A DNA stretch of 60,076 nt, from the NCBI GenBank assembly GCA_019247695.1, contig JAFBAP010000016.1, positions 1 through 60,076 of the forward strand, read 5' to 3'. The stretch comes from Verrucomicrobiota bacterium (GTDB lineage: Bacteria; Verrucomicrobiota; Verrucomicrobiia; Chthoniobacterales; JAFAMB01). A program made the position numbers and the translations under genes. The first letter of the stretch is position 1, and every line of letters begins with the position of its first letter. Below are positions 1-60,076 of the stretch, one piece after another. The notes under the pieces were generated by a model, which saw nothing but the letters and a program-made list of their open reading frames with translations, ran no database searches and was not told where the DNA came from.

Positions 1-1830
1 TTGGTGGTGGGCTACCCGATTGACCGGGAAAACCGCGGACCCAAGGACGGCCTGGCCAGGCTGGAAGGATTCCGGACCGACCGGGGCAGCGCGCGCACCC
101 TCGTCTGGCTCCCGTCTCTGTTAGGCTCGCAGGCGCAGAAGGACCTCGGCCAACTGGTGCGGCTGGACCACATTCTTTCTCAGAACCGTTTTGCGGATTA
201 CGTGCGCGACCTTTCCCAGGTCGACCGGGAGTCGGCGCGCTCCATTCTGACCAACCAGCGCGACGCCCTGGGACAGCGCCTGATCACTTACCTTAACGTC
301 GCCTACGGTCTTCAAAATGATCCCGGCGGCGTGCTGGACGGCATGCAATCGATCGGCGGTGAAGAACATTTTCAGTCGCTTAGCCCGGGCCTGGAGCTGA
401 ACGTGCCCGGTGAGACGCACCTCTCTCGCGCATTGGTTGACCTGCTGCATCAGGCCTTGGCGAGCCAGTACCCGGGGCACCCGGAGTTTGACAAGGAGCT
501 GAAGATTACCAAGGGAGCCGTGCAGAAAGTCCTGGAGGTTGTCACCGGCACCCTGCGCACCAAGGAGCGGCGACTCCGCGTGGAGAAGGCGGATCGCGCC
601 CTCGTGAGGCAGATCGCCAATCCCCTGAAACTCGGGGAGATGGGCGAAGACCATTTTGTGATGGGGGAACGGTGGAAAGACCACTTCCAGCGAGCCGCCG
701 CGAAAGGTGAAGGCCTCGACAGGATCCGGGTGCAGGACCTGCGCCGCTGGATGGATGAATCGGAGCCGATGGGCTTGCCCCCGTTGTTGCAGGACCTGGT
801 GATCCTTTCCTTTGCACAGCAGACCAACCGCTCGTTCACCCTTCACGGCGGCCCGTTCACCCCGGAACCAGGCGGCAAGTGGCCCGATGAATGCGCCCTC
901 ACTCAGCAGGCGTTGCCGGCGGAACCGGATTGGGAGCGGGCGGTCGAGATCGTGCACACCGCCCTGGGTGTCGCCGGGCTACCCTCCTTCATGAGCGGCC
1001 AGAACGTGGCGCGCTTCAGCGAAACGGTTAAGGCTGAGGTTGAACGGCTCAAGCTTCAGGAAACGGCTCCGAAACTTAAGGCGGCCCTGGAACAGCGGGC
1101 TGCCGACTTCGGGTGCACCGGCCAGGCCTTCGAGCGGCTGGTGACGGCACAGGAAGGAGTCAAACTGGCGTTGTCGATCCGAGACCGGAGTGACGCCGCG
1201 TTGATCGAAGCGATCGCTCGCCTCGACTTGCAGGCGGCCCTCGCCGCGATCGGCACCAGCCTGAAGAAAGCCGGCAACGTCGCAGATAAGGTCAAGGGCG
1301 CTGACCTGACCGCCGTAAACTCCGTGTCGAGGCTCGAGGGCAAGGCCGGGGAAGAAGGACGGCGGTTACGCGATGACCTTTTCGAAGCGTTCCGGCACAA
1401 CGAATACGCCGTGCCTTTCGGTTCTGCCTTCGACACGATTAACCGCGAGGCCATCAGGCTGCTGAGCTCGTTGGTGCAGAAAGAGCCGAAGAGGAATGAA
1501 GATGGTCCCGGGCCGGGCGTCACCGAGCCCGTGCCGCAAGTGACGGAAAAGCGGGCCGGCCTCATCTCCCGGTGGGGCCGGAGCCAGGTCGAGGGAGACG
1601 ACGTGCCCGGGTGGGTTCCCATCGGCGTGAGAGAGAAGCTGCTCGCGGTCGTCCAGGTTCGGGACGTTCATGCCGGTGGAAAATTGGGCCCGGTAGTCGT
1701 AACCCAAAACCTGGCCGCGCTGCTGGCTGGGGCCGGCGATGCCGAGATAGATTCCGGCACCGGACAATTTCGGATTCCCGGTTACGGAATCGACTGCCGG
1801 CTGAGCACCGATCCGGGCCGGGAAAACTAA
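1..1830 (+). CDS. pglY: BREX type 2 protein PglY, C-terminal part (5' truncated)
   Basis: The reading frame is open from the first base, so this is the last 609 residues of a longer protein cut by the window edge. PglY proteins are about 1200-1300 residues and carry an N-terminal P-loop, which would lie outside the window. The visible start (VVGYPIDREN, then an arginine-rich stretch and VWLPSLL) resembles the middle region of PglY-type DUF6079 proteins as I remember them. The rest is helical and charged. The assignment rests mainly on order: pglZ follows after 18 bases, then brxD and brxHI, which is the type 2 BREX order pglW-pglX-pglY-pglZ-brxD-brxHI. PglY is a cytoplasmic component needed for BREX phage restriction; its exact activity is not settled. 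The leading TTG is an internal codon, not a start. Confidence 0.8.
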   Translation: MVVGYPIDRENRGPKDGLARLEGFRTDRGSARTLVWLPSLLGSQAQKDLGQLVRLDHILSQNRFADYVRDLSQVDRESARSILTNQRDALGQRLITYLNVAYGLQNDPGGVLDGMQSIGGEEHFQSLSPGLELNVPGETHLSRALVDLLHQALASQYPGHPEFDKELKITKGAVQKVLEVVTGTLRTKERRLRVEKADRALVRQIANPLKLGEMGEDHFVMGERWKDHFQRAAAKGEGLDRIRVQDLRRWMDESEPMGLPPLLQDLVILSFAQQTNRSFTLHGGPFTPEPGGKWPDECALTQQALPAEPDWERAVEIVHTALGVAGLPSFMSGQNVARFSETVKAEVERLKLQETAPKLKAALEQRAADFGCTGQAFERLVTAQEGVKLALSIRDRSDAALIEAIARLDLQAALAAIGTSLKKAGNVADKVKGADLTAVNSVSRLEGKAGEEGRRLRDDLFEAFRHNEYAVPFGSAFDTINREAIRLLSSLVQKEPKRNEDGPGPGVTEPVPQVTEKRAGLISRWGRSQVEGDDVPGWVPIGVREKLLAVVQVRDVHAGGKLGPVVVTQNLAALLAGAGDAEIDSGTGQFRIPGYGIDCRLSTDPGREN

Positions 1831-1848
1831 AGGCTGACCGCAAACCAC

Positions 1849-4578
1849 ATGGCCGTTCTGACCGACAAGCAACTCGCCGCTCAAATCCGCAACTGGCGCA
1901 AAAAGAACCTCGACGGTGCCCCTTTCGGCATCCGGACCGACCAGGAATTCCGCGGCAACCGGCGGCTCGAGGTGGATGGCCGGGCCTATGAAGTGGCGGA
2001 ATGCCGCTCCGACCTCGAAGCCCGGGAACTGCTGGCCCGCCGGTCCGGCGATGATGGCTTGGTGCTGCTGTTCCGGGTCGGCCACGAGCATCTCGGCGAA
2101 GACCTGCTCGCCAGGTTGACCAAAGAGCGGCTGTTGTCGGTGGATACCCGCCAAAGCTTGCGCGAACTTTTCCAGGCCGCCTCGATCGACCCTCGCATCC
2201 TGGCCAATCCCAAACTGGTCGAGGCCTTGGTGGCGGCTGCCGCGGGACGGGGCGGGGTCACCTCCCCGGCCGGCATTCTGGACATGGACCTGGCGTGGAG
2301 CGTCCTGTTGGGAAACCCTGAGCTCGTTCATCGCCGGCCGGACCTCACGACCTTGCTGCGCTGGTCCCTCGATGAAGCCCAATGGCTTGAGGTGCGCGGC
2401 TTGGAACCGGAGCTCCGTAAAGCGTTTTTCGCCTGGGTGGCGGAGCGGGCCGGTGAAGCAACGCATTTCATCGACGCCGCGGAATCCGGCGGCCACGCGG
2501 AAACGCTGGTGCCCATCGGCCTTGCCCTGGGAGTCCTTTTCCAGGATGGCGGCCGCCACGAAGAGGCCCGGCTGGAGGGACGCGTCCGCATCGAAGATTA
2601 CCTCGGAAAACAGAAAATCGGTGCGGGCCCCGCGATGGCCTGGCACTTGGCCGCGGCGGCGATCGTCAAAGAATTCAACGAATTATCGTCGTTCCAACGG
2701 GCCGACCTGGCCCGGCGGCTCGACCAGCTGCTCAAGGCGCTGAAGGTCGAATCGTTGGCCATTGATTCCGATTTCTCCGCCTTGGGCTTTGCGGAGCGGA
2801 CCAAGGCATTCGCGGAGACGCTCCAGCGCTACGGCCGGCGCAAGGCCGGGCAAGCCGGCGCCGCACTCGGGGCCTGCTACCAGGCGCTCCAAAACCATGC
2901 GCTGTCAGCGGATCCTAACCATAAGAAACGTCTCCCGCGGGCCGAGATGGCGGGCCGTTTGGCCCTCTGGCTCAAACAACACGACCGCGAACCGAACGTC
3001 CCCCGCTCGTTGGAGGACGCGATGGACGGTTACCTGCGCGAGCTGTCGTTCGTGGACCGGGCGCGCTTCGCGCTGTTCGGAGGCGACGCTGCAGATCACG
3101 AGCTGTCTCAGGTCTATCACAACATCGCCAAACAGGCGGCAACGATCCGCCGGGAACAGCAGCGGCACTTCGGAACCCTTCTCGCCGCCTGGAACGAGGA
3201 GGGCGGTGGCGCCGGCGCCGAAAACCTTCTCACGGTGGAGCGCGTGGTGGAGCAGGTCGTGGCGCCCCTGGCCAAAGAGCGCCCCGTGCTGCTCCTCGTC
3301 CTGGACGGTATGAGCGGGCCGGTTTTTTGCGAGATGCTCGAAGACTTCGCCCGGCGCGGGTGGCTGCCGGCCGCCAGCGGCAGTGAACAGGAACCGTTGG
3401 CGAGGCCCGTACTGGCTGCGTTGCCCTCGGTCACGAACATTTCCCGGCAAGCCCTGTTTTCGGGCAAGCTGGATGGCTCGGATAAACGGGGCGAGCAGGT
3501 CGCTTTTCGCGAGCACCCGGCGCTGGCCGGCCCGGCCGGCAAAGGCAAGCCCCAATTATTCTTGAAGGCGGATCTCGCCGGCCCGGGAGAATCGTTTTTG
3601 GCCGAGCCGGTGCGCAAGGCCATTGCTTCCCCCTCACAACGGGTCGTTGGGGTGTTGTTGAACGTGGTCGACGACCAGTTGAGCGCGGGAGATCAACTGG
3701 AAGTCGAGTGGCGCATTGATAAGATCCGGTTCTTAGGGCCGGCGCTGGAAGCGGCGACGCAGGCCGGCCGTGCGATCGTGCTGACGAGCGATCACGGCCA
3801 TATCCCGGACCTTAACCAAACGGTGAAGACGACAGAATCCTCCGGCGGGGGCGACCGGTACCGGGATGGCGGCGACAGACCGGCCGGTCCGGGAGAACTG
3901 TTCATTCAAGGCGAACGCATCAAGGCGGCCACGGGCGAAGAGGCTCTAATTGCGGCCTGTGAGGAGACTGTCCGTTACGCAAGCAAGAAAGGGGGTTACC
4001 ACGGGGGCGCTTCCGACCTCGAGATGGTGATTCCTCTGGCGGTGCTGGAGGCCCGAACCGACGCCCTGGATGGGTGGCTGCCTCCCGAGCCTTTTGCGCC
4101 TGTGTGGTGGCGATGGAGGGAGTACCTCGGCGAGAGCACCGGTCCGTTGCCGAAAACGTCGTCACGGCGCACGAAACCGAAGCCCGCCCGGCAGGAGGCC
4201 CAACTGGCCGACCTGCCGCTGTTTGGCGGTGCCGCCCCAGGGCCTGGAAGCGAATCCGGTGTGCCTGCGCCGTGGTTGAAGCGCCTCCTGGATTCGCCGG
4301 TCTTCAAGCAACAGGCGCAATCGATGGGTAAACTCACCCCCAAGGAGGACCAGGTAGTGTCCTTCCTGACCGTAATGGAAAAACACGGCAACGCCGTGTT
4401 ATTCACTACCTTGGCGGCCGATCTACGATTGCCGCCGTTCCGGTTGCCCGGACTGCTCTCGTTACTCGGGCGCCTGTTCAACGTGGACGGTTACCCCGTC
4501 CTTGAGGAGGACCGTGCTTCTCAAACCGTCCGGGTCGATCGCAAGCTGCTGGCCAGACAGTTCGAGCTTCCGGATTAA
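1849..4578 (+). CDS. pglZ: BREX type 2 protein PglZ
   Basis: This 909-residue protein has an alkaline-phosphatase-superfamily PglZ domain in its second half. A beta strand ends in LDGM (Asp486), the metal-site motif SDHGH lies at about 647-651, and GYHGG follows at about 716-720 (His718); all are typical of PglZ. The N-terminal half is helical. PglZ is a core component of all BREX types and is thought to act with the PglX methyltransferase in telling self from phage DNA. The gene begins 18 bases after the pglY stop, so the two are probably co-transcribed. It is followed by about 490 bases of repeat-rich DNA before brxD, which is unusual inside a defence operon. Family and context agree well. 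Confidence 0.92.
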   Translation: MAVLTDKQLAAQIRNWRKKNLDGAPFGIRTDQEFRGNRRLEVDGRAYEVAECRSDLEARELLARRSGDDGLVLLFRVGHEHLGEDLLARLTKERLLSVDTRQSLRELFQAASIDPRILANPKLVEALVAAAAGRGGVTSPAGILDMDLAWSVLLGNPELVHRRPDLTTLLRWSLDEAQWLEVRGLEPELRKAFFAWVAERAGEATHFIDAAESGGHAETLVPIGLALGVLFQDGGRHEEARLEGRVRIEDYLGKQKIGAGPAMAWHLAAAAIVKEFNELSSFQRADLARRLDQLLKALKVESLAIDSDFSALGFAERTKAFAETLQRYGRRKAGQAGAALGACYQALQNHALSADPNHKKRLPRAEMAGRLALWLKQHDREPNVPRSLEDAMDGYLRELSFVDRARFALFGGDAADHELSQVYHNIAKQAATIRREQQRHFGTLLAAWNEEGGGAGAENLLTVERVVEQVVAPLAKERPVLLLVLDGMSGPVFCEMLEDFARRGWLPAASGSEQEPLARPVLAALPSVTNISRQALFSGKLDGSDKRGEQVAFREHPALAGPAGKGKPQLFLKADLAGPGESFLAEPVRKAIASPSQRVVGVLLNVVDDQLSAGDQLEVEWRIDKIRFLGPALEAATQAGRAIVLTSDHGHIPDLNQTVKTTESSGGGDRYRDGGDRPAGPGELFIQGERIKAATGEEALIAACEETVRYASKKGGYHGGASDLEMVIPLAVLEARTDALDGWLPPEPFAPVWWRWREYLGESTGPLPKTSSRRTKPKPARQEAQLADLPLFGGAAPGPGSESGVPAPWLKRLLDSPVFKQQAQSMGKLTPKEDQVVSFLTVMEKHGNAVLFTTLAADLRLPPFRLPGLLSLLGRLFNVDGYPVLEEDRASQTVRVDRKLLARQFELPD

Positions 4579-5066
4579 CGTCACACGGCGAGGGGGCGGG
4601 CACGGCGACGGAGGTTCACACGGCGAACACGGAGCGCCACAGCGACCACGGCGAGAAGGGAAAAGGAATCCGCAGAACACGCAGAAGAACGCAGAAAAGA
4701 AAAAACATCCACAGATTACACAGATTGACACAGATTAAAGGGACGGCCTTTGGCGGGCACAACACTGAGTTCACCCGGCGACCACGGCGGAGGTATAGGT
4801 TATTTGGCTTCTATTTATTTACCCGGCACTCGACACCCGATACCCGGCACCCGACACCTCCCCCATTTGTGGCATTTTTCCGCTTGTGGCATTTGTGTCA
4901 TTCTCTGCCGCTCCGAACTCCGAACCCCGAACTCCAAACCCCGAACTCCAAACTCCGAACCCTTTCCCCCTCTTCCCGCCGTGGTCGCCGTGTTCCGCCG
5001 TGTTCGCCGTGTGAACTCTTACGTTGTGCCCGCCAAACCCGCCGTGCCCGCCGTGTGATCGACACC
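4579..5066. repeat. Composite intergenic repeat island R1 (inside BREX locus)
   Basis: There is no gene here. The stretch is a mosaic of short modules: CACGGCGA-type repeats (4579-4652), CGCAGAAC/ACGCAGAA (4671-4700), CACAGATT units (4709-4737), more CACGGCG, ACCCGGCAC/ACCCGACAC units (4840-4858), GTGGCATTTTTCCGCTTGTGGCATTTG (split here as two GTGGCAT units, 4868-4895), CCGAACTCC/CCGAACCCC units (4914-4962), and finally the first module in reverse (4978-5056). The outer modules form an inverted pair: GTTCACACGGCGAACACGG at 4614-4632 matches exactly the reverse complement of 4998-5016. Similar islands recur through the window. No credible start codon or promoter is evident, and brxD begins directly after it. 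Confidence 0.85.
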
Positions 5067-6395
5067 ATGAACGCCCCTCCCCTATCCGCCCGCAAACGCA
5101 CGGAGCTGCTTGAAGCCTTGCGGCGCGGCACGGTACCCAGCAAAGGGCTTGGCGAACTGGCTGTGGGCCTCGAGCGTTTTGTCCCTACGGTGGACGAGTT
5201 GCTCGATCACGTCGCAACCGGCGGCACCGCCTTCAAGGCCGTCCGAGGCGATTACGGTTGCGGTAAGACCTTTTTTTCGCGCTGGCTGCAGGAGCGGGCT
5301 AAAGCTCGGGGTTTCGCGTGCTCCGAAGTGCAGATTTCCGAAACCGAAACGCCGCTTCACCGGCTCGAGACTGTTTACCGCCGCATGATGGAACGTTTAA
5401 GCGTGCCGGGAACCGATCTCGGCGCATTTCGCCAAGTGATTGATGGCTGGTTTTTCACGTTGGAAGAAGAATTGATCGCCGCCCATTCGGGTGAGGAACT
5501 GAACCAGTCGGAACTGCTGTCGAAGACCTCCGAGCTAATGGAGAAACGGCTCGGCGAGGTGGCCAGGGTGCGGCCACAGTTCGCCAGCGTGCTCCGGGCG
5601 TACCGGAAGGCGCTGGTGGATGGTGACCTTCCCACGGCCGAGGGCTTGCTGTCGTGGCTGTCGGGGCAGCCGAACGTCTCAGGCAGCATCAAGGGCAAGG
5701 CCAACGTCAGGGGCGAAGTGGATCATTTTGCGGCCCTGGGTTTCCTGCAGGGATTTCTGCGGGTCCTGAAAGATTCGGCTTACCCGGGCCTGATCCTGGT
5801 TCTCGACGAAATTGAAACGCTCCAGCGGGTGCGTTCCGACGTGCGTGAAAAAGCCCTCAACGCGCTCAGGCAGCTCATCGACGAGGTGGACAGCGGCCGG
5901 TTCCCGGGTCTGTTCCTTCTTATCACGGGAACCCCGTCCTTCTTCGACGGCCCGCAAGGCGCCAAAAAACTACCCCCGCTGGCGCAACGGTTGCACACGG
6001 ACTTCGATCCCGAAGGCAGGTTTGATAACCCCCGGGCCCCTCAGATCAGACTCCTGCCCTTTAACAATCAATCTCTTCTGGAGGTGGGCAGAAAGGTCCG
6101 GGACATCTTTGCGGCCGGCAGCCCCCGGCAGGCGCGCGTTCTTACCATCGTTGATGACGGCTTGATCGCTACCCTCGCGGGCGGGATCTGCGGGGGACTG
6201 GGAGGCAAGGTCGGGCTCGCCCCGCGTTTGTTTCTCAAGAAACTGGTGGCCGATGTCCTGGATCGTGTGGAGCAGTTTGAGGATTTTGACCCGAGGCAAC
6301 ACTACAAACCGGTCATTGACGGCTTGGAACTGAACGACGCGGAACGGGCGGCCCTCGGCGCGGCTTCCGTTGATGACATCCCGCTGCGATGGTGA
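5067..6395 (+). CDS. brxD: BREX type 2 ATPase BrxD
   Basis: This is a 442-residue AAA/P-loop ATPase. The Walker A motif GDYGCGKT spans residues 61-68, and Walker B LVLDE ends at Asp247-Glu248. I chose the ATG at 5067 because the protein then starts with the family-like N-terminus (LSARKRTELLEALRRG and onward), whereas a longer reading frame upstream would translate only the repeat island. BrxD is specific to type 2 BREX and is normally encoded after pglZ and before brxHI, exactly as here. Its precise role is unknown; an ATP-dependent motor or switch is likely by family. Its last seven bases overlap the start of brxHI, so the two genes are translationally coupled. Confidence 0.9.
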   Translation: MNAPPLSARKRTELLEALRRGTVPSKGLGELAVGLERFVPTVDELLDHVATGGTAFKAVRGDYGCGKTFFSRWLQERAKARGFACSEVQISETETPLHRLETVYRRMMERLSVPGTDLGAFRQVIDGWFFTLEEELIAAHSGEELNQSELLSKTSELMEKRLGEVARVRPQFASVLRAYRKALVDGDLPTAEGLLSWLSGQPNVSGSIKGKANVRGEVDHFAALGFLQGFLRVLKDSAYPGLILVLDEIETLQRVRSDVREKALNALRQLIDEVDSGRFPGLFLLITGTPSFFDGPQGAKKLPPLAQRLHTDFDPEGRFDNPRAPQIRLLPFNNQSLLEVGRKVRDIFAAGSPRQARVLTIVDDGLIATLAGGICGGLGGKVGLAPRLFLKKLVADVLDRVEQFEDFDPRQHYKPVIDGLELNDAERAALGAASVDDIPLRW

Positions 6396-8527
6396 ACCCA
6401 CCCCCCTCGGAGCGTTTTCACCCGCTGCTGCGGCATCATTTGGTCAATACCCTGGGCTGGCGAGCCCTGCGCCCCTTGCAGGAGCGAGCGGCCGAACCGA
6501 TCCTGGGAGGCGCCCACCTCCTGGTGCTCGCCCCGACCGCAGGCGGCAAGACGGAGGCTGCGGTGCTGCCGGTGCTGTCGCGCCTTCTTACGGAAGGCTG
6601 GGCGGGCACGTCCATCCTGTACCTCTGCCCGCTCAAAGCCTTGCTGAACAACCTGCACCCGAGGCTGGGAGTCTACTTCGGGATGGTGGGTCACCGGGTT
6701 TGCCTGTGGCACGGTGACACTGCGCCGGGCGAACGGCGCCGGATCGAATCCGAGCCCCCCGCCTGCCTGATGACCACGCCTGAGTCCCTGGAGGTGATGC
6801 TCATCTCGTCGCGGCAGGGGCCAAGGACGTTGCTCAAGGACGTTCGAGTCGTGATCGTGGACGAGATTCACGCGTTTGCCGGCGACGACCGGGGCATTCA
6901 CCTGCGGGCAGTTGTGGAACGCATCTCCGCCCTCGCCGGCAGGGAACTCCAGCGGATCGGCCTCTCGGCGACCGTGGGTAATCCCGAGGGACTGCTCGAC
7001 TGGCTGGCCGGACATTGTGCCGGCCGTAAAGGGGTGGTAGCAGAGTCCGGAGGAACCGCGCAAGCGGACGTTTTGCTGGACTACACCGGCAACCTGGAAA
7101 ACGCCGCCCTGGTGATCTCCAGGCTGCACCGCGGCCGGAAGCGGCTGGTGTTCTGCGACAGCCGGCGGCGCGTCGAGGAACTGGCCGTTCACCTCAAGGC
7201 GCAGGGGGTCAGCGCGTTTGTCTCCCACAGTTCGCTCAGCCTGGAGCGGCGCCGGGAAGCGGAACGGGCCTTTGCCGAAGGCGAGAATTGCGTCATCGTC
7301 GCCACAAGCACGCTGGAACTCGGGATTGACGTCGGTGATCTCGACCGGGTGATCCAGATCGATGCACCCGCGACCGTCGCCTCGTTCCTTCAGCGGCTCG
7401 GGCGAACCGGGCGGCGCGAGGGCACGGTGCGAAACTGCCTTTTCCTGGCCACGAATCCCGCGGCCCTGCTGCACGCCGCAGCCCTGATTTCGCTTTGGGA
7501 GGAGGGTTTCGTCGAGCCGATTTATTCGCCGCGCGAGCCTTTCCACCTTTTTGCCCAGCAACTTCTCGCCCTTTCGCTCCAGCATCGCGGCCTTGCGCGT
7601 GACGGCTGGCAACCCGGCATCGGACGCCTGCCGGTTTTTCGAGAAATGGGAAACGAGGAACGCGAGGCGATTCTGGGCCACCTTATCAGGACGGGGATCC
7701 TCGGCTTTGACGGGGTCTGGCTTGCAATGGGCGAGGAAGGCGAAAAGCGCTTCGGCCGGCGGCATTTTCTGGAACTGATGTCGGTGTTTACTTCCTCGCC
7801 TGACTTTGAGGTCCTGCATGGCAACCACCCGATCGGGACCCTGGACTGGCTGGCGCTCGCTTCCAACGACGGCAGCCGGAGGCATCCCGTGATTCTCGCC
7901 GGGCGGAGCTGGGACCTGCTGGAAATCGACTGGAAAAAGCGGCGCGTCTTTGTGACACCAAGCGAAGGGCGCGGCAAAGTCCGATGGCGTGGCGTCCGGC
8001 GCGGTCTTACCTTCGTTATCGCCCAGCGCATACGCCAACTGGTGTTGGCATCCGGCGAATCAACCCGCTGGTCCGCGCGGGCCAAAACGGAAATGGCCAA
8101 CCAAAAGGAGCAGTTCCATCAAGTCGCCGGCGAAGCCGGTCGAATTTACCATGACGCTGCCGAAAGCCGGATCCGGTGGAGCACCTTTGCCGGAAACGCG
8201 CTGAACGAGATTCTGGGCAGCGTGTTGGAAAGGGAACTAAAACAGGAGTTGGCCTGGGATGACTTCGAGATCTCGTTTCCCGCCAGTACCGACGTGACTG
8301 CCATTCGGACTACGGTCGAAGAGCTTCTCGGCGCTCCGAATCTCATCGAGCGACTACCCGGGTCGCAGGAGCTTCTCGATCAACTCAAGTTTTCCGCGTG
8401 CCTGCCTCCGGCACTCGCCAAACGGGCCGTTTATGGCCGGGCTGAGCTGAGGGGCTTGGCCCAGGCGTTTGGAATTCCTCACGATTGTGCCGAAGAAATC
8501 AGGGCTCAGTCCAAGACCGATTCGTAA
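6389..8527 (+). CDS. brxHI: BREX type 2 DEAD/DEAH-box helicase BrxHI
   Basis: This 712-residue Lhr-like superfamily 2 helicase has motif I APTAGGKT (48-55), motif II DEIH (158-161), motif III SAT (193-195), a helicase C domain with ATSTLELGID, and motif VI GRTGRR (338-343). The remaining C-terminal third is a variable accessory domain. It starts at the ATG overlapping the brxD stop by seven bases. BrxHI is the helicase that closes type 2 BREX operons; it is expected to act on DNA in the cytoplasm. The next gene is convergent, so this is the end of the BREX transcription unit within the window. Confidence 0.9.
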   Translation: MVNPPPSERFHPLLRHHLVNTLGWRALRPLQERAAEPILGGAHLLVLAPTAGGKTEAAVLPVLSRLLTEGWAGTSILYLCPLKALLNNLHPRLGVYFGMVGHRVCLWHGDTAPGERRRIESEPPACLMTTPESLEVMLISSRQGPRTLLKDVRVVIVDEIHAFAGDDRGIHLRAVVERISALAGRELQRIGLSATVGNPEGLLDWLAGHCAGRKGVVAESGGTAQADVLLDYTGNLENAALVISRLHRGRKRLVFCDSRRRVEELAVHLKAQGVSAFVSHSSLSLERRREAERAFAEGENCVIVATSTLELGIDVGDLDRVIQIDAPATVASFLQRLGRTGRREGTVRNCLFLATNPAALLHAAALISLWEEGFVEPIYSPREPFHLFAQQLLALSLQHRGLARDGWQPGIGRLPVFREMGNEEREAILGHLIRTGILGFDGVWLAMGEEGEKRFGRRHFLELMSVFTSSPDFEVLHGNHPIGTLDWLALASNDGSRRHPVILAGRSWDLLEIDWKKRRVFVTPSEGRGKVRWRGVRRGLTFVIAQRIRQLVLASGESTRWSARAKTEMANQKEQFHQVAGEAGRIYHDAAESRIRWSTFAGNALNEILGSVLERELKQELAWDDFEISFPASTDVTAIRTTVEELLGAPNLIERLPGSQELLDQLKFSACLPPALAKRAVYGRAELRGLAQAFGIPHDCAEEIRAQSKTDS

Positions 8528-8562
8528 TTCGCAAGTTCTTCCCGCTTTTTCCGAGCAAGTGC

Positions 8563-8579
8563 GCAGGATTGTGTCCTGC
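8563..8579. terminator. Small hairpin between convergent brxHI and adh
   Basis: The 6-bp perfect stem GCAGGA/TCCTGC has a 5-base loop and sits between the two convergent stop codons. There is no T-run after it on the plus strand. On the minus strand it is followed, some 15 bases on, by a short A/T-rich run. It could serve as a weak bidirectional terminator, but the evidence is thin. Confidence 0.25.
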
Positions 8580-8611
8580 TTCGGAGTTGCTGATTCGTTG
8601 CGGGGGGGAGG

Positions 8612-9715
8612 TCATGGATTTTCTCTTTTCGGGGAGAACGCGGAACTGGCGTCCGGTCCATTCACGGGTGCGTCCATGGTCAGAACGATTTTGGCGGCCC
8701 TGGCCTTGCCGTCGACCAGCTCAGCAAACGCGGACGGGCCATCGCTCAGCGGGCGTTCTTCCAGCCAGTCGGAGCTCGGCCGCACGACGCCACGCACCAG
8801 CAAACCGATCGCCTGGGTAAAGTCGGTCTCTGTGTAGGCAAAGCTGCCGGTAATGGCGATCTCCTGACGGATGAGGTAGTTGGCAGGCAGCACCGATTCC
8901 TCGTCGTGCAGGCCGATCAGCACGACGCGCCCGCCCGGCAGCACTGAGCGAATCGCTTGCGCGCGCACGGGCGTGGCGCCCACCGCATCAATCACGCAAT
9001 CGACGCCACCGGGGTAGCGCTCCTGGACGAAAGCCGCGACGTCCTGCTCGCGCGCGTTGATCGCGTCACGCGCGCCCCAGCGCAGCGCAACCTTCAACCG
9101 CTGCGGCGCCACATCACTGATAATGATCTGCTCGACGCCCCGGGCGCGAGCGACGGCGAGGGTGCATAGCCCGATCGGGCCGGCGCCAAGGATCAGCAGG
9201 CGCTGGTGCGGCTGTACGCCGGCCAGGGCGACGGCGCGGACCGAGCACGCGAGTGGCTCCGCCAGCGACCCTGCCACCAGGGACAGGCGCTCGGGCAAGG
9301 GGTAACACTGGCGTGCCGGCACGGCAACGTACTGTGCAAATGCACCGGGACGATGCGCGCCGACCAGTCGGCGCTGGCGGCAGAGGTTTGAGCGGCCCGC
9401 CAGGCACCGATCGCAGGCGCCACAGACGATCAGCGGGTTGAACGTCACCCGGGCGCCGGCCGCGGCCAGGTCACCGGTCGCAAAGGTTTCCCCTGCCGCC
9501 TGCACAACCCGTCCGGCGCCTTCGTGTCCCATGATCAGCGGCGGTACTCGCAGGCTGTTATGGCCCAGGAAGCCGCTCAGTTCCGAGCCGCAGATGCCGA
9601 CGGCTCCGACCGAGATCAGCACCTCACCCGGTGCCGGCGCCGGCATCGGTTCGGCCCGCTCCATCATGCGGCGCGGCCCTATCCACACCAGCGCTTGCAT
9701 GGTCTCATTCTTCAT
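8612..9715 (-). CDS. Zinc-dependent medium-chain alcohol/polyol dehydrogenase
   Basis: This is a 367-residue MDR-family NAD(P)-dependent dehydrogenase. The N-terminal GroES-like domain carries catalytic-zinc residues Cys42 (ICGSE) and the GHE motif at 63-65. The four structural-zinc cysteines lie at about 98, 101, 104 and 112 (CGACDRC then C). The Rossmann domain shows GAGPIG. The closest functional classes by pattern are sorbitol, L-threonine 3- or galactitol-type dehydrogenases oxidising a secondary hydroxyl; the exact substrate cannot be read from sequence. It stands alone, convergent with the BREX operon, and the next gene upstream is a short unknown on the same strand. Confidence 0.85.
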   Translation of the reverse strand: MKNETMQALVWIGPRRMMERAEPMPAPAPGEVLISVGAVGICGSELSGFLGHNSLRVPPLIMGHEGAGRVVQAAGETFATGDLAAAGARVTFNPLIVCGACDRCLAGRSNLCRQRRLVGAHRPGAFAQYVAVPARQCYPLPERLSLVAGSLAEPLACSVRAVALAGVQPHQRLLILGAGPIGLCTLAVARARGVEQIIISDVAPQRLKVALRWGARDAINAREQDVAAFVQERYPGGVDCVIDAVGATPVRAQAIRSVLPGGRVVLIGLHDEESVLPANYLIRQEIAITGSFAYTETDFTQAIGLLVRGVVRPSSDWLEERPLSDGPSAFAELVDGKARAAKIVLTMDAPVNGPDASSAFSPKRENP

Positions 9716-9768
9716 AGCTTCTCCTCAGGCGCTCGCTCTCTCGTTCATCCTGCCGGCACGACCGGGCG

Positions 9769-10110
9769 CTAATACCGGCGAACCCAAAACCGTTTTCGCC
9801 CATCCCCTTCAAATGTGGGCTGCATTTCGATGAGCTCTGCGTGATCCGAAACCGGCAAGAGCCCAAACTGCGTCGCTGCGGTGAGACCCCGGCCGAGTTC
9901 GTCGCCGAGCCTCTTTTGATCGTCCGTCGTGAGGATCTCTCGAAGCATGGTTTGCCAGGACTGCCAGTCTCGCGGGGTCGCTTGATCAAACTCCGGGTAT
10001 CGCCCTTCAGGAACGCCCAGGATGAAATCGCCGGAGGATTGACTCTGGCCTGCAGACACGACCTCCAAAACCTCAAATCGCCGGTAAGTGAAACCTCCTT
10101 TCGCGATCAT
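9769..10110 (-). CDS. Hypothetical protein, 113 aa
   Basis: I do not recognise this family. The 113-residue reading frame has an ATG start and codon use in keeping with its neighbours. It contains no signal peptide or membrane segment. It is mixed in composition, with aromatic and acidic residues in the middle (RYPEFDQ, DWQSWQTML) and a basic aromatic C-terminus (RKRFWVRRY). It lies between adh and rnhA, all on the minus strand but with gaps of 54 and 157 bases, so an operon is uncertain. It could be a small cytoplasmic protein; nothing in the context suggests a role. Confidence 0.5.
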   Translation of the reverse strand: MIAKGGFTYRRFEVLEVVSAGQSQSSGDFILGVPEGRYPEFDQATPRDWQSWQTMLREILTTDDQKRLGDELGRGLTAATQFGLLPVSDHAELIEMQPTFEGDGRKRFWVRRY

Positions 10111-10267
10111 GGCGGTTCACCTCGATGCCAGGAGAGGGTGCCGGCCGGCCGAGCGCTCTGCACAAGCTGGGGTTTCCTTGCGCGAATACCCGTCATCACC
10201 TTTCCAGAATGGTTTGGTCATCTGCCCGGCCCCTTTTTTCTTAAGGAATTGCGGTTGGGACCATTCG

Positions 10268-10756
10268 TCAATCCGGACTCGGAGACGCGGTCTCGGCCTC
10301 ATACGGCTCGTCAACCAATAAGGCGCTCGCCCGGCATGCAGCCACGGCAAGTGCATCGCAACGGTTATTTTCGGCCGTGGCCGCATGACCTTTCACCCAC
10401 CGGTGGCATGTCTCGTGTCGAGCCAGAAGACGGTCAAGTTCCTCCCAGAGATCCCGGTTACGGACGGGTTGTTTTGTCACCGTCCTCCAACCGTTTCTTT
10501 TCCATTTAGCCATCCATCCTTGCGTAAGGGCATCCAGCAAATATCTGGAATCGGAAATGATCTCCACCTGACACGGCTCTCTCAGGGCTTGCAGAGCCTT
10601 TGTTAAGGCAGTCAGCTCCATTCGGTTGTTGGTTGTGCAGCGGTATCCGGCGCTTAGCTCTTTGCGAGCGTTTCCATAAATGAGCACCACGCCATATCCA
10701 CCGGGCCCTGGGTTGCCCTGGCACGCACCATCCGTGTATATGGTTACTCGTTTCAC
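10268..10756 (-). CDS. rnhA: Ribonuclease HI
   Basis: This 162-residue RNase H type 1 cleaves the RNA strand of RNA-DNA hybrids, removing primers and R-loops. The catalytic DEDD set is complete: Asp9 (YTDGACQGNPG), Glu47 (NNRMEL), Asp69 (ISDSRY) and Asp134 (NRCDALA). The basic handle region with WKRNGW is also present, as in E. coli RNase HI. The start is GTG, preceded by no strong ribosome site. The last 20 or so residues (acidic EPYEAETASPSPD) extend past the usual fold. Highly reliable from the motifs. Confidence 0.95.
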   Translation of the reverse strand: MKRVTIYTDGACQGNPGPGGYGVVLIYGNARKELSAGYRCTTNNRMELTALTKALQALREPCQVEIISDSRYLLDALTQGWMAKWKRNGWRTVTKQPVRNRDLWEELDRLLARHETCHRWVKGHAATAENNRCDALAVAACRASALLVDEPYEAETASPSPD

Positions 10757-11027
10757 GCCGCTTCATTTGACATTCCCCCGCGCTCGAAGGCGAGGGATTC
10801 TCGCTCCTGTGCCTCATTCATGGTCATAGCACCCGGAGTGCGCCATCCGCTCCCGGAAAAGCGGGAGAGACGAGTTCAGCCTGACATCCTGCCGGTCGTT
10901 AAGTCCGCCCCCCCGAGCTGATGGACCGGGACATTCCGGGGCGTGCCGTGTTCTACCATCTACCATTCAGACAGTAATGTCGCCAGGATGTCGGCGCCGG
11001 ATGATGCCCCGTAGCTAGTTGAATCGG
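10757..11027. other. Gene-free stretch upstream of rnhA
   Basis: I see no convincing reading frame here. It contains a small hairpin near 10846-10866 (CTCCCG with CGGGAG) and leads into the nested palindromic element that begins at 11028. The promoter for rnhA should lie at the left end, but I cannot pick out a clear -35/-10 pair. Confidence 0.4.
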
Positions 11028-11341
11028 TCTTAGGCCCAACGGGCCGGGAGACGGTTTGATGGCCTGAAGGGCCAAAGGAACATAGCCCAGGGTTTACCCT
11101 GGGTAACCGTCAAATCACGATCGAGCCCTCCTAAGGCGTCACGTCCGTACGCCCACCTTGACAAACGCCCGCCCCGCCGGGTTGGATTTGCTGAAGGGGC
11201 GGCAGAACCCGTCGGCAACGCTTTCTACCGCCCCTTCAGGGCCGGATCAGAGGGGAACCGCCTTCCCAGGGTGAAACCCTGGGCTAAGTTCCTTTGGCCC
11301 TTCAGGCCATCAAACCGTCTGCCGACCCGTCGGGCCTAGAC
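11028..11341. mobile_element. Nested palindromic MITE/REP-like element
   Basis: Two arms of about 77 bases, 11028-11104 and 11265-11341, are near-perfect inverted repeats of each other with only a few mismatches. Each contains ACGGTTTGATGGCCTGAAGG and GGCCAAAGGAAC (or their complements) and ends in its own small palindrome, CCCAGGG...CCCTGGG. Between them, 11191-11207 and 11224-11240 form a second inverted pair built on CTGAAGGGGCGG. There is no reading frame for a transposase inside. Size and symmetry fit a non-autonomous miniature element or a large REP/BIME-type repeat mobilised in trans. The immediate flanks both contain ACCATTCA-A/T-AC-type sequence, at about 10967-10976 and 11340-11350, which may be a related target or residual arm. 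No other copy was noticed in the window. Confidence 0.7.
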
Positions 11342-11361
11342 CATTCATACGGTCTAATAGG

Positions 11362-11627
11362 GCACTGGCTGCGGATTACTTAGAGCTGGAGCGCCTGTGC
11401 GAGGCTCCATTACCTAAGGATTATCCGCCCCTTTACCGCCTGGAGGGTTCGTACAATCCTCCCCAGGAACTGGGTGAGGAGGTGGCCGGCGCTGAACGAA
11501 GAAACTCCGCACCGATCGGGTGACGGCCCGCGTGCGCATGGAAGAACTGGACGACTTGATTCGCGAGAACACGGGGTCGGACTCTAACCTTTTGGGCGAG
11601 GATTTGGTGCTCCCCAACCCGCGTTGA
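11362..11627 (+). pseudogene. Coding-like relics of an unknown gene
   Basis: Two short in-frame pieces have protein-like composition and codon use but no full gene. One at 11362-11523 has no start codon (LAADYLELERLCEAP and onward). The second at 11538-11627 is in another frame (MEELDDLIRENTGSDSN and onward) and ends in a stop. They could be remains of a gene broken next to the palindromic element. I do not recognise the family, and chance coding potential in GC-rich DNA cannot be excluded. Confidence 0.25.
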
Positions 11628-11910
11628 GGTGTGGACCGCCGATGGGCAAGGACCTTCTCCTTCAGGATGCGCGTGACGACTTGGGAGGAGGCTCAGCCTT
11701 TTCAGCGCGATCCAACATCGAATCCGCCTGACCGCGTCCCAGCGGACCGCACGCGAACCGGGCGGCAGATCTGAGCGCCGCACGGGCAGGCTCGGACTGT
11801 GGCCTTTGGACGGTTACACCGCCCATTGCTTCGGAATCGCCAATGTAAAAAACCGACTGAAACATTCCCGGGCCCACATTATAGACGATCATAAGAAATA
11901 CAGAAAAAAC

Positions 11911-12231
11911 ATGAGCGAGTTCATTTACCGTAAAGCCCACCTTCTCGCACCTGATACGCGTGCCCTGCTCGGAAGCGTCCTCGTCGCCATTCCGAAGACG
12001 GCCGTTGAGGAACTCAGGACCAGGCCCGACCGTAAGCACGCCGAGGAGGACGCCCTCTTCCGTGAATTGATCGATGATGCGGATCTTGAAATCATCAACC
12101 AGCTGGTCATTTCTCCCTTCGGCCGACATTTAACGGAGTTTGAGGCGTTTCCGATGTCTGAGACCGGCGATCTTCCGAATCCGCAGGCGACCTCTCCCGA
12201 CGGGAAAAGGTTCTGGCGGTTATCCCGGTAA
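11911..12231 (+). CDS. Hypothetical protein, doubtful
   Basis: The reading frame from the ATG at 11911 gives about 106 residues with reasonable codon use (acidic middle, AEEDALFRELIDDADLEII). It overlaps an equally open frame on the minus strand (11662-12129, 155 residues), so only one of the two, or neither, can be real. Neither has a recognisable domain or a clear ribosome site. A same-frame extension reaches back to 11806. I list the plus frame because its first codon positions are richer in G. Confidence is low. Confidence 0.25.
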   Translation: MSEFIYRKAHLLAPDTRALLGSVLVAIPKTAVEELRTRPDRKHAEEDALFRELIDDADLEIINQLVISPFGRHLTEFEAFPMSETGDLPNPQATSPDGKRFWRLSR

Positions 12232-12292
12232 ATCCGTCTGGGTGGGTGGCGGGTACCGGAACTCTGAAGAGCGCCACCCGCAGCCCGGGATC

Positions 12293-13030
12293 TCACGCCT
12301 CCCCGGCGCCGACGCCGGGCCAGCCGTGCGCCGCCGACGAAGAAGAAGGTGGCGCAGGTGATGCCGGCAGGTCGAGCGTTCGCGGAATGCGGCCGAGCCC
12401 GTGCTCAGGCTCCCTGACCAGAAACGTGGTGATGCCCAGCGCGGCGGCCCCTTTCTCGTCGAGGTCCGGGTCATCGCCGACGTGCAGCATCCGGGCGGCC
12501 GGCACGCCGAAGCGGGCCAGTGCCGCCTGGAAGATCAGGGGCGACGGCTTGTTGGCGCCGACCTCGCTTGAGACGATCACGTGTTCAAAGTACGGTGCGA
12601 GTTCCAGCGTGCGCAGCACCGCGTGCAAGCGGCCGTCAAAATTGGAGAGCACACCCAGGCGCAATCCGGCGCCGTGAAGCACCTGCAACGTGTCGTTCGC
12701 ACCCGCTCGGGCACGCCAGATTCCCGGCTGCTCAAAACGGCGGTAAACGCGCTCAAAATAGGTGTCGAACTCCGGCAGAGAATACCCCGCAACGGCGAGG
12801 GTGCGCACCACCAACCGGCGCCACCACAGCCGGTCGTCATCCGGGCGAGGACCCGCCAGATCGGCAGGCGGCGGCGTTTCCTTCCAGGCACGGCGAAATG
12901 CCTGCTGGACCCGGCCGGCGTCCCAGTCCTGGCCGAATTCGCCGGCCACCTCGCTGTAGATGGTTCCCGGGGGACGGGTCAGTTCGATGAGGGTTCCCAC
13001 CGCGTCGAAGGTGACAACTGAAAACTGCAT
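12293..13030 (-). CDS. HAD-superfamily hydrolase (HDHD3-like)
   Basis: This is a 245-residue haloacid-dehalogenase-fold protein. Motif I is FDAVGTL with the nucleophile Asp9; motif II is the serine in LSNFD; motif III lysine lies in GANKPSP; motif IV is GDDPDLD. A helical cap lies between motifs I and II (subclass IA). The ATG at 13030 was chosen because it places motif I at the very N-terminus, as in the family; the frame is open further upstream. The residue two after the nucleophile is Val, not the Asp used as acid/base by phosphatases, so phosphatase activity is doubtful. The C-terminus is a low-complexity Pro/Ser/Ala tail. It is monocistronic and divergent from nusA. Confidence 0.8.
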   Translation of the reverse strand: MQFSVVTFDAVGTLIELTRPPGTIYSEVAGEFGQDWDAGRVQQAFRRAWKETPPPADLAGPRPDDDRLWWRRLVVRTLAVAGYSLPEFDTYFERVYRRFEQPGIWRARAGANDTLQVLHGAGLRLGVLSNFDGRLHAVLRTLELAPYFEHVIVSSEVGANKPSPLIFQAALARFGVPAARMLHVGDDPDLDEKGAAALGITTFLVREPEHGLGRIPRTLDLPASPAPPSSSSAAHGWPGVGAGEA

Positions 13031-13214
13031 TGGTTCAGACCGCCGGAGCCGGCGTCCGCAGCCGCATGACCGGAGGGAATAACCGGTCATCAGTCCTCGC
13101 CGGCTGGCTTGACGCTCCTTCCATTCAGTTTTAAGTTGAGCGACTCGACCGAGTCTGGCCAGATTGCTTCGGGTTGTACAGAAGTAATTGGGTTTGATCG
13201 GTCCCTTATTGTTT

Positions 13215-14477
13215 ATGAACAGCGATCTTCTGGCGGTGTTGGACTACATGGAACGGGAGAAAGGTATCAAGCGCGAAGTGTTGCTTGAGGCGTTGTCTCG
13301 TGCCTTGCTCACAGCCGCAAAGAAGAGCGTCGGTCCGGCACGTGATCTGAGGATCACCATCAACCCACGGTCGGGCGAGATTACGGCTCTGGCAAATCTA
13401 ATCGTGGTGAACGAAGTCAAAAGTGTCCACGATGAGATTGGCCTGGCGCGCGCCCGGAAGGTCAAACCGAACGCACAGATCGGCGATGAGATCGAGGTGG
13501 AAGTCACGCCGGAAGGCTTTGGCCGCATTGCCGCCCAGACGGCCCGGCAGGCGATTCTGCAGAGCATCCGCCAGGCTGAGCGCGAGTTGATTTACGAGGA
13601 ATTCAAGGATCGGGCCGGCGAAATCGTCAGCGGCACCGTGCGGCGTTTCGAACGTTCCGACGTCATCGTTGACCTGGGTAAATTTGAGGCGATCATGCCC
13701 GCCCGCGAACGGGTTGCCACCGAGGATTACAGCATCGGGGACCGTATTCGCGCGTACGTGGTGGCCGTGGAATTCTCCAATCGCGGCCCTGAAATCATCA
13801 TTTCGCGCAGCCACCCCAATTTTGTGCGCCGCCTTTTTGAGGTGGAGGTCAGCGAGATCGCCGACCGGACCGTGGAGATCAAAGCGATCGCGCGCGAAGC
13901 GGGTTACCGTACGAAGATCGCGGTATGGTCATCGGACGAGAAAGTGGATCCAGTGGGGGCCTGCGTCGGTATGCGCGGCTCGCGGGTCAAGAACATCGTC
14001 CGCGAATTGAACCAGGAAAAGGTCGACATCATCCGCTGGGGCGCCGACCCGCGCGAATTCGTGATGGAGGCGCTGAAGCCGGCAAAAATCAAATCGATCA
14101 CGGTCGACGATCAGCGGCACGCCATCCAGGTGACGGTTGACGAAGATCAACTCTCGCTGGCGATCGGGCGGCGCGGCCAGAATGCGCGTTTGACGTCGCG
14201 ACTGACCGGCTGGGAAATCAACATTTCCAAAGACGAATCGGCCAGCCACGCGTTTGAACTTAAGATCAACCAGGCGATTACGACGCTTGCTAAAGCCCTC
14301 GAAGTGGACGAAGAAACTGCCCGCGCCCTTGCCCGGGCCGGGGTGAATAGCATCGAAGGCGTGCTCGAGGTGGACCCCGAAGACATCGCCGGCATCCTGA
14401 GTGTCGACCTCGACCGCGCGCGTCATATCCACCAGGCTGCGCGCAAAGAACACGACCGAAATATGGCGTCCATCTAA
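13215..14477 (+). CDS. nusA: Transcription termination/antitermination factor NusA
   Basis: This 420-residue protein has the N-terminal RNA-polymerase-binding domain (LLAVLDYMEREKGI and onward), an S1 domain around residues 135-200 (GEIVSGTVRRFERSDVIVDLG), two KH domains (GACVGMRGSRVKNI; LAIGRRGQNARL), and a short acidic C-terminal helix-hairpin-helix repeat (DEETARALARAGVNSIEGV). It binds RNA polymerase and modulates pausing, termination and antitermination. The ATG at 13215 is preferred over an upstream GTG- or TTG-type start because it gives the usual MNSDLL N-terminus. It heads the cluster nusA-infB-rbfA-nrnA-truB-ribF, the usual order in many bacteria. Only 38 bases separate it from infB. 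Confidence 0.96.
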   Translation: MNSDLLAVLDYMEREKGIKREVLLEALSRALLTAAKKSVGPARDLRITINPRSGEITALANLIVVNEVKSVHDEIGLARARKVKPNAQIGDEIEVEVTPEGFGRIAAQTARQAILQSIRQAERELIYEEFKDRAGEIVSGTVRRFERSDVIVDLGKFEAIMPARERVATEDYSIGDRIRAYVVAVEFSNRGPEIIISRSHPNFVRRLFEVEVSEIADRTVEIKAIAREAGYRTKIAVWSSDEKVDPVGACVGMRGSRVKNIVRELNQEKVDIIRWGADPREFVMEALKPAKIKSITVDDQRHAIQVTVDEDQLSLAIGRRGQNARLTSRLTGWEINISKDESASHAFELKINQAITTLAKALEVDEETARALARAGVNSIEGVLEVDPEDIAGILSVDLDRARHIHQAARKEHDRNMASI

Positions 14478-14515
14478 ACGAGATGGAGCGATGAACATCT
14501 TACAAGAACCCATTC

Positions 14516-16813
14516 ATGGCCACACGCGCTACCAGTTCCAGAAAAGAATCCAGTACCACTAAGAACAAGCCCGAAGCTCCCGTTCCATCGAAACCGGCCG
14601 AGCGTACGGTGGCCACCGACCTCATCTCGCCCAAGAAAAAAACGCCCCCGGCCGAGTCCAGGCCGGCGCGGAGTGGTGTTCCTCCCATCAGCAAGATCCG
14701 GGTTCCCCGGGAACACGCGCCGGAACCAAAGCCGGCGGCTCCCCCCGCGACGCCCGCGCCAGCGCCAGCGGCCTCGAGCCCGGCTTCAACCCCAACCACG
14801 CCACCCCTGCGTCCCGAGTCGGTCTCGTTGATCGACGAAAAGCCGGATCGGAAAGGCACCGGCGGCACCGGCGCAACGGGAACGACACGGCCGTCGGTTC
14901 TTCCACCCATCTCGCGAATCCGCGTCCCGCAACCTCCTGCCCCGAAAGCGCCGGAACCGGTTCCCGCCCCGGCCGCAGCGGCTCCGGAGCCGCCCCCGGC
15001 GGCGGCACCGCTGCCGCCGGCCAGCAGCCCGGAAGGGGAAAAGGTTATTCACATCAAGCCGCCGATCATCGTGCGCGAACTGGCTCAACAGATCGGGTTG
15101 AAGCCGTTCCAGCTCATCCACGACCTGATGGAGATGAACATTTTTGCGGCGATCAACCACACGGTTGAACCCGACGTGGCGGCGGCGATCTGCCGCAAGC
15201 ACGGTTACGTTTTCGAAGTCGAAAAACGTGAGAAAGGCGCCGGCGTTCACAAGGTGGAAGCCGTGGTTGAAGAACCGCCCCCGCCGGTAATCCAGAAGGC
15301 CGAAGAACTGCACCCGCGCGCGCCCATCATCACATTCATGGGACACGTTGACCATGGCAAGACGTCGCTCATGGACGCGATCCGGAAGACCCGGGTCGCC
15401 GCCGGGGAAGCGGGCGGCATCACCCAGCACATCGGCGCGTACAGCGTCGTGCATAACGGCCAGCGGATCACGTTTCTTGATACCCCGGGCCACGAGGCGT
15501 TCACGGCGATGCGCGCCCGCGGCGCCAACGTAACCGACATTGTGGTGTTGGTGGTGGCTGCCGATGACGGTTTGATGCCGCAGACGATCGAAGCGATCAA
15601 CCACGCCCGGGCGGCCAAAGTGTCGATCATCGTCGCCATCAACAAAATCGACCTGTCCTCGGCCAATGTCGACCGGGTCAAGGCACAGCTTCAGGAGCGA
15701 GGATTAACGCCGGAAGATTGGGGCGGTGAAACGATCTGTTGTCCCGTGTCCGCCACCAAGGGCATCGGCATCGATCACCTGCTTGAGATGCTGTTGCTGC
15801 AGGCCGAGATCATGGAATTGAAAGCCAGTCCCGACGTACCGCCGCGCGCGACCGTGATCGAAGCGCAGCTGGAAGCCGGACGCGGGCCTACGGCTACGGT
15901 CATCGTGCGAATGGGCACCTTGAAAGTCGGCCAGGCCTTTATCTGCGGAAACTTCTGGGGCAAGGTCAAATCGTTGATCGATGACAACGGCAAGAACACC
16001 AAGTCGGCCTCCCCTTCAACTCCCGTTAAAGTACTCGGGTTTACCGGCCTGCCGAATGCAGGAGACGAATTTCTCGTGATGGAGTCCGAACGTGCCGCGC
16101 GCGCCCTCAGCGAAGAGCGGCTGGCCGATCAACGGACCCAGAAACTCGCGATGCCGCAGCGGGCCACGCTCGAGAGCCTGTTCGACAGCTTGAACGACGG
16201 TCACAAGGTGCTCCAGTTGATCCTGAAATGCGACGTTCAAGGTTCCGCGGAGGCCATCAGTGCCTCCCTGAACCAGATCGAAAGCAAGAAGATCGACCTG
16301 GAGATTATCCACACCGGCATTGGGCCCATCACCGAATCTGACGTCCTGCTGGCCACGGCCTCGAACGCGGTCATCGTGGGCTTCAACGTCAAGACGGAGA
16401 ACCAGGCGGCGGCGGCAGCCAAGCGCGAAGGCGTTCAGATCAAGCTGTTCAGCATCATCTACGAACTCATTGACCAGGTGAAGGAAGCCATGGTCGGCAT
16501 GCTCGATCCGGAAGTGCGGGAGTCGGTGCTTGGACATGCCGAAGTCAGGCAGGTCTTCGACCTGTCGAAGGGTACCGTTGCAGGTTGCTACGTTACCGAC
16601 GGCCGGATCGTCCGGAACGGCCGGGCCCGGGTTCTGCGCCGTCGCCAGCCCATCTACGATGGCGGCATCGCCACGCTGCGCCGCTTCCAGGATGACGTGA
16701 AGGAAGTGCGTGCCGGGGTTGAATGCGGCATCAAGCTGGGTGACTACTCGGAGTACGAAGTCGGCGATGTGATCGAGTGCTACAACCTCGAGAAGATCGC
16801 GCAGCAACTTTGA
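14516..16813 (+). CDS. infB: Translation initiation factor IF-2
   Basis: This 765-residue GTPase delivers initiator tRNA to the ribosome. The first 170 or so residues are a Pro/Ala/Lys-rich low-complexity linker. An IF2-N-like helical domain follows ([17 protein letters not shown]). The G domain has G1 GHVDHGKT (about 276-283), G3 DTPGHE, and G4 NKID. Domains II, III and IV are complete to the C-terminus ([19 protein letters not shown]). Length and organisation match a full-length bacterial IF-2. It lies 38 bases after nusA, and two strong hairpins separate it from rbfA. Confidence 0.97.
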
Positions 16814-16828
16814 TCGGCAAAGAGATCG

Positions 16829-16885
16829 GACCCTTGGCGGGCCACGTCTGCCAAGGGTCGCATTGTCTCGTAAAACAGCGAGACA
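16829..16885 (+). promoter_or_regulatory. Tandem hairpins between infB and rbfA
   Basis: Two perfect stems lie back to back in the 83-base gap. The first is GACCCTTGGC (16829-16838) with GCCAAGGGTC (16850-16859). The second is TGTCTCG (16864-16870) with CGAGACA (16879-16885). No T-run follows, so a standard intrinsic terminator is unlikely. The second ends four bases before the GGAGG at 16889-16893 that precedes the rbfA start at 16897. They may act as an RNA-processing or stability element, or control rbfA translation. Confidence 0.5.
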
Positions 16886-16896
16886 AACGGAGGCAT

Positions 16897-17259
16897 ATGA
16901 AACATCGGTTAGAGAGGGTAAATGAAGTTATCAGGCGCGAGTTGAGCGACTTGGTTTCACGCGAGGTGTTGCTCAGCTCAAAGGCGCTCGTTACCATCCC
17001 GGCAGTCAGCATTACCCCCGATCTGAGGCAATGTCACGTGTACGTGAGCGTCATCGGCGGTGCCGAAGATAAACGCCAGGTGATCACCGATCTGGAAAAT
17101 CACCGGACGCCCCTCCAGGCCGCCTTATCCAAACGCGTTGTCCTGAAGTATACCCCGCACCTGCATTTTCAGCTCGATGACAGCATCGAGCGCGGCAACC
17201 GCGTCCTTGAGATCATCCAAGACCTTGATGAACAGCAGGACGTAAACGGCCAGGGCTGA
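16897..17259 (+). CDS. rbfA: Ribosome-binding factor A
   Basis: This is a 120-residue single-KH-like protein that matures the 30S subunit and 16S rRNA 5' end. The start ATG is set by a GGAGG three bases closer than usual (16889-16893) and gives the conserved opening KHRLERVNEVIRRELSDLV. The family motif of alternating hydrophobic strand, TPDLRQCHVYVSV, is present, followed by RTPLQAALSKRV and LHFQLDDSIERG. Its stop codon overlaps the nrnA start codon (TGATG), indicating coupling. Confidence 0.95.
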   Translation: MKHRLERVNEVIRRELSDLVSREVLLSSKALVTIPAVSITPDLRQCHVYVSVIGGAEDKRQVITDLENHRTPLQAALSKRVVLKYTPHLHFQLDDSIERGNRVLEIIQDLDEQQDVNGQG

Positions 17260-18230
17260 TGGGTTCAACATTGGAAACGATCCGTGATGCCCTGCTCCCG
17301 GCTGAGCGGATCCTTTTGCTAAGCCACGTGCGGCCGGACGGCGATGCGATCGGGTCGCAGATTGCGCTGGCGTTATCACTGGCCGCCTTGGATAAGAGCG
17401 TCTCTGCCTGGAATGAGGACGGCTGCCCGAGTAACCTCCGGTTTCTGGAGGGAAGCGAACTCGTCGTGAGGCCGCCGGAGGATCCGGAAAGTTTTGATGT
17501 CGTGGTTTGCCTGGATACGGCCTCGAAAGAGCGGCTCGGACGCTGCCCGGACGCAGTGACCGCGGCGAAGCAGTGGATAAATATCGATCACCACGCGAGC
17601 AATCCCGGTTACGGCGATCTCAACTTTATCGAGGCTGCGGCTGCCGCCACCGGTGAAATCGTTTACGACCTGCTTACCGGCCAGGGACTGCCGTTCCCGG
17701 TGGCCAGCGGCGCCGCATTGTATGTTGCCGTCTCAACTGACACCGGCTCATTTCGTTACCCAAACACTACCGCACGAAGCTATGAAATCGCTGCGGATCT
17801 GCTCCGTCGCGGCGTCGACGCCGCAACCATCTGCCGCTCCCTTTATGAAAGCTATCCGCGCCGGCGCGCGGTGTTGCTGGGCGAACTCCTTACCCATGCC
17901 CGATTTGACGGGCAAACGGCGGCTTTCATCCTGGACAACGCGACCAAGGCGCGCCTGGGCATTCTCTCCGAGGACGTGGATGGCCTGATCGACGCGATCC
18001 GGTCCGTGGACACGGTGCAGGCCGCCGCATTCTTTGAGGAGTTGCCAGACGAACGGATTCGGGTCAGCATCCGCTCAAAAAACCCGGAGATTGATGTGGG
18101 CAGCGTCTGCCGTGAGTACGGCGGCGGCGGCCACCGGCTCGCCGCAGGCGCTCGAATCCGAGGCGAACTGGGACAGGTTGTGGATCGCGTTTTACAAAGG
18201 ATCAGTCGTGAAATTAGCCAACGCTCTTGA
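17259..18230 (+). CDS. nrnA: DHH-family oligoribonuclease/pAp phosphatase NrnA
   Basis: This is a 323-residue DHH/DHHA1 phosphoesterase. Metal-binding motifs are HVRPDGDAIGS, VVCLDTAS and IDHHASN. The C-terminal DHHA1 domain ends with the GGGGH motif. Such proteins degrade nanoRNA, and many dephosphorylate 3'-phosphoadenosine 5'-phosphate. The position between rbfA and truB is the common location of this gene. The start overlaps the rbfA stop, and its last 23 bases overlap truB. Confidence 0.93.
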   Translation: MGSTLETIRDALLPAERILLLSHVRPDGDAIGSQIALALSLAALDKSVSAWNEDGCPSNLRFLEGSELVVRPPEDPESFDVVVCLDTASKERLGRCPDAVTAAKQWINIDHHASNPGYGDLNFIEAAAAATGEIVYDLLTGQGLPFPVASGAALYVAVSTDTGSFRYPNTTARSYEIAADLLRRGVDAATICRSLYESYPRRRAVLLGELLTHARFDGQTAAFILDNATKARLGILSEDVDGLIDAIRSVDTVQAAAFFEELPDERIRVSIRSKNPEIDVGSVCREYGGGGHRLAAGARIRGELGQVVDRVLQRISREISQRS

Positions 18231-18930
18231 CGGTGTTCTCCTGGTCGACAAGGCCCCGGGCATGACCAGCCACGACGTCGTTGCCATCGTCCGGCAGCGG
18301 CTCGGGACGCAAAAGGTCGGCCATTGCGGAACTTTAGACCCTTTTGCCACCGGGCTTCTCCTCGTCGTGATCGGCCGGGGCACCAAGATCCAGGACCTGC
18401 TCATGAGCGAGGACAAAGAGTACGTCGGCACGATGCGGTTGGGTGAGACCACCTCAAGCCAGGACCGGGACGGCGAAGTGCTCGAAACCCGCGATTACTC
18501 GCACGTAAATGAGAATAGCCTCCGGGCCGCCTTTGCCAAGTTTCACGGGGACTTTTACCAATTGCCGCCCATGGTGTCGGCTGTAAAAAAGGATGGGGTG
18601 CCGCTTTATAAGCTGGCCCGGGAAGGCAAAGTGGTGGCCCGCGATCCGCGGTTCGTCCACGTCTATGCACACGAAATTCAGGCGGTAGGCCTCCCGGACA
18701 TCGACTTCCGCGTCATCTGCAGCAAAGGATTTTATGTCCGGACCTATGCGCACGACATCGGGGAAGAACTAGGCTGCGGGGCGCACCTGAGGGCGTTGCG
18801 CCGCACCAAGTCCGGCCGGTTCTCGGTGGACCGCGCCACCACGCTGGATGAGCTCAAGTCCGGCTCCCCGGAGTACCTGGGCACTAAAATCTTGTCTTTG
18901 CCGGACGTCTCACGCAGGCGTGGGGCATAG
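18208..18930 (+). CDS. truB: tRNA pseudouridine(55) synthase TruB
   Basis: This 240-residue protein makes the universal pseudouridine at position 55 of tRNA. The catalytic aspartate is Asp44 in GTLDPFATGLL. The other family motifs are DKAPGMTSHDVV near the N-terminus, YKLAREG, and YVRTYAHDIG with the conserved RTYAHD. The start is a GTG inside the end of nrnA (23-base overlap), chosen because it puts the conserved LDGVLLVDKPxG-type motif near residue 10. It is slightly shorter than the E. coli protein and lacks the C-terminal PUA domain, as many bacterial TruB do. Confidence 0.95.
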   Translation: MKLANALDGVLLVDKAPGMTSHDVVAIVRQRLGTQKVGHCGTLDPFATGLLLVVIGRGTKIQDLLMSEDKEYVGTMRLGETTSSQDRDGEVLETRDYSHVNENSLRAAFAKFHGDFYQLPPMVSAVKKDGVPLYKLAREGKVVARDPRFVHVYAHEIQAVGLPDIDFRVICSKGFYVRTYAHDIGEELGCGAHLRALRRTKSGRFSVDRATTLDELKSGSPEYLGTKILSLPDVSRRRGA

Positions 18931-18940
18931 AGTTTTTCGG

Positions 18941-19927
18941 ATGCAGATCCTCCACCGAATCCCAGATTTGGCGAAGGTACCGGGCCCGGTTCACCTCGCT
19001 ATCGGCGTTTTTGACGGGATTCACCTGGGGCATCAGGCAGTCATCGCCGCTGCGACCCAGGCTGCGCGCCAGAGCGCCGGCTCCGCCGTGGTGCTCACGT
19101 TTCATCCCCATCCGATGCGGGTGCTGAGACCGGAGGCCGCCCCGCGGCTGCTGACTTCGACGCGGCATAAAGAGCAGTTGATCGGTACGCTCGGTGTCCA
19201 GGCGCTGCTGATCCAGGAATTTACGCTCGGCTTCTCACAAACCCGGCCCGAGGAATTCGTCCGCGTGCTGGTGGAAAGCGCCAGACCGTTACGGCAAATC
19301 TGCGTGGGCAAGGGCTGGACCTTCGGCGCTAACCGGTCCGGAAACATTTCCACCCTGGATTCCCTTGCCCGCGCGCATGGCTTTACCTTGACCGAGGTGC
19401 CCGCCGTCGCCGTTGACGGCCAGGCAGTCAGCAGCACCATCATCCGCGCCGTCGTGCAGCGCGGAGATCTGGCGCTTGCCGGGCGGCTCCTCGGGCGGCC
19501 ATTCACCATCCTGGGCACGGTGGCGGAAGGCAATCAGCTCGGACGGCAACTCGGGTTTCCTACCGCTAACCTCCGTGCTCACAATGAGCAATTTCCGCCG
19601 GACGGCGTCTATGCCGCTCGGGCCCGGTACGCGGGCCAGGAGTACGGGGGCGTCGTCAACATCGGCCTCCGGCCGACCCTGGAACGGCCGGGCGAACGCC
19701 TCCTCGAGTTGCACCTTTTCGATTTTGATCGCCAGATATACGGTGAAGACGTGGAAGTCGAGTTCCTCGTCTTCCTTCGTCCCGAGCAAAAGTTCAACAG
19801 CCTCACCGATCTGGTGAAACAAATCGAAAGGGACGTCATCCGCGCCAGGGCCGTCTACCGGGATCGCGTGACGACTCCCAACTGCGACAGCATGCCGCTA
19901 TCCAAAAGGCCGGTAACCGGCTGGTGA
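18941..19927 (+). CDS. ribF: Bifunctional riboflavin kinase/FAD synthetase
   Basis: This 328-residue protein makes FMN then FAD. The N-terminal nucleotidyltransferase domain shows GVFDGIHLGHQ, FHPHP and, later, VSSTIIR. The C-terminal kinase domain has GNQLGRQLGFPTANL, PPDGVYAA, NIGLRPT and the ELHLFDFD motif. The start ATG lies 10 bases after truB. The tail beyond the usual end (after about residue 305) is antisense to the end of the convergent peptidoglycan-binding gene; 73 bases are shared. The overlap suggests the natural stop has been lost and the reading frame has extended. Confidence 0.95.
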   Translation: MQILHRIPDLAKVPGPVHLAIGVFDGIHLGHQAVIAAATQAARQSAGSAVVLTFHPHPMRVLRPEAAPRLLTSTRHKEQLIGTLGVQALLIQEFTLGFSQTRPEEFVRVLVESARPLRQICVGKGWTFGANRSGNISTLDSLARAHGFTLTEVPAVAVDGQAVSSTIIRAVVQRGDLALAGRLLGRPFTILGTVAEGNQLGRQLGFPTANLRAHNEQFPPDGVYAARARYAGQEYGGVVNIGLRPTLERPGERLLELHLFDFDRQIYGEDVEVEFLVFLRPEQKFNSLTDLVKQIERDVIRARAVYRDRVTTPNCDSMPLSKRPVTGW

Positions 19928-20400
19928 TGAGCGACCTGGTAGCGCCGGATTGCCTCCTCGGTCTCCGGACCAGAACTCCCGTCCACCGCCCCGGCGTAAT
20001 ACCCCAGCCGGCGCAGGTCTTGCTGCACGTTCGCAACCAGGCGGTTGCCGTACCGCACGTCTGACCGGGCCGGGAAATTAAGCTGGTTGGACCGGGCCCG
20101 CGGGATACGGCTGAGCAGCAACCCGTTCAAGTGGTCCGCCGGGTCGGGATCATTGGACAAGTTCCGGGTCTCGCCCGGTGCCGGTGTTCCCGGAATGGGT
20201 GCCCGGCGCACGGTAATCAACGGCGTGTAAGGCACGTAGCCGTTTGGGTACTGGTAAACGTAGTTGTTCGCCGGTAAGACCGGCCTGACATTCACGCGCG
20301 GTACCTGGATGCGAACGGGGCCCGGATTCGCGGTTTGGGCCTCCGATCCCGCTCTGCAGGCTAACGTCACGGCCGCCAGCAGAAGAAACGTACGAATCAT
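19855..20400 (-). CDS. Secreted peptidoglycan-binding (PG_binding_1) protein
   Basis: This 181-residue protein starts with a signal peptide (MIRTFLLLAAVTLACRAGSEA). A Pro/Tyr-rich linker with repeated PNGYVPYTP-like segments follows, and a C-terminal peptidoglycan-binding-type domain (VQQDLRRLGYYAGAVDGSSGPETEEAIRRYQ, seen in two overlapping halves of the motif) closes it. The role is probably cell-wall binding in the periplasm. I used the ATG at 20400; nine more residues are open upstream but would precede the signal peptide. It is convergent with ribF, overlapping it by 73 bases, and its start is only 20 bases from tRNA-Val on the same strand. Confidence 0.8.
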   Translation of the reverse strand: MIRTFLLLAAVTLACRAGSEAQTANPGPVRIQVPRVNVRPVLPANNYVYQYPNGYVPYTPLITVRRAPIPGTPAPGETRNLSNDPDPADHLNGLLLSRIPRARSNQLNFPARSDVRYGNRLVANVQQDLRRLGYYAGAVDGSSGPETEEAIRRYQVAHHQPVTGLLDSGMLSQLGVVTRSR

Positions 20401-20419
20401 AAAACTCCCTTCCGGCGAC

Positions 20420-20494
20420 TGGTGCACGGTGAGGGAATCGAACCCCCGACCTACTGGGTGTAAACCAGTCGCTCTACCGCTAAGCTAACCGTGC
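20420..20494 (-). tRNA. tRNA-Val(UAC), CCA encoded
   Basis: On the minus strand the 7-bp acceptor stem GCACGGT pairs with ACCGTGC, followed by discriminator A and an encoded CCA. The D arm has AGCGGTAGAGC. The anticodon stem-loop is ACTGG-TTTACAC-CCAGT with anticodon TAC, reading GUA/GUG valine codons. The T arm has GGGGG-TTCGATT-CCCTC. All arms fold in normal cloverleaf form. It lies just upstream of the peptidoglycan-binding gene and in the same direction. Confidence 0.97.
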
Positions 20495-20817
20495 TCCGAC
20501 TCTGATTCCAGTCGAGCCACCTAAATAACGCCCTTTCCCGCTCAGGTCAACCCGGGCCGGGGTTTGTACAAAACGAGACATTTTGGTGACTTTTATCCAT
20601 TATGCGCCGTCAGAACTAGGGGCTTTTCACCGGATACAGGGGGACGCGTTCCTCCGGGCGCGTTGCGAATTGCTGGCACAGGGTTTGCTCTCCGTACCAA
20701 TCCGCATCGAAAGCGATGAGGTTTCGTTTAGATGCCCATCGGTGCAGCCGCCCGGCGGCTACTGCCGCCTCGCGATTGCACCGGTAACCGTACCCTTCAA
20801 ACCTGACCCAAATCACT
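20495..20817. other. Intergenic region upstream of amt
   Basis: There is no credible gene in these 323 bases. The region separates minus-strand tRNA-Val from plus-strand amt and holds the sigma-54 promoter at 20674-20689. I could not find a convincing NtrC-type enhancer pair by eye. A 190-residue reading frame running through it into amt is in another frame and is not supported. Confidence 0.5.
20674..20689 (+). promoter_or_regulatory. Sigma-54 (-24/-12) promoter of amt
   Basis: The sequence TGGCACAGGGTTTGCT matches the RpoN consensus TGGCAC-N5-TTGCW in every defined position, with the invariant GG and GC 10 bases apart. It lies 128 bases upstream of the ammonium transporter start. Sigma-54 control of amt-glnK by the NtrC system is standard in many bacteria, so the site fits its gene. 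The start of transcription should be near 20701. Confidence 0.85.
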
Positions 20818-22296
20818 ATGCGCAAACTTCTCAAGCACTTGCCGGGCCTTGCCGTCGCTGGTTTTGCGGCAACCCTGCTTTTGGTGCCTTTGTCCAGCAA
20901 GGCGCAGGCGCCGACCCCATCGCCTACGCCCATGACGGCCGGCACGCCCGCCGCGTCGCCTGCACCGGCTGCCAGCCCGACCATGGAGGATCGTGTTGCG
21001 AATCTCGAGGCCTACCTGGGCAACTCAGCCGGGCCGAAGACCATCCAACCCGCCTCCGGACCCGGCCACAATGGCTGGATGATGACCGCAGCTGCGTTGG
21101 TTCTCTTCATGACCCTGCCGGGCCTCGCGCTGTTTTACGGCGGCTTGGTGCGTGAGAAGAACGTGCTCTCCGTGCTCGCCCAGTGCCTTGGGATCACGGG
21201 GTTGGTGACGATACTCTGGTGGGCGTTCGGTTACAGCCTGGTGTTCGGCAAAAGTTTCAACAACCCGTTCTTCGGAGGTTCCGAATTTTTCTTTCTGCAC
21301 GGCGTCGATTCTTCTCCCAACACCGATTACGCGTACTGGGTTTCGCAGAACGTGTACTCGATGTACCAGCTGATGTTCGCGATCATCACGCCGGCGCTGA
21401 TCGTCGGCGCCATCGCCGAACGCATGAAGTACTCCGCCCTCATGCTCTTCATGCTGTGCTGGATGTTCCTCGTCTACTTCCCGATGGCGCACATGATCTG
21501 GGGCGTCTCCGGGTTCATGAACGGCATCTCGAACGCAAATTCGGGGATCAAGGCGATCGACTTCGCCGGCGGAACGGTGGTGCACATGACGTCGGGCTGG
21601 AGCGCCCTGATTCTTTGCCTCATCCTCGGTCCCCGGCTCGGGTTCAAGCGTGAACCGATCCCGCCGCACAACCTGGTGCTGACCATGATCGGGACCGGGA
21701 TGCTCTGGGTAGGCTGGTACGGGTTTAACGCCGGCAGCGCCGTTGCGGCTGACGGGATTGCGGCGAACGCTTTCATGACCACGACGCTTGCGACTGCCAC
21801 AGCCGCCTTTACCTGGGCCATGCTGGAAAAAGTGCTGCGCGGCAAGGCGAGCGTGCTCGGCTATTGCACCGGTGCGGTCGCCGGGCTGGTCGTCATCACC
21901 CCGGCTTGCGGTTTCGTGAACGCTTCGGGCGCGATGATCATCGGCGTCGCCGCCGCGGTTCTCCCCTACTTCGCCGTTTCCGCTCTCAAACCGGCTTTAG
22001 GGTATGACGACGCCCTGGATACGTTCGGCGTTCACGGGGTCGGCGGGACCATGGGCGCGCTGCTGACGGGCCTGCTGGCCACCAAGGAAGTAAACAGCAA
22101 CCTTAAGGATGAACTGCTCCGCCCGCTCTTCATGTCGCAGGTCGAGGCGGTCTGCGTCACCCTCGTCCTGTCGACGGTTGCGACCGCCGTGATTGCGTTC
22201 GTGATCAAGGCCATCATCGGTTTGCGGCCGAGCCCTGACACGGAGACCGCCGGCCTTGACATTTCCGACCACGGTGAAGAGGCATATATCAGTTAA
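20818..22296 (+). CDS. amt: Ammonium transporter Amt
   Basis: This is a 492-residue inner-membrane channel for ammonium uptake. It starts with a signal peptide (residues 1-30, ending SSKAQA). A Pro/Thr/Ala-rich periplasmic linker and a short helical segment (MEDRVANLEAYL) precede the eleven membrane helices, which begin about residue 90. The twin-histidine pore residues lie in VVHMTSGWSAL and FGVHGVGG. The long periplasmic N-terminal extension is more than E. coli AmtB has. It is driven by a consensus sigma-54 promoter and followed 56 bases later by a PII gene, the classic amt-glnK pair, so uptake is likely gated by PII. Confidence 0.96.
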   Translation: MRKLLKHLPGLAVAGFAATLLLVPLSSKAQAPTPSPTPMTAGTPAASPAPAASPTMEDRVANLEAYLGNSAGPKTIQPASGPGHNGWMMTAAALVLFMTLPGLALFYGGLVREKNVLSVLAQCLGITGLVTILWWAFGYSLVFGKSFNNPFFGGSEFFFLHGVDSSPNTDYAYWVSQNVYSMYQLMFAIITPALIVGAIAERMKYSALMLFMLCWMFLVYFPMAHMIWGVSGFMNGISNANSGIKAIDFAGGTVVHMTSGWSALILCLILGPRLGFKREPIPPHNLVLTMIGTGMLWVGWYGFNAGSAVAADGIAANAFMTTTLATATAAFTWAMLEKVLRGKASVLGYCTGAVAGLVVITPACGFVNASGAMIIGVAAAVLPYFAVSALKPALGYDDALDTFGVHGVGGTMGALLTGLLATKEVNSNLKDELLRPLFMSQVEAVCVTLVLSTVATAVIAFVIKAIIGLRPSPDTETAGLDISDHGEEAYIS

Positions 22297-22307
22297 CCTA
22301 AGTTTAG

Positions 22308-22691
<384 letters not shown>

Positions 22692-22724
22692 CGATTTTCT
22701 TGAAAGGGCGCTGATGGATGAAGG

Positions 22725-22761
22725 GGGCGCAGGCGCGGAAGCGCCTCCGCCTCTTTTTTTC
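22725..22761 (+). terminator. Intrinsic terminator after amt-glnK
   Basis: A GC-rich stem of two segments (22725-22730 with 22749-22754, and AGGCGC with GCGCCT) is interrupted by a single C-C mismatch. It closes on a GGAA tetraloop and is followed directly by seven T residues (22755-22761). It starts 33 bases after the PII stop. This is the clearest rho-independent terminator in the window. Confidence 0.85.
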
Positions 22762-22864
22762 TTTCTTACCTTCTTATCCCGGATCTTCTCGGACGCAGCG
22801 GCGGTGCGCGGGAGTTTGCGGCACCTTGGCGATGCGCCTGTCCCGTGATACCCTCGGAGCCACC

Positions 22865-23974
22865 ATGACGTACACGGCCGTCGAACACCTGGACCCGGTC
22901 AATGCGCGCATCCTCGCGGTTTCCGAAGATAAGATCACCGGCTTTCACCGGGAACCGTTTGAACGGATTGCCGCACTCAGCGGAGTGGCCGAGGCGACGA
23001 TCCTGGAACGCATTCGACTGATGCTGGCGGCGGGAACGATCCGCCGCGTCCGGCAAACCATCCTGGCGACCAATCTGGCCGAGGGCGCCCTGGTGGCCTG
23101 GAAAGTTCCTCCGCACAAGCTTGACTCCGCCTTCGATTTCCTCTTTCAACAAGACCCTTTTTCCGGCCACGTGGTGATCCGGTCGACCGATGCGGAGACG
23201 GCCGGTAGCGAATACCGCCTCTGGACGACGCTCAAGGTGCCCGCCGGGTTCAGCCTGGAGGAACACTGCCGCCGGTTAAGCCCCGTGATCGGGGCGGAAA
23301 AGTTCCGTACGATGCGCGCCGAAGGTATTTTTACTCTCGGCGTGGGTCACGTGCGCCGCCGGACCATCGAACCCGGGGCTCGCGCCGATCTGCCGGCTGC
23401 AATGATCAGCACCGAGCTTGTGAAGCTGAGTGAAGTGGAATGGCGCGTCCTTACGTCGCTCAAACGAGAGTTCACGGCGGACGAGATCAGGCCTCACCCC
23501 TGGGTGGCCCGGGCCCGGGAGGCCGACCTGCCGTTAGAGACGTTTTGCGAAATCGCCGAGGCCCTGAATCGCCGGGGGGTGATCGGCCGGTTCTCGACCT
23601 TCCTCGAACACGTCAAGCCCTCCTCCACCGGGGTACGCGTGACCCGCTTCAATGCCTTGTTCCACTGGGCCGTCCCGCCGGGCCTGGAAGCCAGGGCGGG
23701 TTCGGAGATCGGCCGTCACGAAATCCTGACGCATTGTTACTGGCGGGAAGCCGGCCCGGAGTTCCGCAACGTGAACGTGATGGCCGTGGCGCACGGAACG
23801 GAAAAGCCGCGCCTGCTTGAGCATAAAAAGGCGATCGACGAACACCTGCAGGCTTGCGGCATCCCGGTTTCTTACACCAACGTTTTCTGGGGCGGACGGT
23901 CGGAAATCAAGCCGTCTGAGATTTCGCCGGCGGTTTACCGCGCCTGGCTCAGCCAGTTCCCCTCCGGAACGTGA
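22865..23974 (+). CDS. AsnC/Lrp-like siroheme decarboxylase family protein (AhbA-AhbB/NirDL type)
   Basis: This 369-residue protein is built of two tandem modules, each a winged helix-turn-helix followed by an AsnC-type ligand-binding domain. The second module carries the siroheme decarboxylase-like signature ILTHCYWRE and, after it, VNVMAVAHG; the first is more divergent. Such fused proteins (NirDL, AhbAB) remove acetate side chains from siroheme on the route to heme d1 or heme. No other heme-pathway genes are nearby, so a plain regulator is possible. The ATG at 22865 was chosen because the frame upstream crosses the terminator. Its stop overlaps the GTG start of rlmH by four bases. Confidence 0.6.
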   Translation: MTYTAVEHLDPVNARILAVSEDKITGFHREPFERIAALSGVAEATILERIRLMLAAGTIRRVRQTILATNLAEGALVAWKVPPHKLDSAFDFLFQQDPFSGHVVIRSTDAETAGSEYRLWTTLKVPAGFSLEEHCRRLSPVIGAEKFRTMRAEGIFTLGVGHVRRRTIEPGARADLPAAMISTELVKLSEVEWRVLTSLKREFTADEIRPHPWVARAREADLPLETFCEIAEALNRRGVIGRFSTFLEHVKPSSTGVRVTRFNALFHWAVPPGLEARAGSEIGRHEILTHCYWREAGPEFRNVNVMAVAHGTEKPRLLEHKKAIDEHLQACGIPVSYTNVFWGGRSEIKPSEISPAVYRAWLSQFPSGT

Positions 23975-24411
23975 CCTGGCGTATTGCTGCCGTCGGCAAA
24001 CCCAGGCTGCCGTATGCGCTCGCCGGGATCGCCGAGTACGAAAGGCGAATCCGGCGGTTCGCGCGGGTCGATTGGCGAATCGTCCCGGCGAGTGATGCGC
24101 GCCGGGAATCACTCGCGCTGCTGGAAACGTCCAAGGGTCAGCTTCGCCTCCTGCTCGATCCGCGCGGCACCCAGTTCACCAGCCGGGAGTTTGCCGCAAA
24201 AGTGGAAAACTGGGCTCTATTTTCCCCCCAGGCCGTGACCCTGCTGGTCGGAGGTGCTGACGGAGTCACCGACGAAGTTCGGGCCCAGGCGGATTTACTC
24301 TGGTCACTCAGCCGGCAGACCTTGCCGCACGAATTGGCGTTGCTGGTCGCGCTGGAACAAATCTATCGCGCGCACACGATCCTGGCAGGCCAACCTTACC
24401 ACCGGGAGTGA
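23971..24411 (+). CDS. rlmH: 23S rRNA (pseudouridine1915-N3)-methyltransferase RlmH
   Basis: This is a 146-residue SPOUT-family methyltransferase that methylates pseudouridine 1915 in helix 69 of 23S rRNA. The knotted C-terminal half shows the SAM-binding LLVGGADGV motif and the typical ending LEQIYRAHTILAGQPYHRE. The internal LSLSKxTxPHQL-type motif is seen as WSLSRQTLPHEL. It starts with GTG overlapping the previous stop. The N-terminus is divergent from the family consensus, but the length is nearly normal. Confidence 0.9.
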   Translation: MTWRIAAVGKPRLPYALAGIAEYERRIRRFARVDWRIVPASDARRESLALLETSKGQLRLLLDPRGTQFTSREFAAKVENWALFSPQAVTLLVGGADGVTDEVRAQADLLWSLSRQTLPHELALLVALEQIYRAHTILAGQPYHRE

Positions 24412-24677
24412 GGCTTCCTCCGCAGCGAACGCGCAGAAAAACGCGGAAAAGAAACACAATGTACACAGATTACGCGCACGCAGCGGGACACCCTGCGGCG
24501 GCATATACCCTCTTCATTCCAAGGTTCGCATTTTTCCGCTTGTGGCACTTGTGACGATTCTTGCAAGTTTCGGTACCTCGCACGCATGTCCAGTTACCCG
24601 CTTTCGACCGCTGGCTTGGTGCATCGGCCGGTGTTATCCTGAAGTCTCTTCAACAAGCCTTTCTCCCCCCGTCCACG
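24412..24677. repeat. Repeat island R9, degenerate
   Basis: A short, worn copy of the intergenic mosaic. It has CGCAGAAAAACGCGGAAAAG (24432-24451), a partial CACAGATTACGCG unit (24464-24475) and TTTTTCCGCTTGTGGCACTTG (24532-24551, shown minus its last base). The remainder up to the start of the M1-like gene has no recognisable element. Confidence 0.65.
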
Positions 24678-27353
24678 ATGCGGTTGCGAATCCTTATTGT
24701 ATGCGTGTTGATCTTTTCCTCTGAGTATGGCCGGTCGCAAGCGGCCGCTGGGTCGGAACCTGAATCAGCGCCGACCAGCCAGCCGGCGATTCCGTTGCGT
24801 TACCTGGTTCATCTGGAGCCCAATCTGGAAGCAGAGCGGTTTGAAGGCGCGGAAGATATTCAACTCCAGGTCCGCGCCACGGTTCGCGACATCACCCTGG
24901 ATGCGGTGGATCTGGAGATCAGCCGTGCGGTGTTGCGCACCCCTTCGGGCGAACTGGCCTTGCGACCCGAAACCGACGACGTCGCGCAACAGTTGAGGCT
25001 GGTTGCCGAGCAGGAGGTCCCGCCAGGGGAGTATCACCTGGGCTTGAGGTTCCGGGGCAAGATCCACCGCGAACCGCACGGGCTCTGTTTCGTGCCGCCT
25101 ACCGGCGCTCCCGACGCGCCGCCGATCCTGGCAAGTCGTCTCGCCCCCTGTTCTGCCCGTGAGGTTTTCCCTTGTTTTGACCAGCCGGGCCTGCGTGCCA
25201 GGATCCAACTTTCGATCAGAACCGCCCGTAAAAACGAGGCCGTTTCCAACCTGCCCACGATCGCTGAGCAACCGGTCGGCACCGATAAGGTCGTGATCTT
25301 TGCCGAGGCGCCCCCGATGCCGGTCTACCTGGTTTCGGTGGTTTGCGGGGAGTTGACCGCCGTCCAGGAACATCTGCCGACAACGACTCTGCGGATCCTG
25401 ACCCTGCCCGGAAGCGAGCCTCTGGCGCAATACGCGCTGGGTCTTACCAAACAGCTGCTGCAATACTATGAGGATTACTTCGACGCGCCCTTTCCGCTTC
25501 CCAAACTCGACCAGGTTGCCCTGCCGTCCCCGTGGAGCGGCACCGCGATCGGCTGGGGCGCGGTCACGTACCCTTCCGGCACGGTTTTATTAAGTCCCGG
25601 GCAAACCACCCTGGCGCAGGAAAGGGTGGTCTTTGAACAGATCGCACGCGCCATGGCGCAGCAATGGCTCGGGGCGTTCGTCGGCTTTGCGTCGTGGAGC
25701 GACCTTTGGCTCGGAAAGGGACTGGCCTCCTGGATACAGGCCAAGGCAACCGAACACTTCCACCCGGACTGGAAGTTCTGGCTCGCGCAAACCCCGCAAC
25801 TGGACGACCTGATGCTCAACGACGCCGGTGACGGCAGCCAGCCGATCCAGCGCCCGATTCACTCGCCGCAGGAAGCGTTCCAGGCCTATGAAGGCTACGC
25901 CCCGTTGAAAACGGAACGCCTGCTGAGGATGATTGAGGCGTTCGTGGGCGAGGCCGCGTTTCATGACGGGCTGAAATCGTTTTTGGTTTCGTACGCGCTT
26001 CGCACGGCGCAGAGCCAGGATTTCTGGTCGTCGATCGACAGCAAATCGAATCGCGAGGTGGCGGTGTGGGCCGCGCGGTGGTTTACGCAGCCCGGCTTAC
26101 CGCTGGTCAAGATTACCTCCCAATGCATTAACGACCGGCGCATCGTCAGCCTGGAGCAGATGCGATTGACCCTCCGGCAGGAGGCAGCCGCGGGTGAACC
26201 GGAACAATGGACCATTCCGGTCGGTATTCTGAACGTGGCTCCGGCCGAACGAACCCGGTACGCCCTCCTTCAGAAGGTCACGGAGAACTTCGAGACGGGT
26301 CATTGCCAAGCGGCGATCAAGGCGAATCCCGGCGCGCTCGGCTATTTCCGGATCTGGTACGAACCCGCCCTGGTCGGGGATCTCGAAAAACGTTCGGATC
26401 TTCTTGACGAAAGCGACCGGGTCAACCTGTTGTCCGACGTTTTTGCAACGGTGCAGACCCAACGCACGCCGGTGTCCGTTTTCATGGACTTGGTTGATCG
26501 TTGGCGCGACGACCGCAGCTTGAATGTCTGGAGAGCCATTCGCCACGCCCTCATCGCATTGGACCAGATAGAAACGGGCGACAGCGGGCGAGAACGGTTC
26601 CAGAGCTGCGTGTGCACCTTGCTGGGTGACCGGTTCGAGCGCCTCGGCTGGGAACCGGTCGCCGGTGAACCGGCCGAGCGCAGCCAGGAACGAGCGGACC
26701 TGATCGAAACGCTTGGACACTTCGGCGACCGCGCCATTATCGATGAAGCCTTTCGCCGGTTTGAGGCGCTGCAAAAGGATCCGGCCGCCGTTCCGCCAAG
26801 TCTGAAGGGAACCGTGCTCCGGCTGGTGGGACGGTATTCCTCCGACGGTACGTTCAAGGCGCTTCAGGAGCTTGCCCGGAAGGAATCGTCCCCGGCGGAC
26901 AAGCAGCTTTGCCTTGACGCGCTCGGAGCCGCCCTGGACCCGGACCTGGTCAGCATGTTCCTCGAACAGGAGGCGGCGCTCCCCAACATGAACCTGGCCT
27001 CATTCACCATTATCCTGGCAAATGTCGCCAAGGCAGGTGAACACGCCGATCTCGTGTGGCGTTACCTCAAGGGCCGGCCGGACCTGCTCGAAAACGCCGA
27101 ACTTTGGCGCAACGGAGATCTGGTCAGCGCACTCGCGTTTGGTCTTAACACCCCGCAATTTCGCCAGGAGTTTCTGAGCGCCGCGCAAAACTTTTCCGGC
27201 GTGATCCCGAGTTCCCGCCTCAGCGACGCGCTGATGTTGCACGACCTCAAGGTGGATTTGGAGGCTGCCATTGAGCCCGCCCTGGACGCTTGGGTCAACA
27301 AACGGCTCAGCGGCAAAGCACCGGACTCCACCCCCGGCACCCTCGGCGGATAA
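24678..27353 (+). CDS. Secreted M1-family peptidase homologue lacking the active site
   Basis: This 891-residue protein has the domain order of aminopeptidase N: a signal peptide (residues 1-22), N-terminal beta domain, catalytic-fold domain (DQPGLRARIQ, then DLWLGKGLASW) and C-terminal helical repeats. The active site is destroyed. The HEXXH position reads RAMAQ (324-328), the third zinc ligand Glu is Lys347 in WLGKG, exactly 23 residues after the first, and GAMEN reads GAVTY (294-298), losing the Glu that binds the substrate N-terminus. It cannot bind catalytic zinc in the usual way. A binding or scaffold function in the cell envelope is my inference. The ATG at 24678 gives the signal peptide. 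There is no sign of frameshift, so the gene is under selection. Confidence 0.85.
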   Translation: MRLRILIVCVLIFSSEYGRSQAAAGSEPESAPTSQPAIPLRYLVHLEPNLEAERFEGAEDIQLQVRATVRDITLDAVDLEISRAVLRTPSGELALRPETDDVAQQLRLVAEQEVPPGEYHLGLRFRGKIHREPHGLCFVPPTGAPDAPPILASRLAPCSAREVFPCFDQPGLRARIQLSIRTARKNEAVSNLPTIAEQPVGTDKVVIFAEAPPMPVYLVSVVCGELTAVQEHLPTTTLRILTLPGSEPLAQYALGLTKQLLQYYEDYFDAPFPLPKLDQVALPSPWSGTAIGWGAVTYPSGTVLLSPGQTTLAQERVVFEQIARAMAQQWLGAFVGFASWSDLWLGKGLASWIQAKATEHFHPDWKFWLAQTPQLDDLMLNDAGDGSQPIQRPIHSPQEAFQAYEGYAPLKTERLLRMIEAFVGEAAFHDGLKSFLVSYALRTAQSQDFWSSIDSKSNREVAVWAARWFTQPGLPLVKITSQCINDRRIVSLEQMRLTLRQEAAAGEPEQWTIPVGILNVAPAERTRYALLQKVTENFETGHCQAAIKANPGALGYFRIWYEPALVGDLEKRSDLLDESDRVNLLSDVFATVQTQRTPVSVFMDLVDRWRDDRSLNVWRAIRHALIALDQIETGDSGRERFQSCVCTLLGDRFERLGWEPVAGEPAERSQERADLIETLGHFGDRAIIDEAFRRFEALQKDPAAVPPSLKGTVLRLVGRYSSDGTFKALQELARKESSPADKQLCLDALGAALDPDLVSMFLEQEAALPNMNLASFTIILANVAKAGEHADLVWRYLKGRPDLLENAELWRNGDLVSALAFGLNTPQFRQEFLSAAQNFSGVIPSSRLSDALMLHDLKVDLEAAIEPALDAWVNKRLSGKAPDSTPGTLGG

Positions 27354-27425
27354 CGACGCGTGCATAGCGCCGGCGGGCATCCAGGCTCCCCGGCACCCGG
27401 GACTCGCCCGAGCCGCCCCGGGTAG

Positions 27426-28883
27426 CTACGATAACAGCCTTTGCAACGCTTCTCCCACGAGCGCCGGATTGGCTTTCCCCTTGGAAAGTTTCATGACCTG
27501 GCCCTTAAGGAAATTGATCGAAGCTGATTTACCGCCCCGGTAATCCTCCACGACCTTGGGATTGGCCGCGATGACTTCCTGACAGAGCGCCTCGATCGCC
27601 CCGAGGTTGCTCTCCTGCTGCAACCCTTTCTGACGCACGATCGTATGCGGATCGACGCCGGTGGCGAACATCTCCGCGAAGACGTCTTTGCCCTGCTTGC
27701 TGTTGATCCTGCCTTCGTCAATCAACGTCACCAGCGCGTTCAGGTCCTCGGGCTTGACCGGCGATTGCTCCACGCTTTTGTCTGCCGCGCCCAACGCGCT
27801 CAACAGATCGTTGATGACGTAGTTGGCAACCGACTTCGGCCGCGCCGAACCGCGCGCTGCAGCTTCAAAATAGGCCGAGAGCGCCACGTCATCGGCCAGA
27901 ACGCCCGCGTCGTACGCGCTGACCCCATAATCTTTTACGAACCGTTCACGCTTCTCCCAGGGTGTCTCCGGCAAACGCGAACGCACCTCATCCATAAACA
28001 CTTCCGTCCTGACCGGCAAAAGATCGGGATCCGGAAAGTAGCGGTAATCGTGAGCCGATTCCTTGGTGCGCATGAGGGTGGTCTCGCCAAGATCGTCGTC
28101 CCACCGGCGCGTTTCCTGGCGAAGCGTTTCCCCCCGTTCACGAGCTTCGATCTGGCGGTTGATCTCGAACGCAAGCGCACGGCGCACCCCGCTGATCGAG
28201 TTCAGGTTCTTAAGCTCGATCTTAGCCCCGTACGCGGCGTCGGCATGTTTTCGCACGGACACATTCACGTCACAACGGAGTTGCCCTTTTTCCATGTCAG
28301 CGTCACTCACCCCGCCGTGAATCAGTGCCTGTTTCAGTGAAGTCAGGTAAGCGAACGCCTCCTCCGGAGATTCGATGTCCGGCTGCGAAACAATCTCCAT
28401 GAGCGGTGTGCCGGCCCGGTTGAAATCGATTCCGGTGCTGGTTTCAAAATGGAAACTCTTGGCCACGTCCTCCTCAAGGTGGATCCGGGTAAGCCGGACG
28501 CTTTTACCCGGGTTGGCGATGTTTTTCTGCGCATCCTTCGGGTACGCCAGATCATACAACGGCACTTCGCCTTGCTCGCCGATCGGCAGGGCATACTGCG
28601 AGATCTGGTAGTTCTTCGGCATGTCCGGGTAATAATAATTCTTGCGGTCGAAGTTACAGACCGGCGCGATCCGGCACTTCAACAGGAGCCCGGTAAGCGC
28701 CGTGAGCTTTAATGCCTCCAGGTTCATCACCGGCAGGGCGCCGGGCAAGCCCAGGCAGACCGGGCACGTATAAACGTTGGGCTCGGCGCCGTACTCCACC
28801 TTGCACCCGCAGAACATCTTGCTTTTGGTCTTGAGCTGGACGTGCACCTCCAGACCGATCGTGGCGGCATAATCACTTTTCAT
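27426..28883 (-). CDS. gatB: Aspartyl/glutamyl-tRNA(Asn/Gln) amidotransferase subunit B
   Basis: This 485-residue protein is the tRNA-binding kinase-like subunit of GatCAB, which converts Glu-tRNA(Gln) to Gln-tRNA(Gln). Signatures include IGLEVHVQLKTKSKMFC, the zinc-site cysteines YTCPVCLGLPG, YYYPDMPKNYQISQ, DFNRAGTPLMEIVS and the C-terminal YqeY-like domain (SINFLKGQVMKLSKGKANP). The ATG at 28883 matches the family N-terminus; the frame upstream is repeat-derived. The gatA and gatC genes are not in the window. A repeat island lies immediately upstream. Confidence 0.97.
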   Translation of the reverse strand: MKSDYAATIGLEVHVQLKTKSKMFCGCKVEYGAEPNVYTCPVCLGLPGALPVMNLEALKLTALTGLLLKCRIAPVCNFDRKNYYYPDMPKNYQISQYALPIGEQGEVPLYDLAYPKDAQKNIANPGKSVRLTRIHLEEDVAKSFHFETSTGIDFNRAGTPLMEIVSQPDIESPEEAFAYLTSLKQALIHGGVSDADMEKGQLRCDVNVSVRKHADAAYGAKIELKNLNSISGVRRALAFEINRQIEARERGETLRQETRRWDDDLGETTLMRTKESAHDYRYFPDPDLLPVRTEVFMDEVRSRLPETPWEKRERFVKDYGVSAYDAGVLADDVALSAYFEAAARGSARPKSVANYVINDLLSALGAADKSVEQSPVKPEDLNALVTLIDEGRINSKQGKDVFAEMFATGVDPHTIVRQKGLQQESNLGAIEALCQEVIAANPKVVEDYRGGKSASINFLKGQVMKLSKGKANPALVGEALQRLLS

Positions 28884-29183
28884 TTCTCGACTCGAAACCA
28901 GCGATCCACAGATTACACAGATTGAAAGGCGTTTCATCAGCCGACGGGTCCAGCGGAGAAGAATCACGCGGCGCCACGGCGGGAAGACAGGATCATCCAC
29001 AGATTACACAGATTGACACAGATTAAGGCGACGGCCCGCGGCGCCTCTTCATTTGTGGCATTCTCTGCCGCTCCGAACCCCGAACCCCGAACTCCGAACG
29101 CTTTCCCCTTCTCCCCGCCGTGTTCGCCGTGTGAACTCCGTCGTCGTGCCCGCCTAATCGCTGTGCCCGCCGTGCGACCGAAC
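28884..29183. repeat. Composite intergenic repeat island R2
   Basis: This 300-base gap between the CvpA-like gene and gatB holds two CACAGATTACACAGATT units (28908-28924 and 28994-29010, the second with the following GACACAGATTAA), a CACGGCGGGAAGACAGGATC block, a GTGGCATTCTCTGCCGCT unit, a CCGAACCCC/CCGAACTCC run (29074-29100) and CGCCGTGTTCGCCGTGTGAA (29117-29136). No gene or promoter is visible, though both neighbours run on the minus strand, so the gatB promoter must lie here. Confidence 0.8.
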
Positions 29184-29984
29184 TTACCTTTCCTCCAGCG
29201 CATACCGCAGGGCGGCGTCGAACTGCGGGCCGGAAAAGATTTCCCGCCAGTCCGGGCGGTTCAGCAGGTCCCAGAGCCTCGGGTTGGCCAGCACCGCCCA
29301 GAAGTCGCCGCGCTCCAGGGCACGGGCGACAGCGGGGTCGGCGGCGAGCGCGCGGACCTGGGGATCATCCCAGGCCCGCTGGAAGCCCGGGTAGGTCATC
29401 AACCTCTCCAGAGCAATCGGGCTGGCGATCACCCGGGCGATCTGATCCAGCCGTTGATACACCTGTCGCGGCACCGGGTCGCAGGCGTCCACAAGCGATT
29501 TGCCAAGGACGGATTCAATCGAAGCCTGGAGGCGAACCGCGTTGGTCACCCACGGGTCAGGCGCCAAACCGTGCGCCAGAGCACCGGCTGACTGCTCAGC
29601 TGCAAAGTGGCCGGTGAGCCGGATCAGCAGCACTACGGCCCAGACCCAGAACAAGCCGAACGCCAGACCCAACAGACCGCCGGTGACGCCGAAGATGGTT
29701 CGGGTGAGCGGCTCCGCGTAGTCGCGGGTGCGTTTGAAGACGGTTCGTCCGATCAAGTACAGGACCTGGTAACCGACGAAGGCAAGGGCGCCGGCTCCCA
29801 CCAGGGAGGATACAGGTGCGGGCCAACCGGTTGATCTCGCCACCAGGCCGGCGGCGGTCGCGCCAAACGTATGCACCACGATCCACGTCAGAAGCAGCGC
29901 CGCCGGTTTCACCAGCAGCCGCAAGGGCCCGTTTGCCCAGCCGCGAACCAGTGAAACGAGGCACCAGAAGGCGAGCACGAGCAT
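29184..29984 (-). CDS. CvpA-family membrane protein
   Basis: This 266-residue protein has about four predicted membrane segments in its first 150 residues (MLVLAFWCLVSLVRGWANG, then LLLTWIVVHTFG, LVGAGALAFVGYQVLYLIG and LLGLAFGLFWVWAVVLLI), like colicin V production family proteins. The remainder is a soluble helical domain. The function in this group is unclear; CvpA homologues contribute to envelope integrity. I chose the ATG at 29984; a TTG at 30068 would add 28 residues and overlap aroC by 34 bases. It lies downstream of aroC, probably in one operon. Confidence 0.65.
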   Translation of the reverse strand: MLVLAFWCLVSLVRGWANGPLRLLVKPAALLLTWIVVHTFGATAAGLVARSTGWPAPVSSLVGAGALAFVGYQVLYLIGRTVFKRTRDYAEPLTRTIFGVTGGLLGLAFGLFWVWAVVLLIRLTGHFAAEQSAGALAHGLAPDPWVTNAVRLQASIESVLGKSLVDACDPVPRQVYQRLDQIARVIASPIALERLMTYPGFQRAWDDPQVRALAADPAVARALERGDFWAVLANPRLWDLLNRPDWREIFSGPQFDAALRYALEER

Positions 29985-30034
29985 GCAACCGGCCTGCCAA
30001 TGAGGATCGGGCGTTGGAGTCACGGACGTCCGGG

Positions 30035-31120
30035 TCAGGTCATATTTTGGGCCCGTTGCCGCAGCCAATGGTCACAGAGTACCAGCGCCGCCATCGCCTC
30101 CACCATCGGCACGGCCCTCGGCAACACGCAGGGATCATGGCGCCCGCGGGCCGCCAATTGCACCTCCTGTCCCTGATCATTCACCGTCGATTGGGGCCGC
30201 AGGATGGTGGCGGTCGGCTTGAAGGCAACCCGGAACACGATGTCTTCCCCGTTGCTGATGCCGCCCTGCACGCCGCCGGAACGGTTCGTCGCAGTCCGCA
30301 CCTGGCCCGCGCGCATTTCGAACGCATCATTGTGCTCCGCCCCCGTCATCAGGGAACCGGCAAAACCCGAACCGACCTCGAATCCTTTCGTGGCCGGCAA
30401 GCTGAGCATGGCCTTGGCCAGATCCGCTTCCAACCGGTCGAAGACGGGTTCACCCAGCCCGGGCGGCACGCCGCGGATCACGCAGGACACCACGCCGCCC
30501 ACCGAATTACCCTCTTTGCGCATCTGTTTGATGAGCGTAATCATCCGTTCCGATGTTTCCGGGTCAGGACAACGCACGATGGATCGCTCAACCTCGGCGC
30601 TCGTGACCGATCCGGGATCAACCTGCGCTTCGATCCGATGCACGCTTTGCACGAATGCCACCGTCTCAAACGCCGGTAAATGGGTGCGCAACACCTTCTT
30701 CGCGATCGCACCGGCGGCAACTCGCCCGATCGTCTCACGGGCCGAAGACCGTCCCCCGCCCTGCCAGTTCCGAATCCCGTACTTCGCCTGGTAGGTGTAG
30801 TCGGCGTGACTGGGCCGAAACGCGTGTTCCATCTCGCGGTAAGCCTCCGGGCGCGCGTCCGTGTTGCGAACCAGGACGGCAATCGGCGTACCGAGCGTGC
30901 GGCCCTCGAATACGCCGGACAGAATTTCGCAGCGGTCGGCTTCCGCCCGGGGTGTGACAATCTCACTTTGCCCGGGACGTCGCCGGTCCAGATCAGCCTG
31001 AAGATCTTCAGGCCCGAGAGGAATTTGCGCCGGGCACCCGTCAATGACGACGCCGACGCCCCCGCCGTGGGACTCACCCCAGGTCGCAACCCGGAAAAGA
31101 ACTCCAAACTGGGAAGACAT
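30035..31120 (-). CDS. aroC: Chorismate synthase
   Basis: This 361-residue FMN-dependent enzyme makes chorismate from EPSP at the end of the shikimate pathway. Signatures are [18 protein letters not shown], the [10 protein letters not shown] motif, [22 protein letters not shown] and the conserved [16 protein letters not shown]. The length is normal. The ATG at 31120 gives the family N-terminus. The upstream 570 bases are repeat-rich. The product feeds the PheA enzyme encoded at 55907. Confidence 0.97.
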
Positions 31121-31678
31121 GAAAGCGAGCCATCAGTTTAGCCCGAAGCCGTCAAAATGTCACAAGCGTAAAAGAATCACACGGTCACACGGCGGGCACA
31201 ACGGAAGAAAGCGGGCACAACGTAAGAGTTCACACGGCGACCACGGCGAGCCACGGCGACCACGGCGGGAAGAGGGGGGAAAGAGTTCGGAGTTCGGGGC
31301 TCGGAGTTCGGAGCGGCATCATGGGTGCCAGCTGCTCGTGTCAAGTTCGGGATTGCTGGATCCTGTTCTGCGTTCTTCTGCAGGTTCTTCGGATCGTTTC
31401 GTTTTCCCACCGGGTGAGCCTGACCTCGGGGGGAGATCGGACCCGGTTCTACGACGCCTCCGAACCCCGAACTCCGAACCCCTCTTCCTCTTCCCGCCGT
31501 GGTCGCCGTGTTCCGCCGTGGTCGCCGTGTGAACTCTTACGTTGTGCCCGCTTTCTTCCGCTGTGGCCGCCGTGTGACCGAACTCCGAACCCCGAACCCC
31601 GAACCCCAAACTCTACCCGACACCCGACACCCATTTGTAACTTGCACGGTGACCGATCGGGCCCATGATTATACCCCT
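31121..31678. repeat. Composite intergenic repeat island R3
   Basis: This is the largest island in the window. In order it holds CACGGCGGGCACAAC and GACCACGGCGAGCCACGG blocks (31190-31270), a TTCGGAGTTCGGGGCTCGGA run (31288-31312), a reversed CTGCGTTCTTCTGCAGG piece (31368-31384), a CCGAACCCC/CCGAACTCC run (31460-31478), the reverse of the first block (31493-31583), a second CCGAACTCC run (31581-31613), and ACCCGACACCCGACACCC (31616-31633). Paired modules in opposite orientation give a large imperfect palindrome. No gene is present; reading frames crossing it are repeat translations. Confidence 0.8.
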
Positions 31679-31694
31679 GAAAGGATAATTCCTT

Positions 31695-32864
31695 ATGACG
31701 ATGACTGCCGAGCCCAGACTGACGGTTCCTGAAAGCTTTCCGCCGTTCAGTTTATCACGCCTGCTCAAGACCGTTTTTAATCCGAAGCCGGGGGAGCGGA
31801 TTGCGATTCTGATCGACCTGGAAGACCCGCACGACCTCCAAGGGTTCAAGTTCCTGAAAAACCCGGATCTGGCCATTCAGCGGCATGCTTATGACAACTT
31901 TTATCAGAGTCTGAAGAATGGCGTGCTCGCGGAATTGGGCCTGACCGGCGGCGCCATGTATGCCTACAAGATCACGGGCGGCAGCAACCTTGAACTGCCG
32001 GACCTGGCCGTAGATTCGGAAGGGAGGGAACTCAGCCTGGAGAAGGATATCTATCCCCGTTACGACCTGATCCTCTGCATTTCCACGTACTCGGCCACGG
32101 CTCCGCTGACCGCTTTTGCCAAACGGTACGGGTTCAGGGGCGCCACCTTGCACGGGGTGAACCAAACGATTCTGCGTTCCGGCCTGGCGGTGGATTACAA
32201 TGAGGTCAGCAGGAACGCGGAGAAGTTGCGTTCGGGCATGACCAAGGCCGATTGGGCCGAGATCGATTTTGTAGTCCAGGGCGAGAGGCTCACCCTTCAC
32301 CTCGACCTGGGTAATCAAGAGGCGCAGAAGAGCCATGGTTTGTGTCGCGGCGGACCCGACATCGCCAATCTGCCTGCGGGCGAGATTTACTACGTGCCCA
32401 CCGGTGCCTCCGGCCGGTTCCCTCTCAAGTACGAGGACGGCACCCTCGCGATCATGACGGTGGCGGAAGGGCGCGTCGTGGACGCCAGGTTGTTGAGCGG
32501 CAACCCTGAAACGGTAGAGGCGCACCGCCGAAAAATCGCCGGTGACCCTGCAGCCGGCGAAATCGGCGAACTTGGGTTCGGCACGCAACTCCTGCCCGTC
32601 TCGGGCCGGGATATCCAGGATGAGAAGATTCTCGGTACGATGCACATTGCGACCGGGCGAAGCGATCACCTGGGCGGGCATCTCACGCCGGATAAATTTC
32701 ACGACGCCAGGAACGCCACGCACGACGACATCCTGTTCGCGCCGCACAAGACGCCGGAAGTCCAGGTGCCGCAGGTGCGCATGCATCGCAACGGCGAGAC
32801 GGTGGTCCTGATCGAGGATTTTATGCCCGCCGCTTACATGGCCGGCCTGCTGCTCGCCAGCTGA
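31695..32864 (+). CDS. M29/NicX-like metal-dependent protein (aminopeptidase T-like)
   Basis: This 389-residue protein belongs to the family that includes aminopeptidase T (M29) and the iron dioxygenase NicX. Candidate metal ligands sit in NLPAGEIYYVP, IGELGFGTQ and ILGTMHIATGRSDH, with a further His near the C-terminus (THDDILFAPHK). The N-terminal half is a variable substrate-binding domain. The family signature alone cannot tell a peptidase from a dioxygenase. A good AAGGA ribosome site precedes the ATG (31681). It is separated from the OvoA-type methyltransferase by 60 bases holding a perfect palindrome. Confidence 0.75.
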   Translation: MTMTAEPRLTVPESFPPFSLSRLLKTVFNPKPGERIAILIDLEDPHDLQGFKFLKNPDLAIQRHAYDNFYQSLKNGVLAELGLTGGAMYAYKITGGSNLELPDLAVDSEGRELSLEKDIYPRYDLILCISTYSATAPLTAFAKRYGFRGATLHGVNQTILRSGLAVDYNEVSRNAEKLRSGMTKADWAEIDFVVQGERLTLHLDLGNQEAQKSHGLCRGGPDIANLPAGEIYYVPTGASGRFPLKYEDGTLAIMTVAEGRVVDARLLSGNPETVEAHRRKIAGDPAAGEIGELGFGTQLLPVSGRDIQDEKILGTMHIATGRSDHLGGHLTPDKFHDARNATHDDILFAPHKTPEVQVPQVRMHRNGETVVLIEDFMPAAYMAGLLLAS

Positions 32865-32880
32865 GCGTTCTGTCCGAAAC

Positions 32881-32919
32881 GCAACGGGATTTTCCGGCTA
32901 CGCCGGAAAATCCCGTTGC
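32881..32919 (+). terminator. Perfect 18-bp palindromic hairpin
   Basis: GCAACGGGATTTTCCGGC pairs exactly with its reverse complement across a 3-base TAC loop. It starts 16 bases after the M29-like stop and ends 5 bases before the methyltransferase ATG at 32925. The stem is perfect and has no T-run, so it may terminate weakly, block the ribosome site of the next gene, or be a repeat or protein-binding palindrome. The exact match over 18 bases is far beyond chance. Confidence 0.65.
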
Positions 32920-32924
32920 AGGTT

Positions 32925-33683
32925 ATGCCGTCGATCTACGAAACCGACGTTCTCCTCCAGCAATACCTCCTTTTCCATTACGGAACGGCGGAGGACCAAC
33001 TGCCTTTTCCGTTCGGCCCGCAGGATGCCCTCTTTTACCCGGTCCGTTGCGTTACGGCATTCACGTCATTCTTCGTGGAACCCGCGCGCGCCCTGGATCT
33101 CGGGTGCGCAGTCGGTCGTTCCACGTTTGAGCTGGCCCGCTATGCCGGAGAAGCCATCGGCATTGATCTTTCACAAAACTTTATCCACGCGGCCCGGACG
33201 ATGCAGCGAGAGGGCGAGATCAGTTTCTTCCGGCTCGAGGAAGGCACCGTCGCCACCCCGTTACGGCGTTCACTGCCGGCCGGCCTTGACCGTCACCGGT
33301 GCCGGTTTCAAACCGGTGACGCGACGCTCCACGATCCCCGCCTCGGCACCTTCGACGTGGTTCTGGCGGCAAACCTGCTTGACCGGGTCCGATCACCCCA
33401 AAGCCTGCTTCAGAACTGCGTGCGGTATCTCCGGCCGGGCGGCACGCTGATCGTCGCTTCGCCGTACACCTGGCTTCCCGATTTCACACCCGCTGACGCC
33501 TGGTTGGGTGGGAAGCTCGATTCCCAAGGGCGACGGCTTGAAACCCTCGCGTCCCTGCGCACCCTCCTGGAGCCCGGCTGCAGACTGCTTCACACCGCGG
33601 ACCTCCCGTTTCTCATCCGCGAACACGCTCGAAAGTACCAGTGGAGCGTGGCGCAAGCCTCCGTGTGGCGGCGGGACGGGTGA
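32925..33683 (+). CDS. OvoA C-terminal-type methyltransferase (putative 4-mercaptohistidine N1-methyltransferase)
   Basis: This 252-residue SAM-dependent methyltransferase has the fold motif ALDLGCAVGRSTFELAR and the family motifs IYETDVLLQQYLLFHYG near the N-terminus, VLAANLLDRV, SPYTWLPDFTP and LPFLIREHARKYQWSVAQA. In ovothiol synthase OvoA this domain follows a sulfoxide-synthase domain and N-methylates 4-mercaptohistidine. Here it stands alone, and no sulfoxide synthase is encoded in the window, so the substrate is uncertain. The ATG at 32925 is preferred to a TTG at 32916, which lies inside the palindrome. The upstream gene is on the same strand. Confidence 0.8.
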   Translation: MPSIYETDVLLQQYLLFHYGTAEDQLPFPFGPQDALFYPVRCVTAFTSFFVEPARALDLGCAVGRSTFELARYAGEAIGIDLSQNFIHAARTMQREGEISFFRLEEGTVATPLRRSLPAGLDRHRCRFQTGDATLHDPRLGTFDVVLAANLLDRVRSPQSLLQNCVRYLRPGGTLIVASPYTWLPDFTPADAWLGGKLDSQGRRLETLASLRTLLEPGCRLLHTADLPFLIREHARKYQWSVAQASVWRRDG

Positions 33684-33801
33684 CTCGCAATTCCTTACGG
33701 ACGCCATTCAGCGGGTGACACGCGCCTCGCGGCACCTTACGCGCGGGCGGCAGAGTTCCCGACGCCGCGTCCAGGAGTCGCCCCATTAATTTTCATTAGC
33801 G

Positions 33802-33831
33802 TTAGAAGGAGGTATAGCAAGATTGTATAAT
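33802..33831 (+). promoter_or_regulatory. Candidate sigma-70 promoter of the GH51 gene
   Basis: A perfect -10 box TATAAT (33826-33831) lies 18 bases after a weak -35 TTAGAA (33802-33807), 41 bases before the ATG. The region is noticeably AT-richer than its surroundings. An AAGGAGGT at 33806-33813 lies inside it, followed by a TTG, and might instead mark a short leader peptide. The -35 is poor, so only moderate confidence. Confidence 0.45.
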
Positions 33832-33871
33832 CAGCCCTGTCATCTCCTCACCCCCACCGAACTTTTCCGTC

Positions 33872-35377
33872 ATGAGCAACGTCGAGATTGTTATCGATGC
33901 CGATTTTATCGTGTCGCAGGTTGACCGGCGTCTATTTGGTTCTTTTGTCGAACACCTGGGTCGGTGCGTGTACACCGGCATTTTCGAACCGGGTCATCCC
34001 ACCGCCGACGCCCGCGGCTTTCGACGCGACGTGCTCGAATTGGTTCGAGAACTCGGCCCGACGATCATCCGTTATCCCGGGGGTAATTTCATGTCGGGCT
34101 ACCGCTGGGAAGACGGCGTCGGCCCCGTTTCAGAACGGCCGCGCCAGCTCGATCTCGCCTGGTTCACCACCGAACCCAATACGTTCGGAACCAACGAATT
34201 TATCGACTGGTGCAAACTGGCCGGCACCGAACCGATGCTCGGCGTCAACCTGGGCACGCGTGGTCCCGATGAGGCACGCGCTTACCTGGAGTACTGTAAC
34301 CATCCGGGGGGAACCGCTCTGAGTGACCTCCGCGCCACGCACGGCTACAAAGATCCGCATGCCGTTAAGTTTTGGTGTCTCGGCAACGAAATGGATGGGC
34401 CCTGGCAGATCGGTCAGAAAACCGCCACCGAGTACGGGCGCATCGCGAAAAGTACGGCAACACTGATGAAATGGGTGGATCCAACCATCGAGGTATCGGC
34501 CTGCGGATCTTCCGAGCCGTTCATGCCGACGTTCGGCGAGTGGGAGTACGAGGTGCTGAACCACGCCTACGAGGTGGCGGATTTTGTCTCGCTGCATATG
34601 TACTACAAGAACCCGTACAAGGACGTGCAGGAGTTCCTGGCCAGCGCCGACATCATGGACCGGTACATCCAGGATACCCTGGCGGTCTGTGACGCGGTCC
34701 GGGCCAAGCACAGGGCCGCGAAGCGGATCATGCTCTCATTCGACGAATGGAACGTGTGGTACAAAGCGCGCGAACCCCGAGACCGCGCGTTACCCGGATG
34801 GCCTGAAGCCCCGCGGCTGCTCGAAGAAATTTACGACCTGCAGGATGCCCTGATGGTCGGGGGCGCCCTTATCACCCTGCTGAACCACGCGGACAGGGTC
34901 AAGTCGGCTTGCCTGGCCCAGTTGGTTAACGTGATCGGGCCCATCTTTACCGAGCCGGGCGGAGCGGCCTGGCGGCAGACGATTTTTCACCCGTTCAAAC
35001 TCGTCGCTCAGAATGCGCGCGGAACCGTCCTCCGGACGAAAATTCAATCCACGCAGGTAGAGACGAGAACGGCGGGTTTGATCGACCACGTGATCGCCAC
35101 CGCGGTGCACGATGCAGACCGCAAAACCGTGGTTCTTTTCATGTTGAACCGTGAAACGTCCAAGCCGCTGGAAGTGAGCGTCGCGTTGCGCGGGTTTCCA
35201 GCCCTCACCCGCGGTAACGGCCTGCAGATCTTCGGAGATGATTTGCTGGCGACGAATACTTTGAAAACGCCCAACGCGGTTCAGCCGGCCCCTTACGAGG
35301 ACTTTACCGTCAAGGGTGACGCCGTCCTGGCCAGCCTGCGTCCGCTCTCATGGGCGATGCTGACGTTGTCCTATTAA
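33872..35377 (+). CDS. Alpha-L-arabinofuranosidase, GH51
   Basis: This 501-residue enzyme removes terminal alpha-L-arabinofuranosyl residues from arabinan, arabinoxylan or their oligosaccharides. The opening SQVDRRLFGSFVEHLGRCVYTGI is a GH51 signature. The acid/base is Glu173 (CLGNEMDG) and the nucleophile Glu292 (SFDEWNVWY). A beta-sandwich domain follows. It has no signal peptide and the length is normal, so it is probably cytoplasmic, acting on imported oligosaccharides. It is followed by a sugar ABC transporter on the same strand, supporting an arabinan-oligosaccharide pathway. Confidence 0.95.
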   Translation: MSNVEIVIDADFIVSQVDRRLFGSFVEHLGRCVYTGIFEPGHPTADARGFRRDVLELVRELGPTIIRYPGGNFMSGYRWEDGVGPVSERPRQLDLAWFTTEPNTFGTNEFIDWCKLAGTEPMLGVNLGTRGPDEARAYLEYCNHPGGTALSDLRATHGYKDPHAVKFWCLGNEMDGPWQIGQKTATEYGRIAKSTATLMKWVDPTIEVSACGSSEPFMPTFGEWEYEVLNHAYEVADFVSLHMYYKNPYKDVQEFLASADIMDRYIQDTLAVCDAVRAKHRAAKRIMLSFDEWNVWYKAREPRDRALPGWPEAPRLLEEIYDLQDALMVGGALITLLNHADRVKSACLAQLVNVIGPIFTEPGGAAWRQTIFHPFKLVAQNARGTVLRTKIQSTQVETRTAGLIDHVIATAVHDADRKTVVLFMLNRETSKPLEVSVALRGFPALTRGNGLQIFGDDLLATNTLKTPNAVQPAPYEDFTVKGDAVLASLRPLSWAMLTLSY

Positions 35378-35488
35378 TTAGGGAAAATTAGAGAAAATTT
35401 AAATTAAGGAAAAGTAACGCGTTTGACGACTGCAGGGCCTTGCTCTCTCAGCCCAAAAGTTCCAACATCCAGATTCGAAATTCCCCCT

Positions 35489-36799
35489 ATGAAAACAACG
35501 ATTTGTTGTCTAACCGCCTGCTTCCTCTCGGCAATTGCCCAAGCCGCGCCGACTACCCTGACTTTTTGGGATTTTCTCGGTGGCGGCGACGGCGTGCGGA
35601 TGAAGCAGATCGTCAGTGACTTCAACAAAAGCCAGAACGAAATTCAGGTCGCCGAGTCGACCCTGACCTGGGGCGAACCGTTTTACACCAAGGTCCATAC
35701 GGCCGTTGTCTCCGGCCAGACGCCGGACGTCATGACGTACCATTTGTCCCATTTTCCCGCCGGCATCCTCGCGAAGGATCTGCGGGCATTGTCCCCGGCG
35801 GAACTCGAGCAGGCCGGTCTCAAGCCCTCTGATTTCCAGCAATCCCTGATCGAGAAGTCCCTTGAGGAGAGTAAGAAGTTCGGGCAGACCGACCAACTCT
35901 TCGGTGTCCCGCTCGATATTCATACCCTGGTTCTCTACTACAACAAAACCGCGCTTCAAAAGGCCGGCCTGCTGGGTTCAGACGGCAAACCAACCGGGCT
36001 TGACGGCATCGACTCGTTCACGAAGATGCTCGCCGACGTTAAAGCCAAGACGCACCTGATTCCGGTCTCGGCAAACATTCACCCGCAGGATCCCGCTTCG
36101 CTTTGGCGCGTCTGGTACACCCTTTTCAGGCAGCAGAAGGGCGCATTTGTGAAGGGCGACCAGTTAAGCTTCGACGACGTCAACGCTCAGGGGGCGAAAG
36201 CCCTCCAGACGATGGCCGATTGGGCAAAGCAGGGTTTGATCCCGAAAAACACGTCTTATGCCTCGATGGTGGCCCTGTTTACTGCCGGGCGAACCGGGTT
36301 CATGTTCAACGGCAACTGGGAGCTGCCGACGCTCGTCGACTTGCAAAAGCAGGGAAAACTTCCGTTTGAGTACGGGATCGTTGCCTTCCCGAAACTTTAC
36401 GACGCTCCTGACACCTGGGCCGACTCACATCAATTAGCCATTCCGAACAACAGCAAGACGCCGGCGTCTCCGGAGAGGGTTCAGGCCGCGCTGAAGTTCA
36501 TTGCCTTCGTCGTTAAGCAGCAAACCTGGGCCGGCGGCGGCCATATCCCGGCCTACCTGCCCGTTCAGCAGAGTGAAGCTTACAAACAGCTGTCGCCCAA
36601 CAACGAGTACAGCCCCCAGGCGGCCCAGGACGTCTCCTTTGAGCCCAGCCTGCCGATCTTCGGTGTGGGCGGTCCGACCTTCACCGCCATCAGCAACTTC
36701 CTGGTTCCGGCGGTAGACGGGCAGATTACGGTCGACCAGGGCGTTAAGCAGTTCACGGCCGAACTCCAGAAATTTGCGACGCAGGAGCAGCAACGCTAG
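35489..36799 (+). CDS. Sugar ABC transporter substrate-binding protein
   Basis: This 436-residue periplasmic binding protein of family 1 has a signal peptide (MKTTICCLTACFLSAIAQA) and shows the usual opening LTFWDFLGGGDGVRMKQIV. The core motifs are of the bacterial extracellular solute-binding (SBP_bac_1) class. No lipobox cysteine aligns with a cleavage site, although the signal sequence contains cysteines. The ATG at 35489 was chosen because it starts the signal peptide. The gene begins 111 bases after the GH51 gene and heads SBP-permease-permease. Ligand is probably an oligosaccharide, possibly arabino-oligosaccharides by context. Confidence 0.88.
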   Translation: MKTTICCLTACFLSAIAQAAPTTLTFWDFLGGGDGVRMKQIVSDFNKSQNEIQVAESTLTWGEPFYTKVHTAVVSGQTPDVMTYHLSHFPAGILAKDLRALSPAELEQAGLKPSDFQQSLIEKSLEESKKFGQTDQLFGVPLDIHTLVLYYNKTALQKAGLLGSDGKPTGLDGIDSFTKMLADVKAKTHLIPVSANIHPQDPASLWRVWYTLFRQQKGAFVKGDQLSFDDVNAQGAKALQTMADWAKQGLIPKNTSYASMVALFTAGRTGFMFNGNWELPTLVDLQKQGKLPFEYGIVAFPKLYDAPDTWADSHQLAIPNNSKTPASPERVQAALKFIAFVVKQQTWAGGGHIPAYLPVQQSEAYKQLSPNNEYSPQAAQDVSFEPSLPIFGVGGPTFTAISNFLVPAVDGQITVDQGVKQFTAELQKFATQEQQR

Positions 36800-36908
36800 C
36801 GCCGGCCTTTAAGGAAAAAGGGCGCTCAAGGGGCCGCACGGTCAGACGTTCGGCCCCGGCACCAGCGAGCGCAGGAACGAAGCAAGCCAGTAAGGACCGA
36901 GGCCCGTT

Positions 36909-37850
36909 ATGAGCAACATTGACCCGCCCGGAAAGACCGCCCTGGCCGCGACCACCGCGACCGAACTGGACCGTCCGCAAACGCGCCCCCAAACGCCGCG
37001 CCGGAGGAAATGGCCGGTCGCCTGGGCTTTCGTCGCTCCCTTTCTCTTCTTTTACGGGTTGTTCCTGATCTATCCTGCCATCCAGGTCTGTTACCTGAGT
37101 CTGACCAACTCGGACATCGCCGGCCAGGGCGGGTTCATCGGAGTCAGAAATTACGTCGAGTTGATGCGCGACCAGGAATTTTGGGCCTCGGTCGCGCACA
37201 CCGTCTATTTTGTTATCCTGACGGTCGTGCCGAATACGGCGGTAGGGTTCTTCCTGGCGTTACTGGTTGTCCGCTTGAAGCGGCTCCGATTGCCGATCCT
37301 GTCGGCATTTTTCCTGCCCTTCATCCTGCCGGTGAGCGTCGTGACCACGGCGGCACTCTGGATTCTGGACGCGAATTTCGGGATCTTTAATTTTTTTGCG
37401 GGTACGACCGTGGCGTGGTTTCAAGACCCCGGCTGGGCCATGCCCGCGGTGGCGCTGGTGACCATCTGGTGGACGGTAGGCTTCAACATGCTTCTTTTCA
37501 TCGCCGGTTTGCAAAACATACCCGGCGATCTCTACGAGGCTGCAGCGATCGACGGTGCAAACGGTTTCCAGCGCTTCTTCAAAATCACTTGCCCGCTGAT
37601 CTGGCCGGTTGCAAGCCTCGTGCTGGTACTGCAACTCATCGCGCAGTTCAAAATTTTTGACCAGGTGTACCTGCTCACGGGCGGAGGACCCTACAACTCA
37701 ACCACGGTAGTGCTTCTCTACATGTACCGTGAGGCCTTTCAGCAGAACCGGGGCGGCTACGCTTCCGCAGTCGCAATCATGCTGGTCCTTATCATCATAC
37801 TGGTCTCAGCCCTTCAGTTCCAGTTACTGCGATTCAGGCGTTCACAATGA
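36909..37850 (+). CDS. ABC sugar transporter permease (MalF/UgpA type)
   Basis: This is a 313-residue inner-membrane permease with six predicted membrane segments, starting at about residue 38 after a Pro/Arg-rich cytoplasmic tail. The EAA loop reads YEAAAIDGANGFQRFFKITCPLIWP, which contacts the ATPase. It is the first of two permeases, overlapping the next by four bases (ATGA). The family is carbohydrate uptake transporter 1 type. No ATPase gene is near, so it probably shares one encoded elsewhere. Confidence 0.9.
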   Translation: MSNIDPPGKTALAATTATELDRPQTRPQTPRRRKWPVAWAFVAPFLFFYGLFLIYPAIQVCYLSLTNSDIAGQGGFIGVRNYVELMRDQEFWASVAHTVYFVILTVVPNTAVGFFLALLVVRLKRLRLPILSAFFLPFILPVSVVTTAALWILDANFGIFNFFAGTTVAWFQDPGWAMPAVALVTIWWTVGFNMLLFIAGLQNIPGDLYEAAAIDGANGFQRFFKITCPLIWPVASLVLVLQLIAQFKIFDQVYLLTGGGPYNSTTVVLLYMYREAFQQNRGGYASAVAIMLVLIIILVSALQFQLLRFRRSQ

Positions 37851-38680
37851 AACCGAAGCGCTTCTCGCCCTTGGGCGCAATCTGTACCGTCCTGACGGTA
37901 GTTTTAGCGCTGATCTGGCTTTTCCCCGTTTACTGGATTGCGGCCACGTCCTTAAAGACGGAAACGCAAACCATCGCGATGCCGCCCACACTGGCCCCGT
38001 CCCCTCCGACGCTCGAATCGTTTATTTACGTAATTCAAAACAGCCCGATTTTTCGCTGGTACCTGAATACGGTGATCGTTGCGGGGGTAGTCACGTTCCT
38101 GTCGATTTGGTTTGCCTTGATGTGCAGCTATGCGCTGTCCCGGCTTGAGTTCAAGGGCAAGCCCTTGATTTATGCACTGCTTCTTGTCGGGTTCATGCTC
38201 CCGTTCAGCACGATGGCAATCCCGCTGTTCATGCTGATGAACAAGCTGCATTTTGTAAATTCTTACGCCGGACTTATTCTCCCTCAAATTGCAGCACCCT
38301 TGTCGGTGATCGTGTTCAAACAATTTTTTGACGCAGTTCCCGGGGACTTCCGGCACGCCGCCGTTATCGACGGGGCGGGCGAATTCAGGATTCTGTTTAG
38401 AATCTATGTGCCGCTTAACTGGAGCATCATCTGGGCGATGAGCATCGTTACCTTTATCGGCACCTGGAACAACTTCTTCTGGCCGTTCATCATCACCAAC
38501 TCAACGCCGATGCTGACCATCCCGGTCGGCATGACCCAGGTTCAATCCGCATACGGTATCGCCTTCGCTAAAACGTCCGCCATCGCGGTGATGGCTTCTA
38601 TCCCGACGGCGGTCGCTTACCTTATGTTCCAGAAACGAGTGACCCAGGGCGTGATGGCAGCGGCCGGAATCAAAGGCTGA
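37847..38680 (+). CDS. ABC sugar transporter permease (MalG/UgpE type)
   Basis: This 277-residue permease is the partner of the preceding one. It shows six membrane segments and the EAA loop RHAAVIDGAGEFRILFRIYVPLNW. The start codon ATG overlaps the previous stop (ATGA), showing translational coupling. The repeat island R4 begins immediately after its stop. No terminator with T-run is seen in between. Confidence 0.9.
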   Translation: MKPKRFSPLGAICTVLTVVLALIWLFPVYWIAATSLKTETQTIAMPPTLAPSPPTLESFIYVIQNSPIFRWYLNTVIVAGVVTFLSIWFALMCSYALSRLEFKGKPLIYALLLVGFMLPFSTMAIPLFMLMNKLHFVNSYAGLILPQIAAPLSVIVFKQFFDAVPGDFRHAAVIDGAGEFRILFRIYVPLNWSIIWAMSIVTFIGTWNNFFWPFIITNSTPMLTIPVGMTQVQSAYGIAFAKTSAIAVMASIPTAVAYLMFQKRVTQGVMAAAGIKG

Positions 38681-39144
38681 CCACACGGCCACACGGCCAC
38701 ACGGTCACACGGTCACACGGCGGGTGTGGCGGGCACAACGACTGAGTTCACACAGCGAACACGGCGAGCCACGGCGGACACGGCGGGAAGACAAATGCCA
38801 CAAATGAGGGCCGCTGGTTAGGCACGCCGGGAACCTATGCCGTCTTTGGCCCGGGGCGGCGGTTGGCAGTAACCGGGAACTTTAGCAACCATCACTCTCG
38901 CCGCCGCCCCGGGCCAAAGACGGCGTAATCCTTGCCAGGGACTGAATTAAGGGTCGAGTATCGGGGTGCCGGGTAATTTTGTCTTCCCGCCGTGGCTCGC
39001 CGTGTGAACTCTTACGTTGTGCCCGCCGTGTGACCGAACTCCGAACTCCTCCGCTTCCCGCCGTGGTCGCCGTGGCTCGCCGTGTGAACCTCTGTCGTTG
39101 TGCCCGTCCAACCCGCTGTGGCCGCCGTGTGACCGTGTGAACTC
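38681..39144. repeat. Composite intergenic repeat island R4 with 24-bp perfect inverted repeat
   Basis: It begins with CACACGGCCACACGGTCACA tandem units (38683-38712), goes through GTTCACACAGCGAACACGG and CCACGGCGGACACGGCGGG (38745-38789), then a perfect 24-base inverted pair (38839-38862 and 38901-38924, 38-base spacer; outer half GCCGTCTTTGGCCCGG), and then the reverse of the left modules (38973-39135). The result is one large stem with the 24-bp stem at its tip. There is no coding potential. It lies between two convergent groups, where a transcription terminator is expected. Confidence 0.8.
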
Positions 39145-39441
39145 CTACGTTGTGCCCGCCCAACCCGCTGTGCCCGCCGTGTGACCCGGCACTCTCCGTT
39201 CGTGGCATTTCCCAGCTATCGGGTAATCGCATACGCGTCGAAACATCCACCGCCGCTGCCGTTGATGCCGGTACCACCGGCAGAAATCCTGCGACGTGTT
39301 GAAAAGGTATCTTTCGCCGGTCGGTACTTCCACGATCACCGCAAGGTCATTCCCCGCCAACCGTTTTCTCCCGACGTAAACCCCACAAAATCGTTCATCA
39401 TCCAAGAGCTGCAAAAGCTGGGAATATTCTTGTGCAGTCAT
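39145..39441 (-). CDS. Small hypothetical protein, 98 aa
   Basis: I do not recognise this protein. The first 75 or so residues look genuine: a helix (TAQEYSQLLQLLDDERFCG), beta-rich middle (VYVGRKRLAGNDLAVIVEVP) and aromatic/basic end. From about residue 78 onward the sequence (HTAGTAGWAGTT) is read from the repeat island, so the C-terminus may be a recent extension. It lies 96 bases downstream of the GH2 gene on the same strand and could be part of its transcript. The family is unknown. Confidence 0.5.
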   Translation of the reverse strand: MTAQEYSQLLQLLDDERFCGVYVGRKRLAGNDLAVIVEVPTGERYLFNTSQDFCRWYRHQRQRRWMFRRVCDYPIAGKCHERRVPGHTAGTAGWAGTT

Positions 39442-39536
39442 CCCACACCGTTACGTGCGAACGCGGCACTTGCAACTCCGGGTCCGGGCCGCGGGCTGCC
39501 GGTGATTTTCAGCATGCTGCCTTGCTCGCGCGTCGT

Positions 39537-41390
39537 TCAGGCCACGGTGATCTCCTCGACCCATTTCGGCTGTTTCTCCAACCACGCCTCGGTGTAGCCG
39601 AGCGGATTGGGGTGCCGGTTCACCTCCTGTTCCTGCGCCGAACGCGGTCCACGGGTTTCCGCGGCGATCACGCCGGGGTCGGCCTTGAACTGGCGGTCGG
39701 CCGTCAGCAGGCCGTTGATTTCCTGGTAAGTGTCGGTCAACTGCGTGTAGCAAAAACCGGCCAGGTCGTCGCACTTGTTCAGCGCTCGCAGCAGCCCGGC
39801 GTACCGCGCGATGAAACCCCTCTGGCTGAGCACCCGGCTGTAGCCCCAGCCCTCCTGGTTCAAGGCGTACGCGATCCCGCCGAACTCGGTCAGCAACAGC
39901 GGCTGCCGCCGTTCCGAGCTCGAAGGTGTCAGGAGCAACTGGCGGCGGCACGGCCGGACGTGTTCGAGCGTAAAGGCAAACCTCTCTGCCGTACCGTAAC
40001 GCTCGATCAGCACCCCGGGTTTGTCCGTGTAATCGTGCACCGTCATCAGATCGGTCTCCAGGTGTTCCCACCCATCATTGTCCACCACGAGGCGGGTCGG
40101 ATCAGCCGCTTTGGTCAACTGGTAGAGCGCACGGCAAAAAGCCCGGGTCTGAGGATTGGTGGGAAGGTCCGGCAACCCCCATGACTCATTGAAAGGCACC
40201 CACGCGACGATGCACGGGTGCGACCGGTCACGGTTTACCGCTTCCAGCCATTCGGTCGTAACCGCATCCATCATGCGCTGTGAAAACCGGTAAGCGCTCG
40301 GCATTTCCTCCCACACCATCAAGCCGAGGACGTCGCACCAGTAAAGAAACCGAGGGTCCTCGATTTTCTGGTGCTTGCGAACCCCGTTGAATCCCAATCG
40401 CTTGGTAAGGATGACGTCGCGGCGCAGTTCCTCGGCCGTGGCGCTCAGTCCCCCTTCGGGCCAATACCCCTGATCCAGAACCAGGCGCATCCGGTAAGGA
40501 AGACCGTTCAGGATAAACGCGCCGTGCTCGAAACGTACCGCTCGCATGGCGGTATAGCTTTCAACGGCGTCAAAGGGAGCATGATCGCGCAAGAGGGTGA
40601 TTTTTGCGTCGATCAATTCGGGATGCTCCGGGCTCCAGAACAGTTCACGGCGAACGTCGTACAAACCGCCGTCCGGCAGGTGAAGGGTACGGCGCAACGA
40701 TTCCCCCTGCAGGCGGTAAGTATCCTCCAGCAGGGGTTCGCCCCGGATGAAGAGTTCCACCCGCACGGCGTCGCCGGGCTGCACCGGTCCATCCACCTGA
40801 AGGTCCAGCGTCAGGGAGAAATCCTCCAGGCAGGCCGTCCAATCCACGCGCCGGATGAAGGTTGACGGCGTCTGCTCGAGCCAGACGGTCTGCCAGATGC
40901 CGGTGGTGCGCGGGTACCAGATGGAGTGCGGTTCGAGTTTCCAGTCCTGTTTGCCGCGCGGTTGGTCCAGCGCCAAAGGGTCGTCTTCCGCGCGCACCAC
41001 CACGGTCAACTCCGTGCCATCCCGGCAAAAGGAGGTCAACTCCGTGGAAAAAGGGGTGTGCCCGCCGGTATGCCGCATCACCGGGTGATCGTTCACCCAC
41101 ACCTGGGCCGCATAGTCCACGGCGCCGAAGTGCAGGAAAACGCGACTGGCCGGCGACGCGACGCTCACCCGCCGCCGGTACCAGGTCACCGGGTGAAATT
41201 GCTGGTCATTCACACCGCTCCGCGCCGTTTCCGGCGCGTAAGGAACCGTGATCTCGCCATCGAAACGCACTTCGGCGGGCACGTTCCAAAGCCGTTGCGG
41301 ATCAAATGCGCAATCCCATGGTCCGTTAAGCGATTGCCATTCCGGGCGCCGGCACTGGGGGCGCGGGTAGTCGAGAGAAAGTACATCCAT
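39537..41390 (-). CDS. Glycoside hydrolase family 2 (beta-galactosidase/glucuronidase-like)
   Basis: This 617-residue enzyme has the three GH2 modules: sugar-binding (residues 15-180), immunoglobulin-like sandwich (181-280) and the TIM barrel (281-600). The acid/base is Glu402 in FNESWG and the nucleophile Glu502 in TEFGG. It has no signal peptide. The TIM barrel motif NGVRKHQKIEDPRFLYWCD is typical of the family. Substrate could be beta-galactosides, beta-glucuronides or beta-mannosides; the sequence does not decide. It is downstream of the SMP-30 gene with 14 bases between them, so they form an operon. Confidence 0.9.
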   Translation of the reverse strand: MDVLSLDYPRPQCRRPEWQSLNGPWDCAFDPQRLWNVPAEVRFDGEITVPYAPETARSGVNDQQFHPVTWYRRRVSVASPASRVFLHFGAVDYAAQVWVNDHPVMRHTGGHTPFSTELTSFCRDGTELTVVVRAEDDPLALDQPRGKQDWKLEPHSIWYPRTTGIWQTVWLEQTPSTFIRRVDWTACLEDFSLTLDLQVDGPVQPGDAVRVELFIRGEPLLEDTYRLQGESLRRTLHLPDGGLYDVRRELFWSPEHPELIDAKITLLRDHAPFDAVESYTAMRAVRFEHGAFILNGLPYRMRLVLDQGYWPEGGLSATAEELRRDVILTKRLGFNGVRKHQKIEDPRFLYWCDVLGLMVWEEMPSAYRFSQRMMDAVTTEWLEAVNRDRSHPCIVAWVPFNESWGLPDLPTNPQTRAFCRALYQLTKAADPTRLVVDNDGWEHLETDLMTVHDYTDKPGVLIERYGTAERFAFTLEHVRPCRRQLLLTPSSSERRQPLLLTEFGGIAYALNQEGWGYSRVLSQRGFIARYAGLLRALNKCDDLAGFCYTQLTDTYQEINGLLTADRQFKADPGVIAAETRGPRSAQEQEVNRHPNPLGYTEAWLEKQPKWVEEITVA

Positions 41391-41404
41391 AATTGAGGGG
41401 CCGG

Positions 41405-42328
41405 CTACGGCGTTTGGGCGCCACGGACCCCGACGTAAACGCTGTACAGGGACGTCGTCGCCGTGATGAACAACCGGTTTCGCCGCGGCCCGCCAAAGGT
41501 TAAATTGGCCACCGGTTCGGGCACCTTGATCTTACCCAGCAACCATCCTTCCGCATCAAAACACTGGACACCGTCAGACGCGCTTACCCACACGTTGCCG
41601 AGCGCATCCAGGCGCAACCCGTCCGGCAAGCCGGGAGACACCTCGGCGAAAACCCGGCCGTTAAGCAGTTTCCCGTCCGGTGCGACGTCAAAAACACGGA
41701 CGTGGTGTTCGCCATGCAGGGTGTGGGACCTCCCTGAATCGGCGATGTAAAGGCGGGATTCGTCCGGCGAAAACGCCAGCCCATTCGGCTTGTTGAAATC
41801 ATCCGCCACGACGGTGAGCGCCTCCTTTTGAGGATCGAACCGAAAGACGTGGGCGCGCCCGTACTCACTGGTGCCCGCATACCCTTCGTAATCACTCAGG
41901 ATCCCGTAAGGCGGGTCTGTAAACCAGATGGTCCCGTCAGATTTCACCACCACGTCATTGGGCGAGTTGAGCCGTTTGCCCTCAAAACGGTCGACCAGCG
42001 TCCGCACCGTCCCGTCCGGTTCGGTGATGGAGACGCGCCGGTTGCCGTGCTCACACGTGATCAACCGGCCGCTTCGGTCACGCGTGTTGCCGTTGGCAAA
42101 CCCGGACGGTTGCCGGAACACGCTCACGTGGCCCTCGACCCAACGGCACATAAGGTTGTTGGGGATATCGCTCCAGAGCAGGAAATCACCGTCGCCGAAG
42201 TAGATCGGGCCTTCCGCCCACCGCATCCCGGTATGGAGTCGTTCCACCCAGGCGTTACCGACCGTCAACTGGATGAAACGCTCGTCGTAGAGTTCAAAAT
42301 CCTGTCGCAGGCCGAAGGTGCGGGTCAT
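41405..42328 (-). CDS. SMP-30/gluconolactonase-family sugar lactonase
   Basis: This 307-residue six-bladed beta-propeller protein has the family metal site: Glu in WAEGPIYF, Asn in NSPNDVVV, Asn in NKPNGLAFSPDE, and Asp in GLPDGLRLD. Such enzymes hydrolyse sugar lactones, for example glucono-, galactono- or arabinono-lactone. It has no signal peptide. It shares an operon with the GH2 gene and lies divergent from an SDR dehydrogenase, 246 bases apart. A sugar dehydrogenase and lactonase together would fit a non-phosphorylative sugar oxidation route. Confidence 0.88.
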   Translation of the reverse strand: MTRTFGLRQDFELYDERFIQLTVGNAWVERLHTGMRWAEGPIYFGDGDFLLWSDIPNNLMCRWVEGHVSVFRQPSGFANGNTRDRSGRLITCEHGNRRVSITEPDGTVRTLVDRFEGKRLNSPNDVVVKSDGTIWFTDPPYGILSDYEGYAGTSEYGRAHVFRFDPQKEALTVVADDFNKPNGLAFSPDESRLYIADSGRSHTLHGEHHVRVFDVAPDGKLLNGRVFAEVSPGLPDGLRLDALGNVWVSASDGVQCFDAEGWLLGKIKVPEPVANLTFGGPRRNRLFITATTSLYSVYVGVRGAQTP

Positions 42329-42573
42329 GGCGATAACGCGAGGGCGGCGGTGACGGGATTTTCCCGGCCGGGGCAGCCGATAAAACGTCCGATCGGGATG
42401 GGCTTGAGGCGCTTGTTCCCTTCGGCCGTGCTGGTCCGCCGGGGAAGGCGAAGCGGTTCTGGCGATGCCTGAGTGGCATTGGCGTACTTATGCCTCGCGG
42501 GCCGACGCCGCGACAAGCATTTTTTAGGGCTTTACTTGAGTCCCCACGCCTGAAAAGTTACACCGTACCCGAC

Positions 42574-43329
42574 ATGGCCGAACGACGACTTGACGGCAAA
42601 ACGGCGCTCGTGACCGCCGCTGCGCAGGGCATCGGGCGGGCTACTGCTGAAGCGTTTTCAAGCGAAGGCGCTCACGTGTTCGCTGCCGACATCAACCTGG
42701 CGGGCGTCCGGGAGTTGACCCGCTGCGGCTGCGAACCGGTCCACCTCGACGTGCGCGACGCGCAGGCCATCCAGGAATTGGCGGCCAGGATCGGCCCGAT
42801 CGACATTCTTTTTAATGGAGCCGGCTACGTCCACGCGGGCACCATCCTGGAGTGCAGCGAGGCAGACTGGGATTTCTCAATTGATCTGAACTGCCGGTCG
42901 ATGTACCGGATGATCCGGACTTTCCTGCCGGGAATGCTGGAGCGCGCCGGGGGATCGATCATCAACATGGCCTCCGTGGCTTCGAGCATCAAAGGCGTGC
43001 CCAACCGCTTCATTTACGGGTTGACCAAGGGCGCAGTGATCGCGCTGACCAAGTCGATCGCCGCCGACTACGTTGGCTCAGGGATCCGTTGCAACGCGAT
43101 CTGTCCGGCCACCGTGGATTCGCCCTCACTGGCCGAGCGGATCTCCCGGCAGGCCGCCGGCGAAGGCCGCACCGAGGAGGAGGTCCGTCAGGCGTTCATC
43201 GCGCGCCAACCAATGGGCCGGATCGGTAAACCGGAAGAAATCGCCGCCCTGGCGGTTTACCTGGCGAGTGACGAATCGTCCTTCACGACCGGCCAGGCCC
43301 ACATCATCGACGGCGGCTGGGCCCTCTGA
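42574..43329 (+). CDS. SDR oxidoreductase (2-keto-3-deoxy-L-fuconate dehydrogenase-like)
   Basis: This is a 251-residue short-chain dehydrogenase. The cofactor motif TAAAQGIGRA shows an Ala/Gln instead of the second glycine often present. NAG is GAG in NGAGY; the catalytic Ser lies in NMASVAS, Tyr and Lys in YGLTKGA. It ends in the typical IIDGGWAL. The BDH2/fuconate dehydrogenase-like pattern includes QPMGRIGKPEEIA. It starts 245 bases from the divergent lactonase gene and is convergent with prpC. The ATG at 42574 places the Rossmann motif near residue 17. Confidence 0.85.
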   Translation: MAERRLDGKTALVTAAAQGIGRATAEAFSSEGAHVFAADINLAGVRELTRCGCEPVHLDVRDAQAIQELAARIGPIDILFNGAGYVHAGTILECSEADWDFSIDLNCRSMYRMIRTFLPGMLERAGGSIINMASVASSIKGVPNRFIYGLTKGAVIALTKSIAADYVGSGIRCNAICPATVDSPSLAERISRQAAGEGRTEEEVRQAFIARQPMGRIGKPEEIAALAVYLASDESSFTTGQAHIIDGGWAL

Positions 43330-43361
43330 GACGCCGCGTCCCGGGTCTCACGCCACGCGCG

Positions 43362-44504
43362 TCAGCGCTGGTCCAGGGGAACGTAAGGCCGGGGGTCCGG
43401 CCCGGCGTAGTCCGCGCTGGGCCGGATCAGTTTGTTGTTGTCCCGTTGCTCCTTGATGTGAGCCGCCCAGCCCGCCGTGCGCGCCAGGACGAACAGCGGC
43501 GTAAAATGCGAGGTGGGTATACCCAGGAAATGGTACACGGTCGCGCTGAAGAAATCAGCATTTGCAAACAGCTTTTTTTCACGTTGCATGATCGCCTCGA
43601 TCTCGTCGGAGACCTCGTAAAGGTAACCGTCCGGCGCCTGCTCCGACAACCGGCGGGACCAGGCTTTGTTGATGGCGTTACGGGGATCTGAAATCTTGTA
43701 GACCGCGTGGCCGAAGCCCATGATTTTCTCTTTGCGGCCGAGCCGGCCGAGCACGTCCTCGCGCGCCTCCTCGCGGGTCTTGAGGTTCCGGATCAACTCC
43801 ATGGCGGCTTCATTCGCACCGCCGTGCAATGGACCGCGCAGGGTCCCGATGCCGGCCGTGATGCAGGAATAGAAATCGGACAGGGTGGCGGCGCAGACCC
43901 GGCAGGCGAACGTGGAAGCGTTGAATTCGTGCTCGGCATAGAGAATCATGGACACGTCCAATGCATGGCCGGCCTCCTGGTCAGGCGGCCGCTGATGGAG
44001 CATGGCCAGGTAATGTTCCGCGAGCGTATCGCCCTGAGACTCAGTGTCGATCCGTTGTCCGGTAGCGCCGAAGTGATGCCAGTAAACCAGCATCGAGGGA
44101 AACGCGGCCAGCAACCGTTCGGCCATGCGGTCCTGTTCCTGAAACGTGTGTTCCGGCTCAAGCACGCCTAACATCGAACAACCGGTTCGCAGCACGTCCA
44201 TCGGGTGAGACGTGGGGGGAATGCGCTCGAGCACTTGCTCCAGCGGTTTGGGCAGCGACGATGCGCCCTTCAGGCGTTGTTGAAAGGCGTCGAGCTCGGC
44301 CCGCCCCGGAAGCGCGCCGTAGATCAACAGGTAAGCTACTTCCGCAAATGAACTGTGAGCAGCCAGATCTTCGATCGCGTAGCCGCGGTAAGTCAACCCG
44401 ACGCCTGCCTTGCCGACGGTGCAAATCGCCGTCGATCCGGCGGATTGGCCGCGCAAGCCGGAAGAGGCCGGGACAGCCTGGGCAGATGAAGAATCCGTGG
44501 CCAT
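43362..44504 (-). CDS. prpC: 2-methylcitrate synthase/citrate synthase
   Basis: This 380-residue type II short-form citrate synthase has catalytic residues in GPLHGGANE (His), MGFGHAVY (His) and the C-terminal Asp region. The Arg of NKLIRPSADY contacts substrate. It lies three bases downstream of prpB, which argues for the 2-methylcitrate cycle (propionyl-CoA plus oxaloacetate) rather than ordinary citrate synthesis. The N-terminal 20 residues are low complexity. No prpD or acnD is seen nearby, so the operon is only a pair here. Confidence 0.88.
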   Translation of the reverse strand: MATDSSSAQAVPASSGLRGQSAGSTAICTVGKAGVGLTYRGYAIEDLAAHSSFAEVAYLLIYGALPGRAELDAFQQRLKGASSLPKPLEQVLERIPPTSHPMDVLRTGCSMLGVLEPEHTFQEQDRMAERLLAAFPSMLVYWHHFGATGQRIDTESQGDTLAEHYLAMLHQRPPDQEAGHALDVSMILYAEHEFNASTFACRVCAATLSDFYSCITAGIGTLRGPLHGGANEAAMELIRNLKTREEAREDVLGRLGRKEKIMGFGHAVYKISDPRNAINKAWSRRLSEQAPDGYLYEVSDEIEAIMQREKKLFANADFFSATVYHFLGIPTSHFTPLFVLARTAGWAAHIKEQRDNNKLIRPSADYAGPDPRPYVPLDQR

Positions 44505-44507
44505 AAG

Positions 44508-45389
44508 CTAACTTTCTTTCCGGTATAACTCATCCAGTTTTTGTTCGTAACGAAGGTAGTCCAACACTTCGTAAAGCTCGCTGCGGGTCTGCATCCGGTC
44601 AACGACGCGCACCTGGTTGCCATCCCGGCGAATCGCGCCATAAACCGCGAGCGCGGCAGCGCTCATTGCCCGGAAAGCGCTCAAGGGATACAAGACCATC
44701 CGCACCCCGGCCTGACGCAACTCATCGAGACTCAGCAACGGCGTTTTGCCGAACTCGGTAAGGTTAGCCAGGATAGGCGCGTCGACTGCACGGCAGAACC
44801 GGGCAAAATCGGCCGCTGACCCGAGCGCCTCGGCGAAGATCATGTCGGCCCCGGCGTACACGTACCGGCCGGCCCGGTCGATCCCGGCCTCAAGACCTTC
44901 CGAGGCGACCGCGTCCGTGCGGGCCATGACGACGAATCCGTCGTCGCCGCGGCTGTCCACCGCCGCCTTGATCCGGTCCACCATTTCCCCGGCGGTGACG
45001 AGGGCTTTGTTGGGGCGATGCCCGCAACGTTTGGCTTGCACCTGGTCTTCCAGGTGGCAGCCCGCAGCTCCTGCACGGGATAATTCCCGGATGGTCCGCG
45101 CGATGTTGAAAGCCCCACCCCAGCCGGTATCGGCATCAACCAGCAGCGGCAGCGTCGTTGCACCCGTGATCCGGCGCGCATCCTCGCAGACGTCGTTCAA
45201 CGAGGTAAGGCCCAGATCCGGCATCCCGAACGAGGCGTTGGCTACGCCCGCTCCCGACAAGTAAAGGGCTTTAAAGCCCGTGCGCGCCGCCAGCAGCGCA
45301 GCATATGCGCTGACGACGCCGACGATTTGCAACGGGCGCTCCGATTCCAGCGCGGCCCGGAACTGCGAGCCTGGGGAGGACACAGACAT
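44508..45389 (-). CDS. prpB: Methylisocitrate lyase
   Basis: This 293-residue member of the isocitrate lyase/PEP mutase superfamily cleaves 2-methylisocitrate to succinate and pyruvate. The catalytic cysteine motif KRCGHRPNK is present in place of the usual KKCGH, and the magnesium-binding DADTGWG appears earlier. The ending [17 protein letters not shown] is typical. It is transcribed with prpC with only three bases between. The full length and both motifs support activity. Confidence 0.94.
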
Positions 45390-45561
45390 TACCGTACTAT
45401 ACTTAATCCTCGATGAAATCCTGCGGCAAGATTATCCGCCCGTGCCAAGGGAGGGCGCCCGCAGGCCAAAACGGCACCCTTAAAAACCTCGTGACGTGAA
45501 CCGCCTTGCTTCCTAGACTCCTGATGCGCTTTTCTCTAAGCTGCCGCGCAAACCCCACGTC

Positions 45562-46524
45562 ATGCCCGTCCAATATGGCCAGTGTTTAAACAAGGCTGGT
45601 TGTAGTCTTGCCTATACCGGCGAGATGATCCGGTACGAAGGCGAAGCCCGTTGCCCGGAGTGCGGCCAACCGCTCGGCCCGGCTGCGCCCCGGCGCAAAA
45701 AGCCGCCCTGGTTATCTGGTCTCATCGTGCTCGCAATCCTGGTAGCGGCTTCGATCGCATTCCTGGTCTGGCAGCGGCGGTCCCAGGAACCTTCCCACGC
45801 AGCCCCCTTGCCGGCCATCGTCGGCGAACCCGACCAGAACCATGCACCGGCGGTGGTCGACGGCAATACCACCAGCCTTCCCGAAATACCCAAACCGCCG
45901 GTCACCGGCTCCAGTCCGGCGCCGGGCGGCACCCCTGCGAATGTCGTCAATGAGCGTTCGGAATCCGCCGGGGCAACCCCGCCGGTCAGCGCATCTCCTC
46001 CGGCCGGCCCGGTCCTTTCCGCCAGCCCGGCCGCAGAGGAATCCGTAGTCACCAAACCGCCGACCTTGTCTGCGCAGCAGGTGGACACAACCCGGGCCGA
46101 CGTCCTTAAGCGCATCAATGCCATGCCGCGCATGAGCGCCCAGGAAAAGGATCGCCTGTCGCAAAAAGTCGAGAGCGCGCACGGGATGGAACGGTTGAGA
46201 ATCGTCCACTTCGACCTCGGCAAGACTACCTTAAGCAGGAGTACGGCCGACCAATTGGCCAGGAGTTTCACGGCGGGCGACACCAAGGAAAAACTGGCCG
46301 ATCCGACCCTGGTGCTGGTGATCGCGGGGTACGCCGACAGCGGAGGCGATCCCGGCGTTAACCTGCGAATCTCACAAGACCGGGCTGACGGCGTAAGCCG
46401 GCTTTTGAAAAAGGCGGGAATCCTTAACGTGATGCACACCGTGGCGATGGGCAGCACCGACCTGCTCGATGGTAAACGACCCGAACAGAACCGCGCCGTC
46501 GAGATCTGGGCCGTGGTCCCGTAG
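45562..46524 (+). CDS. Zinc-ribbon/transmembrane/OmpA-like protein
   Basis: The 320-residue protein has an unusual layout. Residues 1-40 hold four cysteines (Cys8, Cys14, Cys31, Cys34) in a zinc-ribbon-like pattern ending CPECGQPLGP. A membrane helix (LSGLIVLAILVAASIAFLVW) lies about 51-70. A long Pro/Ala/Ser-rich linker of about 100 residues then leads to an OmpA-type peptidoglycan-binding domain (IVHFDLGKTTLS, then AGYADSGGDPGVNLRISQDRA). The topology suggests a cytoplasmic zinc ribbon and a periplasmic wall-binding domain. It sits alone, divergent from prpB. Confidence 0.75.
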   Translation: MPVQYGQCLNKAGCSLAYTGEMIRYEGEARCPECGQPLGPAAPRRKKPPWLSGLIVLAILVAASIAFLVWQRRSQEPSHAAPLPAIVGEPDQNHAPAVVDGNTTSLPEIPKPPVTGSSPAPGGTPANVVNERSESAGATPPVSASPPAGPVLSASPAAEESVVTKPPTLSAQQVDTTRADVLKRINAMPRMSAQEKDRLSQKVESAHGMERLRIVHFDLGKTTLSRSTADQLARSFTAGDTKEKLADPTLVLVIAGYADSGGDPGVNLRISQDRADGVSRLLKKAGILNVMHTVAMGSTDLLDGKRPEQNRAVEIWAVVP

Positions 46525-46915
46525 CGGGGACAATGCCACAAATGCCACGAGCGGAAAGATGCCACAAATGGAAGGGGTTTGGAGAGCGGACGCCCCTTCC
46601 TGAGAGCAGACGAATGAGGAAGGAAGGGATACCGGCAGAGTCGTACAAGCCGAATGCCGCAAACGGGTAAGCCGGTCACTCGTGGCATTCTTGACATTCT
46701 ACCGTTTCCGCCGTCCGCGTGTTAACCCAACGCCACAGGCCGGAAGGTGCCAGGAATGCCGCGAATCAGCGCCTTCCATCTGTGGCATTTTCTTCTCTCC
46801 GAACCTCTTCCATTGGTGGCATTTTTCCGCTTGTGGCATTTGTGGCATTTTCTCCAGCGCTCTCCTGATTTTCCACTTTGCTTCGGCGCCGCGCTACTTT
46901 ACGTCTATCAGACCG
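46525..46915. repeat. Composite intergenic repeat island R5
   Basis: Dominated by the GTGGCAT family. Reverse units lie at 46531-46571 (GCCACAAATGCCACGAGCGG then AAAGATGCCACAAATG) and forward units at 46781-46853 (GTGGCATTTTTCCGCTTGTG with CATTTGTGGCATTTT). Together these form an imperfect inverted repeat about 40 bases long with a 240-base spacer. No gene is present, and the 5' end of the downstream regulator follows at 46916. No clear promoter was found. Confidence 0.75.
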
Positions 46916-47365
46916 ATGTCCTCGCGTTCTCCCCAGCGGCTAAGTAAATCGGACTACGAACGGCTTGCCGCTTTCCGGTACCAACTCCGGCGCTTCCTGC
47001 GCTTCTCGGAGCTTGAAGCCGAAGCGGTCGGACTCACGCCCCGGCAATATCAGGGATTGTTGGCGGTCGCCGGCTACCCTGGCCGCGACGCGATCACTAT
47101 CGGCGAATTAGCGCAACAATTACTTGTAGCCCATCACAGCGCGGTCGGGTTGGTGGACCGGCTCAGCGCGCACGGGTTGGTTGAGCGTCAACCGGGACCG
47201 CAGGACCGCCGGCAGGTGTTTGTCCGGCTGACGCCGCGCGGCAATGCCCTGCTCGAAAGGCTGGCGCACGCGCACCGGGCCGAGTTACTGAAACTCGGGC
47301 CGAAGCTGAGCGTTCTGCTGCAGACCCTCAATAACTCCAATTCAGATTCAGAGCCCGGCCGATGA
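46916..47365 (+). CDS. MarR-family transcriptional regulator
   Basis: This 149-residue winged helix-turn-helix protein has the MarR recognition region (ITIGELAQQLLVAHHSAVGLVDRLSAHGLVERQPGPQDRRQVFVRLT) in about residues 55-105. The Arg-Asp wing DRR is conserved. It has a short helical N-terminus. Regulons of such proteins are often adjacent, which here would be the small membrane protein and hydrolase. The ATG at 46916 gives a normal MarR N-terminus; the frame further upstream reads repeat sequence. Confidence 0.85.
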   Translation: MSSRSPQRLSKSDYERLAAFRYQLRRFLRFSELEAEAVGLTPRQYQGLLAVAGYPGRDAITIGELAQQLLVAHHSAVGLVDRLSAHGLVERQPGPQDRRQVFVRLTPRGNALLERLAHAHRAELLKLGPKLSVLLQTLNNSNSDSEPGR

Positions 47366-47414
47366 CGCCGGACACGGGGAATCCGCCCGCATGGCAAGGC
47401 GTTTAAGTCACCCC

Positions 47415-47513
47415 ATGAAGCCGGCTATCCCGTGGGGTTGCACCGGCAGCTTCATCATCGGCCTGCTGCTTAGCATCCTTTTGCTGGCGGCTATCTTTAC
47501 CGCCCTGCGCTAA
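47415..47513 (+). CDS. Possible small membrane protein, 32 aa
   Basis: A 32-residue reading frame begins with MKPAIPWGCTGSFIIG and continues as a single membrane helix (LLLSILLLAAIFTAL). It ends with LR and a TAA stop. It lies 49 bases after the MarR gene. The hydrophobic segment is long enough to span a membrane, and codon use is normal for the window. Such miniproteins are common but hard to prove from sequence. No family is recognised. Confidence 0.4.
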   Translation: MKPAIPWGCTGSFIIGLLLSILLLAAIFTALR

Positions 47514-47688
47514 CCTTACTCGCGGTTCAGGCTTTTAACTGGCAACCTGCGTCCTTTTGGCCACCCGGAAGGACCGCAAGTCCCCTTTTAAGCCGGTTTT
47601 TCGGCTTGGCATAATAGGTGCTCTCTGCACCTGAGCGCCTCGACACCTCCGCCGGCGCTACCCAGCCCAGCAACGGAACCACCATCCT

Positions 47689-48384
47689 ATGAACGTAAGC
47701 CGCCCTTTGAGCATCGACGCGGACCCTTACCCCTACGAGTTCGTGCCCGTCCAAAGCGCGTTGTTGATAATCGACATGCAGCGCGATTTCCTGGAGCCCG
47801 GCGGCTTCGGCGAGATGCTCGGCAACGACGTTTCGCAGTTGCGCCGCACGATTGACCCCAACCGGAAATTGCTCGCCGCCTGGCGCACGGCCGGCCTTAC
47901 CGTAATCCATACGCGGGAAGGGCATCGGCCCGACCTGAGCGATCTTCCACCCGCCAAACGAGTACGGGGCCATGGCACGCGCACGATCGGCGATCCCGGC
48001 CCGATGGGACGCATCCTGATCCGGGGCGAGCTCGGGCACGACATCATCCCGGAACTTTATCCCCTGCCCACCGAACCAGTCATCGATAAACCGGGCAAAG
48101 GCGCGTTTTTCGCAACGGATCTGCATGCCATCCTCCAAAATTACGGCATCCGGAAGCTGCTAGTAACCGGGGTCACCACCGAAGTCTGCGTCAATACCAC
48201 CGTCCGGGAAGCAAATGACCGGGGCTACGACTGCCTGGTCCCGGCGGATTGCGTCGGGTCCTACTTTCCGGAGTTCCAGGAAGCGGGCCTGAAGATGATC
48301 AAGGCGCAGGGCGGCATCTTCGGCTGGGTGTCGGACTCCGCTCGAGTCCTGGCCGCCCTTCAGCAAACCTCTCCCGTCATATAA
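47689..48384 (+). CDS. Cysteine hydrolase, biuret amidohydrolase/isochorismatase-like
   Basis: This 231-residue isochorismatase-fold hydrolase has the triad Asp29 (IIDMQRDF), Lys134 (DKPGKGAF) and Cys167 (TTEVCVNTT). These positions, offset by seven or eight, match the Asp-Lys-Cys triad of BiuH. Family-wide identity to BiuH-like proteins is suggested by PYPYEF, EGHRPDLSD and AQGGIFGW. It hydrolyses amides, possibly biuret. It is followed by a NCS2-like permease, which fits uptake and breakdown of a nitrogen-rich compound. An upstream promoter or riboswitch was not seen. Confidence 0.8.
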   Translation: MNVSRPLSIDADPYPYEFVPVQSALLIIDMQRDFLEPGGFGEMLGNDVSQLRRTIDPNRKLLAAWRTAGLTVIHTREGHRPDLSDLPPAKRVRGHGTRTIGDPGPMGRILIRGELGHDIIPELYPLPTEPVIDKPGKGAFFATDLHAILQNYGIRKLLVTGVTTEVCVNTTVREANDRGYDCLVPADCVGSYFPEFQEAGLKMIKAQGGIFGWVSDSARVLAALQQTSPVI

Positions 48385-48415
48385 AACCACGCCTCCCTGA
48401 AAAACAAGAGCCCCT

Positions 48416-50005
48416 ATGAAAAACGCCAAACCCGCCCTTTGGACGCCCGGAGACTGGAACGCCTTTTTCGGCTTCGGAACCAATATCCTCGTCAACCTGC
48501 TGGTCCTGACGGGGTTACTGCGGTTCGTCTTGAAAATGCCGGACGCCCTGGTGTTCGGCCGTATCCTCCCTGCAACGGGGATGATGCTGTTTCTGAGCAC
48601 GATCTATTACGCGTGGCTCGCTTACCGCCTGGCGAAACGCACCGGGCGGACGGACGTCTGTGCGCTGCCTTCCGGCGTCAGCGTCCCTCACATGTTTGTC
48701 GTTACCTTCGTCATCATGCTGCCGATCGCCCTCAAAACCGGCGATCCGGTAAAAGGGTGGGAAGCGGGTCTGACGTGGGTCTTCATCCAGAGTTTCGTGC
48801 TCATGGCCGGCGGTTTTATCGCGCCCGTCATCCGAAAGATTACTCCGCGAGCCGCTCTGCTGGGTACCCTGGCCGGTGTCTCCATCACGTTCATCTCGAT
48901 GCGTCCGGCCCTTGAAATGTTCAGGACACCGGTTATCGGCATCACCTGTTTTGCCATCATCCTGGCGAGCTGGTTCGGCGGGGTCCGTTACTTCCGCGGC
49001 ATTCCCGCCGGTCTGGTGGCGATCGTCGTCGGTTCGATCATCGCGTGGATCTCGAATGCATTCGGCCTGGGATATGGCGGGCTGAGCCTCGAAAACCTTG
49101 CGCACTCGTTCACGAATTTCGGCTTCTCGTTTCCGCTGCCTGCCGCGGATCACGTATTTTCGGGTTTCCAGTTCCTGGGGGTCATCCTGGTCACCGCGAT
49201 CCCGTTCGGAATTTATGACCTGGTTGAGGCCATGGATAACGTCGAGAGCGCCGCGGTCGCGGGCGACAGCTTTCCGACCACCAGGGTTTTGACGGCCGAC
49301 GGCGTCGTCAGCCTGATCGGATGCATGATGGGCAACCCGTTTATCAACGCCGTCTATATCGGGCACCCCGGCTGGAAAGCGATGGGCGGCAGGATCGGTT
49401 ATTCCGCGGCGACGGGCATCATGGTGATCCTGCTTTCCTGGTTAGGCATCATCTCGGTGGCGGTATCGGTGATTCCTGTCGTGGCCATTTCACCGATTCT
49501 TCTGTACATCGGTATGTTGATCGGCGCCCAGGCTTTCCAGGAAACCCCTAAGAGCCACGCGCCGGCCATCATCCTTGCGTTCACGCCGCATCTTGCCGCC
49601 TGGGGCAAGACCCAGATCGATAACGCCCTTGGAGCCGGCGGCACGAGCGCCGCCGCGATCGGTCTCGATAAACTCGGCCAAAACGGAGTCCTCTACCCCG
49701 GCCTGGAAGTTCTTGGGGGCGGTGCAATTTTGGGCGGGCTGATCCTGGGCGCGATCGCGGTGTTCATGATCGACCGGCAATTTGTTAAAGCCGGCGCCTT
49801 CGCCCTGGCCGGGGCGGTCCTGACCTTCTTCGGTTTCATGCATGGTGAGAAGATCGGCATCGGCCAAACGCCCGTAGTGGCCGTAAGCTACCTTGCCGTG
49901 GCGATCATCATGGTCGCGGTGGCGAAACTCACCGTGGTTCTGCCGAAAATGGCAGAGCCGCGGGAACATCCGGGCCCGGCGCCGCAACCGCAACTGGCGG
50001 AGTAA
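48416..50005 (+). CDS. NCS2-family permease (xanthine/uracil or AzgA-like)
   Basis: This is a 529-residue integral membrane protein with about twelve predicted segments. The family motif runs around MDNVESAAVAGDSFPTTR, then GMMGNPFI-type sequence in GCMMGNPFINAVYIGHPG. The protein belongs to the nucleobase/cation symporter 2 or AzgA-like class. It lies 31 bases after the hydrolase and is probably co-transcribed, suggesting import of the hydrolase's substrate. Which nitrogen compound is carried cannot be told from sequence. Confidence 0.8.
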   Translation: MKNAKPALWTPGDWNAFFGFGTNILVNLLVLTGLLRFVLKMPDALVFGRILPATGMMLFLSTIYYAWLAYRLAKRTGRTDVCALPSGVSVPHMFVVTFVIMLPIALKTGDPVKGWEAGLTWVFIQSFVLMAGGFIAPVIRKITPRAALLGTLAGVSITFISMRPALEMFRTPVIGITCFAIILASWFGGVRYFRGIPAGLVAIVVGSIIAWISNAFGLGYGGLSLENLAHSFTNFGFSFPLPAADHVFSGFQFLGVILVTAIPFGIYDLVEAMDNVESAAVAGDSFPTTRVLTADGVVSLIGCMMGNPFINAVYIGHPGWKAMGGRIGYSAATGIMVILLSWLGIISVAVSVIPVVAISPILLYIGMLIGAQAFQETPKSHAPAIILAFTPHLAAWGKTQIDNALGAGGTSAAAIGLDKLGQNGVLYPGLEVLGGGAILGGLILGAIAVFMIDRQFVKAGAFALAGAVLTFFGFMHGEKIGIGQTPVVAVSYLAVAIIMVAVAKLTVVLPKMAEPREHPGPAPQPQLAE

Positions 50006-50286
50006 GCCGCGAAGGTCTGCCTTCCTGCCAACCGAACGGCTGCGGTGTTTCGCGCCGCGGCGGTTTGGTTCAGAGCAGGGCGCGCCTATTTTGCCGGTTG
50101 CTTTTTTCAATCCCGGGCAATAGCGTTGCAGCCGATCCCCCCTATGATGGCTCGGCGGAAGCAGCATGATCGCTCGGCGGGTGGTGTCTGGCGTTTCCCG
50201 GACGTTGGGGAAACCGCCGCCCGCCCGCCCGGTCAGGATCACCGTCGGTGACCGTCGTCAACACGCCCTCGATCGGATTTGCAACC
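50006..50286. other. Intergenic region, nothing identified
   Basis: Unlike most gaps here it lacks the repeat modules. I see no convincing gene, terminator or promoter. It separates the permease from the next dehydrogenase on the same strand. Confidence 0.5.
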
Positions 50287-51078
50287 ATGGACCTGAACCT
50301 TAAAGGCAAAACCGCCGTCATCACGGGCGGCAGCATCGGAATCGGCCTGGCGGTAGCGGAAGCATTGGCCGCGGAAGGCACAAACCTGTTGTTGGTGGCC
50401 CGGCAACCGGAACGGCTCAACGCTGAAGCCGAACGCATCAGCCGGCGGCACGGGGTCCGGGCGATCGGCGTTGCGGCTGACGTCGCGGCCGCCAAGCCGG
50501 TTCAGGAGGTCGTCTCGGCCGCTGAACGGGAGTTCGGAGCGGTCGACATTCTGATCAACAACGCCGGTACCGGCAGTAATGAAACCATCATGGAAGCGCC
50601 GGATGAGAAGTGGCAATACTACTGGGAGCTTCACGTGATGTCGGCCGTCCGGCTGGCGCGGGGTTTGGTTCCCCTGATGCGGAAACGGGGCGGCGGCGTG
50701 ATCCTGCATAACGCCTCGGTCTGTGCCGTGCAACCGCTCTGGTACGAACCGATCTACAACGTCACCAAAGCCGCCCTGATGATGTTTTCCAAGAACCTCG
50801 CCAATGAACTGATCAAGGAGAACATCCGCGTCAACACCGTCAACCCGGGGCTGATCCTGACGCCGGACTGGATAAAGACCGCCAAGCAACTTACCGCGGA
50901 TAAAGGCGGAGATTGGGAGGGTTATCTCGCGCAGGTCGCAAGGGAGCATGCGCCCATCAACCGGTTCGGCACCCCGGAGGAACTGGCGCATTTCTTCGTT
51001 TTTCTTTGCTCGGATCGGGCAAGCTACTCGGTCGGCGCGACGTATTTCGTCGACGGCGGCATGCTGAAAGTCGTGTAA
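50287..51078 (+). CDS. SDR-family oxidoreductase
   Basis: This 263-residue short-chain dehydrogenase has the NAD(P) motif TGGSIGIG (residues 14-21), the NNAG motif, Ser in HNASVC, and catalytic Tyr-Lys YNVTKAA. It ends in the SDR signature YFVDGGMLK. It is close to 3-oxoacyl-ACP reductase- and 3-ketoacyl-type SDRs; substrate is not decidable. The ATG at 50287 was chosen over a GTG upstream. It is followed by repeat island R6. Confidence 0.85.
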   Translation: MDLNLKGKTAVITGGSIGIGLAVAEALAAEGTNLLLVARQPERLNAEAERISRRHGVRAIGVAADVAAAKPVQEVVSAAEREFGAVDILINNAGTGSNETIMEAPDEKWQYYWELHVMSAVRLARGLVPLMRKRGGGVILHNASVCAVQPLWYEPIYNVTKAALMMFSKNLANELIKENIRVNTVNPGLILTPDWIKTAKQLTADKGGDWEGYLAQVAREHAPINRFGTPEELAHFFVFLCSDRASYSVGATYFVDGGMLKVV

Positions 51079-51448
51079 CGGGTAGCGGGTAACGGGTAAC
51101 GGGTAACGAGTAGCGAGTAGCGAGTGACGGGTAGCGAGTGACGAATGGCGGGTGTCGGTTCGAGTAAATGCCGCGGAGGGGTGACTTCGACGGCTCGTGC
51201 GCATGGCGTTGATTCCATACCGCCGTTGAAGAACGGGCGGGGGCGTCGAGGCCTCCAATTCACTCCCGACAGTTCTTCCTGGGCCGACGCGCGGCACTCT
51301 CTGCCGGGAACAACTTCGGCTTGCGGTCTCCCATGCGACACCCGCTACCCGTTACCCGTTACCCTCCTCCACTTGTGGCATTTTCCCCGCTGCCCGATAC
51401 CCCCGAAGGGTCGACAAGCAAGCTCGCACGGGTAAGCTACTCGCTGAC
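51079..51448. repeat. Composite intergenic repeat island R6
   Basis: It opens with a run of GGGTAGCGGGTAACGGGTA and GAGTAGCGAGT units (51078-51155). The reverse of these, ACCCGCTACCCGTTACCCG (51340-51358, running on to 51364), lies near the right end, followed by a partial GTGGCATTTT unit (51374-51383). Between them is unique sequence. It thus repeats the plan of the other islands, with outer modules in inverted orientation. It ends at the purH start, so a promoter for purH should be in its last part. Confidence 0.75.
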
Positions 51449-52978
51449 ATGAGAATTCATCGTGCTCTGGTATCGGTGTACGATAAAGAGGGTATCGTGC
51501 CTTTCGTGCGCCGGCTGCACGAACTTGGCGTTGAGATCGTCTCGACCGGGGGTACGGCGGCGTTGCTGAGAGACGAAGGCATCCCGCACGTTGAAGTCGA
51601 AAAGTACACCGGGTTTCCTGAAATGCTGTCAGGCCGCGTCAAAACGCTGCACCCGAAAGTGCACGGCGGTTTGCTTTACCTGCGCAATAACCCGGACCAC
51701 CGGCGGGAGGTCGAGGCGAATGGGATTCCGCCTATCGACCTGATCCTGGTGAACCTTTACCCGTTCCAGGCGACCGTGGAACGCCCGGGCATCACCCGGG
51801 AAGAGGCCCTCGAAAAAATCGATATCGGCGGCCCGGCAATGCTGCGTAGCGCCGCCAAGAATTATCAGGACGTGACCGTGGTCACCGATCCGCGCGATTA
51901 CGACGTGGTGCTGAAGCAAATGGAGGAGCACGACGGCGCCACGACGTTGAAACTGCGCGAACAGCTCGCCATCAAGGTTTTTCTTACCACCTCCAAGTAT
52001 GACCAGGCCATTTCCGATTACCTCAATCGGGAACAGGAAACAGCCGGGTCGTTCCTCACCTCCGTGCCCCTGGAGAGCCGCTTACGGTACGGTGAAAACC
52101 CCCACCAGAACGCGTCGTTATACGGTCACTTCCAGGATTACTTCCAGAAGTTTCACGGCAAGGATCTCTCGTTCAACAACATCCTGGACATCAACGCCGC
52201 CGCCAACCTGATCGACGAATTCGTGGAACCGTCGGTTGCCATCCTGAAGCACACGAATCCGTGCGGTGTCGGTTCGGACCCGGATTTGCGCGAGGCGTGG
52301 ATGAAGGCATTCGCGACCGACAAACAAGCCCCGTTCGGCGGGATCATCATCGCCAACCGGCCGGTGACGGAACCTTTGGCCAGGGCCATCTCGGAGATCT
52401 TCAGCGAAGTGATTATTGCGCCCGACTTTGAGTCGGAAGCACGGGCCCTGCTGCAGAAGAAAAAAAACCTGCGCCTGATTCGCACGCGGGAGCGTGACGA
52501 GCGGGTCCAATCGCAACCGGACATCCGTTCAGTTCTCGGCGGCCTTCTTGTGCAGGATCGGGACAATGCTAAAGTCCAGGAACCCGAACGCCAGGTGGTG
52601 TCGGCCCGGCCGCCGACCGCAGATGAAATGAAGGCGATGCTTTTTGGCTGGCGCGTGGTGAAGCACGTGAAGTCGAACGCGATCGTGTACGCCGGCAAGG
52701 ATCGCACCCTGGGCATCGGGGCGGGACAAATGAGCAGGGTGGATTCTTCCAAAATCGCCATCTGGAAGGCGAACGAAGCCGGGCTTTCACTCAAAGGCAG
52801 CGCGGTCGCCAGCGATGCTTTTTTCCCGTTTCCGGACAGCCTGATCGCAGCCGCCGAAGCCGGCGCGACCGCCGCGATTCAACCGGGCGGATCGGTTCGC
52901 GACGAAGAGGTGATCCGCGCAGCGAACGATCACGACGTAGCGATGGTGTTCACGGGTATCCGCCACTTCCGGCACTAG
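51449..52978 (+). CDS. purH: Bifunctional AICAR formyltransferase/IMP cyclohydrolase
   Basis: This 509-residue enzyme performs the last two steps of IMP synthesis. The N-terminal IMP cyclohydrolase domain starts with ALVSVYDKEGIVPFVRRL and has GGTAALL and SGRVKTLHPKVHGG. The C-terminal AICAR transformylase domain holds the catalytic KHTNPCG motif. The end GVRDEEVI-type sequence (SVRDEEVIRAANDHDVAMVFTG) and FRH terminus is complete. Full length and motifs leave no doubt. Confidence 0.97.
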   Translation: MRIHRALVSVYDKEGIVPFVRRLHELGVEIVSTGGTAALLRDEGIPHVEVEKYTGFPEMLSGRVKTLHPKVHGGLLYLRNNPDHRREVEANGIPPIDLILVNLYPFQATVERPGITREEALEKIDIGGPAMLRSAAKNYQDVTVVTDPRDYDVVLKQMEEHDGATTLKLREQLAIKVFLTTSKYDQAISDYLNREQETAGSFLTSVPLESRLRYGENPHQNASLYGHFQDYFQKFHGKDLSFNNILDINAAANLIDEFVEPSVAILKHTNPCGVGSDPDLREAWMKAFATDKQAPFGGIIIANRPVTEPLARAISEIFSEVIIAPDFESEARALLQKKKNLRLIRTRERDERVQSQPDIRSVLGGLLVQDRDNAKVQEPERQVVSARPPTADEMKAMLFGWRVVKHVKSNAIVYAGKDRTLGIGAGQMSRVDSSKIAIWKANEAGLSLKGSAVASDAFFPFPDSLIAAAEAGATAAIQPGGSVRDEEVIRAANDHDVAMVFTGIRHFRH

Positions 52979-53340
52979 CGGCACACGGCGGGCACCGCGA
53001 GGAGGGCGGGCACAACGACTGAGTTCACACGGCGAGCCACGGCGACCACGGCGGAAAGAGGGGGAGAGAGTTCGGAGTTCGGGGCTCGGAGCTCGGAGTT
53101 CGGAGGCGTGCCGGGAAGACAGAATCATCCGCAGAACACGCAGAAGGACGCAGAAAAGAGAAACATCCACAGATTACGCAGATTGACACAGATTAAGAGG
53201 ACCTGGCGGCGACTCTGAGGCTGACACTCGCACCCAACCCCCATGCCGCCGCTCCGAACTCCGAACCCCGAACTTCGAACTCCGAACCCCGAACCCCGAA
53301 CTCCGAACTTTACCCGTTACCCGTTACTCGTTCCGCACTC
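52979..53340. repeat. Composite intergenic repeat island R7
   Basis: Order: CACGGCGGGCAC and GCCACGGCGACCACGGCGGAA (52981-53057, shown as two units); TTCGGAGTTCGGGGCTCGG run (53070-53107); CGCAGAACACGCAGAAGGA (53130-53148); CACAGATTACGCAGATTGA (53168-53186) with CACAGATTAAGAGG; a block with GACACTCGCACCCA (53223-53236); a long CCGAACTCC/CCGAACCCC run (53254-53308); ACCCGTTACCCGTTACTCG (53312-53330). The TTCGGAG run pairs with the CCGAACTCC run. The middle is shared with R8. No gene. Confidence 0.85.
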
Positions 53341-54078
53341 ATGATTAAGCTCGGAGTCAACATCGATCACGTCGCAACGTTACGGCAGGCCCGGTACGTA
53401 GGGATGCCGGACGCACCGAACGTTGAGCCGGACGTTCTGGCGGCGGCATCCGCCTGCGAACGGGCCGGCGCGCAGGGAATCACGGTCCACCTGCGTGCGG
53501 ACCGCCGGCATATCCAGGACCGTGATGTTTTCAGGCTGCGTCGCAGTTTGATTACGAAGCTCAACCTGGAGATGGGCAACACGCCCGAGATCCTCGAAAC
53601 GGCTTTGCAGGTGTTACCGGATGACGTGTGCCTCGTGCCGGAACACCGCCAGGAGGTCACGACCGAGGGCGGCCTGGATGTGGCCCGAAACGTCAAGAAC
53701 TTGCGCCGCACGGTCGAACGGTTGCAAGCCGCCGGCATCCGCGTCAGCATGTTCATCGAACCGGCGCCGGAGCAGATCGACGCCTGCGTGGAACTCGGGG
53801 CCGATGCGGTCGAGCTTCACACCGGCCGGTTTGCCAATGTCATGCCCGATTTCCGCGCGGATGAGGTTGCCCGGTTGGAGGCGGCCGCCCGTCACGCGTC
53901 CGAAAAAGGTTTGATTGTGAATGCCGGGCATGGCCTGAATTACGCGAACGTGCACCTGTTACTGGCGATCCCACACTGGAACGAATTCAACATCGGCCAC
54001 TCGATCGTGTCCCGAGCACTTTCTATCGGTCTGGAAGCTGCCGCGCGCGAGATGCTCCAGCTCCTCGCCCGCCCGTGA
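53341..54078 (+). CDS. pdxJ: Pyridoxine 5'-phosphate synthase
   Basis: This 245-residue TIM-barrel enzyme makes pyridoxine 5'-phosphate from 1-deoxyxylulose 5-phosphate and aminoacetone phosphate derivative. Typical motifs: LGVNIDHVATLRQARY at the N-terminus, ITVHLRADRRHI, LNLEMGNT, VELHTG, and INAGHGLNY-like (VNAGHGLNY). Length is normal. Its stop overlaps acpS by four bases (GTGA). Repeat island R7 lies immediately upstream. Confidence 0.97.
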   Translation: MIKLGVNIDHVATLRQARYVGMPDAPNVEPDVLAAASACERAGAQGITVHLRADRRHIQDRDVFRLRRSLITKLNLEMGNTPEILETALQVLPDDVCLVPEHRQEVTTEGGLDVARNVKNLRRTVERLQAAGIRVSMFIEPAPEQIDACVELGADAVELHTGRFANVMPDFRADEVARLEAAARHASEKGLIVNAGHGLNYANVHLLLAIPHWNEFNIGHSIVSRALSIGLEAAAREMLQLLARP

Positions 54079-54458
54079 CCGTGTTCGGTATAGGGATTGA
54101 CGTGGTCGAGAACCACCGGATCGCCGAGGCCATTCAGCGGCATGGGGAACGATTCGTGGAACGAATCTTTCATCCGGGCGAAGCGGAATATTGCCGCTCC
54201 ATGCGCGACCCGCACCCGCACTTCGCGGCGCGTTTTGCAGCCAAGGAAGCGGTCTCGAAAGCCTTTGGAACCGGCTTCGCGGGCCAGGTGACCTGGCGCG
54301 ACATCGAGATCCGCCGCAAAGCCAGCGGTGAACCGTTTGTCGTCCTCCACAACGGCGCAGCGGCGCTCGCCACGCAGCTCGGCGTCCACACGGTGCTGAT
54401 CAGCCTGAGCCATTCGGAAGGGTATGCAGTTGCCAACGCGCTCCTCATGAAGGACTAA
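54075..54458 (+). CDS. acpS: Holo-[acyl-carrier-protein] synthase
   Basis: This 127-residue phosphopantetheinyl transferase activates acyl carrier protein. The magnesium ligand Asp lies in GIGIDVVENHRI and the Glu in RFAAKEAVSKAFGTG. The end holds the SLSHSEGYAVA motif. It starts with GTG overlapping the pdxJ stop by four bases; the pdxJ-acpS pair is common. Motifs and length are all normal. Confidence 0.96.
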   Translation: MTVFGIGIDVVENHRIAEAIQRHGERFVERIFHPGEAEYCRSMRDPHPHFAARFAAKEAVSKAFGTGFAGQVTWRDIEIRRKASGEPFVVLHNGAAALATQLGVHTVLISLSHSEGYAVANALLMKD

Positions 54459-54513
54459 ACCGGCGAACCGGCGGGCGCGCCCCGGCAGCAGCACCTGCAC
54501 CTGCACCTGAACT

Positions 54514-55242
54514 ATGGAGAGTGAGTACAAGGTTAGGCTCGAGGTTTTCGAAGGACCACTGGACCTCCTGCTTTACCTCATCAAAAAAGAGGAGGTCGAC
54601 ATTTACGACGTCTCCATTGAACGGATCACCCGGCAATACCTGGAGTACGTCGACACGTTTCGGATGCTGGACCTCGAGGTGGCCGGCGAGTTCGTGGTCA
54701 TGGCGGCAAACCTGATCTATATCAAGAGCCGAAGCCTGCTCCCGGTTCACCAGCAACCAGCCGAGGAGGATGCCGAAGAGGAAGACCCCCGCTGGGACCT
54801 GATCCGGCAGTTGATAGAATACAAGAAGTTCAAGGACGCCGCCGCGCAACTTCAGCAGCGGGAACTCGATCAGGAAGGACTCATCCCGCGAATCCTGGAA
54901 AAACCCAACCCGGCCGCACCGGATGCCTTGCTCAAGCAGGAGGTAAGCATTTTCGACCTGATCAACGCGTTCCGGAAGGTTCTCAAGCGACTCGAGAGTA
55001 AACGCGAAGATCTGCGGGAGATTTTCGAGGAGAATTTTACGGTTTCCGACAAGATTGAACATATTATGGTCATCACCCGCCGGGAGCAGTCCGTCGCATT
55101 CTCGGACCTCTTCGCTTTTGCGGCGAGCCGGACCGAAATCGCGGTGACGTTTCTGGCGCTCCTTGAATTGATCCGCTTAAAGCAGCTCCGGGTGGTTCAA
55201 CGGGAACCCTTTTCCGAGATCCTCATCGCGCGGATGGGTTGA
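54514..55242 (+). CDS. scpA: Segregation and condensation protein A
   Basis: This 242-residue kleisin partners with SMC and ScpB in chromosome condensation. The N-terminal motif FEGPLDLLLYLIKKEEVDIYDVSI is classic. Further on come MAANLIYIKSRSLLP and the C-terminal winged helix (TFLALLELIRLKQLRVVQREPFSEI). It starts 55 bases after acpS and ends three bases before a possible scpB start. Both genes together are the standard pair. Confidence 0.96.
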   Translation: MESEYKVRLEVFEGPLDLLLYLIKKEEVDIYDVSIERITRQYLEYVDTFRMLDLEVAGEFVVMAANLIYIKSRSLLPVHQQPAEEDAEEEDPRWDLIRQLIEYKKFKDAAAQLQQRELDQEGLIPRILEKPNPAAPDALLKQEVSIFDLINAFRKVLKRLESKREDLREIFEENFTVSDKIEHIMVITRREQSVAFSDLFAFAASRTEIAVTFLALLELIRLKQLRVVQREPFSEILIARMG

Positions 55243-55278
55243 GTCTTGAGTTTTACGGGCGTTACGCGAAATCAGGTT

Positions 55279-55947
55279 ATGATCCCTTTGAAAGCAGTCG
55301 TCGAAGCCCTGCTCTTCAGCGCGCCCCGACCTCTGTCGACCAAAGAGATGCTGCAGGTGTTGAAAGCGGGAGCGGAATATTTGGAGGAAGAAAACCCGCT
55401 TCCCGAGCTGAACCAGATCCAGGAACCGGAGATCAAAGCGATTCTGGCGGGCCTGGCCCGGGAGTACACCGAACTCGGCCGTGCCTTCCAGCTGGTCGAG
55501 CAAGTGGCAGGCTGGCAGCTCACTTCCCGGCCCGAATACCAGGTCTGGGTACGCCAGCTCTTTCCTGAACTCCGCCCCGCGCGCCTGAGCGCGCCGGCTT
55601 TGGAAACCCTGGCGATCATCGCTTACCGGCAGCCGATCACCCGGGCCGATATCGAGGCCATTCGCGGGGTCGCGGTGGATGGTCTGATGCAGAAGCTGCT
55701 GGACGCCGGCCTCGTAAAGATTTCCGGACGGGCCGACATTCCCGGGCGCCCGCTCCTGTATGAGACCACGCAGCATTTCATGGAACATTTCGGCCTCAAA
55801 ACGCTGGAAGAACTTCCGAACGCGACGGAGCTGAGGCAGTTGCCTTTGCCCGTGATGAAGCCGGAGGAGGCTGCCGCCGCATCAAACCCGAACGAGGAAA
55901 CGACGAGTGGAAGAACCGAAGCTGTCGAAAATCCGGCAAGAAATTGA
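55279..55947 (+). CDS. scpB: Segregation and condensation protein B
   Basis: This 222-residue winged-helix protein binds ScpA. The typical N-terminus is PLKAVVEALLFSAPRPLSTKEM and the core motif is ALETLAIIAYRQPITRADIEAIRGV. I prefer the ATG at 55279, which gives that N-terminus; a TTG at 55246, three bases after scpA, would add 11 residues. The C-terminus is an acidic, variable tail. Its last 41 bases overlap pheA in another frame. Confidence 0.94.
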   Translation: MIPLKAVVEALLFSAPRPLSTKEMLQVLKAGAEYLEEENPLPELNQIQEPEIKAILAGLAREYTELGRAFQLVEQVAGWQLTSRPEYQVWVRQLFPELRPARLSAPALETLAIIAYRQPITRADIEAIRGVAVDGLMQKLLDAGLVKISGRADIPGRPLLYETTQHFMEHFGLKTLEELPNATELRQLPLPVMKPEEAAAASNPNEETTSGRTEAVENPARN

Positions 55948-56989
55948 CCGCATCGATACCGAACTGATCCGCCTGCTTAACGAGCGCGCGGATCTGGTGC
56001 ACGAGATCGGGCTCGTAAAGAAGGAAGCCGGCCTCTCGATCTACGCACCCGAACGGGAGGAAAGCCTCCTCCAGGGACTGGTCCGAAAGAGCCGGGGCCG
56101 CCTGCCGAGCCACTCCATCCGTGCGATTTACCGCGAAATCATGTCCGCCTCCCTGGCGCTCGAAAAAGACCTGCTCATCGCGTACCTGGGCCCGGAGGGA
56201 ACGTGGACCCATCAGGCGGCCCGTTCGAAATTCGGGGCGTCGGTACGCTACCTTCCTCAGGCCAACATCGGCGACGTGTTCGACCAGGTCACCCGGCGTC
56301 GCGCCGATTACGGGGTCGTGCCGATCGAGAATTCGGTCGAGGGCGCCGTAAACCATACGCACGACGTGTTTGTGGATTCCGAATTGAAGATCTGCGCCCA
56401 GATCCTGCTGAGAATTGAGAACAACCTGCTTTCAAAATCGCCGACCTCTGAGATTTGCCGGATCTATTCGCACCCGCAGGTTTTTGGTCAATGCCGCAAG
56501 TGGTTGCAAAACAATGCGCATGACGTTGAGCTGATCGAAGTTTCCAGCACCACGCGCGCCGCCGAGATTGCCGCCAAGGAACCAGGCTCGGCCGCCTTGG
56601 CCGGAGCGATGGCGGCGGAACTCTACGACCTGCCGATCGTGGAGCGCTCGATCCAGGACAGTCCTAACAACACCACCCGTTTTCTCGTCATCTCGCACAC
56701 GACGTGCCCGCGAACCGGTAGCGACAAAACCTCACTGATGTTTTGCGTGCAGGACAAGGCAGGCGCGCTCTATTCCGCGCTCGAACCGTTCAACCGCCTT
56801 AAGTTGAGCATGAGCAAGATCGAGAGCCGGCCCTCCAAGCGGAAAAATTGGGAGTACTTCTTTTTCGTCGACGTGGAAGGCCACTGCGAGGACGACGTTG
56901 TCACCACCGCCCTCCAGGAACTGCAGCGCCATTGCACGTTCGTAAAAGTCCTGGGAAGCTACCCGAAAGGGGAAACCGGCAGCGGGTAG
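55907..56989 (+). CDS. pheA: Bifunctional chorismate mutase/prephenate dehydratase
   Basis: This 360-residue P-protein turns chorismate into phenylpyruvate. The chorismate mutase domain occupies residues 1-85 (IRQEIDRIDTELIRLLNERADLVHEIG). Prephenate dehydratase follows (about 90-270: YLGPEGTWTHQAARSKFG, VPIENSVEGAVNHT, and NNTTRFLVI with the key Thr-Arg-Phe). The ACT domain at about 280-350 includes the ESRPSKRKNWEYFFFVD regulatory motif, so phenylalanine feedback is expected. It starts with GTG inside the end of scpB, 41 bases overlapping. Length is normal. Confidence 0.96.
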   Translation: MEEPKLSKIRQEIDRIDTELIRLLNERADLVHEIGLVKKEAGLSIYAPEREESLLQGLVRKSRGRLPSHSIRAIYREIMSASLALEKDLLIAYLGPEGTWTHQAARSKFGASVRYLPQANIGDVFDQVTRRRADYGVVPIENSVEGAVNHTHDVFVDSELKICAQILLRIENNLLSKSPTSEICRIYSHPQVFGQCRKWLQNNAHDVELIEVSSTTRAAEIAAKEPGSAALAGAMAAELYDLPIVERSIQDSPNNTTRFLVISHTTCPRTGSDKTSLMFCVQDKAGALYSALEPFNRLKLSMSKIESRPSKRKNWEYFFFVDVEGHCEDDVVTTALQELQRHCTFVKVLGSYPKGETGSG

Positions 56990-57263
56990 CGGGCGGGGCC
57001 AGCTAAGTTCGGAGCTCGGAGTTCGGAGGCGTCGTAGAGCCCGGTCCAACCTTTCCGCGGAACACGCAGAAGGACGCAGAAAAGAGAACACGTCCACAGA
57101 TTACACAGATTGACACAGATTAAGAGGAGCGGGAGGAGCAGGCGGCAACTCAAAGGTTGACACTCGCACCCGCATCCCCAGGATGCCGCTCCGAACTCCG
57201 AACTCCGAACGCCGAACGGCGAACCCCGAACCCCGAACTCCGAACTCTACTCGACACCCCCCG
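56990..57263. repeat. Composite intergenic repeat island R8
   Basis: TTCGGAGCTCGGAGTTCGG (57007-57025), then GAACACGCAGAAGGACGCAG (57060-57079), CACAGATTACACAGATTG (57095-57112), ACACAGATTAAGAGGA and a block with GACACTCGCACCC (57139-57151), then a CCGAACTCC/CCGAACGCC/CCGAACCCC run (57190-57246). The stretch 57056-57194 matches R7 53129-53256 closely in both order and sequence. The TTCGGAG and CCGAACT runs are inverted partners. It sits between two convergent genes, pheA and the Lrp-type regulator. Confidence 0.85.
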
Positions 57264-57842
57264 TCACATTCCTACATATATCCCCTCATCCGGCCATTCG
57301 GACACAAGATAGCCGTCACGCATGTTCACCAGCGGCAGGTAATTACGCATCATCCGAACCGGCGTCAGCAGGCGCATCGTCGACACCGATTCAATGCAAT
57401 CCGGACCGTGGTTCCTGATGAGGTTGGGAATGAGGTCCTCATGGGTCCGCTGCACGATGTCCACGTCGTTATGGCCGTCCACAAACAGCAGCAGCGCTAC
57501 CTTGCCGTCGATTTCGGCGATGTGGCTTTCGAAGATCCGCTCTGTGAACACTGTGGTCTTCTTGGGTTCCTGGCGGATTTCCTCCACCAGTTGACGATAG
57601 GTGATCCCTACCCGGAACTTAACGATGTACAGTTGACGGGCATTGAACTGCTGCGCGCCCGCCTGCGATAAATCGAGGTGGGTAAAGTAGGACAGCACAC
57701 CTTCCTGCTCCAACCGTTGCCGCTTCCGGCTCACCGTCCGCACGTTCACCCCTGATTTCTCGCCGATGCCATTGTCCGATTCACGCGGATCGCGAATGAG
57801 TTGTCGCACAATGGCCTTCTCTTGCTCATCCAAAACTCTCAT
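57264..57842 (-). CDS. Lrp/AsnC-family transcriptional regulator
   Basis: This 192-residue protein starts with a winged helix (DEQEKAIVRQLIRDPRESDNGIGEKSGVNVRTVSRKRQRLEQEGVLS, helix-turn-helix at about 20-45) and ends with an AsnC-type effector domain. It lies divergent from gltB, sharing a 184-base control region. Lrp-type proteins commonly control glutamate synthase, so regulation of gltB is plausible. The C-terminal 40 residues (after about 150) are extended relative to standard Lrp. Motif evidence is good; the target is inferred. Confidence 0.82.
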   Translation of the reverse strand: MRVLDEQEKAIVRQLIRDPRESDNGIGEKSGVNVRTVSRKRQRLEQEGVLSYFTHLDLSQAGAQQFNARQLYIVKFRVGITYRQLVEEIRQEPKKTTVFTERIFESHIAEIDGKVALLLFVDGHNDVDIVQRTHEDLIPNLIRNHGPDCIESVSTMRLLTPVRMMRNYLPLVNMRDGYLVSEWPDEGIYVGM

Positions 57843-57981
57843 GGCAGTGTCGTCACCAGGGAAGGGGAAGGCGCCGCGGTTGGAGCATTCCTCTCCCGCC
57901 AGGACGCTTCAGGATAGCAGAAGTTTTCCGATCCGCCTTCGAATATCGACAAGAAACGGTCTTTAATGGCGTCTTTTGGTC

Positions 57982-58009
57982 TTGAAATAGGCAATTTAAC
58001 CCATACACT
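57982..58009 (+). promoter_or_regulatory. Candidate sigma-70 promoter of gltB
   Basis: TTGAAA (57982-57987) and TACACT (58004-58009) are separated by 16 bases in a locally AT-rich stretch between the divergent Lrp-type gene and gltB. Transcription would begin about 58016, giving a short leader before the ATG at 58027. No clear operator palindrome was identified by eye. Confidence 0.45.
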
Positions 58010-58026
58010 CTCCGGACCCCGCCTTT

Positions 58027-60076
58027 ATGAACGACGCGATCTTGCAAACGTTGTCAAAAATCCCGGCCTCCCTTTACGAACCGGAAGAGGAACACGATGC
58101 CTGCGGCGTCGGTTTTGTAGCAGCGATCAACGGGCAACGTTCCAACCGCGTGTTGCGCTTGGGGCTAACCTCAGTCTGCAACATGTCCCATCGCGGGGCC
58201 ATCGATGCAGACGCCAAAACCGGTGATGGCTCCGGCGTGCTAACCCAGATTCCGTACAAACTTTTTCGCAAAGAGTTGCAGCGACTGGGCCAGTCGCTTT
58301 ACGACGACGCCGACCTGGCGGTAGGTTTTATCTTCCTGCCGCACGATAATGCGTATGCGCAGGCGCGCGCCAAGGCGATCATCGAGGAAGTCCTGGAACA
58401 GCGGCAACTCTACCTCTTCGGCTGGCGCGAAGTGCCGCTGAATATCTTTGTCCTGGGCGAGAAAGCGCAGCTGACCATGCCGCGCATCGAGCAGGTCCTG
58501 ATCGGGCGCCCGGCAGGAATGGACGATGATGAGTATGAACGCCGTCTCTTTCTGGCCCGCAACGCCATCGAAAAGCGCGCGCAACTCGATCATATCCGGA
58601 ATTTCTACATCGCGTCCTTCTCGAACCGGGTCATCATCTACAAGGGCCTGATGACGTCGCATTCGCTGGAGAAATTTTATCGCGACCTCAGCAACCCGGA
58701 TTACGAAACGGCCATCTGCCTTTACCACGAGCGTTACAGCACGAATACCTTCCCGACGTGGCCGCTGAGCCAGCCGTTTCGCACGCTGGCCCACAACGGC
58801 GAGATTAACACCATTCGCGGTAACCGGAACTGGATGCGGGCCAGGGAAGCTGAATTGCAGGCCGGGTTCTGGGGTCAGGATATCGATCTGCTCAAGCCCA
58901 TCATCCAGGCAGGCGGCTCCGATTCAGCCAGCATTGATAACGCCCTTGAGGTGTTGACCATGTCCGGCCGCGATCTGTTGCACGCGATGACGATGCTGGT
59001 GCCGCCGGCGTGGCGCACGGACGAGACGATGACGCCGGAATTAAAGGCGTTTTATGAATATCACCGCTCTTTCAATGAGCCGTGGGATGGTCCCGCCGGC
59101 CTGGTCTTCAGCAACGGCGTGCTCGCCGCGGCCTGCCTCGACCGCAACGGGCTCCGTCCGGCCAGGTACAAAATCAGCGAGGACGGCATTTTCAGTTTGG
59201 GCTCGGAAGTCGGCTGCACCGAACTGGACGAGGCCAAGGTGATCGAAAAAGGCCGGCTCGCTCCCGGCGAGATGATCGCGGTGGACACCCGGCACGGCAA
59301 ACTCCTACGCGATGCAGAAATCAAGACCCGGCTTTCGACGCAGCGGCCTTACCGGGAATGGGTAAACGAGCACCTGCTGAGGCTGCAGAAGCTCGCGGGC
59401 ACTGCGCTGCCGGAACCGTCCGGTGACCTGGACGTGCTTGGTCTGGCGCAACGGCAAATCAGCTTCGGCTACAGCAGCGAGGAACTCGACATGGTCCTGA
59501 AACCCATGATCAAGGATGGTCAGGAACCGGTCGGATCGATGGGCGACGATACACCCCTGGCGGTGCTCTCGCTTCAGCCGCGTCTGCTCTACACCTATTT
59601 CAAACAGCTTTTCGCGCAGGTAACCAACCCGCCGATCGATCCGCTCCGGGAGAAGCTGGTGATGTCGTTGGCGACCATTCTGGGCTGGCGCCGCAACCTC
59701 CTGGCGGAATCACCGGAACACGCCAAGCTCGTCCACTCGGCGTCGCCGGTGCTGCTTCCGCACGAACTGGACGCGTTGCGCCGGATCCCCGGCCCGGACC
59801 ACCAGGCGCGTACGCTTTCGCTCCTCTGGCCGGTCGCCGAAGGGCCCGAAGGCCTGGAAAAAGCCGTGAGCCGTCTCTGCGCGGAGGCCGAGAAGGCGGT
59901 AGACGATACGATGCGGCTGGTGGTGCTGTCGGACGAAGGCGTGGACCACGAACGGGCGGCTATCCCGATGCTGCTGGCCGTCGGCGCCGTGCACCACCAC
60001 CTGACGCGCGCCGGCAAACGCATGCGCTGCAGCTTGATCGCCGAGACCGACGAAGCGCGCGACGTCCACCAGGTCG
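58027..60076 (+). CDS. gltB: Glutamate synthase large subunit (3' truncated by window)
   Basis: The first 683 residues of a protein normally about 1500 long. The N-terminal glutaminase domain has its catalytic Cys26 in DACGVGF, after a 25-residue propeptide. Other motifs include CNMSHRGAIDADAKTGDGSG, HERYSTNTFPTWPLSQPFR and HNGEINTIRGNRNW. The central domain begins at about residue 440. Together with the small subunit it makes two glutamates from glutamine and 2-oxoglutarate. It is divergent from an Lrp-type regulator, and the rest lies beyond the window. Confidence 0.96.
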   Translation, partial: MNDAILQTLSKIPASLYEPEEEHDACGVGFVAAINGQRSNRVLRLGLTSVCNMSHRGAIDADAKTGDGSGVLTQIPYKLFRKELQRLGQSLYDDADLAVGFIFLPHDNAYAQARAKAIIEEVLEQRQLYLFGWREVPLNIFVLGEKAQLTMPRIEQVLIGRPAGMDDDEYERRLFLARNAIEKRAQLDHIRNFYIASFSNRVIIYKGLMTSHSLEKFYRDLSNPDYETAICLYHERYSTNTFPTWPLSQPFRTLAHNGEINTIRGNRNWMRAREAELQAGFWGQDIDLLKPIIQAGGSDSASIDNALEVLTMSGRDLLHAMTMLVPPAWRTDETMTPELKAFYEYHRSFNEPWDGPAGLVFSNGVLAAACLDRNGLRPARYKISEDGIFSLGSEVGCTELDEAKVIEKGRLAPGEMIAVDTRHGKLLRDAEIKTRLSTQRPYREWVNEHLLRLQKLAGTALPEPSGDLDVLGLAQRQISFGYSSEELDMVLKPMIKDGQEPVGSMGDDTPLAVLSLQPRLLYTYFKQLFAQVTNPPIDPLREKLVMSLATILGWRRNLLAESPEHAKLVHSASPVLLPHELDALRRIPGPDHQARTLSLLWPVAEGPEGLEKAVSRLCAEAEKAVDDTMRLVVLSDEGVDHERAAIPMLLAVGAVHHHLTRAGKRMRCSLIAETDEARDVHQV

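Follow-up and report, generated by a model that had tools for sequence, protein, structure and literature searches.

A selectively maintained, putatively exported M1-fold protein devoid of its zinc site in a family of Verrucomicrobiota

The window analysed here, a 60,076-nt stretch of contig JAFBAP010000016.1, comes from a Verrucomicrobiota bacterium whose draft genome spans 5.19 Mb (96.7% complete), and carries a gene, hereafter pM1, whose frame runs uninterrupted over 891 residues to its stop codon (Table 1). The encoded protein matched three Pfam domains above their gathering scores (M1_N, 3.9e-25; M1, 6.1e-43; ERAP1_C, 2.9e-42) and aligned over residues 21-819 with puromycin-sensitive aminopeptidase (E = 5e-84), and both these domains and its predicted four-domain fold place it in peptidase family M1. 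The NCBIfam equivalogs remained below their curated cut-offs (pepN_strep_liv, 167.5 of 591.2 bits; leuko_A4_hydro, 66.9 of 761.7; pepN_proteo, 60.9 of 718.2). The intact frame announced by the original prediction, made from the DNA alone, is confirmed, and the signal peptide that it had proposed is supported by a leader visible by inspection (MRLR, then ILIVCVLIF and SSEYGRSQA) and by matching hydrophobic leaders in the orthologues, several of which end in AxA-like sites. From this leader, pM1 is apparently exported to the periplasm or outside the cell.

Table 1. Positions in the window of pM1, of its domains and former catalytic residues, and of the flanking genes.
Feature	Position	Strand	Evidence
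Upstream flank common to other genera: amtB, PII, AsnC/NirDL-like	20818..24411	+	Locus comparison
pM1, putatively exported pseudo-aminopeptidase, M1 fold, 891 aa	24678..27353	+	Translation, Pfam, AF2, Foldseek
Predicted Sec signal peptide, residues ~1-22	24678..24743	+	Inspection; orthologues with matching leaders
Domain I, residues 37-222 (M1_N)	24786..25343	+	Pfam match, residues 39-218
Domain II, residues 223-476, former catalytic domain	25344..26105	+	Pfam match, residues 252-468
Former GAMEN, now GTAIG, residues 288-292	25539..25553	+	Alignment; pLDDT <50 over 287-292
Former HEXXH, now RAMAQ, residues 324-328	25647..25661	+	Alignment
Former distal zinc-ligand Glu, now K347	25716..25718	+	Alignment
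Former catalytic Tyr (YxKG), now P409	25902..25904	+	Alignment
Domain III beta-sandwich, residues 477-556, newly constrained	26106..26345	+	Rate and invariant-residue comparison
Domain IV, residues 557-878, ERAP1_C helical domain	26346..27311	+	Pfam match, residues 547-839
Convergent downstream flank common to other genera: gatB, (Colicin_V-like orf), aroC	27426..31120	-	Locus comparison

The same gene order, amtB-PII-AsnC/NirDL-like-(rlmH)-pM1 convergent with gatB and aroC, was observed in three genera of the family (g1, to which the window belongs, g2 and g3); rlmH adjoins pM1 in g1 as well as two of the g2 genomes. Both flanks occur on a single contig in six genomes, window included, and the pieces remaining around contig breaks in three others (G002, G003, G006) agree with this order. 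These neighbours do not accompany the active M1 genes of the four outgroup genomes examined. Being housekeeping or nitrogen genes, they point to no functional partner, and the sequence surrounding pM1 displayed no conspicuous strong promoter or terminator. In two genomes, G008 (g3) and G009 (g4), gatB follows the AsnC-type gene within ~0.4 kb and pM1 is missing; tblastn detected no M1 remnant in these gaps, and the rest of either genome yielded no M1. The gene is therefore not essential across the family, and in these two genomes it was either lost from this locus or never there. Within the gap of G008 (L106:5600-6000) lies an inverted repeat with imperfect arms, GCAGCAAACTCTGTGAG ... CTCACAGAGTTTGCTGC, which may be a mobile or REP-like element.

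Several other genes of the window deserve mention. The protein encoded after amtB and PII (window:22718-23974, 418 aa) combines two stretches that match an AsnC-type ligand-binding domain with a below-cutoff NirDL-like HTH, and is 65-73% identical across the genomes of the order and class tested. Near the pM1 locus, the product of window:31695-32864 displays a weak, below-cutoff Peptidase_M29 match and ~76% identity across the family. The left end of the window (window:1849-8527) harbours BREX-like defence genes, encoding a PglZ domain protein (window:1849-4578; weak below-cutoff match), a BrxC/D ATPase (window:4725-6395; E = 1e-133) and a DEAD/Cas3-like helicase (window:6389-8527).

Alignment with active relatives revealed that all the zinc ligands of the window protein are changed (H324R, H328Q, E347K), as is the general base (E325A). 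The original prediction had correctly placed RAMAQ in the HEXXH column and Lys347 at the position of the distal Glu, exactly 19 residues past residue 328. The motif that it had taken for the GAMEN counterpart, GAVTY, aligns instead to a downstream GGITY; the true counterpart is G288-T-A-I-G292 (active relatives, GGFGGAMENWGGITY; window, SPWSGTAIGWGAVTY), so the loss of GAMEN still holds. Beyond that prediction, the catalytic Tyr of the YxKG motif is P409, and the QME motif of domain I, which binds the N-terminus, is replaced by R154-L-A156. None of the features of a catalytic M1 enzyme is retained (HEXXHx18E, general base Glu, GAMEN, catalytic Tyr), and peptide hydrolysis by this protein is very unlikely because all the ligands, the base and the Tyr are lost.

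This loss extends to every M1 active site read in the family. M1 proteins were found in 8 of the 11 genomes of the window's GTDB family, and every sequence spanning the active-site region (8/8, from g1, g2 and g3) is dead, a further genome (G003) having an N-terminal M1 fragment at a contig end beside the same neighbour genes. An orthologue with 86% identity, from a same-genus MAG labelled Verrucomicrobiota (G010), reads GAIAQ with K347 and P409. The three g3 genomes read RAIAQ...E with the Tyr changed to Ser, as it is in G001 (KEIAH...E) and G004 (QKLAL...E), while G002 reads KKLAS...E with a Glu in place of the Tyr. The GAMEN position is occupied by GTAIG, GTSVG, GSVES, SDTGN, DSTGI or DGGGI. 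H324, the GAMEN Met and Tyr409 are thus absent from all eight sequences, and E325, H328 and E347 are each retained in some of them only; this patchy retention implies a stepwise decay of the site. By contrast, all the 132 M1 loci read outside the family, which were drawn from sister families within the order and from further orders and classes of the phylum, keep HEXXHx18E in one of six frames, and no dead M1 was found among them. In the maximum likelihood tree (LG+C20+F+G4), the eight dead sequences lie on one side of a single branch supported at 100/100 and recovered in all bootstrap trees examined, and the clade has a single origin. The check proposed with the original prediction, a comparison of orthologues, therefore shows a site loss shared by the family with replacement letters varying by genus; no orthologue with an intact site was found within the family, and a recent inactivation is ruled out since every family orthologue read is dead.

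These sequences also bear on two ways in which enzymatic function could persist. The site may have been rebuilt for another catalytic or metal-dependent activity, given that E347 is retained in g2 and g3 and that the KEIAH of G001 holds two of the three original ligand positions. However, no common new ligand set emerges from the genus-specific motifs (RAMAQ, GAIAQ, RAIAQ, KEIAH, QKLAL, KKLAS), and Tyr409 is gone from every dead sequence, making such a rebuilt site very improbable. Alternatively, since some pseudopeptidases regulate active relatives (PMC11266112), pM1 could regulate an active M1 paralogue present in the same cell, or pair with it in a dominant-negative manner. Each M1-bearing family genome has a single PF01433 match, which is dead, and therefore no active M1 is apparent in these cells; the window's genome is 96.7% complete and that of G004 95%. 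A plasmid search returned distant M1 relatives only (<60% identity). The single match per genome makes a paralogue partner barely credible, whereas action on an unrelated peptidase is still conceivable.

Despite its dead site, pM1 is under strong purifying selection. Between the window and G010, dN was 0.074 and dS 0.635 (Nei-Gojobori, our own implementation), and the resulting ratio of 0.116 falls within the ranges of active M1 pairs (0.107-0.249) and of its housekeeping neighbours (gatB, 0.134; ribF, 0.143; rlmH, 0.093; aroC, 0.054); g3 pairs gave 0.132-0.189. The relaxed selection that would have contradicted the original prediction is not observed, and the full-length frames together with these ratios rule out a pseudogene. 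With its catalytic residues gone and selection maintained, the window protein qualifies as an M1 pseudo-enzyme. A gene drifting towards loss would be in line with the lack of pM1 at the G008 and G009 loci and with the very long stem of g1 in the tree (1.65 changes per site), but the frames are full-length in three genera, the ratios are low both in g1 and within g3, and domain III is under more constraint than in active enzymes, as described below, leaving decay a scarcely plausible explanation. The family-wide loss of the zinc site and this strong selection instead favour the original view that the protein is kept for a role other than cleavage.

The AF2 model of the window protein (28 sequences; pLDDT 83.4, pTM 0.84) predicted an intact body in which the exopeptidase loop lacks definition, the sole internal segment below 50 pLDDT being the former GAMEN loop (287-292). 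An active relative, L012, modelled with the same sequences (pLDDT 88.4, pTM 0.88), has no such segment apart from its leader and last residues. Foldseek searches of the PDB with the window model retrieved ERAP1, ERAP2, IRAP and aminopeptidase A, with TM-scores mostly of 0.84-0.88.

Constraint has been redistributed along this body. We compared regional rates, expressed as tree length relative to the whole protein on fixed topologies, between three sets of active enzymes and the dead clade (six sequences), with domain limits and a catalytic shell (residues 284-296, 316-356 and 398-413) of our own choosing. The shell, the slowest region in active enzymes (0.29-0.32), is the fastest in the dead clade (1.16), while domain III, the fastest in active enzymes (1.44-1.86), drops to 0.93; the rest of domain II moves from 0.58-0.79 to 0.92, and domain IV from 1.25-1.31 to 1.07. 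With a simpler measure and column bootstraps, the dead/active ratio was 2.62 for the shell (95% interval 1.89-3.69) and 0.71 for domain III (0.59-0.82). Positions whose residue is invariant in the dead clade but occurs in <10% of active enzymes and in none of the f9 relatives are concentrated in domain III (6/78 vs 7/723 elsewhere; Fisher p=0.0007, for a domain chosen after seeing the data, with shared ancestry ignored and six to eight sequences). They comprise E493, G516, Y528, A529, K533 and F538 in domain III, and C646, F692 and S722 in domain IV. Slow evolution and clade-specific residues together suggest domain III, possibly with domain IV, as the location of the currently selected surface.

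Both the model and the rates can be confronted with the peptide binding that the original prediction had envisaged alongside a scaffold role. The old cleft might be retained as a pocket that holds peptides without cleaving them, making pM1 an exported peptide receptor or sponge: the cleft-forming domains II and IV are predicted to be retained, the GAMEN-position Glu is kept in g3 (GSVES) and the domain I Glu in G001, and the yeast M1 homologue Tma108 uses its substrate pocket to bind nascent chains (PMC11266112). Nevertheless, the window protein has other residues in place of the anchors of the N-terminus (the GAMEN Glu and the domain I Gln/Glu), which the clade as a whole has changed inconsistently; its model leaves the GAMEN loop poorly defined, unlike that of the active control, and the fast-evolving shell is 44% identical between G001 and G004 vs 65-68% for domains III and IV. 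A simple reuse of the peptide pocket is disfavoured by the lost anchors and the fast shell, and we consider it unlikely, though still worth entertaining. Of the original proposal, the scaffold thus stays compatible with the data and peptide binding loses ground; the suggested structural check yielded a predicted ERAP-like fold with an ill-defined GAMEN loop.

The constraint on domain III could also reflect stability or disulfides rather than a ligand, as Cys223, Cys483, Cys543 and Cys646 are invariant in the dead clade and might form disulfide bonds. A C483-C543 pair is not specific to the dead clade, because position 483 is Cys in a quarter of the active proteins and both residues are Cys in the active L012. 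In this structural reading, pM1 would be a mere body, a spacer or an anchor, for instance for envelope attachment. Besides the cysteines, it is favoured by the low-complexity, TPTP/PSPTP-rich (Pro/Thr/Ser-rich) C-terminal tail, roughly 200-300 aa long, of the g3 orthologues (L004, L005, L008), a tail absent from g1 and g2 orthologues. However, g1 displays no apparent anchor motif, and a spacer would hardly need 891 residues held at a dN/dS of 0.12; we judge such a role decidedly unlikely.

Since the fold, the export signal and strong selection are all kept in the dead clade, pM1 has probably become an exported protein with a binding or scaffold role. In the fuller form of this proposal, to which we give about even chances, it would be a non-catalytic M1-fold protein working through domains III and IV and not through the old cleft. 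The first zinc His and the catalytic Tyr would have disappeared in the ancestor of the M1-bearing genera of the family, the remaining metal site being later eroded along different lines in each genus. The four-domain body would have been retained by strong purifying selection because of a binding or scaffold role, periplasmic or extracellular, and the surface that is protected would have shifted from the catalytic cleft to the domain III beta-sandwich, which bridges the former catalytic domain and the helical domain IV, probably with the latter. More tentatively, the only M1 of the family might have been converted to an exported binding protein, its ligand site leaving the cleft for domain III, which in active enzymes is a mere fast-evolving linker.

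In domain order and predicted fold, pM1 is the same as catalytic M1 proteins (puromycin-sensitive aminopeptidase, ERAP1/2, IRAP, tricorn-interacting factor F3, PepN), and it has a hydrophobic leader in common with active relatives; its nearest catalytic relatives are the M1 enzymes of sister Verrucomicrobiota families (~30-34% identity). It differs from catalytic M1 in the absence of zinc ligands, general base, catalytic Tyr and GAMEN, and in its distribution of constraint. Non-catalytic M1-fold proteins are already known in eukaryotes (TAF2, Tma108), the only ones that we found described. The zinc site of TAF2 is lost. By description, this TFIID subunit (PMC4309443) resembles pM1 in using an M1-like fold as part of an assembly and, as in g3, in its unstructured C-terminal region, but it is eukaryotic, nuclear and not exported, unlike the bacterial pM1 with its export leader. 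Tma108, the only M1 entry in the table of a 2024 review, is also thought to bind instead of cleave; however, it retains the zinc site (HEXXHx18E), absent from the window protein, uses its substrate pocket, acts at the ribosome and is not exported (PMC11266112). Our search of the open literature returned no description of a bacterial or exported M1 pseudo-enzyme. pM1 represents a bacterial, clade-wide case of single origin, with partly eroded forms such as the KEIAH of G001 and intact relatives in sister families, and the clade makes it possible to test directly to what new use a large enzyme body is put after losing catalysis, and which domain takes over.
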